Source: Promethearchaeota archaeon
GTDB taxonomy: Archaea; Asgardarchaeota; Lokiarchaeia; Sigyniarchaeales; SOKP01
DNA: 41,301 nt
Direction: 5' to 3'
Assembly: GCA_020343655.1 (NCBI GenBank)
Contig: CP070805.1
Coordinates: 1,520,717 to 1,562,017, forward strand
The notes beneath the pieces are model-generated. The model saw nothing but the letters and a program-made list of their open reading frames with translations, had not been told where the DNA came from and did not search any database. Positions 1-41,301 of the stretch are shown here, in pieces; position 1 is the first letter of the stretch, and every line of letters starts with the position of its first letter. The position numbers and the translations under genes are program-made.

Positions 1-282
1 TTCATCTTCTTTAGATTTTAATTCAACGTAAAATCCTATACTTTTTTCCGAGAGAACGTTCTTATCTAATCTTTCTTCTAATTTATCTTTAGTACTATAA
101 ATTTGGAAATATGTAGGAATCTCATGATCTTTTGTATAAAGAAATACACGCCCCATTTTTTCAAATTCATTAAATGTTTCTTTTGAGACTAAAAAGTGTA
201 AAATATTATGATTAAACGCTTCTTGAACTAATTCTTTAAAATCTCTACTTTTAGATTCAAAGTTCAATATTATTTTTTTCAT
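1..282 (-). CDS. 3-dehydroquinate synthase II, N-terminal part (cut by window edge)
   Basis: This is the first 94 codons of a minus-strand gene that runs off the left edge. The reading frame is open throughout from an ATG at 282. The translation begins MKKIILNFESK and ends at the edge with YVELKSKEDE. In archaeal type II 3-dehydroquinate synthases (MJ1249 family) the same region carries a similar strand followed by an ESKEDE-like motif. These enzymes work with a 2-amino-3,7-dideoxyheptulosonate synthase to make 3-dehydroquinate in the archaeal shikimate pathway. The family is usually 320-380 residues, so roughly three quarters lies outside the window. The next gene is divergent, and the 151-bp gap between them must carry both promoters. 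The assignment rests on similarity of the N-terminal domain only, since the catalytic part is not visible. Confidence 0.7.
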   Translation of the reverse strand, partial: MKKIILNFESKSRDFKELVQEAFNHNILHFLVSKETFNEFEKMGRVFLYTKDHEIPTYFQIYSTKDKLEERLDKNVLSEKSIGFYVELKSKEDE

Positions 283-433
283 ATTTCCTTAAATATCGGT
301 CCATATAAATTTTTTTGATATGAATTATTTTATTATATTATATCAAATATTATTAAATTTTTAAGTTAGAAAAATCATATAATTCATAAATTAGATAATA
401 TTAAATTAAAGGTCTAAATGGAGTAATGATAAA

Positions 434-1084
434 ATGGGTTTAAAGAAGAAACTCTTTCCACGTAAAGGTAAAGAAAAAGATGACTTAGTTGCTAAAGCTA
501 AAGGTCATATCCATAAATTAAATTTAATGAATAAAAATTATAATAGACGGGCTGAAATAAGTCGTAAAAATGCAAAAATCGCATTGAAACGAGGGGAAAA
601 AGATCGTGCAAAAAATTATCTTATACAATATAAGGCTTATCAAGCCAAAGTTGACCGTGCTACTAACATTAGAGGAAAGATTGAACGCCAAATTCAAGCT
701 ATAGAAGAGGGAATGCTTATATCTCAAACAGGGGATGTAATGGGAGGTATAAGAGATGAACTAGAATATATTGCCACAAAAGCATCTCCTGCGAAAGTTG
801 CTGAAATCGCAGAGGATTCTGAAGCATATGTTGCTGAAATTGAAGAAGCAGCAGAAATTTTAGCAGGAGATCCTGAAATTGATCTTGCTATTGATGTTAC
901 AGAAGAATTGAATCAACTTGAAACAGAAATGTTGCTCGATCAAGGTGGGACAATGCCTGAAATTCCTTCAGATGACCTGCAATACATACCAGAGTATGAT
1001 GAATTAGAGGAGGAAGCTGAAGTTAAATCAAAAGAAAAATTAAAAGACGAGATTGATAAGTTAAGAAAGGAATTGGAAGGCTAA
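434..1084 (+). CDS. ESCRT-III (Snf7/CHMP-like) protein
   Basis: The 216-residue protein has the layout of an ESCRT-III subunit. It has a basic N-terminus (MGLKKKLFPRKGK), a long basic alpha-helical hairpin to about residue 100, with the KRGEKDRAKNYLIQYKAYQAKVD stretch resembling the alpha1/alpha2 core of CHMP4/Vps32, and an acidic helical C-terminal half. Residues 174-182 (MPEIPSDDL) resemble the MIM2 motif of CHMP6/Vps20, which binds the MIT domain of Vps4. The last helix (KLKDEIDKLRKEL) is MIM1-like. The family polymerises on membranes for scission and is remodelled by Vps4. The architecture favours the Vps20/32/60 branch of Asgard ESCRT-III. A GGAG element lies 10 nt before the ATG. No Vps4 or ESCRT-II gene is in the window; a zinc-finger/PH-like protein lies 1.2 kb away. 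The family call is firm and the subfamily is inferred. Confidence 0.85.
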   Translation: MGLKKKLFPRKGKEKDDLVAKAKGHIHKLNLMNKNYNRRAEISRKNAKIALKRGEKDRAKNYLIQYKAYQAKVDRATNIRGKIERQIQAIEEGMLISQTGDVMGGIRDELEYIATKASPAKVAEIAEDSEAYVAEIEEAAEILAGDPEIDLAIDVTEELNQLETEMLLDQGGTMPEIPSDDLQYIPEYDELEEEAEVKSKEKLKDEIDKLRKELEG

Positions 1085-1149
1085 ATTTTTTTCGTAATCA
1101 TTTTTAACTATCTGCTATTAATATGTACTAGTTTTAAGTATAATAAAAT

Positions 1150-2172
1150 TTACTTTAAAGAATTCAACGCAAGGACCATATTTTTCACTTTTCTTATTGC
1201 TATTTCATAACCATCTTTTTCTCCGAAAGTTTCTTTCAAAGGTAAAAAACCACAATCAGGTTTGATGATTAAATTCTCTTTACCATATTGCTCTATTCCT
1301 CTCTTTATAAATTTTTTGAGGAAATCGACATGTTCAACATAATCACTAATCTTTTTGTCTTGGGTTCGTACGAATTTTGAATGGACTGTTCCTAGTGCTA
1401 AAAATTTATCTGTACCTTGAAAATGTTTTTTTTCGAATATTTTAAAATTCTGTTCATTGGTACTGAATTCATGATCTAAAATTTTTACATCTGTTTTTAA
1501 AAGAAGATCTCGCAAATATGGGCTGATTCTTCCACAAACATGGATAGATGATAATTTTCTTATTCCGGATATGGCTTTATTAATTGTATTAATAATAAAA
1601 TCTTCTGAATGGAATAATATTTTCTTCCCAACTAACAACCCAAGAATTGGTTCGTCACAGGAAATAATATCTATTCCCATGATATTATAGGCTGTCGCAA
1701 TTTGCTTTGTAAAATCAGCAAACTTATCCACAATCCAATCAACCATAACCGCTCGTGGTTCTTCGAAAATTATTGGTTTTAATCCTTCTGCAATTTCATT
1801 TTTTAGTATTATCTCAAATGTTAAAGTGAAAGGGCCAGTTAAACAAGCTTTTGTGCCTTTAATTGATGCCTTAAGATCAGGATGATCGTTGAAAAAATTC
1901 ACAATAAATTCTCCATATTCTAGGGCACTTGGTTTTTTTGGTACTTCAAAATCATTGTATAAATAAAATTTTTGGTCAATTTCTTCTAATTGAGTAATTT
2001 TTTCAGATAAAGGGGATAAGAATTGATGTGTCATAGATAAAAGTTGAGGATAGCATGGAAAATCGATACCTAAATGAATTAAATCTGTGAAAACTCTTAA
2101 CATATTTTCATGATTATTACTTAGAGGCCAACTTCCGACGACTGTAGTAAATAGTCCATCCTCTTTATTCAT
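1150..2172 (-). CDS. Core-MetE type cobalamin-independent methionine synthase-like methyltransferase
   Basis: The 340-residue protein corresponds to the C-terminal catalytic barrel of MetE without the N-terminal duplicate, as is usual for archaeal core-MetE proteins. Visible landmarks are TTVVGSWP near the N-terminus, a DEP motif after the central strand, and the zinc site: His211 and Cys213 in IHVCGR, and Cys307 in KPDCGF. A glutamate in the DHEFS segment probably completes the site. Zinc activates the homocysteine thiol for methyl transfer. Archaeal members of this group are known or suspected to take the methyl group from a corrinoid protein or another C1 carrier rather than from methyltetrahydrofolate. 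The gene is convergent with the ESCRT-III gene and lies downstream of the large zinc-finger gene on the same strand, 78 bp away. The exact methyl donor cannot be read from the sequence. Confidence 0.75.
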   Translation of the reverse strand: MNKEDGLFTTVVGSWPLSNNHENMLRVFTDLIHLGIDFPCYPQLLSMTHQFLSPLSEKITQLEEIDQKFYLYNDFEVPKKPSALEYGEFIVNFFNDHPDLKASIKGTKACLTGPFTLTFEIILKNEIAEGLKPIIFEEPRAVMVDWIVDKFADFTKQIATAYNIMGIDIISCDEPILGLLVGKKILFHSEDFIINTINKAISGIRKLSSIHVCGRISPYLRDLLLKTDVKILDHEFSTNEQNFKIFEKKHFQGTDKFLALGTVHSKFVRTQDKKISDYVEHVDFLKKFIKRGIEQYGKENLIIKPDCGFLPLKETFGEKDGYEIAIRKVKNMVLALNSLK

Positions 2173-2250
2173 AAGATTTAGAATAGTAAAAAAAATATAA
2201 ATATATGATAAATGAAATATGCAGATATAGCATAAAATTAAAAAAGTCTA

Positions 2251-4200
2251 CTATGTATAAAATCGCTTGTTATCAAAATTTCTGCTACTTCTTTTAAGTT
2301 CTTCAACCTCTTCGAGGTTTTCTTGTAGCGTTTGTATTTTTTTTTCAATGAGATAGATCTCCTTCTGCAAATTCTTGAAAGTCTTGAAGTAATCAACCTC
2401 AGATATAATACCCTGATCAAACTTCGCATCTAATTTTTTCAGGGTTTCTTTTAAACTATATCTTTCTTTACTCAGTTCAGTCATCTTTTCATGTTTTTCC
2501 TTATCTAGTTTGAATAATTTTCGCTTATATCTATAAGAATTATTTGGATGATTAAATTCCGAATCAAACAAATCCGATAAATGATTTCTATTATAATCCT
2601 GGAATATCCTATCATTCTTCAAAAAATAATCATCTTCATTATAACTGTTTATGTTTCCTCCTTGGTTGGGATTATATGGATTTAAAGTGTTAATTAATTC
2701 ATTATCAGAGTTTAATCGTTGGGGATTATAATTTTGAACACAATTTTGTTCATAAGCATTTTGTAAAAAGAATCTATGCTTGTCATTATTATGTGGGTAA
2801 TAGGATGGCATAATTTGAGGATAAGAAGAAGGATGAATAGTTTGTGGAACTCCTAGATCTGGATATGGTCTATATTGTAGAGCCATATTTTCCGGAAGGT
2901 TAAATCGAGGTTGTGCCCGAGAGGCAACATTATTCATTTGGTTGGGGTAAATATTAAAGGGACTAATAAATTGTCTATTATTTAGATGTAAATTTTCATG
3001 AGTTTTATTATACTGACACTTTATACTAAAGAATGAATTAATGCTTTCTTCAATAAAGTTTGTTAATTCATTTAAATCAATATTAATTTTTTGAAGTTTT
3101 TTTGCCGTTTTTACATCATATATTGTAGTTTCATCAAAAGATCTAGCTAGAAGAATGTATTCAATTACTCTAGAAACAGCTTTAGGGGGCAGTGTAAATT
3201 CATATTTCCCATATGTAAACTGAATATAGAGTTTTTTGAATATCTTACCTTTTTCTCTTATTTTTGTTAAATCTTGAACAGGTGCTTTGAATATTAATTC
3301 TTTTTTCTTTTTAATTACACCATATTCATGAATAAATGAAAGATCATAATTAGTAATAAATAATATTCCTTTATCTTTCTTAAATTTTTCGTGGGTGTTC
3401 AACCCATTAGTTAATTTAGCAAGAATGGCATAAACAGGTTTTTCTCCTTCCGCGAGTCTTAATAATTTCTTGTATGTGTTAAAATAATAACTGATCTTTG
3501 CAATAAATTGTAAGTTATTTTCGAAAGTTTTAAAACTCTCATTAAATGTTTGGATATTATTGGTTATAAACTCATCAATAGCATAATGGCTTCTGGATAA
3601 ATTTTCAAAAATTCCTTCAATGATTACTATATTTGAATTTGGTTGGGTGTACGTATCAAAAAAATATTCCTTATTTTGATTTAATTGATGAAAATGAAGA
3701 TTAAGTTTTTCAAATAAAGTATTTTGTATATAAAGAAATAATTTAAAAAGAGCTAATAAATCTGATTCCATTTTAGGAAAGTGATAACATTTATTTGGAG
3801 GATCTCTAACCTCCTTGATTTTAGATTGGAATAAAAATAATTTATCAAGAATTTCTTTTAAAGGATTAATGAATGACCGTGAATCTTTAATTAATTCTAA
3901 AAATCTCTTTTCAAGTTCTTCTTTTTTCTCATATATGTTAATAATTTGATGGGAGCTGCACTTTGGACACGCTGATAAACGTTGATTAATCTTAACTATA
4001 TTCTCGTTTCCACAATCATTACACACTTTCTTTTTTTCAGAGTCTAGAATTTCAATATTTTTTGATTTACAATCTTGACAAATAAAAAAATCAACTTTTT
4101 TTTCATGTAAACAGTCAGAACAACAACTAGTGCCACACTCTTCACAATAATAAGCTAACTTAACATATCTGTGACAAAAACGACAAACTTGATCTGACAT
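2251..4200 (-). CDS. Unrecognised protein: FYVE-like zinc finger, zinc ribbon, PH/GRAM-like region, disordered linker, coiled coil
   Basis: I do not recognise this 649-residue protein as a named family. Residues 6-44 hold four CxxC pairs (C6/C9, C19/C22, C27/C30, C41/C44) with a CEECGTSCCSDC core. That is the spacing of a FYVE-type or related treble-clef cross-brace finger, but it lacks the basic R(R/K)HHCR phosphoinositide-binding motif. A second CxxC/CxxC ribbon lies at residues 60-81. Helical sequence follows, then a beta-rich segment at about 250-355 (KGILFITNYDLSFI onward, ending in an amphipathic helix) that looks like a GRAM/PH-type fold. Residues 410-560 are rich in N, P, Y and Q and are probably disordered. 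The last 80 residues form a charged coiled coil with a SHOCT-like LDAKFDQGIISEVDYF motif. Membrane or ubiquitin-trafficking adaptor work would fit, but this is inference. ATG start; the gene lies downstream of eL33 on the same strand. Confidence 0.6.
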   Translation of the reverse strand: MSDQVCRFCHRYVKLAYYCEECGTSCCSDCLHEKKVDFFICQDCKSKNIEILDSEKKKVCNDCGNENIVKINQRLSACPKCSSHQIINIYEKKEELEKRFLELIKDSRSFINPLKEILDKLFLFQSKIKEVRDPPNKCYHFPKMESDLLALFKLFLYIQNTLFEKLNLHFHQLNQNKEYFFDTYTQPNSNIVIIEGIFENLSRSHYAIDEFITNNIQTFNESFKTFENNLQFIAKISYYFNTYKKLLRLAEGEKPVYAILAKLTNGLNTHEKFKKDKGILFITNYDLSFIHEYGVIKKKKELIFKAPVQDLTKIREKGKIFKKLYIQFTYGKYEFTLPPKAVSRVIEYILLARSFDETTIYDVKTAKKLQKINIDLNELTNFIEESINSFFSIKCQYNKTHENLHLNNRQFISPFNIYPNQMNNVASRAQPRFNLPENMALQYRPYPDLGVPQTIHPSSYPQIMPSYYPHNNDKHRFFLQNAYEQNCVQNYNPQRLNSDNELINTLNPYNPNQGGNINSYNEDDYFLKNDRIFQDYNRNHLSDLFDSEFNHPNNSYRYKRKLFKLDKEKHEKMTELSKERYSLKETLKKLDAKFDQGIISEVDYFKTFKNLQKEIYLIEKKIQTLQENLEEVEELKRSSRNFDNKRFYT

Positions 4201-4260
4201 CTTTAAATTTTTAACCCAACCAAATAATATAAAATATCTTTAAAATCGCTTTTTCAAAAG

Positions 4261-4282
4261 AATAAGAAATTCTTTTCTTATT
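4261..4282 (-). terminator. Hairpin downstream of eL33, possible terminator
   Basis: AATAAGAA (4261-4268) and TTCTTATT (4275-4282) form a perfect 8-bp stem with a 6-nt loop. The hairpin lies about 75 bp beyond the eL33 stop on the minus strand and about 60 bp before the start of the next minus-strand gene. It could terminate eL33 transcription or lie in the leader of the downstream gene. No long U-tract follows immediately, so the call is weak. Confidence 0.3.
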
Positions 4283-4356
4283 ATATCATTATATTATACA
4301 TGTATCATGTATTATCCAGATATAATTGAGAAGAACTATTAATTTAATATTAAAAA

Positions 4357-4650
4357 TTATTTAACGATTTTTACTTTTTTACCAAGTGCTTGACCAGGAA
4401 CTCCAGCTTTCTTAAAGTGGGCTCTAACAGCACCATTATTTCCATGTGCTCGAGTTATAACTCCTTTTAATTCCTTACCTGTAGGAGTATTCCAAGAAAC
4501 TGTTCTCCCAATAAGTTTATTTGCGTCTTTTCTAGTTTTTACATTTGGGAAAACTAAGATGCAGTGTTTCTGATGTATTGTGTGGCGACCACGTTTATAA
4601 TTTGAAATAACTCCTTCCATCCCTAATATGTCCAATTTATTTAGCGACAT
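4357..4650 (-). CDS. rpl35ae: 50S ribosomal protein eL33 (L35Ae)
   Basis: The 97-residue protein is a full-length archaeal/eukaryotic-type large-subunit protein eL33. Family signatures are visible in order: GVISNYKRGRHTIHQKH near the N-terminus, the DANKLIGRTVSW block, GVITRAHGNNGAVRAHF, and the terminal GVPGQALGKKVKI. It is absent from bacteria, so it marks the window as archaeal. ATG start. It sits alone between the secernin-like gene (stop 189 bp upstream) and the large zinc-finger gene (156 bp downstream), all on the minus strand. The spacing suggests its own promoter in 4651-4838, where the sequence is AT-rich with two copies of GAATTTCTTA. Confidence 0.96.
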   Translation of the reverse strand: MSLNKLDILGMEGVISNYKRGRHTIHQKHCILVFPNVKTRKDANKLIGRTVSWNTPTGKELKGVITRAHGNNGAVRAHFKKAGVPGQALGKKVKIVK

Positions 4651-4838
4651 CTTGATTCAATAATCTATAATCTATGTTCTACTCTTAAATTAATGAAAGA
4701 AATATTTCAATACTATTAAGTTTTTTCAAATATGTTCTCTATGTATTAATGAACAAGGTTTTTGAATTTCTTACTTTCAAGATCTTCTCAAAAGAATTTC
4801 TTAGAATATTGTCTAAAGAATATATTAATTACTCAATT

Positions 4839-6005
4839 CTAATTTATTAATACACAAGATTTATTCCATGATTCTAAATTAAGTAAATTTATTTTTTCCA
4901 TGAATTTTTCTTCAGAAATTTTATCCTCTTGAACTATCAAATCATTTACTTGCGTGATAATAGAATTCTCAATGACTTGAAGTTCAGTTTTTTTATTTAC
5001 GGGTTTGGCCGATGTATGTTTACACCAAAACCAATCAGGATTAATCATAGTATATGGTCCTGAGTTATAATATTTTTGACCCTGGATAGGGAAAGCATAA
5101 GGTTTATAAATGCTAATACACGGAAGTGTTGTTCCCGTGAACCAGTGTATTGATTTTTTTACCTTTCTTAAATGAGAAATTTGAGAGCCAGTTGATTCAC
5201 TACCTCCATGCATGCAAATTCCTGCTTGATGCTCTCTTAAAAATTCCATCATCAATTTTGGAGTAATTTTCCCTTTGTTATTATTCAATAATATAGTAGA
5301 TTTTCCCTCTCTTGAGTAAGGTGAAGGTGTAGGAGAAATAGGCTCTCCAGAAAAAGTTACCGCAAAATCGAATTCATCATCATCTTTACAATAATTTTTA
5401 TCAATAGCATATTGGATGATTCCATTTTTTCTAAGGTCTCCTTTACCTCTAATAGTAATACTATTTGAAATAGATCTTACATTTTTAACTTTTTCAACAA
5501 TCCACCATTTATCAGCAGTTTCTAATATGAAAGCTTCTTTAGGATCCGCAATTATAAATGAATTGTGGTATAGCCAATTCGGATCATCATATGCGCAACC
5601 TCCTCCTTGCCCAAATTTTTCTAATAACGATATAATTACATCCAGTGCATCTTTGGCTGTTTTACCTCTCTCAAGTCCTAACCTTAATAAATCCATACCC
5701 AAAAGACCAATATTTCTTAGTGGTTCATGAGTATATACCGCCTCGTTTCCAATTGCAACTCCATACTCATTAACACCCATTTCTGCTCCCCACATCCACC
5801 ATGGTTGACTTAATATGACTGCTGCTGTCTCAGAAACTTGTGGTATTGAAATATAAGTACATGTTATTTCTTCTCCTCTTGAAAAATTAGACCTCGGGGA
5901 ATAAGTTATTAATTGAACTTCATTCCAAGGGCGATCTGAATTCTTACCAAAAATTACACTTCCATCGTGAGTGGAATTGCCAAGTGCTACTAATGTATCA
6001 CACAT
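4839..6005 (-). CDS. C69 family / secernin-type Ntn hydrolase (putative dipeptidase)
   Basis: The 388-residue protein starts MCDTLVALGNSTHDGSVIFGKNSDRPWNE, which is the secernin/PepD hallmark. Cys2 becomes the N-terminal nucleophile after removal of Met1, and FGKNSDRP is the conserved following block. WWMWGAEMGVNEYGVAIGNEA is the second family block, and the C-terminal half has the HGGSESTGSQ segment. Family members are N-terminal-nucleophile hydrolases, several of them dipeptidases, but the substrates of archaeal members are unknown. No signal peptide is seen, so it is probably cytoplasmic. It lies only 22 bp downstream of the M20 peptidase on the same strand, so the two may be co-transcribed as a peptide-degradation pair. 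ATG start at 6005. Confidence 0.9.
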   Translation of the reverse strand: MCDTLVALGNSTHDGSVIFGKNSDRPWNEVQLITYSPRSNFSRGEEITCTYISIPQVSETAAVILSQPWWMWGAEMGVNEYGVAIGNEAVYTHEPLRNIGLLGMDLLRLGLERGKTAKDALDVIISLLEKFGQGGGCAYDDPNWLYHNSFIIADPKEAFILETADKWWIVEKVKNVRSISNSITIRGKGDLRKNGIIQYAIDKNYCKDDDEFDFAVTFSGEPISPTPSPYSREGKSTILLNNNKGKITPKLMMEFLREHQAGICMHGGSESTGSQISHLRKVKKSIHWFTGTTLPCISIYKPYAFPIQGQKYYNSGPYTMINPDWFWCKHTSAKPVNKKTELQVIENSIITQVNDLIVQEDKISEEKFMEKINLLNLESWNKSCVLIN

Positions 6006-6027
6006 AAGATATATTTATTTTTTTTGA

Positions 6028-7248
6028 TTATTTCAGATAATTCAAAGCGGTTAAAGCAAAGATTTTGGTTACATTCATTACATCATCTATGTAAACAAAC
6101 TCATCTTGGGCATGATGATTATTCTCTCCTCGAATAGGACCAATTAAGATAGTTTCTATTCCATTTTCTTGAAATATTTGAGCATCACTAGTTGGTATAA
6201 ATGTTTTAAAATCTCTTTCTTCTCCGAAAACTGTTCTAAAAGCTTTTTTTACCACATTTGCAAAAGTTGATTTAGTGTCAGTTATTCGTGGCAGAATAAA
6301 ACCAGGTATTTGGGTTTTTATATTTAAATTTGGATCCTCTTTTTCAAGAGATTCAACAAAATTTAAGATTCTCGACTTAATACTCTCCAGATCCATTTCT
6401 GGAATAACACTTATAAGACATTGTAAAATACAATTATCTGGAATTGTGTTTACTGAATTACCTCCATTTATCATAGTAAAATTTACTGAACTTACTTTAG
6501 ATGGAGAATCAGGGGTGAGAGGATATTTAGTTTCCATTTGTTTGAACTCTTCTTGTAAGTCCATTAAGAAATTCATAATTTTCATCATCTTTCCGATAGC
6601 ATTTATTCCTGAATAATTATTACGATTAGGCGAAGGTAAATCAGGATAAGCTTGAGCATTACGACGTATTCCTTGAATATTAAAACTAATTTGCATTGTT
6701 CCACCTAGATAAGCAATGGGATAATCACACCAAACATCTCCTAATAAACAAGCATCTCCAGTTATAATATTATCTTTTACCAAATATTCAGCACCTAATA
6801 AGCCGCCGATTTCCTCGTTAATTACTGCAGTTATTATTAATTTTCCATTTAAATTTATTCCTAGATCTAATAAAGCTTTAGTAGCGAAAATTTCTGCTGC
6901 CACACACGCCTTATCATCTGCAGCCCCACGACCATATATTTTATTCTCAACAATCTCACCTCCATAAGGATCTTTTGTCCAACCATCACTTGTGATAGCT
7001 GTATCCATGTGAGCATTAAATATTAGAGATGGTCGATCTTCATTTCCAATTTCTCCAATGACATTCTTTCTTTTTACTTTTGTATTTATATTAAATTCAT
7101 TCATTTTTGATGCAATTAATTTAGAAATTTCTTTATATTTGCCAGGAGGTACTTCGGAGGGTATCTGAATCAATTGTTGAAGAAATCGGATAATTTCATC
7201 TTTCATACCATCTATTTTTTCTGTAATTAACTTTTCCATCTTTTCCAT
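6028..7248 (-). CDS. M20 family metallopeptidase (ArgE/DapE/ACY1-like)
   Basis: The roughly 406-residue protein has the two-zinc M20 signature in order: FNAHMDTAI (first zinc His and catalytic Asp), GRGAADDKACVAA (bridging Asp), NEEIGG (general-base Glu and zinc Glu), GDVWCDYP, and the C-terminal HHAQDEF histidine block. A dimerisation domain interrupts the catalytic domain at about residues 190-310. M20 enzymes remove N-acyl groups or cleave dipeptides (acetylornithine, succinyl-diaminopimelate, N-acyl amino acids); the substrate cannot be told here. An in-frame GTG lies at 7257, but the ATG at 7248 is preceded by GTGA with typical Shine-Dalgarno spacing, so I prefer it. It is followed after 22 bp by the C69 hydrolase gene. 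Confidence 0.92.
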   Translation of the reverse strand: MEKMEKLITEKIDGMKDEIIRFLQQLIQIPSEVPPGKYKEISKLIASKMNEFNINTKVKRKNVIGEIGNEDRPSLIFNAHMDTAITSDGWTKDPYGGEIVENKIYGRGAADDKACVAAEIFATKALLDLGINLNGKLIITAVINEEIGGLLGAEYLVKDNIITGDACLLGDVWCDYPIAYLGGTMQISFNIQGIRRNAQAYPDLPSPNRNNYSGINAIGKMMKIMNFLMDLQEEFKQMETKYPLTPDSPSKVSSVNFTMINGGNSVNTIPDNCILQCLISVIPEMDLESIKSRILNFVESLEKEDPNLNIKTQIPGFILPRITDTKSTFANVVKKAFRTVFGEERDFKTFIPTSDAQIFQENGIETILIGPIRGENNHHAQDEFVYIDDVMNVTKIFALTALNYLK

Positions 7249-7381
7249 TATTTTCACTGTTAATTATTTTAGGAATTTTAATAAAAGTGAAAATGAAATT
7301 TATCATTTAAAATATCGTTTGAAGAAAATAAAAAGATTTAATGCCAGAATTTATAAAAATAAAAAATAAGAAAAATAGTAT

Positions 7382-7756
7382 TTATAATACTGCTATAGCA
7401 TCAATCTCAACTAATCCGTATGGAAGTGGACAGGTCGCTTCTATGGTAGTTCTTGCAGGAAATTTTTCAGTCACACCATTTTGTTCGAAAAATTCTTTAT
7501 AAGCTTGATTCATCTCTTTGAAATCGGACATGTTTTTTAAAAATACACTTACTTTTACAATATTTGAAATATTAGCTCCCGCAGCCTTTAAAACAACTTT
7601 TATTTTTTCGAATGCTGATAACGTTTGTTCCTTTATACCTTGCGCCTCTGGAGTAGTAACTTGTCCTGATATAAAAAGAAGATTTGCTGCTTTTATACCT
7701 AGACAATAAGGTCCTGCTTTTGGAGATCCTGTGTCAATTTCTTCAATATTTACCAT
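7382..7756 (-). CDS. RidA/YjgF/UK114 family enamine/imine deaminase
   Basis: A full-length RidA family protein of 124 residues. The conserved features are LFISGQVTTP, the central FLKNMSDF segment and the C-terminal PARTTIEA with the catalytic arginine that binds the substrate carboxylate, followed by VEIDAIA. RidA hydrolyses reactive 2-aminoacrylate-type enamines released by PLP enzymes, which suits a genome with PLP-dependent glycine decarboxylase. An upstream in-frame GTG (7768) overlaps a GGTGAG element that is well placed as the Shine-Dalgarno site of the ATG at 7756, so I chose the ATG. The gene is divergent from the glycogen synthase gene. Confidence 0.95.
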   Translation of the reverse strand: MVNIEEIDTGSPKAGPYCLGIKAANLLFISGQVTTPEAQGIKEQTLSAFEKIKVVLKAAGANISNIVKVSVFLKNMSDFKEMNQAYKEFFEQNGVTEKFPARTTIEATCPLPYGLVEIDAIAVL

Positions 7757-7987
7757 TTCTTTTCTCACCTATATAATTTTTAATTAATTCATATTGAATT
7801 ATTACCAATTAGCATTGTTACATAATTATAAAATTTATTTATTGTCGTATATGATTCAAACAAATCAGATTTTAATTAAGTTTTAATAAAATTCTTTTTT
7901 AAACGAATTAAAACTTATTATTTTAAAATTTATACTAAATATTTGGATTTAAGACTACTAAAAGCATTCTATAAAGATTGAGACACT

Positions 7988-9778
7988 TTGAAAGGTGCCA
8001 AAGATAATATTTGGATATTTACCTTTGAATATGCGGGGATTGTGAAAGTAGGCGGTCTTGGAGAAGTGCCCGCAAATCAAGCTAAACATCTAGCTGATGA
8101 TTATGAAATCACAGTTTTTATTCCTTCACATGGTCAAATAAAAAAAATTGAAAATGACCTTAAATGGGAAAAGCAACCATTTAATTGCGTAGGTCAAATT
8201 AAACCTTCGCAGCTTGGGATAAATGAACCAGAAACTACCTATAATATTTCCTTTTATAAATCGAAAATCAATAATGTAAATATTATTTTATTGCATGGAG
8301 AAAATCCATTTACTAATAAATTCTTAGATGATAAGATCGTTTATAATCCTGATACCCTTAGTGGAAAGATTTGCTTGTTTAGTATAGGAATGCGTTGTTA
8401 TATTGATTTTTTAATTGATACTCGTAGAGAAGATTTACCAGATATAATTCATATACATGATTATCACGCAGTTATCCCTTTTATCGGAATTAAACAAATA
8501 TTAGCTAAAAATGGGTTAGATGTATCTTCCTTAATTACTATTCATTTATTAACTTGGCCAAGATATACAATTGATTTTTATAGGGTGTGTGGAATTGATC
8601 ATACGCCTATTACTATTCATTTAAAAGAAGGTCTTAAACCGTTAATTCTGGATGAATTTTACTCTATTTGTGAAGATATAACTGGAGGTTATCAGACACC
8701 TTCAGTAGAACAAATAGGGGCATTTATCAGCGATTTAGTGACAACAGTAAGTCAATCCTATTTAAAATCGGATATAATTCCAAATTGTGGTAAAGAATTA
8801 ATTGAATTTAAGTCTAATTTTATCTGGGATGGATGTGATTGGGATTATGATGAGATTTTTCAACAAGTATTAAAAATTCATGAACGTGAAATAAGAGAAA
8901 CTTTAAGTATATCCTATGAGAATAATTTAACGTTATCAGATATGAAGAAATATTTATTAACTCATAAAATATCCCATTTAGATAGAAGTCCGTTAATTCA
9001 ATCTGAAAAAGTTTTGAAAGTAATAAATGAAATTTCAAATGGAAATGAATTTGTTAGAAATGGTTATATTAAAGCTTTTAAAGAATCAGGTCCATTAGTA
9101 ATAACAACTGGAAGAATATCACCACAGAAAGGATTTGAAACTATTTTTGAAGCAATTCCAAAAGTATTGAAAGTTGTTCCTGATGCTAAATTCTTATTTC
9201 TTATATTACCTACTGATTACAGTTTAAACGAAATTAAGAGTTATGCCCAATACGTTAAAATTTATCCTAATAACATAAGAATTATTTTTGGAGTAGCTAC
9301 GGACATTTTTCATCTTGCACATATTTCTTCTGATGTTTATTGTGCCTTATCCAGATGGGAACCATTTGGTATTATTGCTTTAGAAGCAATGTCTACTAAA
9401 TTACCGGTAATCGCAACTAGAGTTGGAGGGTTTCAAGAATCCATAATAGACATTAGAAGTTTTCCTGAAATAGGTACCGGTATTTTGATTGAAAAAGATA
9501 ATCCATCTCAGTTTGCTGAAGCATTAATTTCTCTATTTAAATTAAAGGAAATATGCGAGAAAGTAAAAGATAAGGAATCAATTTATGACACTGAAAATTT
9601 TAAGATTGTAAATCAAATTCCTGATGAAATTCTCAAGTCTTTAGTACTTCTAGATCCAAATTATTACAACAAGATTAAAGAAAATTGCTATAAAAGAGTA
9701 GAACATAATTTTAGGTGGAGTATTGTTTCTAAGAAATTAATAGAGTTTTATTCTATTATAAAAAGTCTTCGGTCATAA
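7988..9778 (+). CDS. glgA: GT5 family glycogen/starch synthase-like glycosyltransferase
   Basis: The 596-residue protein has the GT-B fold of GT5 glycogen synthases. Lys20-V-G-G-L24 near the N-terminus is the nucleotide-sugar binding KxGGL motif. The C-terminal domain has TTGRISPQKGFE and SRWEPFGIIALEAMS, with Glu458 and Glu466 as the ExxxxxxxE pair of retaining GT-B enzymes. It should extend alpha-1,4-glucan from ADP- or UDP-glucose. A segment of about 100 residues (roughly 240-350) between the two domains is longer than in bacterial GlgA. The start is TTG at 7988: the frame is closed by a TGA at 7979, and no ATG or GTG precedes the KxGGL motif. No obvious Shine-Dalgarno is present. The divergent promoter region 7757-7987 is AT-rich and otherwise empty. 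Two MFS transporters follow closely on the same strand. Confidence 0.88.
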   Translation: MKGAKDNIWIFTFEYAGIVKVGGLGEVPANQAKHLADDYEITVFIPSHGQIKKIENDLKWEKQPFNCVGQIKPSQLGINEPETTYNISFYKSKINNVNIILLHGENPFTNKFLDDKIVYNPDTLSGKICLFSIGMRCYIDFLIDTRREDLPDIIHIHDYHAVIPFIGIKQILAKNGLDVSSLITIHLLTWPRYTIDFYRVCGIDHTPITIHLKEGLKPLILDEFYSICEDITGGYQTPSVEQIGAFISDLVTTVSQSYLKSDIIPNCGKELIEFKSNFIWDGCDWDYDEIFQQVLKIHEREIRETLSISYENNLTLSDMKKYLLTHKISHLDRSPLIQSEKVLKVINEISNGNEFVRNGYIKAFKESGPLVITTGRISPQKGFETIFEAIPKVLKVVPDAKFLFLILPTDYSLNEIKSYAQYVKIYPNNIRIIFGVATDIFHLAHISSDVYCALSRWEPFGIIALEAMSTKLPVIATRVGGFQESIIDIRSFPEIGTGILIEKDNPSQFAEALISLFKLKEICEKVKDKESIYDTENFKIVNQIPDEILKSLVLLDPNYYNKIKENCYKRVEHNFRWSIVSKKLIEFYSIIKSLRS

Positions 9779-9787
9779 AACGCTTAT

Positions 9788-9802
9788 GGAGCCATTAAAT
9801 TG
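9788..9802 (+). promoter_or_regulatory. Shine-Dalgarno GGAG with TTG start of first MFS gene
   Basis: GGAG at 9788-9791 is followed after 8 nt by the TTG at 9800-9802. The frame is closed upstream by a TAA at 9776, and there is no in-frame ATG or GTG between. The same GGAG-8 nt-TTG arrangement precedes the second MFS gene, so the rare start is conserved between the paralogues. Confidence 0.65.
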
Positions 9803-10969
9803 ATTATATCAAAAAAATCTGTTATTCTTCTTTTAATTTCTGTTCTAACTTATAATACAGCTGCTATGGCTCTCATATACTATCTTCCTCGATATTTATT
9901 GTATATCGGAGCTGAATTGCCAATAGTTCAGTTGGTTACTACAATTTACCCATTTAGTATGATCTTTTTACCTCAACTTTTAGGTAAATACTCGGATAAA
10001 ATACAAAATCGATATTTATTTTTTATCCTAGGCTCAATTGGAGCGAGCTTATTTTATTTTACATTAATATTTACAAGAGATTTAGTATTAATAACCGTTA
10101 TTTTAATTTTTTATGGTATGTGTGGTGCTTCATATAGATTAAATTTTACATTGTATCAAGAATTGACAAAAAATAATCCTAAATTTGTTACTTTTTACAA
10201 TGCAATTTCTGTGTTTGGATGGTTTCTTGGATCTCAAATAGGGGGGATCTTCATTGATATATATGGAATTTCACAAATCTTTGTTTTTTTACTAATCATT
10301 TCATTGATTAATGTATTTATAATTATTTTTATTAGAGAAAACCGGAATGCTATATTAGAGCATTATAATAGTGAAGAAGTTGACAATCCTGAATTAAATA
10401 ACTTAACCAACGTTGAAAAGAAAAATATTATCTCAAAATCCATATATGTTGCCCTCTTTGCCCGTCATTTTGGAGTTAGACCAATTATTACAATATTAGC
10501 CGTTTTAATGTCTTTTCACTTAAGCAGTGATACGCAGATAGGATTTCTATTAGGATTTAACCCATTACTTCAATTTTTTCTAATGTTATTAACAGGCAGA
10601 ATTATTACAAAAAAAAATGAAAAATATATATTGATGATAGGCTTCTTTTTGAGCAGTGGTGCTATATTGGGATATATGTTAGCAACCGATTTTTTTGGAT
10701 TTCTATTGAGTCAAATTATGATCTCAAGCTCATTTGCATTATTTTGGAACGCTACACAAATTTATATTGCACAAAAAACAAATCCAAGAAATAAAGGTAA
10801 ATATCTTGGGTATGCAAACTCTTCTTTCTTCTCAGGTGGGTTTTCAGGAGGACTTTTGTTTAGCTTACTGCTATCATTCAATCCTAACTATTATGCTTTC
10901 ATGTGGATAATGATGATTTTTCCATTATTATCTACTATAACCATTCTTATGAAGTTTAAAAGTGATTAA
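9800..10969 (+). CDS. MFS family transporter (tandem paralogue 1)
   Basis: The 389-residue integral membrane protein has about 11-12 hydrophobic segments. The first half contains the MFS motif-A-like loop GKYSDKIQNRY between TM2 and TM3. A basic/acidic cytoplasmic loop with IRENRNAILEHY follows TM6, and the second half repeats the fold. The substrate cannot be told from the sequence. It starts with TTG, supported by a GGAG element. It lies 21 bp after the GT5 synthase, so co-transcription is plausible and a sugar- or osmolyte-related role possible. It is a close paralogue of the next gene, sharing the N-terminal IxSKKSVILxLISV, the IQNR loop, the RENR loop, FHLSSDTQIGFLLG versus FHLGSDTEIGFLIG, and NKGKYLGYAN versus NKGKYMGYAN. 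Confidence 0.88.
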   Translation: MIISKKSVILLLISVLTYNTAAMALIYYLPRYLLYIGAELPIVQLVTTIYPFSMIFLPQLLGKYSDKIQNRYLFFILGSIGASLFYFTLIFTRDLVLITVILIFYGMCGASYRLNFTLYQELTKNNPKFVTFYNAISVFGWFLGSQIGGIFIDIYGISQIFVFLLIISLINVFIIIFIRENRNAILEHYNSEEVDNPELNNLTNVEKKNIISKSIYVALFARHFGVRPIITILAVLMSFHLSSDTQIGFLLGFNPLLQFFLMLLTGRIITKKNEKYILMIGFFLSSGAILGYMLATDFFGFLLSQIMISSSFALFWNATQIYIAQKTNPRNKGKYLGYANSSFFSGGFSGGLLFSLLLSFNPNYYAFMWIMMIFPLLSTITILMKFKSD

Positions 10970-11090
10970 TAGAAGATCATTAACTAACTTGTTATTCAAA
11001 TAAAAGTTTCTATTTCTTTAGGATAAAGTAGTAAACTAATTAAATTGGAAAATATTTTAATGAGTATTTTTAGTGCTACATTTTTTACAT

Positions 11091-11105
11091 GGAGAATAGA
11101 AATTG
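11091..11105 (+). promoter_or_regulatory. Shine-Dalgarno GGAG with TTG start of second MFS gene
   Basis: GGAG at 11091-11094 is followed after 8 nt by TTG at 11103-11105, the same geometry as in the upstream paralogue. The 133-bp gap between the two MFS genes is otherwise AT-rich without visible genes. Confidence 0.65.
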
Positions 11106-12284
11106 ATTGTATCAAAGAAATCTGTGATTCTTATTTTAATTTCTGTTTTTATTACTAATGCGGTTGCAATAGTAGTCTATACGTATGTACCTAAATACTT
11201 ATTAAATTTGGGAATAGATAAACCCTTAATGCAGCTTATAATTACAATCTTTCCCTTGACTGCTTTTATTTTTCCCCCACTATATGGATATTTTTCAGAT
11301 AAAATTCAGAATAGATTTATATTTATCGTATTTGGAACGATTGGTATAAATTTTGCTTTTCTTTTTTTATTTTTAACTCAAAATTTGATGTTTATAATTA
11401 TAATGCTATTTCTTTTTGGTTTTTTTATGGCAACATCAAATTTATTTATAACATTATTTGCTGAGTTAGTAGAAGATGATAAGAAACTTATTTCTTATTT
11501 TAACGCAATAATTGTGGCGGGTTGGTTTGTTGGAGCTCAATTTGGAGGTATTTTTATTGATATTTATAAAATAGAGAATATCTTCTTATTTGTATTTATA
11601 TTTTCTTTACCAACGATAATTTTCGTTGTTTTTATAAGGGAGAATAGGTCTCTGATAATAGAAAGGTATAGAAGTAGGGGGGATAAAAATCCTAATGACT
11701 TAATTTTAAACAATTTTAAAGAAGAAAGTCCAATTTCTCATTCAATTTATTATGGATTATTTTTTAGAAATTTTAGCATCAAGCCAATTATGCCAATCCT
11801 TGCGATTATTATGAGTTTTCATTTAGGTAGTGATACTGAAATCGGATTTTTAATTGGGTTAAACTTTTTACTTCAATTTTTTCAGATGTTATTTGTAGGA
11901 CAGATAATTACAATTAAAAATATTAAGTCTTTTATGATTTTGGGTTATATTTTAAGTGCAATATCCATTTATGGATACATTATCTCAAGTAATTTTTGGA
12001 TTTTCTTATTTTCCCAGGTTTTAGTTTCTTTTAGCTACTCTATGCATTGGGCAGCTACTACAATATATATTGCTCAAAATACAACACCAAAAAATAAAGG
12101 AAAGTATATGGGCTATGCTAACACCAGTGTTTTTTCAGGAAGTTTTTTAGGAGGTCTTTTATTCAGTCTATTATTAGTTCTTAATCCCGATTATTATATC
12201 GCTATGTATTTCATGATAATATTTCCTGTTATTTCCACTATAATCATCTTCTTAAAATTTAAACCTAAACAAGAAATTATTTAG
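11103..12284 (+). CDS. MFS family transporter (tandem paralogue 2)
   Basis: The 393-residue paralogue of the preceding gene is collinear over its whole length. It has 11-12 hydrophobic segments, the YFSDKIQNRF loop between TM2 and TM3, the conserved IRENRSLIIERY central loop, and GLLFSLLLVLNPDYY near the C-terminus. The high similarity of membrane segments and loops shows tandem duplication, while side-chain differences throughout the helices suggest the copies are old enough to have diverged in substrate. Its last 8 bp overlap the 3' end of the convergent helicase gene. TTG start with GGAG at 8-nt spacing. Confidence 0.88.
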   Translation: MIVSKKSVILILISVFITNAVAIVVYTYVPKYLLNLGIDKPLMQLIITIFPLTAFIFPPLYGYFSDKIQNRFIFIVFGTIGINFAFLFLFLTQNLMFIIIMLFLFGFFMATSNLFITLFAELVEDDKKLISYFNAIIVAGWFVGAQFGGIFIDIYKIENIFLFVFIFSLPTIIFVVFIRENRSLIIERYRSRGDKNPNDLILNNFKEESPISHSIYYGLFFRNFSIKPIMPILAIIMSFHLGSDTEIGFLIGLNFLLQFFQMLFVGQIITIKNIKSFMILGYILSAISIYGYIISSNFWIFLFSQVLVSFSYSMHWAATTIYIAQNTTPKNKGKYMGYANTSVFSGSFLGGLLFSLLLVLNPDYYIAMYFMIIFPVISTIIIFLKFKPKQEII

Positions 12285-14265
12285 CGGTCCAAAAAGGATA
12301 TAAATTCTGGGTTATAGCGTTAGGTTTATCAGGAATTATTTCTAGTTCTTTTCTTACCCAATCTGAAATCCATTTATATTTTGTTTTAAATCGGCTATCC
12401 ATAAAAATAATTGCCCCTTTATCAGAAATCTTTCTTATAGGTCTTCCAGAAGCTTGGTTTGCTCTTTGAATGGCAGGATATAAATAAGCGAAATTCCAAC
12501 CTTGCCTATTAAATACTTTATCATAATATCTTATTTTTGCTTCAACTCTAGGAGTAGGTAAATGATAGGGAAATCCAGCAATGATGACAGAGTTCATAAA
12601 ATCTCCCGGATAATCCGCACCTTCCGAATTTCTTCCACCACAAACCCCCAATAAAACGGCCCCTCCATTTGAAGCCATACTTTTGAAATCATCTATTAAT
12701 AAAGCATTTTCAGACGCGGATAAACCCGGTTCCTCAATGAACAATTTTTTATTATTGTTTTTTACTACTCTCTCGATTCCATTTATGTATAATCCCTTGA
12801 GAATTTGGTATGAAGCGCAAAATATTCCGATATTTGCTGGTGTACATTGTAAAACTTCATTAATTTTTTCTAACATTTTACGAAACATTCTAGGTGTTCT
12901 ATTATCTCTTTTAGTATCAACTCCTTCGGTGATAATAGCCTTTACATTTTTCTTACTAAATGGTGAATCAGCAATAATCCCTTTATAACTCTTTCCACAG
13001 TCATTAAAGCCCATTAAATTATTATATACATACGGATTCACAGTTCCAGAGAGATTTAAGCAGGTATATCCTCTTTTCAAGATAGGAATTGTGATTTCTC
13101 TTGGATCTAATGCAACAATTTCAATGGATATTGAACGTTTTCCTTTCCTCTCTTTAATATTATAACAGAAGAAATAATTATCTAAAGTATATGTGTTTAA
13201 CCATTTCAGCCAAAATTCTGCTAAAGAGCCTACAAAGTCTCTTGAGATTTCTCCATTTGCGATTCTTTCTTCATGAATTGACAGGCTGAATTCATGAAGA
13301 TCCTCAATAAAATTCTTAAATCCATTGAGATCATGAAATCCTAGTTTTTTATAAAGCATTTCTAAAATTTTATCTGGTTCGATAGCTTTTTCTTCAATTC
13401 TCAGTTTACTTTTTTCCTTGTTCAGTTGATCTAATAGGATTCTAACAAAACTCTGCATTAAAATGGGAGATCGATACATTTCAAGATCTTTTAAACATTG
13501 TCTTAACGAATACGGTGAAATTTTTTTCGAATTAACTTCTGTAGCAACGTCTATTACATTATGGCATTCATCTAATACTAAAATACAATTTTGGAGCTTT
13601 TGACCAATAAATTCTAAAAAAGATTCACGAATGAATGGGTTGAAAATCCATTGATAATTGCAAATTATAACCTTCATTCCTTCAAGTAAAAATTTGCTTA
13701 AGAAATAAGGACAAAATCCCTTTTCTTCACAAAATGATATAAGTTCTTCAGCATCAGTAGGTTTATTAAATAAATCTGGTGCGATTGATATTGGATTTTC
13801 AATTTGTCCTTTCTTTTTTAATAAGTTCAAAAAATGGATACAATTCCTATTTTTCCTTAAATCGCTACAGACAGACATCGCCTCACTTGGATTCAGCTTG
13901 AGAGAGATTAAAGTCTTATTTAGGCACATCTCGTTTCTTCCTCTTATCGAAAGACCATTAAGTTTTACTCCAAGATTATCATCGGTTATTTTTTGGGAGA
14001 TCTTTACCAATTCTTTTATTATTCGCCGATTTTGAGAATGTGTCCGGCACAAATAAATTATTTTTAGGTTCTTTTCTAATGCTAAAGGAAGAAGCCCACA
14101 TAAGGCAATAATTGTTTTTCCTGTCCCATTAGGAGCTGATAATAAAGATATTTTTTTTAATCTTGAACTTACTTCAATCTGTTTGGTGATTTTTTCTTGA
14201 TTTTCTCTGAATTGGTCGTAAGGAAAAAAAGATAAATAATTTATTTTTGTACACCAATATCTAAT
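12277..14265 (-). CDS. XPD/Rad3-like Fe-S DNA helicase with unresolved start
   Basis: This is a superfamily-2 helicase of the XPD/Rad3/DinG group. The open frame shows FPYDQFRENQ (Q-motif-like, as in human XPD), Walker A SAPNGTGKT (bases 14113-14139), a cysteine set for the 4Fe-4S domain (EMC, VC, NC, and FCPYF matching the WCPYF of XPD), the Walker B box LDECHNV (DECH rather than the usual DEAH), and C-terminal motifs GVCGGRNSEGADYPG and QASGRPIR. XPD unwinds DNA 5' to 3' in repair. The first conventional in-frame start is a TTG at 14052, but that lies after Walker A and would give an inactive protein. The frame stays open to 14265, just after a TAA, with no ATG, GTG or TTG. Translation must begin at a non-standard codon, or an indel in the A7 run at 14224-14230 separates it from a TTG/GTG at 14257/14254. 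Family call strong, start unknown. Confidence 0.87.
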   Translation of the reverse strand: MRYWCTKINYLSFFPYDQFRENQEKITKQIEVSSRLKKISLLSAPNGTGKTIIALCGLLPLALEKNLKIIYLCRTHSQNRRIIKELVKISQKITDDNLGVKLNGLSIRGRNEMCLNKTLISLKLNPSEAMSVCSDLRKNRNCIHFLNLLKKKGQIENPISIAPDLFNKPTDAEELISFCEEKGFCPYFLSKFLLEGMKVIICNYQWIFNPFIRESFLEFIGQKLQNCILVLDECHNVIDVATEVNSKKISPYSLRQCLKDLEMYRSPILMQSFVRILLDQLNKEKSKLRIEEKAIEPDKILEMLYKKLGFHDLNGFKNFIEDLHEFSLSIHEERIANGEISRDFVGSLAEFWLKWLNTYTLDNYFFCYNIKERKGKRSISIEIVALDPREITIPILKRGYTCLNLSGTVNPYVYNNLMGFNDCGKSYKGIIADSPFSKKNVKAIITEGVDTKRDNRTPRMFRKMLEKINEVLQCTPANIGIFCASYQILKGLYINGIERVVKNNNKKLFIEEPGLSASENALLIDDFKSMASNGGAVLLGVCGGRNSEGADYPGDFMNSVIIAGFPYHLPTPRVEAKIRYYDKVFNRQGWNFAYLYPAIQRANQASGRPIRKISDKGAIIFMDSRFKTKYKWISDWVRKELEIIPDKPNAITQNLYPFWTAK

Positions 14266-14405
14266 TTATGTATTTCATTTTATTCTAAAATTTATATTGC
14301 CATAGACTATAAAAATTTACTTATTCAGTAATAAACATGAATAAAATTGGTATATTATAGAAAATCTCTCCTTCTAATGATAGTTAAGAGAAAATTTAAA
14401 TAACA

Positions 14406-14413
14406 TTTATATA
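14406..14413 (+). promoter_or_regulatory. Likely TATA box of crotonase gene
   Basis: TTTATATA lies 22-29 nt before the ATG at 14436, the spacing of an archaeal TATA box for a leaderless or short-leader transcript. The rest of 14266-14435 holds no recognisable gene. Confidence 0.45.
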
Positions 14414-14435
14414 ATAATTTGTCCAATTAACTTTT

Positions 14436-15269
14436 ATGAATTTTGAACAATTAATTTACGAAGAGAAGGATCAAGTAGCAAGAATCACTCTTAACCGCCC
14501 AAATGTCTTAAATGCCTTAAGTATGCAACTCTCTGACGAAATTGTAAAGGCTATAGAAATAGTTCGCCAATCTACAAAATTAAAATTTTTAGTAATTAAG
14601 GGTGCTGGAAATAACTTTAGTGTAGGTGATGATATTACTGAAATGCTAAATTGGGGTGATGCGAATGGAATAACGCGGCGTGTAAGATATTACCAAAATA
14701 TGGCAAATCAAATTGAAGAATTAGATAAAATTACAGTCGCAGCAGTAGATGGTTTTGCGGTTGGTGGAGGATTAGAGATCACGATGGTATGTGATTTTGT
14801 CATCGCAACAGAAAGAGCTAAATGGGGGATGCCAGAAGTGGATGTAGGAATAACACCAGGATGGGGTGGTACTACTAGACTATCGCGTCTTATTGGAAGG
14901 CGTAGAGCTAAGGAAATTAATTTAATAGGAGCGCTTCACCCTGCATATCGAGCAGTAGAATGGAATTTATGGAATCGTGTAGTTCCAAACGATCAACTTG
15001 ATAATGAGGTAGAAAAATTACTTGAAGTACTCAAATCTAAGAATCAACAGGGTTTAAGGCAACTCAAATTTATAATAAATAGAGGAGTTGAGTGTGATCT
15101 TTATACAGCACAGGGTTTTGAAGTGTTATCAAGCGCATTAACAGGAGCTGTTAGTGGAATGTGGAAAATAAAGGATGCAGATCGAGGCGCAGGGATAATA
15201 AGTTTTTCTAAAAAAAATGAGCTCTGGGAACAGAGAAGAAACTTAGCTAAAAACTTCTGGACAGATTAG
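14436..15269 (+). CDS. Enoyl-CoA hydratase/isomerase family protein (crotonase)
   Basis: The 277-residue protein is a standard-length crotonase. The acyl-CoA/oxyanion-hole segment is GNNFSVGDDITEM. Both catalytic glutamates of true hydratases appear in place: Glu114 in VGGGLEITMVCDF and Glu134 in WGMPEVDVGITPGWGGT, 20 residues apart as in rat crotonase (144/164). It should hydrate 2-enoyl-CoA to 3-hydroxyacyl-CoA, as part of beta-oxidation or a related CoA route. Its natural partner, a 3-hydroxyacyl-CoA dehydrogenase, is encoded about 10 kb away in this window. It is monocistronic, with a TATA box close to the ATG, and convergent with the glycine-cleavage operon, leaving a 28-bp gap. Confidence 0.95.
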   Translation: MNFEQLIYEEKDQVARITLNRPNVLNALSMQLSDEIVKAIEIVRQSTKLKFLVIKGAGNNFSVGDDITEMLNWGDANGITRRVRYYQNMANQIEELDKITVAAVDGFAVGGGLEITMVCDFVIATERAKWGMPEVDVGITPGWGGTTRLSRLIGRRRAKEINLIGALHPAYRAVEWNLWNRVVPNDQLDNEVEKLLEVLKSKNQQGLRQLKFIINRGVECDLYTAQGFEVLSSALTGAVSGMWKIKDADRGAGIISFSKKNELWEQRRNLAKNFWTD

Positions 15270-15271
15270 TA

Positions 15272-15288
15272 TTAATATGTAATATTAA
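15272..15288. terminator. Small hairpin between convergent genes
   Basis: TTAATAT (15272-15278) and ATATTAA (15282-15288) form a 7-bp stem with a 3-nt loop in the 28-bp gap between the crotonase and gcvPB stops. Its position suits a bidirectional terminator, but an all-AT stem in an AT-rich genome is weak evidence. Confidence 0.3.
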
Positions 15289-15297
15289 CTTATAATA

Positions 15298-16734
15298 TTA
15301 ATCATGTAGAACCGGTTTTCTAGCAGCTAGTACAGCATCAAGACGTTTAACTGGAGTATTGTGAGGAGCATTTCTTAAGAGAACCGAGTTAGATTTTGCC
15401 TCATCATAAATTTGATTCATTACCTCCACAAAGTAATCTAAAGATTGTTTTGATTCAGTTTCAGTAGGCTCTATCATTAAAGCTCCTGGAATAATTAAAG
15501 GAAAATAGATGGTTGGAGCATAGATTCCAAAATCAAGAATACGTTTTGCAATATCTTCAGTAGTGACATTATTGGGCATTCCTTGATCTGATAAGACAAA
15601 CTCATGTTGGCAAACACGGTTATAAGGGAGATAATATTTTTGTTGCAATTGAACTTTTAAATAATTTGCATTTAAAACTGCAATCTGAGCAACTTTCTTT
15701 AAACCTTCGGCACCTAAAGCTAGGATATAAGCATATGCTCTAATTATTACTCCAAAATTACCCCAAAAAGCTTTAATTCTACCAATTGAAACATCATTTT
15801 TTTCTCTACATGCTATCCCTTGTTTTGTTGATATTAAGCAAGGTTCAGGAAGGAAAGGGATTAATTCATTTACAACACCTATGGGGCCTGATCCTGGTCC
15901 CCCTCCACCATGAGGAGTAGAAAAAGTTTTATGTAAATTTAAATGAACAATATCAAATCCCATATCCCTAGGACGGCATATTCCTAACATTGGATTAAGA
16001 TTTGCCCCGTCATAATAACATAAACCTCCATTATCATGCACAATGCGCGTAATATCTTTTATCTGCTTATCAAAAATCCCTAAGGTATTGGGATTGGTCA
16101 ACATGATTCCTGCAATATCACCTTCCAGCATCGCGAATTCTAATTGATCTAAAGGAACTTCTCCATGTTCATTTGATTTTAATTCTATGATTGAAAATCC
16201 TGCCATCTTTGCCGATGCGGGATTGGTTCCATGAGCAGAATCTGGAACAATTATTTTTTGTTTTTTAAGACCTTTAATCTCAAAATATTTTTTCATAATT
16301 AATAAACCCACTAATTCCCCATGAGCTCCAGCCGCAGGTTGTAATGTAAAGCCATCCATTCCTGTTAATTCTCCTAATAATTTTGAGAGATGATATAGCA
16401 ATTCAAGACAACCTTCACTTTCTTCTTGTAATGGATGAATAAACGTAAATCCTGGTAACTTTGCCACAACCTCATTCACTTTAGGATTATATTTCATGGT
16501 GCATGAGCCAAGTGGATATATTCCAGTATCAACTCCATAATTTCGAAGACTTAAATTGATAAAATGACGGATAATATCTACCTCTGGGATATTTGGAATT
16601 GGTAAATCTTTTCTTTGTAAATTTTCTGGTAAAATTTCATTAAGATCAACCATATCAACATCCATTTGAGGTACAAAACTCTGTTGTTCACCATCAAATC
16701 CTTTTTCAAAAATTAGTGGAATATTAGATTTCAT
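15298..16734 (-). CDS. gcvPB: Glycine dehydrogenase (decarboxylating) subunit 2
   Basis: The 478-residue protein is the C-terminal-type subunit of the split P-protein found in archaea and many bacteria. The PLP lysine is Lys269 in HLNLHKTFSTPHGGGGPGSGP, and further conserved blocks are YPLGSCTMKYNP, AHGTNPASA and MIEPTETES. With subunit 1 it decarboxylates glycine and passes the aminomethyl group to the lipoyl arm of GcvH. It is the last gene of the operon gcvT-gcvH-gcvPA-gcvPB; its ATG follows the gcvPA stop by 2 bp, consistent with coupled translation and a 1:1 complex. No dihydrolipoamide dehydrogenase gene is in the window. Confidence 0.97.
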   Translation of the reverse strand: MKSNIPLIFEKGFDGEQQSFVPQMDVDMVDLNEILPENLQRKDLPIPNIPEVDIIRHFINLSLRNYGVDTGIYPLGSCTMKYNPKVNEVVAKLPGFTFIHPLQEESEGCLELLYHLSKLLGELTGMDGFTLQPAAGAHGELVGLLIMKKYFEIKGLKKQKIIVPDSAHGTNPASAKMAGFSIIELKSNEHGEVPLDQLEFAMLEGDIAGIMLTNPNTLGIFDKQIKDITRIVHDNGGLCYYDGANLNPMLGICRPRDMGFDIVHLNLHKTFSTPHGGGGPGSGPIGVVNELIPFLPEPCLISTKQGIACREKNDVSIGRIKAFWGNFGVIIRAYAYILALGAEGLKKVAQIAVLNANYLKVQLQQKYYLPYNRVCQHEFVLSDQGMPNNVTTEDIAKRILDFGIYAPTIYFPLIIPGALMIEPTETESKQSLDYFVEVMNQIYDEAKSNSVLLRNAPHNTPVKRLDAVLAARKPVLHD

Positions 16735-16736
16735 GA

Positions 16737-18077
16737 TTATTCTACCTCCATTTTATCATTTGAAATAGATTGAGCTATTTTTATGAAAGTATCGATTGAA
16801 TCTTTTGAGTTCATTTCAGTTACACATACTAAAACAACATTTTTCATTTCAGGATAATAACGTGAAATATCAAGCGGAGGTTGAAGATTTTGTTGTTTAC
16901 ATTGCTTAATTAGAGCTTTAATATTAGGACATTTAACTAAAAATTCATTATAAGTTGGTTTCTTATTCAATATTTCATATCCATGAATTTTACTGAGTTC
17001 TTTTTTAACAAAATGAGCTTTTTGAAAATTTTGTAATGCAACCTCTTTTAAACCAGTTCTTCCCATTGCTAAAAGATATACTAATGCTGCCAATGAACAC
17101 AGTGCTTGATTAGTACAAATATTAGAACTTGCCTTTTCTCTGCGAATATGTTGTTCACGTGCTTGAAGAGTAAGTAGAAATCCCTCTTTTTGCCCTTCAA
17201 TTTCTTTGGTTTTACCTATCAATCTTCCCGGCATTTTTCTTAAATATTTTTGCTTTGCAGTAAAAATTCCTAATCCTGGTCCACCAAAAGATGGATTTAT
17301 ACCAAAAGATTGTCCTTCAGCAACGAAGATGTCAATATCAGTGTCTCCAGGAGGTTTTAGAATACCTAAACAAGTTGGGTCAGTCATGACTTGAATAATT
17401 AAACAATCAGGGCATTTGTCTCTCACAATTTTCGTTATTTTAAAAATGTCTTCAATATCACCAAAAAAATTAGGATTTTGAAATAATATAGCAGCCACTT
17501 TATTGTTTAATTTGTCTTCTAAATTTTCTATTATTTCAGTTTCAATGTTAATATTTTGTCCCCAACAATAGGTTCTAACAACTTCTTCATATTCAGGATG
17601 AATTCCCTTGATTAATATTATTGAATTTTTCCCCGTAATAATCGACGCCATAACAGCAGCTTCAGCAAGAGCAGTTGAACCATCATACATACTCGCGTTT
17701 GCTATGTCCATTTGTGTTAGTCTAGAGATTATCGTCTGATATTCATAGATAGCTTGTAGATAACCCTGACTAGCCTCAGCTTGATATGGCGTATAGGAGG
17801 TATAAAATTCAGATCGAGAGGTTACAAAATCAACTAAAGATGGAATATAATGGTAATAACAACCAGCTCCTAAAAATGAGCTTGAATATACTTTATTCTT
17901 TTGAGAAAGTTCTTTTAATTGATTTAAAAGATCTGATTCAGATAAACCAGAGGGTAGGTTAAAATTTTCAATAAATAAATCCTTAGGAATATCCTGAAAA
18001 AGCTCTTTTAAAGAATTAGCACCAATAATATTTAACATTTCTGCAATTGTCTTATTATCATGAGGTACAAAATTCAT
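16737..18077 (-). CDS. gcvPA: Glycine dehydrogenase (decarboxylating) subunit 1
   Basis: The 446-residue protein is the N-terminal-type subunit of the split glycine decarboxylase. Recognisable blocks are FLGAGCYYHYIP, YTPYQAEASQGYLQAIYEYQT, MYDGSTALAEA and GINPSFGGPGLGIF. It pairs with GcvPB to build the PLP active site. It lies between gcvH (62 bp upstream) and gcvPB (2 bp downstream) on the minus strand. ATG start. Its length and motifs match the family with no sign of damage. Confidence 0.97.
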   Translation of the reverse strand: MNFVPHDNKTIAEMLNIIGANSLKELFQDIPKDLFIENFNLPSGLSESDLLNQLKELSQKNKVYSSSFLGAGCYYHYIPSLVDFVTSRSEFYTSYTPYQAEASQGYLQAIYEYQTIISRLTQMDIANASMYDGSTALAEAAVMASIITGKNSIILIKGIHPEYEEVVRTYCWGQNINIETEIIENLEDKLNNKVAAILFQNPNFFGDIEDIFKITKIVRDKCPDCLIIQVMTDPTCLGILKPPGDTDIDIFVAEGQSFGINPSFGGPGLGIFTAKQKYLRKMPGRLIGKTKEIEGQKEGFLLTLQAREQHIRREKASSNICTNQALCSLAALVYLLAMGRTGLKEVALQNFQKAHFVKKELSKIHGYEILNKKPTYNEFLVKCPNIKALIKQCKQQNLQPPLDISRYYPEMKNVVLVCVTEMNSKDSIDTFIKIAQSISNDKMEVE

Positions 18078-18139
18078 TTATCTGTTAACTCATTTATATG
18101 TAAATTCAAAAATTAATAAAAACAATAAAGAAAAAAATA

Positions 18140-18535
18140 TTAATGTATTTCTTTTTGTAATATTTGTTTGTATTCTTCACTAGATAAAAGATCGTCCTTT
18201 TCATCCAGGTGTGAATATTTTATCCTTATCATCCACCCTTCACCAAATGGAGAAGAATTTACAAGCTCTGGATTATCAGCAAGATTTTCATTTATCTCTA
18301 TAATTTCTCCTGATAAAGGCATAATTAAATCCCCCACGGCCTTTACTGATTCAATCTCCGCAGCATTACTTCCTTTTTCAAATACCATACCAACTTCAGG
18401 AAGCTCTACAAATACAATATCCCCTAATTGATGTTGGGCATAATCGGTAATTCCTACAGTGGCGATATTATTTTCAAATCTTATCCATTCATGAGTTGAT
18501 GTGTATTTTAAATGGTCTGGAAATTCATAATCCAT
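18140..18535 (-). CDS. gcvH: Glycine cleavage system H protein
   Basis: The roughly 131-residue lipoyl carrier protein starts MDYEFPDHLKYTSTHEW, a typical GcvH opening. The lipoylated lysine is Lys65 in ESVKAVGDL, and the NPELVNSSPFGEGWM block follows. It shuttles the aminomethyl group from the P-protein to the T-protein. An in-frame GTG at 18544 would add three residues, but the ATG at 18535 has GTGA at Shine-Dalgarno distance and matches the family start. It follows gcvT by about 20 bp. A lipoate ligase or synthase is required but is not in this window. Confidence 0.96.
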   Translation of the reverse strand: MDYEFPDHLKYTSTHEWIRFENNIATVGITDYAQHQLGDIVFVELPEVGMVFEKGSNAAEIESVKAVGDLIMPLSGEIIEINENLADNPELVNSSPFGEGWMIRIKYSHLDEKDDLLSSEEYKQILQKEIH

Positions 18536-18556
18536 AATTTTCACATTTTCTTTGTT

Positions 18557-19654
18557 TTATACATTACGATAAAAAGGTGTAGAAACTATCTTTCCTCTTA
18601 ATAGTTTATTACGAATTTTGATTTCTAATTCAGTTCCTATTTCTTTATATTGTTTTTTCACAATTCCTAAACCAATTGTCTTTTTAAGCGTAGGTGAATA
18701 CCCCCCAGATGTAACAAATCCAATTTCATCACCATCTTTAAAAATTTTATACTTTTCCCTAATAATTCCTTTGTCTATCAAATTAAGACCAACTAAAACG
18801 TTTTCAGTTCCTTGAGTTTTTTGCTCAATTAGAATTTCTTTTCCAATGTAATCAATTCCTTCTTTAGGTTTCACTAACCAGCTAAGCCCTGCTTCAACTG
18901 GAGTTATAGCATCACTTATCTCATGACCGTAAAGAGAATAACAAGCTTCTAATCTCAATGAATCTCTCGCTCCCAAACCAGCAGGATTTGCTCCAGTAAC
19001 TGTTAAATCTTTCCAAACCTTTTCTGCAAATTTGTTTTCAAATGATATTTCAAATCCTCTTTCACCTGTGTATCCAGTCCTCGCGAGAAAAACAGGATTA
19101 TCATTAATAGTACAATGAGCAAAATAAAACCTATTGATTTGAGAAAGATCAACATCCACTAATGGCTGAAGATAATCATCAGATTTGGGTCCTTGAAACG
19201 CAACACGAGATCGTTTTGTAGAAAGATTTGTGATTTTGACGTCAAATTCTCCCAAATGGTCATTTAACCACTGGTAATCTTTTTCAATATTAATAGCATT
19301 AACAATCATTCTAAAACATTCTGGATTTTCCTCATAATAAACTAAATCATCAACAACTGTTCCGTTTTCATAACACATACAAGAATATTGCCCCTTCGAT
19401 GGCTCTAATAAATTTAAATCATTTATCATTATAAATTGAAGGAATTTAATGACATCTTTACCTTCGAGAAGAAATTCACCCATATGTGAGATGTCAAATA
19501 TGCCAACGTTAGAACGAACAGCTTCATGCTCCTTTATTATACTATCATATTGAACTGGCATATAATATCCTGCAAAACTAACCATCCGAGCCCCATGTTT
19601 TAAATGAATCTCGTAGAGGGCAGTTTTTTTAATTTCAATTGATTTATTATTCAT
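18557..19654 (-). CDS. gcvT: Glycine cleavage system aminomethyltransferase (T protein)
   Basis: The 365-residue protein is a full-length GcvT. It has HGARMVSFAGYYMPVQY at the N-terminus, DISHMGEF, the catalytic-Asp region of the family, RTGYTGERGFEI, LGARDSLRLEA, and a C-terminal beta-barrel with GFVTSGGYSPTLKKTIGLG. It releases ammonia from the H-protein-bound aminomethyl group and makes the methylene-pterin. In bacteria the acceptor is tetrahydrofolate; here, with mch, mtd and ftr nearby, H4MPT is a plausible acceptor, but this is inference. It is the first gene of the operon. Its upstream region (19655-19829) shows an ACTATATATC stretch around 19693-19702 that may be the operon's TATA box, and no recognisable glycine riboswitch. 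Confidence 0.96.
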   Translation of the reverse strand: MNNKSIEIKKTALYEIHLKHGARMVSFAGYYMPVQYDSIIKEHEAVRSNVGIFDISHMGEFLLEGKDVIKFLQFIMINDLNLLEPSKGQYSCMCYENGTVVDDLVYYEENPECFRMIVNAINIEKDYQWLNDHLGEFDVKITNLSTKRSRVAFQGPKSDDYLQPLVDVDLSQINRFYFAHCTINDNPVFLARTGYTGERGFEISFENKFAEKVWKDLTVTGANPAGLGARDSLRLEACYSLYGHEISDAITPVEAGLSWLVKPKEGIDYIGKEILIEQKTQGTENVLVGLNLIDKGIIREKYKIFKDGDEIGFVTSGGYSPTLKKTIGLGIVKKQYKEIGTELEIKIRNKLLRGKIVSTPFYRNV

Positions 19655-19829
19655 GAGTTTAACACACCATTAAATTATTAATGTATTTAAGATATATAGT
19701 GGAATAAATTATATGCTTAATTTAAATTTTTAGGCTTTGGGTTAAGAGTCAAAGATTTTCATTCCTAATGATAATGTTTTAGATAAAAAGCATAAAAATT
19801 TATTTATTAGGTATATTTTAATAAAGAAA

Positions 19830-20714
19830 ATGAATGAAAAAAATACTGAGGATCATTATTTATCACTAAAAGATATCTTATCTGAGAGTCTTTTACGAGA
19901 TTTGGTTTTATTTACTTTCCTTTTTCTTCTAATCATCACACAAACATGGGATAATATATTATTATTATTATTTCCCTTGATAACTTTTGCATTTTCACTA
20001 TTTTTTAGAATTATTTGTAGCAATAAAAAAAGAATAGAATTCCAAAATAGTCTTGTTATTTATAATCCTTTAGGTTTGGAAAGAAAAAACGCAAATCGGT
20101 TATTTTTTTCTTCCCTTTTTCAATTAATCCTAATATTCTGGTTAGGTGCTGAGTCTTTATACAATCCTCATTTAGTTGAAGGATATTACCCCTACTTTAC
20201 AGGAATTTTTATCTTTTCATATACATTTGGGTTTTTTTGGATTTTTATTGACTTATGGAAATATTCAAGATTAGAAATATTAACAAAGCACCTTAAGGAT
20301 GAAATTACTCAATATGATGATTCTCAATTTTCAAATGATTTAAGGAATGTAATTTCGTTTTTAAAATTGAAAAATTTTAAGATATTCTCTTTTGCTGTAT
20401 TCATAATCTTCATTATTTTGAATATTATAAATGTAATTATTCTTTTACTTCTTAACTACGATTCTATTGGAATACTATTATTTCTTCCAGGTTCACAAAT
20501 AATGACACTTTCTTTTATGTTCTATGGCTTTCTGGTTATTTCGCCAACTTTAACGGCTATTCTTTTAATCCTAAATTATATGGCTACAAATAATTTTAGT
20601 AGAGAAAAGTTGGATAGCATTATTGAACCATTACCGAGAAATATGCAAATTAAAATAATTGAAAATCTTAAAGCTCTAAATAGTAAAATAAAAGAACAAT
20701 TAAAAAGTGAATAA
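19830..20714 (+). CDS. Unrecognised multi-pass membrane protein
   Basis: I do not recognise this 294-residue protein. It has six to eight hydrophobic segments: two close together at about residues 22-65, two at about 88-145, and three at about 180-250. Short basic loops (CSNKKRIEF, LGLERKNANR) lie between. The C-terminus is a charged helix (IEPLPRNMQIKIIENLKALNSKIKEQLK) that is probably cytoplasmic. No transporter or enzyme motif is visible and there is no signal peptide beyond the first membrane helix. It is divergent from gcvT and convergent with the Rab-like GTPase gene, whose stop lies 11 bp away. The ATG is preceded by GGTATATTTTAATAAAG, which contains an A/T-rich promoter-like stretch. 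Confidence 0.7.
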   Translation: MNEKNTEDHYLSLKDILSESLLRDLVLFTFLFLLIITQTWDNILLLLFPLITFAFSLFFRIICSNKKRIEFQNSLVIYNPLGLERKNANRLFFSSLFQLILIFWLGAESLYNPHLVEGYYPYFTGIFIFSYTFGFFWIFIDLWKYSRLEILTKHLKDEITQYDDSQFSNDLRNVISFLKLKNFKIFSFAVFIIFIILNIINVIILLLLNYDSIGILLFLPGSQIMTLSFMFYGFLVISPTLTAILLILNYMATNNFSREKLDSIIEPLPRNMQIKIIENLKALNSKIKEQLKSE

Positions 20715-20725
20715 AAATTAAAATT

Positions 20726-21259
20726 TTAATCTAAAAGCCCTTGTTTCTTTAAAATGGAACGGGTTAGAGTTTCAAAAATCTTTTTATTATTTTCTCCACT
20801 TTTAGATGAAGTTTCAAATAAATAATCGATATTATATTTGTTCTTAAACTCCTCTGCTTGGCTGTATTCAACACTCCTTCGAATATCAGCTAAATCTAAT
20901 TTTTCGCCTACAAGAATAAATATAGGTGAATCAGCATTAATGCTGACAATATTATACCATTCATCTAAGCTGTCGAAGCTAGTCCGACGTGTAATGTCGT
21001 AACATAAGAGGCATCCCACTGCACCGCGTGAATAATTCGGCAAAAAGAGTCGGAATCGTCTTTCTCCCGCAAAATCCCAGATTTGAAGGTTTACCATGGT
21101 ATTTTCGTCGATAAGGAAACTCTCAACAGCGAGATCTGTTCCTATTGTAATTTTTTGTGGAATGAACTGTCCTGTTGCCAATCTCTGCACCATGGTACTT
21201 TTCCCAACCCCTCCGTCGCCAACAACTAGTATCTTGAAGAGAAGTTTTCGACTCAACAT
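20726..21259 (-). CDS. Rab/Ras-like small GTPase with variant G3 and G4 motifs
   Basis: The 177-residue protein is a stand-alone Ras-superfamily G domain, closest in pattern to Rab. G1 is GDGGVGKST (residues 14-22) and the switch I threonine region is KITIGTD. G3 is WDFAGERRF (61-69), with Glu66 at the position of the catalytic Gln of Ras (Gln61). G4 is GEKLD in place of GNKxD, so the base-specific Asn is Glu. G5 is ETSSKSG. Both substitutions are clear in the codons (GAA in each case). The C-terminus (SILKKQGLLD) has no prenylation cysteine, as is usual in Asgard archaea. Function is unknown; eukaryotic Rabs direct membrane traffic. It lies on the minus strand in its own unit. The altered motifs suggest slow hydrolysis or altered nucleotide selectivity. 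Confidence 0.9.
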   Translation of the reverse strand: MLSRKLLFKILVVGDGGVGKSTMVQRLATGQFIPQKITIGTDLAVESFLIDENTMVNLQIWDFAGERRFRLFLPNYSRGAVGCLLCYDITRRTSFDSLDEWYNIVSINADSPIFILVGEKLDLADIRRSVEYSQAEEFKNKYNIDYLFETSSKSGENNKKIFETLTRSILKKQGLLD

Positions 21260-21399
21260 AATACTTTATTATTTTTAAAAAATTGTTAATAATATTATAA
21301 ATCTTAATTGTAAATAATTTTTCTTCTTTAGTAATAGAACTAGACTTATAAATTAAAAATTTAAGGATTTAATGACGAAAAAATAATAAAAAAAATAAT

Positions 21400-22344
21400 T
21401 TAATCTTCAAGAATATCTCTTAGTTCGTCAATATTTAATTCCAAATACTTAGCTTTTATTCTATCTTTTCCAATTACTTTTAAAAAGTTTTTCTTACGTT
21501 TTTTGTTTAGAAAATTTTTCATTTCCGATAAATCAGGATTTGGATTTGTAATTTCAATCAATTTTTTCTTAACAGCAGCATCAACAAGCTTTTGTCCTGT
21601 ATCAGTTCTAATTATAAGAAATGCTTCACCAGAACCTTTTGGAGCACCCCATGGGGAATATGAAATGTCTGAGAATTCACCCGAAAAGTCAGTACAATAA
21701 ACACATCCTGTCATACCACCTGAGGAACATGCATAAGCAATTCTTAATGAAGTTCGTTCTGCCCCAGTGTTGAAATCACTTACGAGAATCTTCCCCAAGC
21801 CTTGTAAATGGCAGGGATTAGCCAATATTCCTATATCCCGCTTAAAATCTTTATAAGCTTGCCCAATTCCAGTAATAAGTGGTCCAGCATTATCCATTGT
21901 AGCTTTTGGTATATATTTCTTTGCATCTTTTGTATTATCTACTATTACAGGAAATGCAACTGGAGGTTTTTTACTTTTTGGCTCACTTAAAACCATGTGT
22001 TTTACAATTCCTGCTTCAAAAGCAGCAACCACAAGATTAAATAAAATATTATCTTTGTTTTTCGATTTTACCTGAATTATATCATTATAGACTCCAACAG
22101 CTAAATCAATTCGAGTTTTTCCAAATAATTTCTGTTCAATTTCTGATATTGGGAGGAAACTCCTTGGACATGCATTATAACAGAGCCCTACTGTTTCTGC
22201 ACATTCATCTACAACATAAGCTTCTCCAGTCTCCTGATTAAAATCCATATGTGGGCAGAAAGCATTACAACTTCCACAATGGATGCATAAACCCGAGTAG
22301 ATTACTTCATTTTCGAGATCTTGGCTTGATTTTTCAACTTTCAT
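21400..22344 (-). CDS. Coenzyme F420 hydrogenase/dehydrogenase beta-subunit (FrhB-like) family protein
   Basis: The 314-residue protein has a ferredoxin-like 4Fe-4S motif at residues 20-31 (CIHCGSCNAFCP). A second cysteine set (C48, C55, C59 in CYNACP) follows. The FrhB/FpoF core includes NPCHLQGL, ACSSGGMTGCVYCTDFSGEFSDIS and a glycine-rich GAPKGSGEAFLIIRT stretch. Family members bind FAD and F420 and move electrons between reduced F420 and iron-sulfur or quinone partners. No hydrogenase or heterodisulfide reductase subunit adjoins it, so its partner is unknown. It could serve the F420-dependent Mtd encoded elsewhere in the window. ATG start. A palindrome (22379-22394) lies just upstream. 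Confidence 0.88.
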   Translation of the reverse strand: MKVEKSSQDLENEVIYSGLCIHCGSCNAFCPHMDFNQETGEAYVVDECAETVGLCYNACPRSFLPISEIEQKLFGKTRIDLAVGVYNDIIQVKSKNKDNILFNLVVAAFEAGIVKHMVLSEPKSKKPPVAFPVIVDNTKDAKKYIPKATMDNAGPLITGIGQAYKDFKRDIGILANPCHLQGLGKILVSDFNTGAERTSLRIAYACSSGGMTGCVYCTDFSGEFSDISYSPWGAPKGSGEAFLIIRTDTGQKLVDAAVKKKLIEITNPNPDLSEMKNFLNKKRKKNFLKVIGKDRIKAKYLELNIDELRDILED

Positions 22345-22378
22345 TTGTTTTAACCATATAAATTATTTTTTATTATGG

Positions 22379-22394
22379 GTGTGAAACTTCACAC
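22379..22394. promoter_or_regulatory. Perfect inverted repeat upstream of FrhB-like gene, putative operator
   Basis: GTGTGAA and TTCACAC flank a 2-nt centre. The site is about 35 bp upstream of the ATG at 22344. A TATA-like TTTATAT lies between it and the ATG on the minus strand. This is where a repressor or activator would sit relative to an archaeal TATA/BRE. The bases are more GC-rich than the surroundings, so chance is less likely than for the AT-only palindromes. The regulator is unknown. Confidence 0.45.
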
Positions 22395-22634
22395 TTTTTT
22401 AGTAAGTGAAATCTCCCACTAATAAAAAGGTTTTTTATGAAGTGTATAAGTTCGAAAATTTACTTGATCTCTCTTTTTTATAATTCATTTTAAAATTAGT
22501 GTGATTTAAAAAGAAATTCAATATTTAATAATAAAAATCGGTAAAGGCAGACGATATCTTTTTATTTGATAAATCAGTTGAGTCATATTTTAAAAAGAAT
22601 TATTCTTTATGACACTATTGCCATTTGGAGGAGG

Positions 22635-22887
22635 GTGACAAAAATCTTATTCTTATCATATCAAGATGAAAACTTTTTTTCTTTAAAAGCAGCAGTTTAA
22701 ATTAATGTATATAAAAAAAAGAATGGAGTCTAAACTACATAAATTTTCAGCTTTTCAAATTTATAGCACAGGAACGAGTGAGAAAATCAATATTACGGTA
22801 GATCGTCTGTGGATTAAAGATAATAGAAAATTTTTTAGAATTGTAGAAAATATTTCTCCAAATAAAAAATATTTCAAAAGGGAATAA
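22635..22887 (+). other. Gene-poor stretch with short ORFs, possible gene remnant
   Basis: An unusually strong Shine-Dalgarno-like GGAGGAGG overlaps a GTG at 22635 that opens only 21 codons (MTKILFLSYQDENFFSLKAAV, stop at 22700). A second ORF of 60 codons begins with ATG at 22705 and ends at 22887; its translation is basic and resembles nothing I know. The first peptide looks like the opening of a Rossmann or glycosyltransferase domain, which suggests a decayed gene, but nothing further supports that. The stretch 22395-22634 shows no gene. Confidence 0.25.
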
Positions 22888-22998
22888 AGAACTAATGTAT
22901 ATTCAATTTATAGAGAAGATTTTGTGAGTATACGTTGCTGGTTATATTTATAATAGAACTCCTTATTAAAATCATCTAATAATTAAATGAATTGAATT

Positions 22999-23187
22999 AT
23001 GAATTGTAAAAAAGAAGAAATAAATCTTGATTTTGTATTTGAATGCGAATATTGTGCTGAATCATGGTCAGAAAGCTTATTGGACCTAATAGATAGATGT
23101 ACAATAGATGAGTTATTATGTTTACTTAAACATATTCAAGGTAAAATAAACTTATTGCAGAATATAAGTAAGAAGAGCTTAAATTAA
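22999..23187 (+). CDS. Small hypothetical protein with CxxC motif
   Basis: A 62-residue ORF with ATG start. It has one CEYC pair at residues 16-19, and the rest is predicted helical, acidic in the middle and basic at the end (LLCLLKHIQGKINLLQN). The composition is protein-like rather than shadow-like, and no gene overlaps it on the other strand. No family is recognised. It lies alone between the FrhB-like gene and the winged-helix gene. Confidence 0.4.
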   Translation: MNCKKEEINLDFVFECEYCAESWSESLLDLIDRCTIDELLCLLKHIQGKINLLQNISKKSLN

Positions 23188-23298
23188 CCATAATGTATTG
23201 AAATATCCATAAAAGAAAACTTCGCATAAATTTGGAGTTTTCTATAAAAACCAATAAAGAATTCTTGCCTTTAGAAATTTAAAAAGAATATTTAAAAA

Positions 23299-23601
23299 CT
23301 AGCATTTATTTTCTGGCTCATTTAAAAAACGAGAGCAAGTTTCCTCGAGTTTTCTTATTAGATGTTCACGATCTTTCCATGTAATCCATGTATTTCCTGA
23401 TTTTTCGAAATAAAATCCATCATATTCACTTTTAATTTTGGTTAAAGTTTTTTTTACAAAACTCCAAGAAAATCCAGTATCTTCTACTATTTTGGCGATG
23501 GCAACTGGATGGTTTATTTCAAGTGAATTATTAAAATATTCAATAATTTTCTCGAAACCAGTTTTTGGAGTATATTTTAGTTTAGACATTATGATATTCA
23601 T
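23299..23601 (-). CDS. Small winged-helix-like DNA-binding protein
   Basis: The 100-residue protein has a helix (GFEKIIEYFNNSL), a helix-turn-helix pattern (PVAIAKIVEDTGFSWSFVKKTLTKIKSEY) and a beta-wing (GFYFEKSGNTWITW). This matches a winged helix of the kind found in small archaeal transcription regulators. The C-terminal helix ends with a lone Cys. Two ATGs (23601 and 23589) are possible starts; both precede the fold. Its target is unknown. The next gene downstream on this strand is the FrhB-like gene about 950 bp away, so they are not an operon. Confidence 0.6.
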   Translation of the reverse strand: MNIIMSKLKYTPKTGFEKIIEYFNNSLEINHPVAIAKIVEDTGFSWSFVKKTLTKIKSEYDGFYFEKSGNTWITWKDREHLIRKLEETCSRFLNEPENKC

Positions 23602-23790
23602 TTTATTTGGCTATTAATGCAAATAATCATTTTTCTTTTAAATACCAAGCATTTATAATATGTAATCATTGATTAATGTTTGTTTGAGCTTTATCACATC
23701 AATTTTTAAAGTAAGCAGAACATCTTTTTAAATAAGATTCAATTGTAAATTAATTTTAAAAGAGATAAAAATAAGTAAAAATCTGAAATT

Positions 23791-25050
23791 TTGAGTAAAT
23801 TTCCTACTTTCCAACAAATTAAACATGATCTAGTGAATAACAAGATAACAAGAGCAGAAGCCAATGCGTTGTTAGTCTCATTGATAGATAACTGTGAAAT
23901 TTATCATTACAGAGTAAAATATATCAGAGAATTTGGAGAGATTATCATTAGAACTGAAAAGAACTTCCAAATTCTCGAGAACTACTTAATCTCAGATGAA
24001 AATCCAATAATAAGAAGCATTGCTGCAAAAATTATTTTGCTTAAATTTACGAAATTATGTATAAATCCATTGAAATGGGTAATAAATAATGACAAATCAG
24101 TCTATGTCTTAAAAAATCTTATCAATTTATTGGAGCATTCTGATATAAATTGTTCTAAATTGTTATTAAAAATCGTATTCAATAGGCTCACTGAAATTTA
24201 CGAAGTTATTCCAAAAGAAGCACAATTTTTAATAGATTTAGAGTATGAATTGAATCCTGATTTCGAGATTGGGTTTTTTAGGCCTGTAAAAAAGGATAAA
24301 AATATAGTAGCGCTGGATTTTGCAGGAAGGAAATTGAAAAGTTTGCCATTTTCAATTGGTGCTTTATCATTTTTAAAGCATTTAAATTTATGGGATAATT
24401 ATTTAACTACCTTACCCAAATCAATCGAATCACTTTCAAATTTGCAATTTTTATACTTAGATTGGAATAAATTTAAAATTATACCAGATATACAATGGGA
24501 TAAGCTCAAGCTACTTGAAAAATTAAGCTTTACTAACAATCCTGAAATAAAAAAAATTCCTGAAGCACTATTTAAGCTAATCAAACAAAACTTTGTGAAA
24601 AAATATAGAGATGAAGGAGTTATCACGGATGAAGCTCCAGTATTAGGATTGTTAGAAATTCTTACTGGAATGAAACTAAATAAAATTCAGAAAAATGAAA
24701 AAATTTCTAAATTATATGCATGTGGTTATAGATTAAACACAGAAGGTAACATTATTGGAATTTATTTATATGGTTATTATAGTTTTCAAATTAATTTTAT
24801 TCCCAAACAAATATGTTCCTTAAAATTTCTTGAAGAATTAATATTAAGGGATCAGAATATAAGATTAATTCCAGATTCTATCAAAGATCTTAATGCCTTA
24901 AAACGTTTAGATTTAAGACGCAATAGTATCCAATTTATTCCAAAATCCCTAATAAAATTAAAATCATTAGAATTTTTAGATTTGGGAGAGAACAAAATAA
25001 AAGAATTACCTAAATCAATAAAATTATCTAATATTGAACTTTGGCTATAG
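23791..25050 (+). CDS. Leucine-rich-repeat protein with N-terminal helical domain
   Basis: The 419-residue protein has an all-helical N-terminal region to about residue 165, which looks HEAT-like (ENPIIRSIAAKIILLKF). LRR block 1 follows at about 170-260 (FSIGALSFLKHLNLWDNYLTTLPKSIESLSNLQFLYLDWN). An intervening module at about 275-340 contains VLGLLEILTGMKL and IIGIYLYGYYSF. LRR block 2 runs from about 345 to the end. The two blocks separated by this module recall the expanded cytoplasmic LRR family of Lokiarchaeia; such repeats bind proteins. No signal peptide or membrane helix is seen. The start is TTG at 23791: a TAA at 23776 closes the frame, and the residues after the TTG (MSKFPTFQQIKHDLVNNKITRAEA) look like a natural N-terminus. 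Confidence 0.85.
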   Translation: MSKFPTFQQIKHDLVNNKITRAEANALLVSLIDNCEIYHYRVKYIREFGEIIIRTEKNFQILENYLISDENPIIRSIAAKIILLKFTKLCINPLKWVINNDKSVYVLKNLINLLEHSDINCSKLLLKIVFNRLTEIYEVIPKEAQFLIDLEYELNPDFEIGFFRPVKKDKNIVALDFAGRKLKSLPFSIGALSFLKHLNLWDNYLTTLPKSIESLSNLQFLYLDWNKFKIIPDIQWDKLKLLEKLSFTNNPEIKKIPEALFKLIKQNFVKKYRDEGVITDEAPVLGLLEILTGMKLNKIQKNEKISKLYACGYRLNTEGNIIGIYLYGYYSFQINFIPKQICSLKFLEELILRDQNIRLIPDSIKDLNALKRLDLRRNSIQFIPKSLIKLKSLEFLDLGENKIKELPKSIKLSNIELWL

Positions 25051-25078
25051 ATTGACTTAAAATATTTAAAATTTATTA

Positions 25079-26266
25079 TTATTTTTTCATATTAATGAAC
25101 TCCCCGGATTTCATTAAATTACAAGGTTTTAAATATTTTAAACCGGATCTCTTTACAAAATCATCTAATAGTTTTGTCCATTTCTTATAATTTCTTTTCC
25201 CTGCCGCAAATGGTCCAGGCATATCCATCCCAGCTATCATAGTATCATCTATTATTTTATAACCACTTACAATACCTTCCTCTAAAAGTCTACAACCTTC
25301 ATTTAATTGAATTGCATAATATAATTCTAAGTTGAAAATATTTGCTTTTTCATTGCTAGTAATCATGTGTATACCTTCTTTCCACTCATAGATTCCTTTT
25401 CCTGTCTTTTTTCCTAGTTTTCCCTCTTTTAATAAAGTTTTAAGAGTTTTTCCTGGGGTAAATTCTGGAGATAATTCTTTAGCGAAATAATTACGGGTAT
25501 CACATACTACATCAATACCGAAGTAATCCCATTTTGCAAATGGTCCTATAGCGGGATAAGAGACAACGTCATTATCAATGGTTTCTATTGGAATGCCTTT
25601 TTCCATAGCCAAGTCAAGAAGCCAATTTAGATATAAACTAGTACTTATAGTTAATCTATTAACAATGAATCCAGGACTTTCTTTTTCAATTTTCGCAATA
25701 TATCTTTTACCTTTTAACGCAGGAAATTTTTCACCAATTGCAATACCAATATCAAATGTTTCTTTGGAAGTATTAGCTCCCTTAATAACTTCAATCAACC
25801 TAAGAACTATGATAGGGGTAAAAAAATGCATACCAATAACCTTATCTGCTCTTCCAGAGGCTTCTGCTATCTTTGTTATACTCATTGTTGATGTATTTGT
25901 TGCTAGAATAGCATGCTTGGGTGCGAAGTTCCCTAACTTTTTAAAAATTTCTTGTTTGAGATCCATGTTTTCTGGTACAGATTCAATTACAAAATCAGCA
26001 TTCTCAACAGTTTTTTCTAAGTCCCTATTTAATATGAGATTTTTCATTAATAACTCTGGAGTAACTCCCTCATTAAAATAATCTTTTGATTCAAGTTTTT
26101 TTAAACCATTTACAATAAAATTTTTTGCTTTAGTAATTGTTTCTATTGATCTACTATATAAAAAGACCTTCTCAAAACCAGCCATAAGTGCAACCTGAGC
26201 AATTTCGCGTCCCATTGTTCCAGCACCTATAACAGCAATAGCTTTAATGCTATTTAAATCAACCAT
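25079..26266 (-). CDS. 3-hydroxyacyl-CoA dehydrogenase
   Basis: The 395-residue protein has the NAD-binding Rossmann motif IGAGTMG at residues 13-19. ATNTSTMSI and the catalytic-His segment MHFFTPIIVLRLIEVI follow (usually HFFNPxxxMxLVE). Two C-terminal helical domains come next (SPGFIVNRL, GKLGKKTGKGIYEW, then the second domain from about 310). It is longer than single-C-domain enzymes (about 280) because it keeps the second C-terminal domain. It oxidises 3-hydroxyacyl-CoA to 3-ketoacyl-CoA and probably works with the crotonase at 14436. Archaeal homologues are often fused to a crotonase; this one is not. ATG start; a single gene on the minus strand. Confidence 0.94.
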   Translation of the reverse strand: MVDLNSIKAIAVIGAGTMGREIAQVALMAGFEKVFLYSRSIETITKAKNFIVNGLKKLESKDYFNEGVTPELLMKNLILNRDLEKTVENADFVIESVPENMDLKQEIFKKLGNFAPKHAILATNTSTMSITKIAEASGRADKVIGMHFFTPIIVLRLIEVIKGANTSKETFDIGIAIGEKFPALKGKRYIAKIEKESPGFIVNRLTISTSLYLNWLLDLAMEKGIPIETIDNDVVSYPAIGPFAKWDYFGIDVVCDTRNYFAKELSPEFTPGKTLKTLLKEGKLGKKTGKGIYEWKEGIHMITSNEKANIFNLELYYAIQLNEGCRLLEEGIVSGYKIIDDTMIAGMDMPGPFAAGKRNYKKWTKLLDDFVKRSGLKYLKPCNLMKSGEFINMKK

Positions 26267-26351
26267 TTTTTAAAATCCTTATTTTTAATATCAATAAATT
26301 CAATTAAAACAAAGAATTAAAATTTACATCCCTTAAAAAATGTGTTTTTAA

Positions 26352-27398
26352 CTATACAAAAAAAGTTGCGATTAAATACCATGAGAGCATCATTGTTCCA
26401 ATCCCAAGAAAAATTGATATAGGCAGACCAGGTAATATTTTATTTCTTTTTAATCCTGCAATAGTAATTCCGGTACCTATTATTGTTGCAAATGCAGTTA
26501 AAATCATGACAATTAGATTATTAGTTTGAACAAGGGCACTGGAAGTAAGCATACTATAAAAAGCCAAATCACCTATTCCAATCTCTAATTTAGAAGTATC
26601 ATACTCATATTTTCCAGTTTCAATTTTATGTTCTATCATTTTTTCAGATAAGCTGTCTTCTTCCTCCGGTTGTGAAGCTATATCTATTAATTGTTTAATT
26701 GGTCCATGTTTATATAATACAGCGAAAATATCCCAACATGAAATCCCAATTAGGATGGCCAACGTAGTCCAAAGAGGCATTAATACTCCCATAGATGCTC
26801 CAATTAACAGACCTATATATAATACAATAAAATTTTTTGTTCTGATTGATTTTGAGGTAAAATATATATATATAAGAATGATGGTAAAAACACCAGTAAA
26901 AAAAATTAATTCATAATAAAACAAAAAGAATAAATTAGGCATGGTATAAAATGCTAAATATATTATTATCTGTCCAAAAAACCATGTTTGGAAAAATGAA
27001 ATCAATGCAAAACTAAAACCAAAAATATACATTAAAACTCCAATTCCCTTTTTCTTTATTACAAATATTATTATGAAGGCAGATATTCCAGCTAAAGCTG
27101 TATAAATTAATCCGTTTAAGATTCCACCCAAGAGACCCATCTCGCTTTCTGAGAAATAACCCCCATCTATTTGAATACCTGCTTCAATATATGTAAGATA
27201 TGCCAAAATACCTGCGATTACAACCACAATAATTATGGGAACGGGATATAATTTTCTTTTTGTCCTATATGTTGGAAAGAAGTGGGGGATAAAATCTTTT
27301 TTAATTATTTCTTTATCTGTTTCTGCTCCAATTGAAGGTTTTTGAAAGAGATCTTTACCTAATTTCTTTTCCTCTGAATTTTCTGGGAGATCTGTCAT
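26352..27398 (-). CDS. Presenilin/signal-peptide-peptidase family intramembrane aspartyl protease
   Basis: The roughly 348-residue protein has nine hydrophobic segments after a soluble N-terminus of about 50 residues. It carries the three A22/presenilin motifs in order. TM6 has CWDIFAVLYKHGP with Asp223, equal to YDLVAVL of presenilin but with Trp for Tyr. TM7 has IGIGDLAFYSML with Asp277, a perfect GxGD. TM9 has LPGLPISIF, equal to PALPISI but with Gly for Ala. An acidic 45-residue loop separates TM6 and TM7, as in presenilin. These proteases cut transmembrane helices within the bilayer; archaeal homologues act without the other gamma-secretase subunits. An upstream in-frame TTG (27410) exists, but I chose the ATG at 27398. 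The substrate is unknown, and the neighbouring genes give no hint. Confidence 0.92.
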   Translation of the reverse strand: MTDLPENSEEKKLGKDLFQKPSIGAETDKEIIKKDFIPHFFPTYRTKRKLYPVPIIIVVVIAGILAYLTYIEAGIQIDGGYFSESEMGLLGGILNGLIYTALAGISAFIIIFVIKKKGIGVLMYIFGFSFALISFFQTWFFGQIIIYLAFYTMPNLFFLFYYELIFFTGVFTIILIYIYFTSKSIRTKNFIVLYIGLLIGASMGVLMPLWTTLAILIGISCWDIFAVLYKHGPIKQLIDIASQPEEEDSLSEKMIEHKIETGKYEYDTSKLEIGIGDLAFYSMLTSSALVQTNNLIVMILTAFATIIGTGITIAGLKRNKILPGLPISIFLGIGTMMLSWYLIATFFV

Positions 27399-27553
27399 AT
27401 TACTATACAATTGATTAAAAAAAATAATTAGTTTTAATTTATAATATTATTAATGACTTAAATACCTTTTAATAATGAAATTTAAGCTAATCTTTCAATT
27501 TTTTAATGTAAGAAAGAAACTTCTTATAGAAAGTAACTTTTAATACTCTGATA

Positions 27554-28300
27554 ATGCCAAAACTTCAGAAATATGAGCAAAAAATTCGCAGATATAAAGA
27601 AAAATTAAAAAAATTAATTATACGGATAGGAATTTCTTACCCTAAAGAATTTGAATTAAAAGATGAAATATCAGAAAAGCTTTTATTACCTTGTCATTTA
27701 GGAATTCTATTTTTTGGAGATTTTGATATAACTTTATTTGAAAAAATAAAATTTCGATTAAATGAAATTTATGATTCTTATTTTTTTGAAATTAGAAATT
27801 TAGGAGGCTATAATTTTCCGATCAAACTATTTTCTAAAGGTGTGAAAAAAGAGTACAGAGAAATGAAAAAGTCTTCTGATAAAATTAAAATTCATCCAAC
27901 TAACAAATTCTACCAAATACTGATAAACAAAAGGATCGAAGAAAACCTTGGAATGATAATTGCAATTACTGACCTTCCTATATATTCAAGCAACGATGAT
28001 AATATCTTATTTTTGTTTGGAGAAACTCACTTAAAGCATCGATGTTGTGTAATATCCTTGTTAAAATTAAAAGAACAGTTCTATAATAGACCTAAAAATC
28101 ATCATCTTTTTGAACAGCGAGTTATTAAAGAAGTTGTTCATGAGATTGGTCATTTAATTATCGGCCCTGATCATTGCCTTAATAAGTCATGCGTAATGAG
28201 ATTTTCAAATGATGTAAAAGAAATTGATAAGAAGTTATTTAATTTTTGTAATGAATGCAAAATAAAATTAATCAATGTTAGAGAAAGATATAACTTTTAG
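27554..28300 (+). CDS. Archaemetzincin (M54 metalloprotease) with shifted zinc-motif spacing
   Basis: The 248-residue protein carries the archaemetzincin zinc signature near its C-terminus: His196-E-I-G-His200, then Gly204, His207 and Cys208, four residues, Cys213-V-Met215, and Cys232-x2-Cys235. The family pattern is HExxHxxGxxHCx4CxM followed by about 17 residues and CxxC. Here three residues rather than two separate His200 from the glycine, and 16 precede the last CxxC. MRFSN after the Met is typical. The N-terminal 130 residues are less conserved and rich in Lys. Archaeal family members are usually somewhat shorter (about 180-200). The role is unknown in any archaeon. The ATG follows a long AT-rich region divergent from the presenilin gene. 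Confidence 0.92.
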   Translation: MPKLQKYEQKIRRYKEKLKKLIIRIGISYPKEFELKDEISEKLLLPCHLGILFFGDFDITLFEKIKFRLNEIYDSYFFEIRNLGGYNFPIKLFSKGVKKEYREMKKSSDKIKIHPTNKFYQILINKRIEENLGMIIAITDLPIYSSNDDNILFLFGETHLKHRCCVISLLKLKEQFYNRPKNHHLFEQRVIKEVVHEIGHLIIGPDHCLNKSCVMRFSNDVKEIDKKLFNFCNECKIKLINVRERYNF

Positions 28301-28340
28301 AAGAAAGCTAAAAATTACCAATTGCGAGATTTGACCTGAT

Positions 28341-29591
28341 TCAAAAAGAAACGAGAGGTAATTTATGTATAAACTCCTTAACCAATTCTACTCTTTGTTT
28401 CCTTTCCTTATTATAATATCTCAAAGGGTATAGCTCATTGATTATAAACTTATAGAGTTTCACCCAAGTTTTAGCAACTCTGCTAATTCGATAATTTTGA
28501 GCAACCAATTTTGCATTAAGTCCCATCTCTGCTCGTAAATCATCATTCTTAAATAATTTAACAACTTTATCCTTGAATTCATCAAGATTATTCGCGAGAT
28601 ATCCAGTTTTGCCATGTCTGATCACATTTGAAATTCCAACGGCATTGGCTCCAACACAAGGAGTACCTTGAGCCATTGCTTCAATGTTTGTCAACCCTTC
28701 CGCTTCTATCCATGACCAAAGACAGGCTAAATCGGCAGTATTATACAATTTTAATAAATCTGTAAAAGGTACCCTACCTAAATAAGATACATTATCTCTA
28801 TATTGTCTTTTTTTAATTAATTTATTAACATGGGAACTTGAAGGTCCATCACTTCCTACAAGAACTAAATGTGAATTTGGTACTTCCTTTTGGATCCTTC
28901 TAAATGTCCTAATTATACTGAGTTGGTGTTTTTCAGGTGATAACCTTGAAGCATATAAAAGAATCTTCTTATTATCTAAATTATATTTATCCCGTATTCC
29001 ATTTTCTCTTACATCTGTAAAATATAAATCTGAGATACCATTCGTCATGCAAATAATCGGTTCCTTAAATCTTTGATCTCTAAGTAATTCTTTTTTCGAT
29101 TTCGTTGGTACGGAGACAAGATCATATTTATCTAGTACATGTCGTTCATAACGCCAAACCCAATCCATTCTTGCCAACAACTTGCCAAGGAGTGGTATAT
29201 ATTGTGCCGTGTAAAATGATAATGGAGAATTATGAGTTCCTGTCATCGGAATACCCAAATATTTTGCCCAATTAATTGCCATAGATCCAAAACTGGCATG
29301 TGTATGAATATGTGCTATATCTAGATAATCATAGGAACAGAAAAAGTATTTATGTAATGGAAAGCTCAATACAAAACCAGTTTTAGGAGATATTTTAGCT
29401 CCTAAAAAGTTATAGAGGAACAGGTTTTTGGGTTTGACCTTAGGGTATTGAATTCCTGGTGCAAATACATGAACATTATGATCTGTATATTTTGCGATGG
29501 CTTCAGCAAGATTTCTACAAGCAATAGCCGTACCGTTTACTTGTGAATACATTGATGTGAAAAATCCGATATCCAGCTTTTGTTTTGCCAT
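28341..29591 (-). CDS. GT4 family glycosyltransferase
   Basis: The 416-residue protein has the GT-B fold. The N-terminal acceptor domain begins DIGFFTSMYSQVNGTAIACRNLAEAI, with IAHIHTHASFGSMAINWAKYLGIPMTGTHNSP. The C-terminal domain has ASRLSPEKHQLSIIRTF and the retaining GT4 signature EAEGLTNIEAMAQGTPCVG. It resembles the monoglucosyl/mannosyl-lipid and phosphatidylinositol mannosyltransferase group, so a membrane-lipid or cell-surface glycan substrate is likely, but the specificity cannot be read. No membrane segment is seen. ATG start at 29591. An AT-rich upstream region of about 590 bp with inverted repeats carries its promoter. Confidence 0.92.
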   Translation of the reverse strand: MAKQKLDIGFFTSMYSQVNGTAIACRNLAEAIAKYTDHNVHVFAPGIQYPKVKPKNLFLYNFLGAKISPKTGFVLSFPLHKYFFCSYDYLDIAHIHTHASFGSMAINWAKYLGIPMTGTHNSPLSFYTAQYIPLLGKLLARMDWVWRYERHVLDKYDLVSVPTKSKKELLRDQRFKEPIICMTNGISDLYFTDVRENGIRDKYNLDNKKILLYASRLSPEKHQLSIIRTFRRIQKEVPNSHLVLVGSDGPSSSHVNKLIKKRQYRDNVSYLGRVPFTDLLKLYNTADLACLWSWIEAEGLTNIEAMAQGTPCVGANAVGISNVIRHGKTGYLANNLDEFKDKVVKLFKNDDLRAEMGLNAKLVAQNYRISRVAKTWVKLYKFIINELYPLRYYNKERKQRVELVKEFIHKLPLVSF

Positions 29592-30181
29592 TTTGCTTCA
29601 GAGATAAAAGAACGGAGGTTTTAGACAGATTAAATTATGTAAAACATATGTTTTTTAATAATTTAATTATTAATTAAATTAAAAACATGTTTATATATAA
29701 AAACATATGATTTAATAAAAAAAAATCGATTTTTTAATAAGGATAATAAACAATAAAATTAAGATTATTAGAGCAGAATAACATAATGGTTAATCTTATG
29801 AATTTAAAAATATTCTAAATATGGAAATTTCAATAGAAAGCTTTTTTTCGAATAGGTTTTTCAGTATTAACAGAATAATTCAAATTTTAAAATTGGATAA
29901 AAAATAAATCGTAACCACTAAAGTTATGGCTTTATCGAATATTATCAATGAGAGATCGATAGTTTATTTCACAATTCTCTAAACCTTCTATTATTCTGAT
30001 TTAGAGAATCGCTAACCTCTTGATATATTTTAGTTATTATTTTTAGTTAAGTATTTTATTAGAATTTAATTTTTACTAAATTTAATATGAGATTCTCTAC
30101 TTAGTATATTATACATATATATTTTCTTGATTGAACATTAAAATAATTAAATTTTTTTGTTTTGTTAAATGATTCAAAATC
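29592..30181. other. 590-bp AT-rich intergenic region with inverted repeats
   Basis: No recognisable gene. It holds three notable features. TAATTTAATTA/TAATTAAATTA at about 29657-29681 is a near-continuous palindrome flanked by AAACATATG and AACATGTTT copies (29642 to 29710). ATTCTCTAAA (29974-29983) pairs with TTTAGAGAAT (30000-30009) across a 16-nt loop. A 28-codon ORF at 29821-29907 (MEISIESFFSNRFFSINRII...) cannot be judged. It may contain promoters for the divergent GT4 gene and the 63-aa gene, or a small RNA. Confidence 0.4.
29974..30009. repeat. Inverted repeat ATTCTCTAAA / TTTAGAGAAT
   Basis: A perfect 10-bp inverted repeat with a 16-nt loop, about 170 bp before the 63-aa gene. A further GATTCTCTAC occurs at about 30091. 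It could be a regulator site or a hairpin in an unannotated transcript. Confidence 0.4.
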
Positions 30182-30373
30182 ATGGACTCGGAAGAAGAAA
30201 AAAAAATAATTGAAGATATCTTAAAACAAAGAAGATTATCATATTCTATAGAGATATTAGATGTTCAAGGCGATAGATATACTATTCGTAATAATTTCGG
30301 TTCTACAATCGTATATATAAAGAAGGGAGATCGTTTTTTATCAGAAGAAGAATCTACACAAAAACAAGAATAA
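30182..30373 (+). CDS. Small hypothetical protein (63 aa)
   Basis: The ORF has ATG start, an acidic helical N-terminus (MDSEEEKKIIEDILKQRR) and a beta-rich middle (YSIEILDVQGDRYTIRNNFGSTIVYIKKGDRF) that would suit a small beta-barrel. The tail is polar. No overlapping gene exists and the composition is protein-like. I recognise no family. The next gene in the same direction begins about 150-170 bp later with its own TATA-like element, so they are probably separate units. Confidence 0.5.
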   Translation: MDSEEEKKIIEDILKQRRLSYSIEILDVQGDRYTIRNNFGSTIVYIKKGDRFLSEEESTQKQE

Positions 30374-30491
30374 TTTTGTATTTCAATATAATGTTATTTT
30401 TAAAAAATTACTTACCTTTTAAGGAGCATTATTTTTTAATTAATAAAGTAAAATCTTATAATATTTTTTAGATAAGAATTTAAGATAAAAA

Positions 30492-30500
30492 TTTTATAAA
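30492..30500 (+). promoter_or_regulatory. TATA-like element before ATG 30527
   Basis: TTTTATAAA ends 26 nt upstream of the ATG at 30527, the right distance for an archaeal promoter giving a nearly leaderless transcript. It supports translation starting at 30527, in a frame different from the main coding frame downstream. Confidence 0.4.
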
Positions 30501-30542
30501 TTAATTAACAAAAATAATAAAATTTCATGGATTTTCGGTTGA

Positions 30543-31682
30543 TTAAAAATTCGACGAAGAAGGATTGGGTCAGATAATATAGAAAGTAAATTCATTGAAA
30601 AATTTCGGGCAGTCATAGATGATCACACTTCACTTTCAATCTATAATAAAAAGAAAAGATCGTTTTGTGTTATTCGAAGAGATTTAGCAAAATCGTATGA
30701 GATCGAGGTTGATGCATCGGAAGCCCCAATTTTAAATAAATTGCTAAACGATCCAGAACCATATGAAAGTTCCATAGCAGATTTGAAAATTCTAGAGGAA
30801 GAAATATTTCCGATAAATACAGCTTTTCAGAAGGTTTTTGGAACAGACAAAGAACTTAAATTAAATTCTATTAGATTAGCCATTGGTAGTAATTATAATG
30901 ATTATGTTTCAATTGGAGAAAACGATTTGATTAAATTTGATGTAAAGCCAACCCTTAGTGGATTAATGAATTTTATCAAAGAAAACAAGGAAAGTATTTT
31001 AGGATTTTTAGATTGCGAATATATAAGTGAAGAAGGTAACGTTATCTATCTAAATTGTGGTAAAAAAAATTTATCTGAAAATATTTATTCTATTAAACTA
31101 TTAATCCTTGCTTCTATGCAACAAAGGGGATTTTTTCTTCAACAAGAACATAAGTATTATGGTCTTCAACTTTATATTATTATCGAATCTAGAAATGCAA
31201 ATGATATTAAATTATTTGAGTTATTAAAAGAATTAAATATCGATTGGGAATTAATATTTTTTAGAAGAAAACTAGCTATACATGATTGGACAGAAATTGA
31301 ATGTGAGAAGAATTCCGAAAATCTTAAGAGTTTTCTTCGTGCTAAATTTGAGACTCTAAATTATTTTGATGTAAATAATATACTACGTTTAATAATTAAG
31401 AACCAATTACCTTTTAAGGTAGCTAATAAAATGGGTTCATTATTATATAGAATGAAAAATGAACGAGCTATTCGATTTCAAGATAAAAAATTTCAAGAAA
31501 GCCCATATCAAGAAGATCAAATTCAACAGGATGAATATTCTATTACTCTTAAGAAAGCAGAGGTTGCTGCTGCTGCTAAACTCGCTTGTACATACTTGGG
31601 AATTAAGAAAAAGATTAAATTTGACCGAGATATTTCTAACGATGAGATACTAAAATATGAAGAAGAATTAACAAATATGTAA
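30543..31682 (+). CDS. Unrecognised protein with unresolved 5' end
   Basis: The frame is open from just after a TGA (30540-30542) to the stop at 31682. The first conventional start is a TTG at 30741 (313 aa), but the 66 codons before it read like real protein (SDNIESKFIEKFRAVIDDH, SFCVIRRDLAKSYEIEVDASEAP). No ATG, GTG or TTG lies in them. An ATG at 30527 with a well-placed TATA element opens 16 codons (MDFRLIKNSTKKDWVR) in the neighbouring frame, ending in TAA at 30575. Skipping one T there would join it to the main frame. The protein is mixed alpha/beta with no motif I know. Residues before and after the TTG faintly recall an MCM N-terminal domain, but no ATPase follows. A role is not assigned. 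Confidence 0.6.
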   Translation, partial: LKIRRRRIGSDNIESKFIEKFRAVIDDHTSLSIYNKKKRSFCVIRRDLAKSYEIEVDASEAPILNKLLNDPEPYESSIADLKILEEEIFPINTAFQKVFGTDKELKLNSIRLAIGSNYNDYVSIGENDLIKFDVKPTLSGLMNFIKENKESILGFLDCEYISEEGNVIYLNCGKKNLSENIYSIKLLILASMQQRGFFLQQEHKYYGLQLYIIIESRNANDIKLFELLKELNIDWELIFFRRKLAIHDWTEIECEKNSENLKSFLRAKFETLNYFDVNNILRLIIKNQLPFKVANKMGSLLYRMKNERAIRFQDKKFQESPYQEDQIQQDEYSITLKKAEVAAAAKLACTYLGIKKKIKFDRDISNDEILKYEEELTNM

Positions 31683-31752
31683 TTTCTTATTTTTATTTTA
31701 TGTCTAAAAAAAATGTAAAAGGCTAAAAATTTGTTAAAATAGTCATTGCTTT

Positions 31753-32748
31753 TTATCTCAATCCATAAGATTGCTTCAATAATTCATGATTTACCGCTCC
31801 AACGGTTTTACTTTTTCCTGTTTGAGTATTTGTAACAGTGTATATTGCTGGAGCGAATAATCCGGGATCAATATCATAAAAGTTATAATTTGCAGTTTTA
31901 AACGTTTCAAGAAATGGTTTTCCATAACTAGAAGATGTATTAGCAGGTGCTTTATTTAGAAGTTCAAATATTTCTTCTTCTTTATCCTTTTCTAGATTAA
32001 TAGTATAATATGTTAAACCCGCAGCACTTATTGAATCGTTAGTACGGCCCATTGCCCCTAGATCATCTTTAGCAATAGGAGCTATCGTAGTAGTGCCAAA
32101 GCCATTACTTATTATATCTATTGGAAATTTTATTTCATGTAATTTATGTATCCCAGTTTCTACTATTCTAGCAGCTACTTGAATGGAACCTGTCAAACAT
32201 GCAGTTGGGGCGCATACTGCATAGGTATTATTTGAGTCAACAGTACATTTTTCAGCAACAATATTCATTACTTCTTCATTTGGTAATTTAGGAGTTTCAA
32301 AAACAATAACGGCACAATCTGAATCATCTGTATAATCTATTTCTTCAAATATTTTTTCTACTTTACTTTTAGCTCGAGCAGGTCCTGATCCTAAAGATTG
32401 GAAAACAATTTTTTTTTTCAACTGTCCATCTTTTTCTACTTCCTTTTTCAATTTAATATTCCATCCTGCCAATTGAGAAGCCATACAAGAAAGTATTGGT
32501 TCTGAAGTGTAAACATTAACACTGGGTAAATAATGTCCATCCAAATTATAAGAAGAAAATTTTATAGTCCCTATACCACCCATACAGATTTCTCCTACTA
32601 ATTTACCCCCGATCCAAGTTGCATTTGTCATATCAAGGATCGTGGAGCCATTTTCTAATTTAGATATCCTTGCCTTATAAAGTTCTTTATTCTGGATGAT
32701 TTTTTCAATAATCTTTTTAGCTAGATCATTTATTTTTACATGATGCAC
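31753..32748 (-). CDS. mch: Methenyltetrahydromethanopterin cyclohydrolase
   Basis: The 331-residue protein is a standard-length Mch. Typical blocks are ATWIGGKLVGEICMGGIGTI, VNVYTSEPILSCMASQLAGW, LGSGPARA, AVCAPTACLTGSIQVAARIVETGIHKLHE, and PIAKDDLGAMGRTNDSISAAGLTYY. It interconverts formyl- and methenyl-H4MPT in the methyl branch of the Wood-Ljungdahl pathway. The start is GTG at 32748 (MHHVKIND), supported by GGTGA at Shine-Dalgarno distance. ATG-containing alternatives nearby are out of frame. It shares a 108-bp divergent region with the RecJ-like gene. ftr and mtd, acting before and after it in the pathway, lie 7-9 kb away. Confidence 0.97.
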   Translation of the reverse strand: MHHVKINDLAKKIIEKIIQNKELYKARISKLENGSTILDMTNATWIGGKLVGEICMGGIGTIKFSSYNLDGHYLPSVNVYTSEPILSCMASQLAGWNIKLKKEVEKDGQLKKKIVFQSLGSGPARAKSKVEKIFEEIDYTDDSDCAVIVFETPKLPNEEVMNIVAEKCTVDSNNTYAVCAPTACLTGSIQVAARIVETGIHKLHEIKFPIDIISNGFGTTTIAPIAKDDLGAMGRTNDSISAAGLTYYTINLEKDKEEEIFELLNKAPANTSSSYGKPFLETFKTANYNFYDIDPGLFAPAIYTVTNTQTGKSKTVGAVNHELLKQSYGLR

Positions 32749-32856
32749 TCATTTTCACCTTATGAAAATTACTTTTTTTAATTGAGTATTTATTATTATT
32801 TTGATAATATAATATAATATTGATTTTGCATTTATGATTATCTATATCTATAAAAT

Positions 32857-34374
32857 ATGAATCATTCGAAAGATCAATTAGATAAGTTAATTAAAGCAAT
32901 AAAAATCGTTAAAAATTACCTTTTTAGTCATATAAAAGATAAGATCTCATCTATTAATATCTATACTCATCTAGATGCTGATGGATTAAGCGCGGGCGCA
33001 ATTCTTGGTAAAGCCTTATATCGTGAAGGCATTCCTTTCCAAATTACTGTTTTAAGGCAATTAGAAAAGGAAGAAATAGCAAAGATCTCCAAAAATATTG
33101 AAGAATTTAATAATTTTCTTATTTTTTCTGATTTTGGAAGCGGTCAATTCTTAGAACTCCAAAAAGAATTTTTAAAAAAGAACTTTAATTCATTTATTAT
33201 TTTAGATCATCATATTCCTCAGAATGTACCCTCAAAAAAAGACATTGATCTTATCATGAAAATCTATAAGGACACACTTCAGTGGCATGTAAATCCATAT
33301 TTTTTTGGAATTAATGGAAGCTTAGAGATATCTGGGGCAGGATTGTGTTATTATTTTGCCAAATCTTTAAATGAAAAAAATATAGATTTGTCAACCATTG
33401 CAATTGTGGGTGCAATAGGCGATATTCAAAATCAAGGACCAAATAAATCATTTTCGGGTATAAATTCATTAATTTTGCGAGATGCAAAAGATTCGGGATT
33501 TATTGAAGTCATAAGTGATTTAAATTTTTCTTCAATTAAACCATTAAATGAAGCAATTGCTTACTCTAAAGAAATTAATTTGCCAGGATTAACTAATGAC
33601 GTAAATCGATCCTTAATATTTTTACAAACTTTAGGAATATTAATGGAAAATTCAAAAGGGAAGATAAGAACTCTAAATGATCTTAACCAAGATGAAAAAC
33701 AGAAGGTTTCATCAGCAATTATCGAATATGCTTCAGTAAAACTCGATATTGAACCGAGTAAAATTGTAGAGAAACTAATAATAAATAGATATTTGATAAA
33801 AAATGAAGTAATTGGCTCAGAATTACATGACGCAGATGAATTTTCGAATTTATTAAATGCGTGTGGGCGAATGAATAGTGCATCATTAGGTATTGCTATA
33901 GCAATGGGTGATAGGAAAATTGCATATCAGAAATCTCAAGATATATTAATAGATTATAAAAAAATATTAATGAGGAGTCTTACATGGATATATGATAATC
34001 AGAAAATTCAACAAAAGGAATATATCCAATACTTTTTTGGTGAAGATATTATTCCAGAAAATATTATTGGAACAATTACTTCAATGTTAATATTTGAAAA
34101 CCTTGAAAACATTGATAAATCTAAACCTATTTTTGGTTTTGCAAAACGAGAAGATGAAAATATTTATAAAGTTTCAGGAAGAGCACATGAAAAAATAGTA
34201 AAAAAAGGTGTTAACCTTTCACAGGCTATTAGAGATGCTTGTGCCCTATCAAATTTAGATGTGTTAGGAGGGGGTCATCCTCCGGCAGCAGGTACAAAAA
34301 TTCCGGTTGAAAGTGTAGAAATTTTTTTAGAAAATTGTAATGCAGCAATTCAAAAACAGTTACAAGGGAGATAA
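32857..34374 (+). CDS. DHH/DHHA1 family RecJ-like phosphoesterase
   Basis: The 505-residue protein has the DHH motifs in order: THLDADGLSAGA (motif I, about residues 37-48), FSDFGSG (II), LDHHIPQN (III, Asp117-His118-His119) and the C-terminal DHHA1 motif GGGHPPAAG (471-479). These give two-metal nuclease chemistry. In archaea such proteins include single-strand exonucleases and GINS-associated GAN/Cdc45-like factors of the replisome. Which type this is cannot be told, but all catalytic residues look intact, unlike Cdc45. ATG start. It is convergent with the beta-CASP nuclease gene, 25 bp apart. Confidence 0.9.
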   Translation: MNHSKDQLDKLIKAIKIVKNYLFSHIKDKISSINIYTHLDADGLSAGAILGKALYREGIPFQITVLRQLEKEEIAKISKNIEEFNNFLIFSDFGSGQFLELQKEFLKKNFNSFIILDHHIPQNVPSKKDIDLIMKIYKDTLQWHVNPYFFGINGSLEISGAGLCYYFAKSLNEKNIDLSTIAIVGAIGDIQNQGPNKSFSGINSLILRDAKDSGFIEVISDLNFSSIKPLNEAIAYSKEINLPGLTNDVNRSLIFLQTLGILMENSKGKIRTLNDLNQDEKQKVSSAIIEYASVKLDIEPSKIVEKLIINRYLIKNEVIGSELHDADEFSNLLNACGRMNSASLGIAIAMGDRKIAYQKSQDILIDYKKILMRSLTWIYDNQKIQQKEYIQYFFGEDIIPENIIGTITSMLIFENLENIDKSKPIFGFAKREDENIYKVSGRAHEKIVKKGVNLSQAIRDACALSNLDVLGGGHPPAAGTKIPVESVEIFLENCNAAIQKQLQGR

Positions 34375-34399
34375 TAGTACCAAAAAAATTCTAAACCAT

Positions 34400-35707
34400 C
34401 TAAATTTTGTATACTTCTCCAATTTCGGGGGCAACAGAACTATAACCTCTTTTCACTAATTCACTTGCGAAAGTTGTGGTTGATTTATTATCTCCATGAA
34501 TACAAAATATGTCATTATTAGATTTATTTTGAAATTCCAAATTTTCTATATAATCGTATAGATGTAAACTATCAGCATGACTAGAAAAATCGAAATAATC
34601 ATAATCACATTTAGCCTCAATTTGAAATTTATAAAAAATGTTTTTTCTTTTCCGTGATTCTTTAAATTCAAAAATTCCATTGTCTATTAATCCTCTGCCA
34701 GGGCTTCCTTCCACTTGGTATCCGACTAAATAAATGGCAGATACTGGATCGGTTAAAATAGCTTCTATATAATCTATTGCTGCGCCTCCTTTAAGCATTC
34801 CAGAAGGGGAAATTATAACTCCATTTGATTTTTTCACATGCATTCTATCTTTTTTCTTAGAAATGAATTGGGTTTTTTTTAAAGCCTTTTTAAAAGACGT
34901 TATATCCCTAAGGTATTCTGGATATTCCAAATAAATATTAGAGATTTTTCTCGCTAATCCATCCATAAAAATTTTGCCATTATAGTTATATTTTTCTAAA
35001 ATCAATAATGCCTCTTGTGAACGTGCCACCCCAAAAGCAGGGATCAAAACCTTTCCACCATGTTCTATAACCTCAGTAACTTTTTCTACAAATTTTTCCT
35101 CAAGCAGTTTTCTAGGTGGATGTTCTCTTAGAGCATATGTTGATTCAATAATTAAAGCATCTAATTGAGGTACATCGATGTAATTGGCAGGATTAATTAG
35201 ATTGGTATTTTGCGTATTGATATCTCCGGAATAAAATATACGCTTATTATCAACTTCAATTAATATCGAAACGCTTCCAGGTATATGCCCAGCATCAAAA
35301 AAAGTTATGAAGAATTTATCATCGATTCTATGACGATTTTTATTACTAAGAAAATAAGCGTTTTCTCTTAATTTATCTAATTCTCTAAAACCATAAGGAT
35401 AAGGATAATTTGAAATCTTTATCATATCTCGTATTAAAACGTCAACAATCACTAAGGAAATTGGATTAGTGAAGAATGGAATTTTAAACTTTTTATATAT
35501 AAAGGGTAAGGCTCCTGAGTGGTCAATGTGGCTATGAGTCAATGCTAATGCCTTTAAATTCTTAAAATCGATTTCAAGTGGTAATCTTTCTTCATTATTG
35601 AACCCTATACCATAATCTAAAAGACATTTTACTCCACTTTTTGACTCTATAAGAATCCCTGATCTACCAATTTCTCTGCAACTGCCTAAAAATGAAATTT
35701 TTACCAT
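34400..35707 (-). CDS. Beta-CASP metallo-beta-lactamase RNase (aCPSF2-like)
   Basis: The 435-residue protein has the metallo-beta-lactamase core with THSHIDHSG (His58, His60, Asp62, His63), FDAGHIPGSVSI and YSGDINTQ. A beta-CASP insertion and the final HGD (CIHGDNKST) metal histidine near the C-terminus follow. There are no N-terminal KH domains, which separates it from aCPSF1 and fits the aCPSF2 group. Such enzymes cut or trim RNA 3' and 5' ends. LTDPVSAIYLVGYQVEGSPGRGLID is a typical CPSF73-like block. ATG start; the 122-bp gap to the divergent MTA phosphorylase holds both promoters. Confidence 0.9.
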   Translation of the reverse strand: MVKISFLGSCREIGRSGILIESKSGVKCLLDYGIGFNNEERLPLEIDFKNLKALALTHSHIDHSGALPFIYKKFKIPFFTNPISLVIVDVLIRDMIKISNYPYPYGFRELDKLRENAYFLSNKNRHRIDDKFFITFFDAGHIPGSVSILIEVDNKRIFYSGDINTQNTNLINPANYIDVPQLDALIIESTYALREHPPRKLLEEKFVEKVTEVIEHGGKVLIPAFGVARSQEALLILEKYNYNGKIFMDGLARKISNIYLEYPEYLRDITSFKKALKKTQFISKKKDRMHVKKSNGVIISPSGMLKGGAAIDYIEAILTDPVSAIYLVGYQVEGSPGRGLIDNGIFEFKESRKRKNIFYKFQIEAKCDYDYFDFSSHADSLHLYDYIENLEFQNKSNNDIFCIHGDNKSTTTFASELVKRGYSSVAPEIGEVYKI

Positions 35708-35829
35708 ATTCTTTAAAAAAAATTATTTGCTAAAAATATCAAAAAACTTATTATTTTAAAAAAACAATCAAAAAATATCAACTTTTTTAAAAATTCCTAT
35801 TAAAATTAGTAAATAAATGTGAATGATCT

Positions 35830-36690
35830 ATGAAATTTAAAGGGGTTGCTGATATTGGAATAATCGGTGGTACAGGCTCAGATATTGAATTAGAGAATGC
35901 AGAAAATGTAAAAATATATACTCCTTATGGAAGAACTTCTGATTTTATTCAAGTAGGGATATTTAAAGGGAAAAGAGTAGCATTTCTGCCTCGTCATGGG
36001 ACTGGACACACGATCCCCCCGCATAAATTAAATTTTAGAGCAAATATTTGGGCAATAAAAGAATTAGGTGTTAAATATCTCATTTCGCCTTCAGCTGTAG
36101 GATCCTTGAAATTAGAACATGATAAAAGAAAATTTATGTTAGTTGATCAATATATAGATCGAACAAAAAAAAGAATGGATACATTTTACGAGGGTGGTCA
36201 AGTCTGTCATATAAGCCAAGCAGACCCTTTTTGTGGATACTTGAATACTTTATTTTATGAAAATGGTAAAGAAATGGGTATAGATATTCAAAAAGGGGGA
36301 GTCTATATATGCATTGAAGGTCCACGATTTTCTACAAGAGCAGAATCTAAAATGTTTCGCCAATGGGGAGGAGATGTTATTGGGATGACCATTTATCCAG
36401 AAGTTGTTCTTGCAGTAGAAAAAGAAATATGTTATTGCACAATAGCAATGGTAACTGATTTAGATGTTTGGGCTGGTAATTGCCCAAATTGCGGGATTGT
36501 AGAGTATGGGGAAAAATGTGAAAAATGTGGTGATCCTGTAGAAAAATTAGCAGTTAGCATTGAAGAAATTTTAGAAACAATGGCAAAAAACGAAGGAAAT
36601 CTTAAAAGATTGTTAGAAACAGTGATTCCTAGAATTGATACTGAACGAGATTGTAGATGTTTCCACTCACTAGATGGAGCTATTATTTAG
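35830..36690 (+). CDS. mtnP: S-methyl-5'-thioadenosine phosphorylase family, with zinc-ribbon-like insert
   Basis: The 286-residue protein belongs to the MTAP/PNP family. It has IGIIGGTGSDIE (phosphate loop), LPRHGTGHTIPPHKLNFRANIWAIKELG, SAVGSLK, CIEGPRFSTRAE, and VIGMTIYPEVVLA before the base-binding VTDLDVWAG. Directly after that loop are four cysteines, C218-x2-C221-x8-C230-x2-C233 (NCPNCGIV ... KCEKCGD), spaced like a zinc ribbon. A C-terminal CRC (275-277) matches the CxC of archaeal members. It should release adenine from methylthioadenosine, or act on related nucleosides; the next genes (PfkB kinase, apt) suit nucleoside salvage. ATG start. Confidence 0.92.
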   Translation: MKFKGVADIGIIGGTGSDIELENAENVKIYTPYGRTSDFIQVGIFKGKRVAFLPRHGTGHTIPPHKLNFRANIWAIKELGVKYLISPSAVGSLKLEHDKRKFMLVDQYIDRTKKRMDTFYEGGQVCHISQADPFCGYLNTLFYENGKEMGIDIQKGGVYICIEGPRFSTRAESKMFRQWGGDVIGMTIYPEVVLAVEKEICYCTIAMVTDLDVWAGNCPNCGIVEYGEKCEKCGDPVEKLAVSIEEILETMAKNEGNLKRLLETVIPRIDTERDCRCFHSLDGAII

Positions 36691-36717
36691 AAATTTTTCA
36701 AAAATCAAACACCTATA

Positions 36718-36736
36718 TTTTTTTTTATTTTTTTTT
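36718..36736 (+). terminator. Poly-T tract, probable terminator of mtnP
   Basis: Nineteen bases, all T except one A, begin 27 bp after the mtnP stop on the plus strand. Archaeal RNA polymerase terminates at such U-tracts without a hairpin, so the PfkB gene 118 bp further on is probably a separate unit. Confidence 0.55.
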
Positions 36737-36853
36737 CATTAGAGTGAGTTTTTAATTATAGAAGAAGTGGTTTTTCTGCCGGAAAATTCTATAAAGTTTT
36801 AATACAATATAGATTAGTGTAAAATATATCTCTAAAATGTAACTTGGAATCTC

Positions 36854-37852
36854 ATGCCAAAAACCAAAGTACTTGTTCTTGGATCATTAGCTTTTGATTA
36901 TATAATGGGTTTTAAAGAAAGTTTTATCAATGCGGTTTCGATTGACCACGATAAGGAGGAATATCAAAGTACTGTTACAGCAGATAGTCGTCATCAATAC
37001 TTTGGAGGAACAGCTGGCAATATTGCTTATAATTTAGGATTATTAAACATAGTAAAAGTTTATATAGTAGGTTCAGTTGGAAAGGATTTTAAGAGTTTAG
37101 GGTATAAAGAACACATAAAGCAATTCACAAATATCGAACTTGAAGTTGATATTCACGAAGATCTCTTCACTGCTGCATGTTATATTGTAAATGATATCAA
37201 ATCTAATCAAATGATTGTTTTTCATGGTGGAGCTTTAGATAAATGCAAGGACATTAATTTAAAAGACAAAATTAAAAATCCTGAAGATTTTGCTTATGCA
37301 ATAAATTCAACACAAAGTGTTGAAGCAATGGAAAGTTTTGCTGATCAATTATATAATTTAAAAATACCAACAATTTTCGATCCAGGTCAAGTAACGCCTC
37401 TTTTCCCTAAAGAATTATTAATAGATATCATAAAAAAATCAGATATTTTAATAGGAAATAGGTATGAGATAAATCAAATCATAAACAAAACAGGATTAAT
37501 CGAAGATGAGTTAATTAAACAAACTAATGCTATAATAATTACGCAGGGTTCGGAAGGTTCAGAATTACTTTACAAAGATGCAAAAGGGAGGATATTTAGA
37601 GTAAACATCCCTATTGCAACCCCTGATAAGATAGAAGATACTACTGGAGCTGGCGATGGATATCGTGCTGGGATCTTAATAGGATTAACCTTAGATATGA
37701 CATTATTAGATTCATGTCATTTAGGAGCAATAATAGGTTCATTTGTAGTTGAAACAATTGGAGCTCAAACACAAAAATTCAATATTGATAATGTAAGACA
37801 AAGATTTTTTGATACATTTGGTTATATCCCTCAAGGATTAGAACAACTATAA
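36854..37852 (+). CDS. PfkB family carbohydrate/nucleoside kinase
   Basis: The 332-residue protein has the ribokinase/PfkB fold. It has an N-terminal VLGSLAFDYIMG, the substrate-site FGGTAGNIAYNLGLL (PfkB motif 1) and the C-terminal DTTGAGDGYRAGILIGL with catalytic Asp268 (PfkB motif 2). It phosphorylates a sugar or nucleoside from ATP. Between MTA phosphorylase and apt, an adenosine or other nucleoside kinase is the most reasonable guess, but the family also contains sugar kinases. ATG start. It is convergent with apt. Confidence 0.92.
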   Translation: MPKTKVLVLGSLAFDYIMGFKESFINAVSIDHDKEEYQSTVTADSRHQYFGGTAGNIAYNLGLLNIVKVYIVGSVGKDFKSLGYKEHIKQFTNIELEVDIHEDLFTAACYIVNDIKSNQMIVFHGGALDKCKDINLKDKIKNPEDFAYAINSTQSVEAMESFADQLYNLKIPTIFDPGQVTPLFPKELLIDIIKKSDILIGNRYEINQIINKTGLIEDELIKQTNAIIITQGSEGSELLYKDAKGRIFRVNIPIATPDKIEDTTGAGDGYRAGILIGLTLDMTLLDSCHLGAIIGSFVVETIGAQTQKFNIDNVRQRFFDTFGYIPQGLEQL

Positions 37853-37909
37853 AAAAAAATATTATTGATTAATATTTCTCCTAAATATTACGATATTTTG
37901 GGGATATCT

Positions 37910-38443
37910 TTATTCTTCTACTGGTATTTTTACTAGTGATAATAGATCATACCCTAATAATTTATCTCTACCATGTAAACTTCCTGTTAATTCAATAACA
38001 AACGCTATTCCTATAATCTCCCCACCAGCTTTTTCTACTAAATCACATGCTGCTTTAGCAGTCCCTCCAGTTGCCAATAAATCATCAAAAACCAAGACTT
38101 TATCTCCTTTTTCAATTGCATCAATATGCATTTCAATACTATCTGTTCCATATTCAAGTTCATAAGTTTCTTTAATAGTTTTATATGGTAGCTTGCCTGG
38201 TTTTCTTATTAAGACAAATCCAGCACCTAACTGGTACGCTAAAACTCCGCCCCATACATATCCACGTGCCTCAATAGCAACTACTTTATTAATTCCTTTA
38301 TTTCTATAATGATTAATAATCCTATCACATGATTCTTTGAACGGAGTGTGAACCTTACACAAAGTAGTAATATCTTTGAATTGAATCCCAGGTTTTGGCC
38401 AATTTGGAACATTTCTAATATGTTTCAAAAGTGATTCTTCCAT
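37910..38443 (-). CDS. apt: Adenine phosphoribosyltransferase
   Basis: The 177-residue protein is a full-length Apt, with NWPKPGIQFKDITTL at the N-terminus, IEARGYVWGG, RKPGKLPYKT, and the PRPP motif VLVFDDLLATGGTA. It makes AMP from adenine and PRPP. Adenine would be supplied by the MTA phosphorylase encoded 1.2 kb away, so the two recycle the purine of spent SAM products. An AGGTGG element lies 12 nt before the ATG. It is divergent from the Rag-like GTPase gene. Confidence 0.96.
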   Translation of the reverse strand: MEESLLKHIRNVPNWPKPGIQFKDITTLCKVHTPFKESCDRIINHYRNKGINKVVAIEARGYVWGGVLAYQLGAGFVLIRKPGKLPYKTIKETYELEYGTDSIEMHIDAIEKGDKVLVFDDLLATGGTAKAACDLVEKAGGEIIGIAFVIELTGSLHGRDKLLGYDLLSLVKIPVEE

Positions 38444-38649
38444 TTTTTAACCATTCCACCTAGTTATTTCATAAAATATTTTTTTTAATTTAAGTTAATT
38501 AAAAATTCTATTTAATTGAATCGTCGTGAGATCAGTTTCTTGTAATATTAAATTTTCTTTTAATAATTAGAAAAAATTAAATAAAAATTAAAGTATAAAA
38601 AATATATTGAAGATAAAGAAATATTAAAATCAAAATCGGTTTGCATTTA

Positions 38650-39606
38650 ATGAAAATTCTCTTATTTGGACCTGCCGGAGCGGGTAAGACATCACTTATG
38701 CGAACAACTTGTTTAGGATACAATTTCATGAAAGTTTTAAACTTAAAACCAACTAAAGGTGTATCAAGAGAAAATTTTATCTTTCGCGGTATTATGGAGC
38801 TCAATGTGTGGGATCTTGGTGGACAGGAGAGGTATCTCGAGCGTTATTTCTCTGAATCTCAACGTGAACTAATCTTTTCAGAAGCTACAACAGCCGTTTT
38901 TATGGTTGATTCTGCTGCGGTCGATCCTGAGGTACGAGAGATATTTGATAAATTTTTGAAGTTTTTATTAGAATTTTCCCCTACTATTGATATGATCTAT
39001 GTTCTATTAAATAAAATTGATTTACAAGAATCTGATGAAGATAAATATTATGAAATCTTAACAAAGGATTTAAACGGTGGCTTAATGGCAAAATTATCAT
39101 TCACTCCTGTATCTGTTAAAGAAGGCAGTGCTCAACATAGGTTAATTGAAATTCTAGACTATGAGATTCAAAAGAATACTTTATCAATGCAACGTTTAGG
39201 AAAAATTCGACATTTACTCGATGAGCTAAAAATCAATACTTTATCAGAATATCTTTTATTTAACCAACCTGATGGATTATTAATTTCCTCTACATTTGGT
39301 AAATTTGAATCAAAACCACTACAATTTATGAAATTCGAAATAGGTACTTTAGATTCTAATATATATAGTATTTATCAACAAATTATGGAGCTTCAAAATG
39401 TATCTAACCTTTCTCCCCTTTCTTTATCTACTATTGTCTATGAATCAGAGAATTGTTGGATTTTAGTGAAAGAAGTTAGTAATGGAGCAGTTCTGATGGC
39501 AGTAACAAGAAATAAGCAGCCTGAAGTTTTTTCTGGTGTTATGAATGCGCTAAATGGCGATGCATTTAAAAGTTTGAAATTATATTTAAAATCTTCTGAA
39601 TTTTAA
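38650..39606 (+). CDS. Rag/Gtr- or Arf-like GTPase with C-terminal roadblock/longin-like domain
   Basis: The 318-residue protein has a small-GTPase domain to about residue 175: G1 GPAGAGKTS, a switch I threonine in KPTKGVS, G3 WDLGGQERY with the catalytic Gln kept, and G4 LNKIDL. An additional domain of about 140 residues follows, whose pattern (LLDELKINTLSEYLLFNQPDGLLISST ... CWILVKEVSNGAVLMAV) resembles a roadblock/LC7 or longin fold. RagA/Gtr1 proteins have the same order, a G domain followed by a roadblock domain. An in-frame TTG at 38641 would add three residues; the ATG at 38650 gives the usual MKILLFGP start. Function is unknown in archaea. Confidence 0.85.
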   Translation: MKILLFGPAGAGKTSLMRTTCLGYNFMKVLNLKPTKGVSRENFIFRGIMELNVWDLGGQERYLERYFSESQRELIFSEATTAVFMVDSAAVDPEVREIFDKFLKFLLEFSPTIDMIYVLLNKIDLQESDEDKYYEILTKDLNGGLMAKLSFTPVSVKEGSAQHRLIEILDYEIQKNTLSMQRLGKIRHLLDELKINTLSEYLLFNQPDGLLISSTFGKFESKPLQFMKFEIGTLDSNIYSIYQQIMELQNVSNLSPLSLSTIVYESENCWILVKEVSNGAVLMAVTRNKQPEVFSGVMNALNGDAFKSLKLYLKSSEF

Positions 39607-39681
39607 TCTTACTCATTTCTTATAAAAAAAATTGAAAATAAAAAAATAAATCTTAAAAATTTTTAACTCATTCTTGTTTTT

Positions 39682-40518
39682 TTATTGTTCTTTATCATGT
39701 AATCCAATCTTAGCTAATAGATGTTGTTTTGCATGATGTGGTCTTCTAATAACCGTATCGTTAGATTTTTCGATTTGTCTAGCTTCATCACACATTAGAG
39801 CAGCAGTTCTCATCATTTCATGAGCTGCAGCCAATAACGGCATATATTCAGATCTTTCTTTTAATTGGAAACATGCTTTTCCAGTAACTTTTGATACAGA
39901 AGCTGCAAGTTCAAAAGCTGCGATTGCTTTAGCTCTTGCGTAAGGATTAGAGAATTTAGCAGCCTCGGTTGCTATATTTGCATCAATAGTAATTTGAGGT
40001 AAAGTGTGTGGTCTGCCTTCAAGCATATCCATAATGACTTTATTTAATTCCTCAGAGATTACTTGGAGTGCACCAGTGATTGCAAGAACCTTTAGCAAAT
40101 CTGAGTTAAATACACTCATTTCAATTGGATCAAGAAATGGTCTACGTGCTCCAATCATACTGTCACAATCAACTAATATATAACCCATTTTCTTTTCTTT
40201 TATTTCATCAATGGCTTTTTTTGCAGGAGCATCAGAAATTATAATTGTTGGAATATTTCCTGCCATTTCTCTTGCTGCTTTTGGCCCAGGTAATGCAGCA
40301 TTAGGGCTTGACATTAATATTAATTCAGGATCCCACTTTAATAAATCTTCCATCGTTTTCGTACACATTTCAGGAGGGTGCATTTTTGCCCCGGATGTTA
40401 CTTCATATACATTGATTCTTGTAGCTTCAGCGCGCTCATCCATTAAGAAAGCTAAGAGTAATGATGATCCAATGGTACCGTTCTTTAAAATTCCAATTTT
40501 AAGCACTTTCTCGCTCAT
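39682..40518 (-). CDS. mtd: F420-dependent methylenetetrahydromethanopterin dehydrogenase
   Basis: The roughly 278-residue protein is a standard-length Mtd. It starts MSEKVLKIGILKNGTIGSSLLLAFLMDERA. Further blocks are SGAKMHPPEMC, SSPNAALPGPKAARE, VDCDSMIGARRPFLDPIEM and RRPHHAKQHLLAKIG at the C-terminus. It oxidises or reduces methylene/methenyl-H4MPT with F420. The GcvT product is a methylene-pterin, so Mtd may link glycine cleavage to F420. I prefer the ATG at 40518 over a TTG at 40527. It is divergent from ftr, about 170 bp apart. Confidence 0.97.
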   Translation of the reverse strand: MSEKVLKIGILKNGTIGSSLLLAFLMDERAEATRINVYEVTSGAKMHPPEMCTKTMEDLLKWDPELILMSSPNAALPGPKAAREMAGNIPTIIISDAPAKKAIDEIKEKKMGYILVDCDSMIGARRPFLDPIEMSVFNSDLLKVLAITGALQVISEELNKVIMDMLEGRPHTLPQITIDANIATEAAKFSNPYARAKAIAAFELAASVSKVTGKACFQLKERSEYMPLLAAAHEMMRTAALMCDEARQIEKSNDTVIRRPHHAKQHLLAKIGLHDKEQ

Positions 40519-40691
40519 TTTATACAACTCAATCTAAAAATCTTATTTCAAAATTAAAGACTTAATACCTTACAATTTTTCAATGTTTTTATTTTTTTTT
40601 TAAAATTTTATAAAAGATAGAACGCTATTAGTTAATACAAACTATTAAAAAATTATTGAATAAAAAACTATTGAAAGGAGTTATAATTAAA

Positions 40692-41301
40692 ATGGAATTA
40701 AATGGTGTAGAGATTGAAGACAATTTTTGTGAAGCTTTTGGGGGATTCTTTGCACGAATATTAATTACAACTAAAAATGAAAAATGGGCCAAAATTGCTG
40801 CACAAGTTGCAACTGGATATGGAACATCGACAATACATTGTGATGCTGAAGCGGGAATAGATATTTTCGTCCCATCAGACAAAACACCAGATAACCGCCC
40901 AGGGGTAATTATAATGTTTTTCAAAACAAAGAAAGACGAAATGAGTAATGTAGTTATGAATCGATTGGGACAGTGTGTTTTGACTTGTCCAACAACTGCT
41001 TGTTTTGATGCATTAGAAGGTTCACTTGATCCTGAAAAAGAATTTGAAATAAAAATTGGGGCAAATCTAAAGTTTTTTGGTGATGGATTCCAAGAAAAAG
41101 TTGAAGGAAAATTTCCTTTTGAAGTTTGGAAAATACCAGTAATGGAAGGAGAATTTGTAGTTCAGAGTATGGCAAAAGTTGGGAAAGGTGTCGCGGGAGG
41201 TAACTTTTTAATAATCGGAAAAGATCTAGATTCTACTCTAGAAGCTGCTGAAAAATCAGTAGAAGCGATAAGCAATATCTCTAATGTAATTACGCCCTTT
41301 C
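40692..41301 (+). CDS. ftr: Formylmethanofuran:H4MPT formyltransferase, N-terminal part (cut by window edge)
   Basis: A plus-strand gene runs off the right edge after 203 codons. It begins MELNGVEIEDNFCEAFGGFFAR, as Ftr does. It continues with ATGYGTSTIHCDAEAGID, PDNRPGVIIMF, RLGQCVLTCPTTACFDAL, KFFGDGF, IPVMEGEF and VGKGVAGGNF, a nearly unbroken series of Ftr landmarks. It transfers formyl from formylmethanofuran to H4MPT, the step before Mch. The DALEGSLDPEKEFEIKIGANL stretch is slightly longer than I expect. The family is about 295-300 residues, so the last third is outside. AAAGGAG lies 11 nt before the ATG. Confidence 0.96.
   Translation, partial: MELNGVEIEDNFCEAFGGFFARILITTKNEKWAKIAAQVATGYGTSTIHCDAEAGIDIFVPSDKTPDNRPGVIIMFFKTKKDEMSNVVMNRLGQCVLTCPTTACFDALEGSLDPEKEFEIKIGANLKFFGDGFQEKVEGKFPFEVWKIPVMEGEFVVQSMAKVGKGVAGGNFLIIGKDLDSTLEAAEKSVEAISNISNVITPF

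Follow-up and report, generated by a model that had tools for sequence, protein, structure and literature searches.

Organization of the locus and of the encoded protein

The stretch of DNA analysed here, referred to as the window, comprises 41,301 nucleotides (positions 1,520,717–1,562,017 of the single-contig, 2.27-Mb genome of a Promethearchaeota archaeon). Close to its beginning, on the reverse strand, lies the gene for a protein of 649 residues, here called the Znr-PH-SB protein, which is predicted to be a subunit of the ESCRT-I type. The gene, its domains and the neighbouring ESCRT-III gene are listed in Table 1. The genome itself (G000) has an estimated completeness of 82% and is smaller than nearly all of its congeners (3.1–4.7 Mb), so absences in it have to be read cautiously. 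Among named relatives, MAGs of Candidatus Lokiarchaeota are the closest to it.

Table 1. Position of the Znr-PH-SB gene, its domains and the adjacent ESCRT-III gene in the window
Feature	Residues	Window position	Strand	Basis
ESCRT-III (Snf7) gene, convergent neighbour		434..1084	(+)	Snf7, 45.5 bits (cut-off 27.3)
Member of the Znr-PH-SB family (649 aa), a predicted subunit of the ESCRT-I type		2251..4200	(-)	ORF and homologues
Predicted B-box-like cross-brace zinc unit (C6/9, C19/22, C27/30, C41/44)	6–44	4069..4185	(-)	Invariant Cys, Pfam
Zinc ribbon (C60/63, C78/81)	60–81	3958..4023	(-)	Invariant Cys; zinc-ribbon Pfam models, sub-threshold
Helical bundle	89–242	3475..3936	(-)	AlphaFold2 model, pLDDT mostly >90
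PH/GRAM-like domain	250–362	3115..3453	(-)	AlphaFold2, Foldseek, Pfam of members
Disordered N/P/Y/Q-rich linker	411–555	2536..2970	(-)	pLDDT <50
Predicted steadiness box, two-helix hairpin	556–640	2281..2535	(-)	Vps23_core, PDB profile search, hhalign

The AlphaFold2 model of the whole protein has a mean pLDDT of 76.6. It contains, in order, a confidently predicted N-terminal zinc region, the helical bundle, a β-domain (residues 255–353), a disordered stretch (residues 411–558) and a terminal hairpin formed by two helices (residues 556–595 and 601–640). A search of solved structures with the single sequence returned no match, and most Pfam matches of the window's own protein score below the curated cut-offs. 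The full-length model showed similarity to DH-PH proteins in Foldseek, with an rmsd of >16 Å over long alignments; this similarity was put down to the PH domain and the helices preceding it.

The linker, whose disorder and N/P/Y/Q bias a preliminary description of this DNA had already pointed out, consists to 27% of asparagine and glutamine. It spans 124–254 residues in the representatives of GTDB families f1–f3 and in most of f4, and mostly 22–65 residues elsewhere, the long form being mainly confined to the order of the window's own organism. PTAP-type motifs, which would bind UEV domains, were sought in the linker: there are none in the window protein, and they occur sporadically in other members.

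The N-terminal zinc modules and the PH domain

The four CxxC pairs and the following CxxC ribbon proposed in that description are borne out by the homologues. All 12 cysteines (6, 9, 19, 22, 27, 30, 41, 44, 60, 63, 78 and 81) are invariant in a 40-sequence alignment of diverse homologues reaching down to 22% identity, and the pairs are therefore not due to chance; they would provide three potential zinc sites. The first eight, arranged in four pairs, correspond to the zinc ligands of FYVE domains, a pattern which is common to B-box and RING units, and the unit had been called FYVE-like on this account. This assignment did not survive the comparison with profiles. The zf-B_box model (PF00643) matches 38 of the 40 members, with a best E-value of 5.5e-6 and the window's own score below the cut-off, and an ANCHR-like B-box (PF22586) matches 16 of them (best E-value 9e-7), against three weak matches to FYVE (best E=0.0012). 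In addition, the lipid-binding motifs of FYVE domains (WxxD, R(R/K)HHCR and RVC) are absent from the sequence and the alignment, LAYYCE standing in place of RRHHCR, in agreement with the earlier remark that the basic phosphoinositide motif is missing. The FYVE assignment was rejected on the profile counts and the missing motifs; judged from its sequence, the N-terminal unit looks B-box-like, with a putative B-box topology.

The PH/GRAM-like β-segment of the preliminary description was confirmed by structure prediction. When modelled alone, residues 250–362 reach a pLDDT of 88.3 and fold into a seven-strand PH domain with a C-terminal helix, and the best Foldseek matches in the PDB are PH domains (Exo84, Lam6, the Dbs PH domain and Sec3). 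Among the PH segments of the members, Pfam detected bPH_3 in 22 of 42, above the cut-off in the homologue L041, GRAM in 12 of 42 and Vps36_ESCRT-II in 8 of 42. A profile of these domains, searched against PDB sequences, placed the GLUE domain of yeast Vps36 on top, at an E-value of only 0.07, and no Vps36 structure appears among the best 50 Foldseek matches. The domain is positively charged, with a mean net charge of +6 in the members and +7 in the window protein, a feature compatible with contact with a membrane.

The C-terminal steadiness box

The C-terminal region, previously described as a coiled coil, is indeed helical; at the level of sequence, what it matches is specifically the two-helix steadiness box of ESCRT-I and not a generic coiled coil. 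The Pfam model of this module, Vps23_core, matches residues 566–618 with an E-value of 0.0043 when the full protein is searched and of 1.1e-4 when the segment is searched alone. A whole-genome scan with Vps23_core only, a model built independently of this protein, gave a single match in the window's genome, the Znr-PH-SB gene, and in the relatives the match is mostly its orthologue; one family member, from genome G051, passes the curated cut-off (29.6 bits). When a profile of 39 C-termini was run against 177,635 PDB sequences, yeast Vps23 (STP22) ranked first (E=9e-7, 3.4e-6 and 5.9e-6), followed by human TSG101 (3.8e-4); human Vps37B was found at E=0.08. Profile–profile alignment with hhalign gave 98.6% against the C-termini of Asgard Vps23 proteins of the UEV type and 95.4% against the N-terminal hairpin of Vps28, compared with 1.2% for a helical control, the neighbouring ESCRT-III proteins. 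A few family C-termini match SHOCT or ABC_tran_CTD. SHOCT and a generic coiled coil were discarded as identities for this region, since SHOCT is found in only 3 of the 39 members and the PDB search with the profile selects Vps23/TSG101.

The steadiness box is a helical hairpin of about 60 residues that has look-alikes, so a sequence match by itself is not decisive. In two genomes, the C-terminal hairpins of ABC-transporter ATPases (L187:7376-8278 (+) and L188:7645-8541 (+)) closely resemble the module; the family profile finds two of them at E-values of 7e-10 and 3e-8. A similar hairpin is inserted in an RNA polymerase subunit (L172:1-2085 (-)). Together these hairpins are a warning against steadiness-box calls made from sequence alone.

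Linkage to ESCRT genes and distribution in Asgard archaea

The ESCRT-III gene ends 1,167 bp from the Znr-PH-SB gene, in a convergent orientation and with a MetE-like gene between the two, which substantiates the 1.2-kb spacing given earlier. With two ESCRT-III genes in 2.27 Mb, proximity within 5 kb would arise by chance in about 1% of cases per genome. The order ESCRT-III, (MetE-like), Znr-PH-SB gene and L35Ae is widely conserved in the window's family. In families f2, f4, f8, f10, f13, f21, f22 and f27 the gene is convergent with ESCRT-III, often at less than 150 bp. At five further loci (L137, L190, L183, L184 and L193) it lies within a cluster with Vps4, Vps25, Vps22, Vps28 and Vps23, with no Vps23 call in the cluster of L193; Vps25 (PF05871) and Vps22/EAP30 (PF04157) are identified above their cut-offs. 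A survey of the homologues across Asgard genomes, suggested in the preliminary description as a check, found this neighbourhood to be conserved: of the 17 GTDB families that could be assessed, having one or more loci that extend ≥3 kb downstream, 13 have an ESCRT gene at a distance of no more than 8 kb. No ESCRT gene was found within that distance in f5, f7, f17 and f20.

Also adjacent, at window positions 1-283 (-) and at L068:14559-14999, is a gene for 3-dehydroquinate synthase II (DHQS), which encodes about 371 residues in relatives and is represented by an ORF of 146 residues in the window's genome, perhaps through a frameshift or an assembly error.

Homologues of the Znr-PH-SB protein are present in 55 of 58 relatives. 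Across 228 Asgard genomes, the family profile matches in 214 at E≤0.001, many of the weaker matches being confined to a steadiness box in some other protein, and strong matches (E<1e-20) occur in about 156. Full-length homologues span most of the sampled phylum, including divergent members in f14, f15 and f17 (hhalign 99.9%, E=3e-31, 380 columns). Another, in f18 (97.2%, E=3.7e-11), is encoded inside an ESCRT cluster between Vps22 and Vps28; the profile search of whole genomes did not pick it up, and it came to light through synteny alone. A search with the alignment of divergent members (A7) found no match in 14 genomes devoid of a clear member, a negative that is not decisive. No member was detected in family f9, in the closed and 98% complete genome G056, by searches that are able to miss divergent members; this genome, presumably that of an Odinarchaeota (Odinarchaeum), has Vps23, Vps28, Vps22, Vps25, Vps4 and ESCRT-III. 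Its ESCRT cluster also contains, directly upstream of Vps23, a gene for a coiled-coil protein of 150 residues (L064:6945-7397 (+)).

A predicted subunit of ESCRT-I

By its architecture, the Znr-PH-SB protein belongs to a family already named Znr_PH_CC_SB or Znr_CC_PH_SB (asCOG cog.011556), for which a role in ESCRT-I and association of the PH domain with the membrane have been predicted (Makarova et al. 2024, mBio; PMC10936438). That family is restricted to Asgard archaea, is encoded among ESCRT genes and combines zinc modules, a PH domain, a helical or coiled-coil region and a C-terminal steadiness box; the window protein has the three potential zinc sites, the PH domain, the steadiness box and the ESCRT linkage. 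Because the same architecture had thus been named, the earlier statement that no named prokaryotic family has this order, and that the protein is undescribed, does not stand. What does stand of the membrane-trafficking component proposed there is a multidomain protein with zinc modules and a PH domain, tied to ESCRT by conserved gene linkage; its FYVE domain and its novelty do not. Two differences from the published description were found: the first zinc unit is B-box-like here, where three Zn ribbons were reported, and the family, which includes divergent members in f14–f18, extends here over most of the phylum as sampled, where several lineages were reported (PMC10936438). The B-box assignment, these divergent members and the idea of a third hairpin, in the position of Vps37, are the new elements of this work. 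A search of the literature yielded no experiment on the family.

Computation shows the domains, the homology of the hairpin and the linkage to ESCRT genes; beyond these, we infer membership of a complex, binding to membranes and a ligand for the zinc modules: the protein is probably a subunit of the ESCRT-I type. To form the headpiece, its C-terminal hairpin would dock onto its homologous counterparts at the N-terminus of Vps28 and, in genomes that have it, in Vps23. Attachment of the complex to the membrane, directly or through a membrane protein, would fall to the PH domain, and the binding of a partner, which may be cargo, ubiquitin or a further ESCRT subunit, to the B-box and zinc ribbon. 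Scission would follow by way of ESCRT-II and, after it, of the ESCRT-III/Vps4 encoded next to the gene. Against this reading count the look-alikes of the hairpin, the four families in which no ESCRT gene lies nearby and the mostly sub-threshold Pfam matches of the window's own protein.

The position taken in the headpiece may, tentatively, be that of the third subunit, the slot of eukaryotic Vps37, in which case the family would provide Asgard ESCRT-I with its missing third hairpin, along with a PH membrane anchor. In the Lokiarchaeal family f1, where no canonical Vps23 is seen and the Vps23 profile mostly finds the Znr-PH-SB C-terminus, this protein would carry the only Vps23-type steadiness box that can be detected. 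The window's genome encodes Vps28 at positions 748167-748715. Canonical Vps23 and a family member coexist in one cluster (L137, L190 and L184), from which the family would add a third steadiness-box hairpin to those of Vps23 and Vps28, the two eukaryotic partners of Vps37. Also counted in favour are G056, with Vps23 and Vps28 and no detected member, and the complex of a Vps23 dimer with one Vps28 reported from Odinarchaeum (Hatano et al. 2022; PMC9192718). According to the same study, Asgard archaea have no clear Vps37, Vps37 is a homologue of Vps23, and Lokiarchaea have a freestanding steadiness-box protein for which a possible interaction with Vps28, and a two-hybrid interaction with Vps22, were described. 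The resemblance to Vps37 itself consists of the proposed third hairpin and the weak match to human Vps37B; no sequence match is significant, and the Vps37 model Mod_r gave none in the protein or among the matches listed for the C-terminal segments. Vps37 is not known to carry PH or zinc modules.

A comparable, rather low probability attaches to the idea that in Lokiarchaea the protein replaces Vps23, its zinc modules having assumed the role of the UEV domain in recognizing cargo. With Vps23/TSG101 it shares the steadiness box, the match also taking in the end of the stalk; it differs in having zinc modules and a PH domain instead of a UEV, for which no match was found in the protein or, at E≤0.1, anywhere in the window's genome. 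In the Lokiarchaeal family f1, the Asgard Vps23 profile found no UEV-stalk-SB protein, and its best match in most genomes is the Znr-PH-SB C-terminus (model positions about 163–249), covering stalk and steadiness box. The UEV-like matches in f1 lie in proteins the size of an E2 and in an RWD/RING-like protein of 550 residues. Against replacement, Lokiarchaeal UEV proteins are reported to bind Vps28 (Hatano et al. 2022; PMC9192718), and other lineages have clusters that hold both Vps23 and a member, so that replacement does not apply to the entire family.

It is unlikely, to a slightly greater degree, that the protein substitutes for Vps36, the PH and zinc modules doing the job of the yeast GLUE domain and its zinc fingers in tethering ESCRT-II to the membrane and to ESCRT-I, with the steadiness box as the plug. 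Asgard genomes are reported to be devoid of full-length Vps36 (Hatano et al. 2022; PMC9192718), the same analogy of the PH domain was drawn by Makarova et al. (2024; PMC10936438), and a PH fold with zinc modules in an ESCRT protein, together with the profile matches to Vps36 given above, fits this reading. However, neither the AlphaFold2 model nor Pfam reveals the pair of winged helices that defines ESCRT-II subunits, the zinc modules are N-terminal rather than inserted in the PH domain, GLUE is matched by fewer members than bPH_3 or GRAM, and other PH domains lead the Foldseek ranking. A B-box/coiled-coil scaffold unrelated to ESCRT, with a hairpin that merely resembles the steadiness box, could be imagined from the ABC-transporter look-alikes, but the top matches are specifically Vps23/TSG101 and the linkage to ESCRT genes is phylum-wide, which leaves it with little probability. 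Even less credit is given to a phosphoinositide adaptor of FYVE type, akin to ESCRT-0, the reading suggested by the FYVE-like spacing of the preliminary description: the cysteine spacing and the three weak FYVE matches speak for it, whereas the absence of WxxD and RRHHCR, the B-box matches and an ESCRT-I module at the C-terminus speak against.

If the third-hairpin reading is true, a heterotrimeric ESCRT-I headpiece would predate eukaryotes, and the Vps23 homodimer with Vps28 in Odinarchaeum would be a secondary state after loss of the Znr-PH-SB protein. The three-hairpin ESCRT-I would then have arisen in Asgard archaea, contrary to a suggestion made in 2022 that Vps37 appeared late (PMC9192718), and the protein would be a candidate for the membrane anchor of archaeal ESCRT-I. 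If it is merely one more ESCRT-I adaptor, the analysis gives a known, unstudied family a sharper anatomy (B-box, not ribbons) and a wider range.

Other observations

UEV-profile matches recur in proteins of about 550 residues in many Lokiarchaeal f1 genomes. One of 551 residues (L199:6031-7686 (+)) seems to contain UEV/RWD-type domains in repeated copies, with a RING-like cluster of cysteines after them at the C-terminus, and resembles the layout of FANCL-type ubiquitin ligases.

Elsewhere in the window, a protein of 313 residues (30741-31682 (+)) has no Pfam match at E≤0.01. The window also encodes a leucine-rich-repeat protein (23791-25050 (+)), an M54 (archaemetzincin-type) peptidase (27554-28300 (+)) and two GTPases recognized above the Pfam cut-offs, a Ras-family small GTPase (20726-21259 (-)) and a Gtr1/RagA-like GTPase (38641-39606 (+)).
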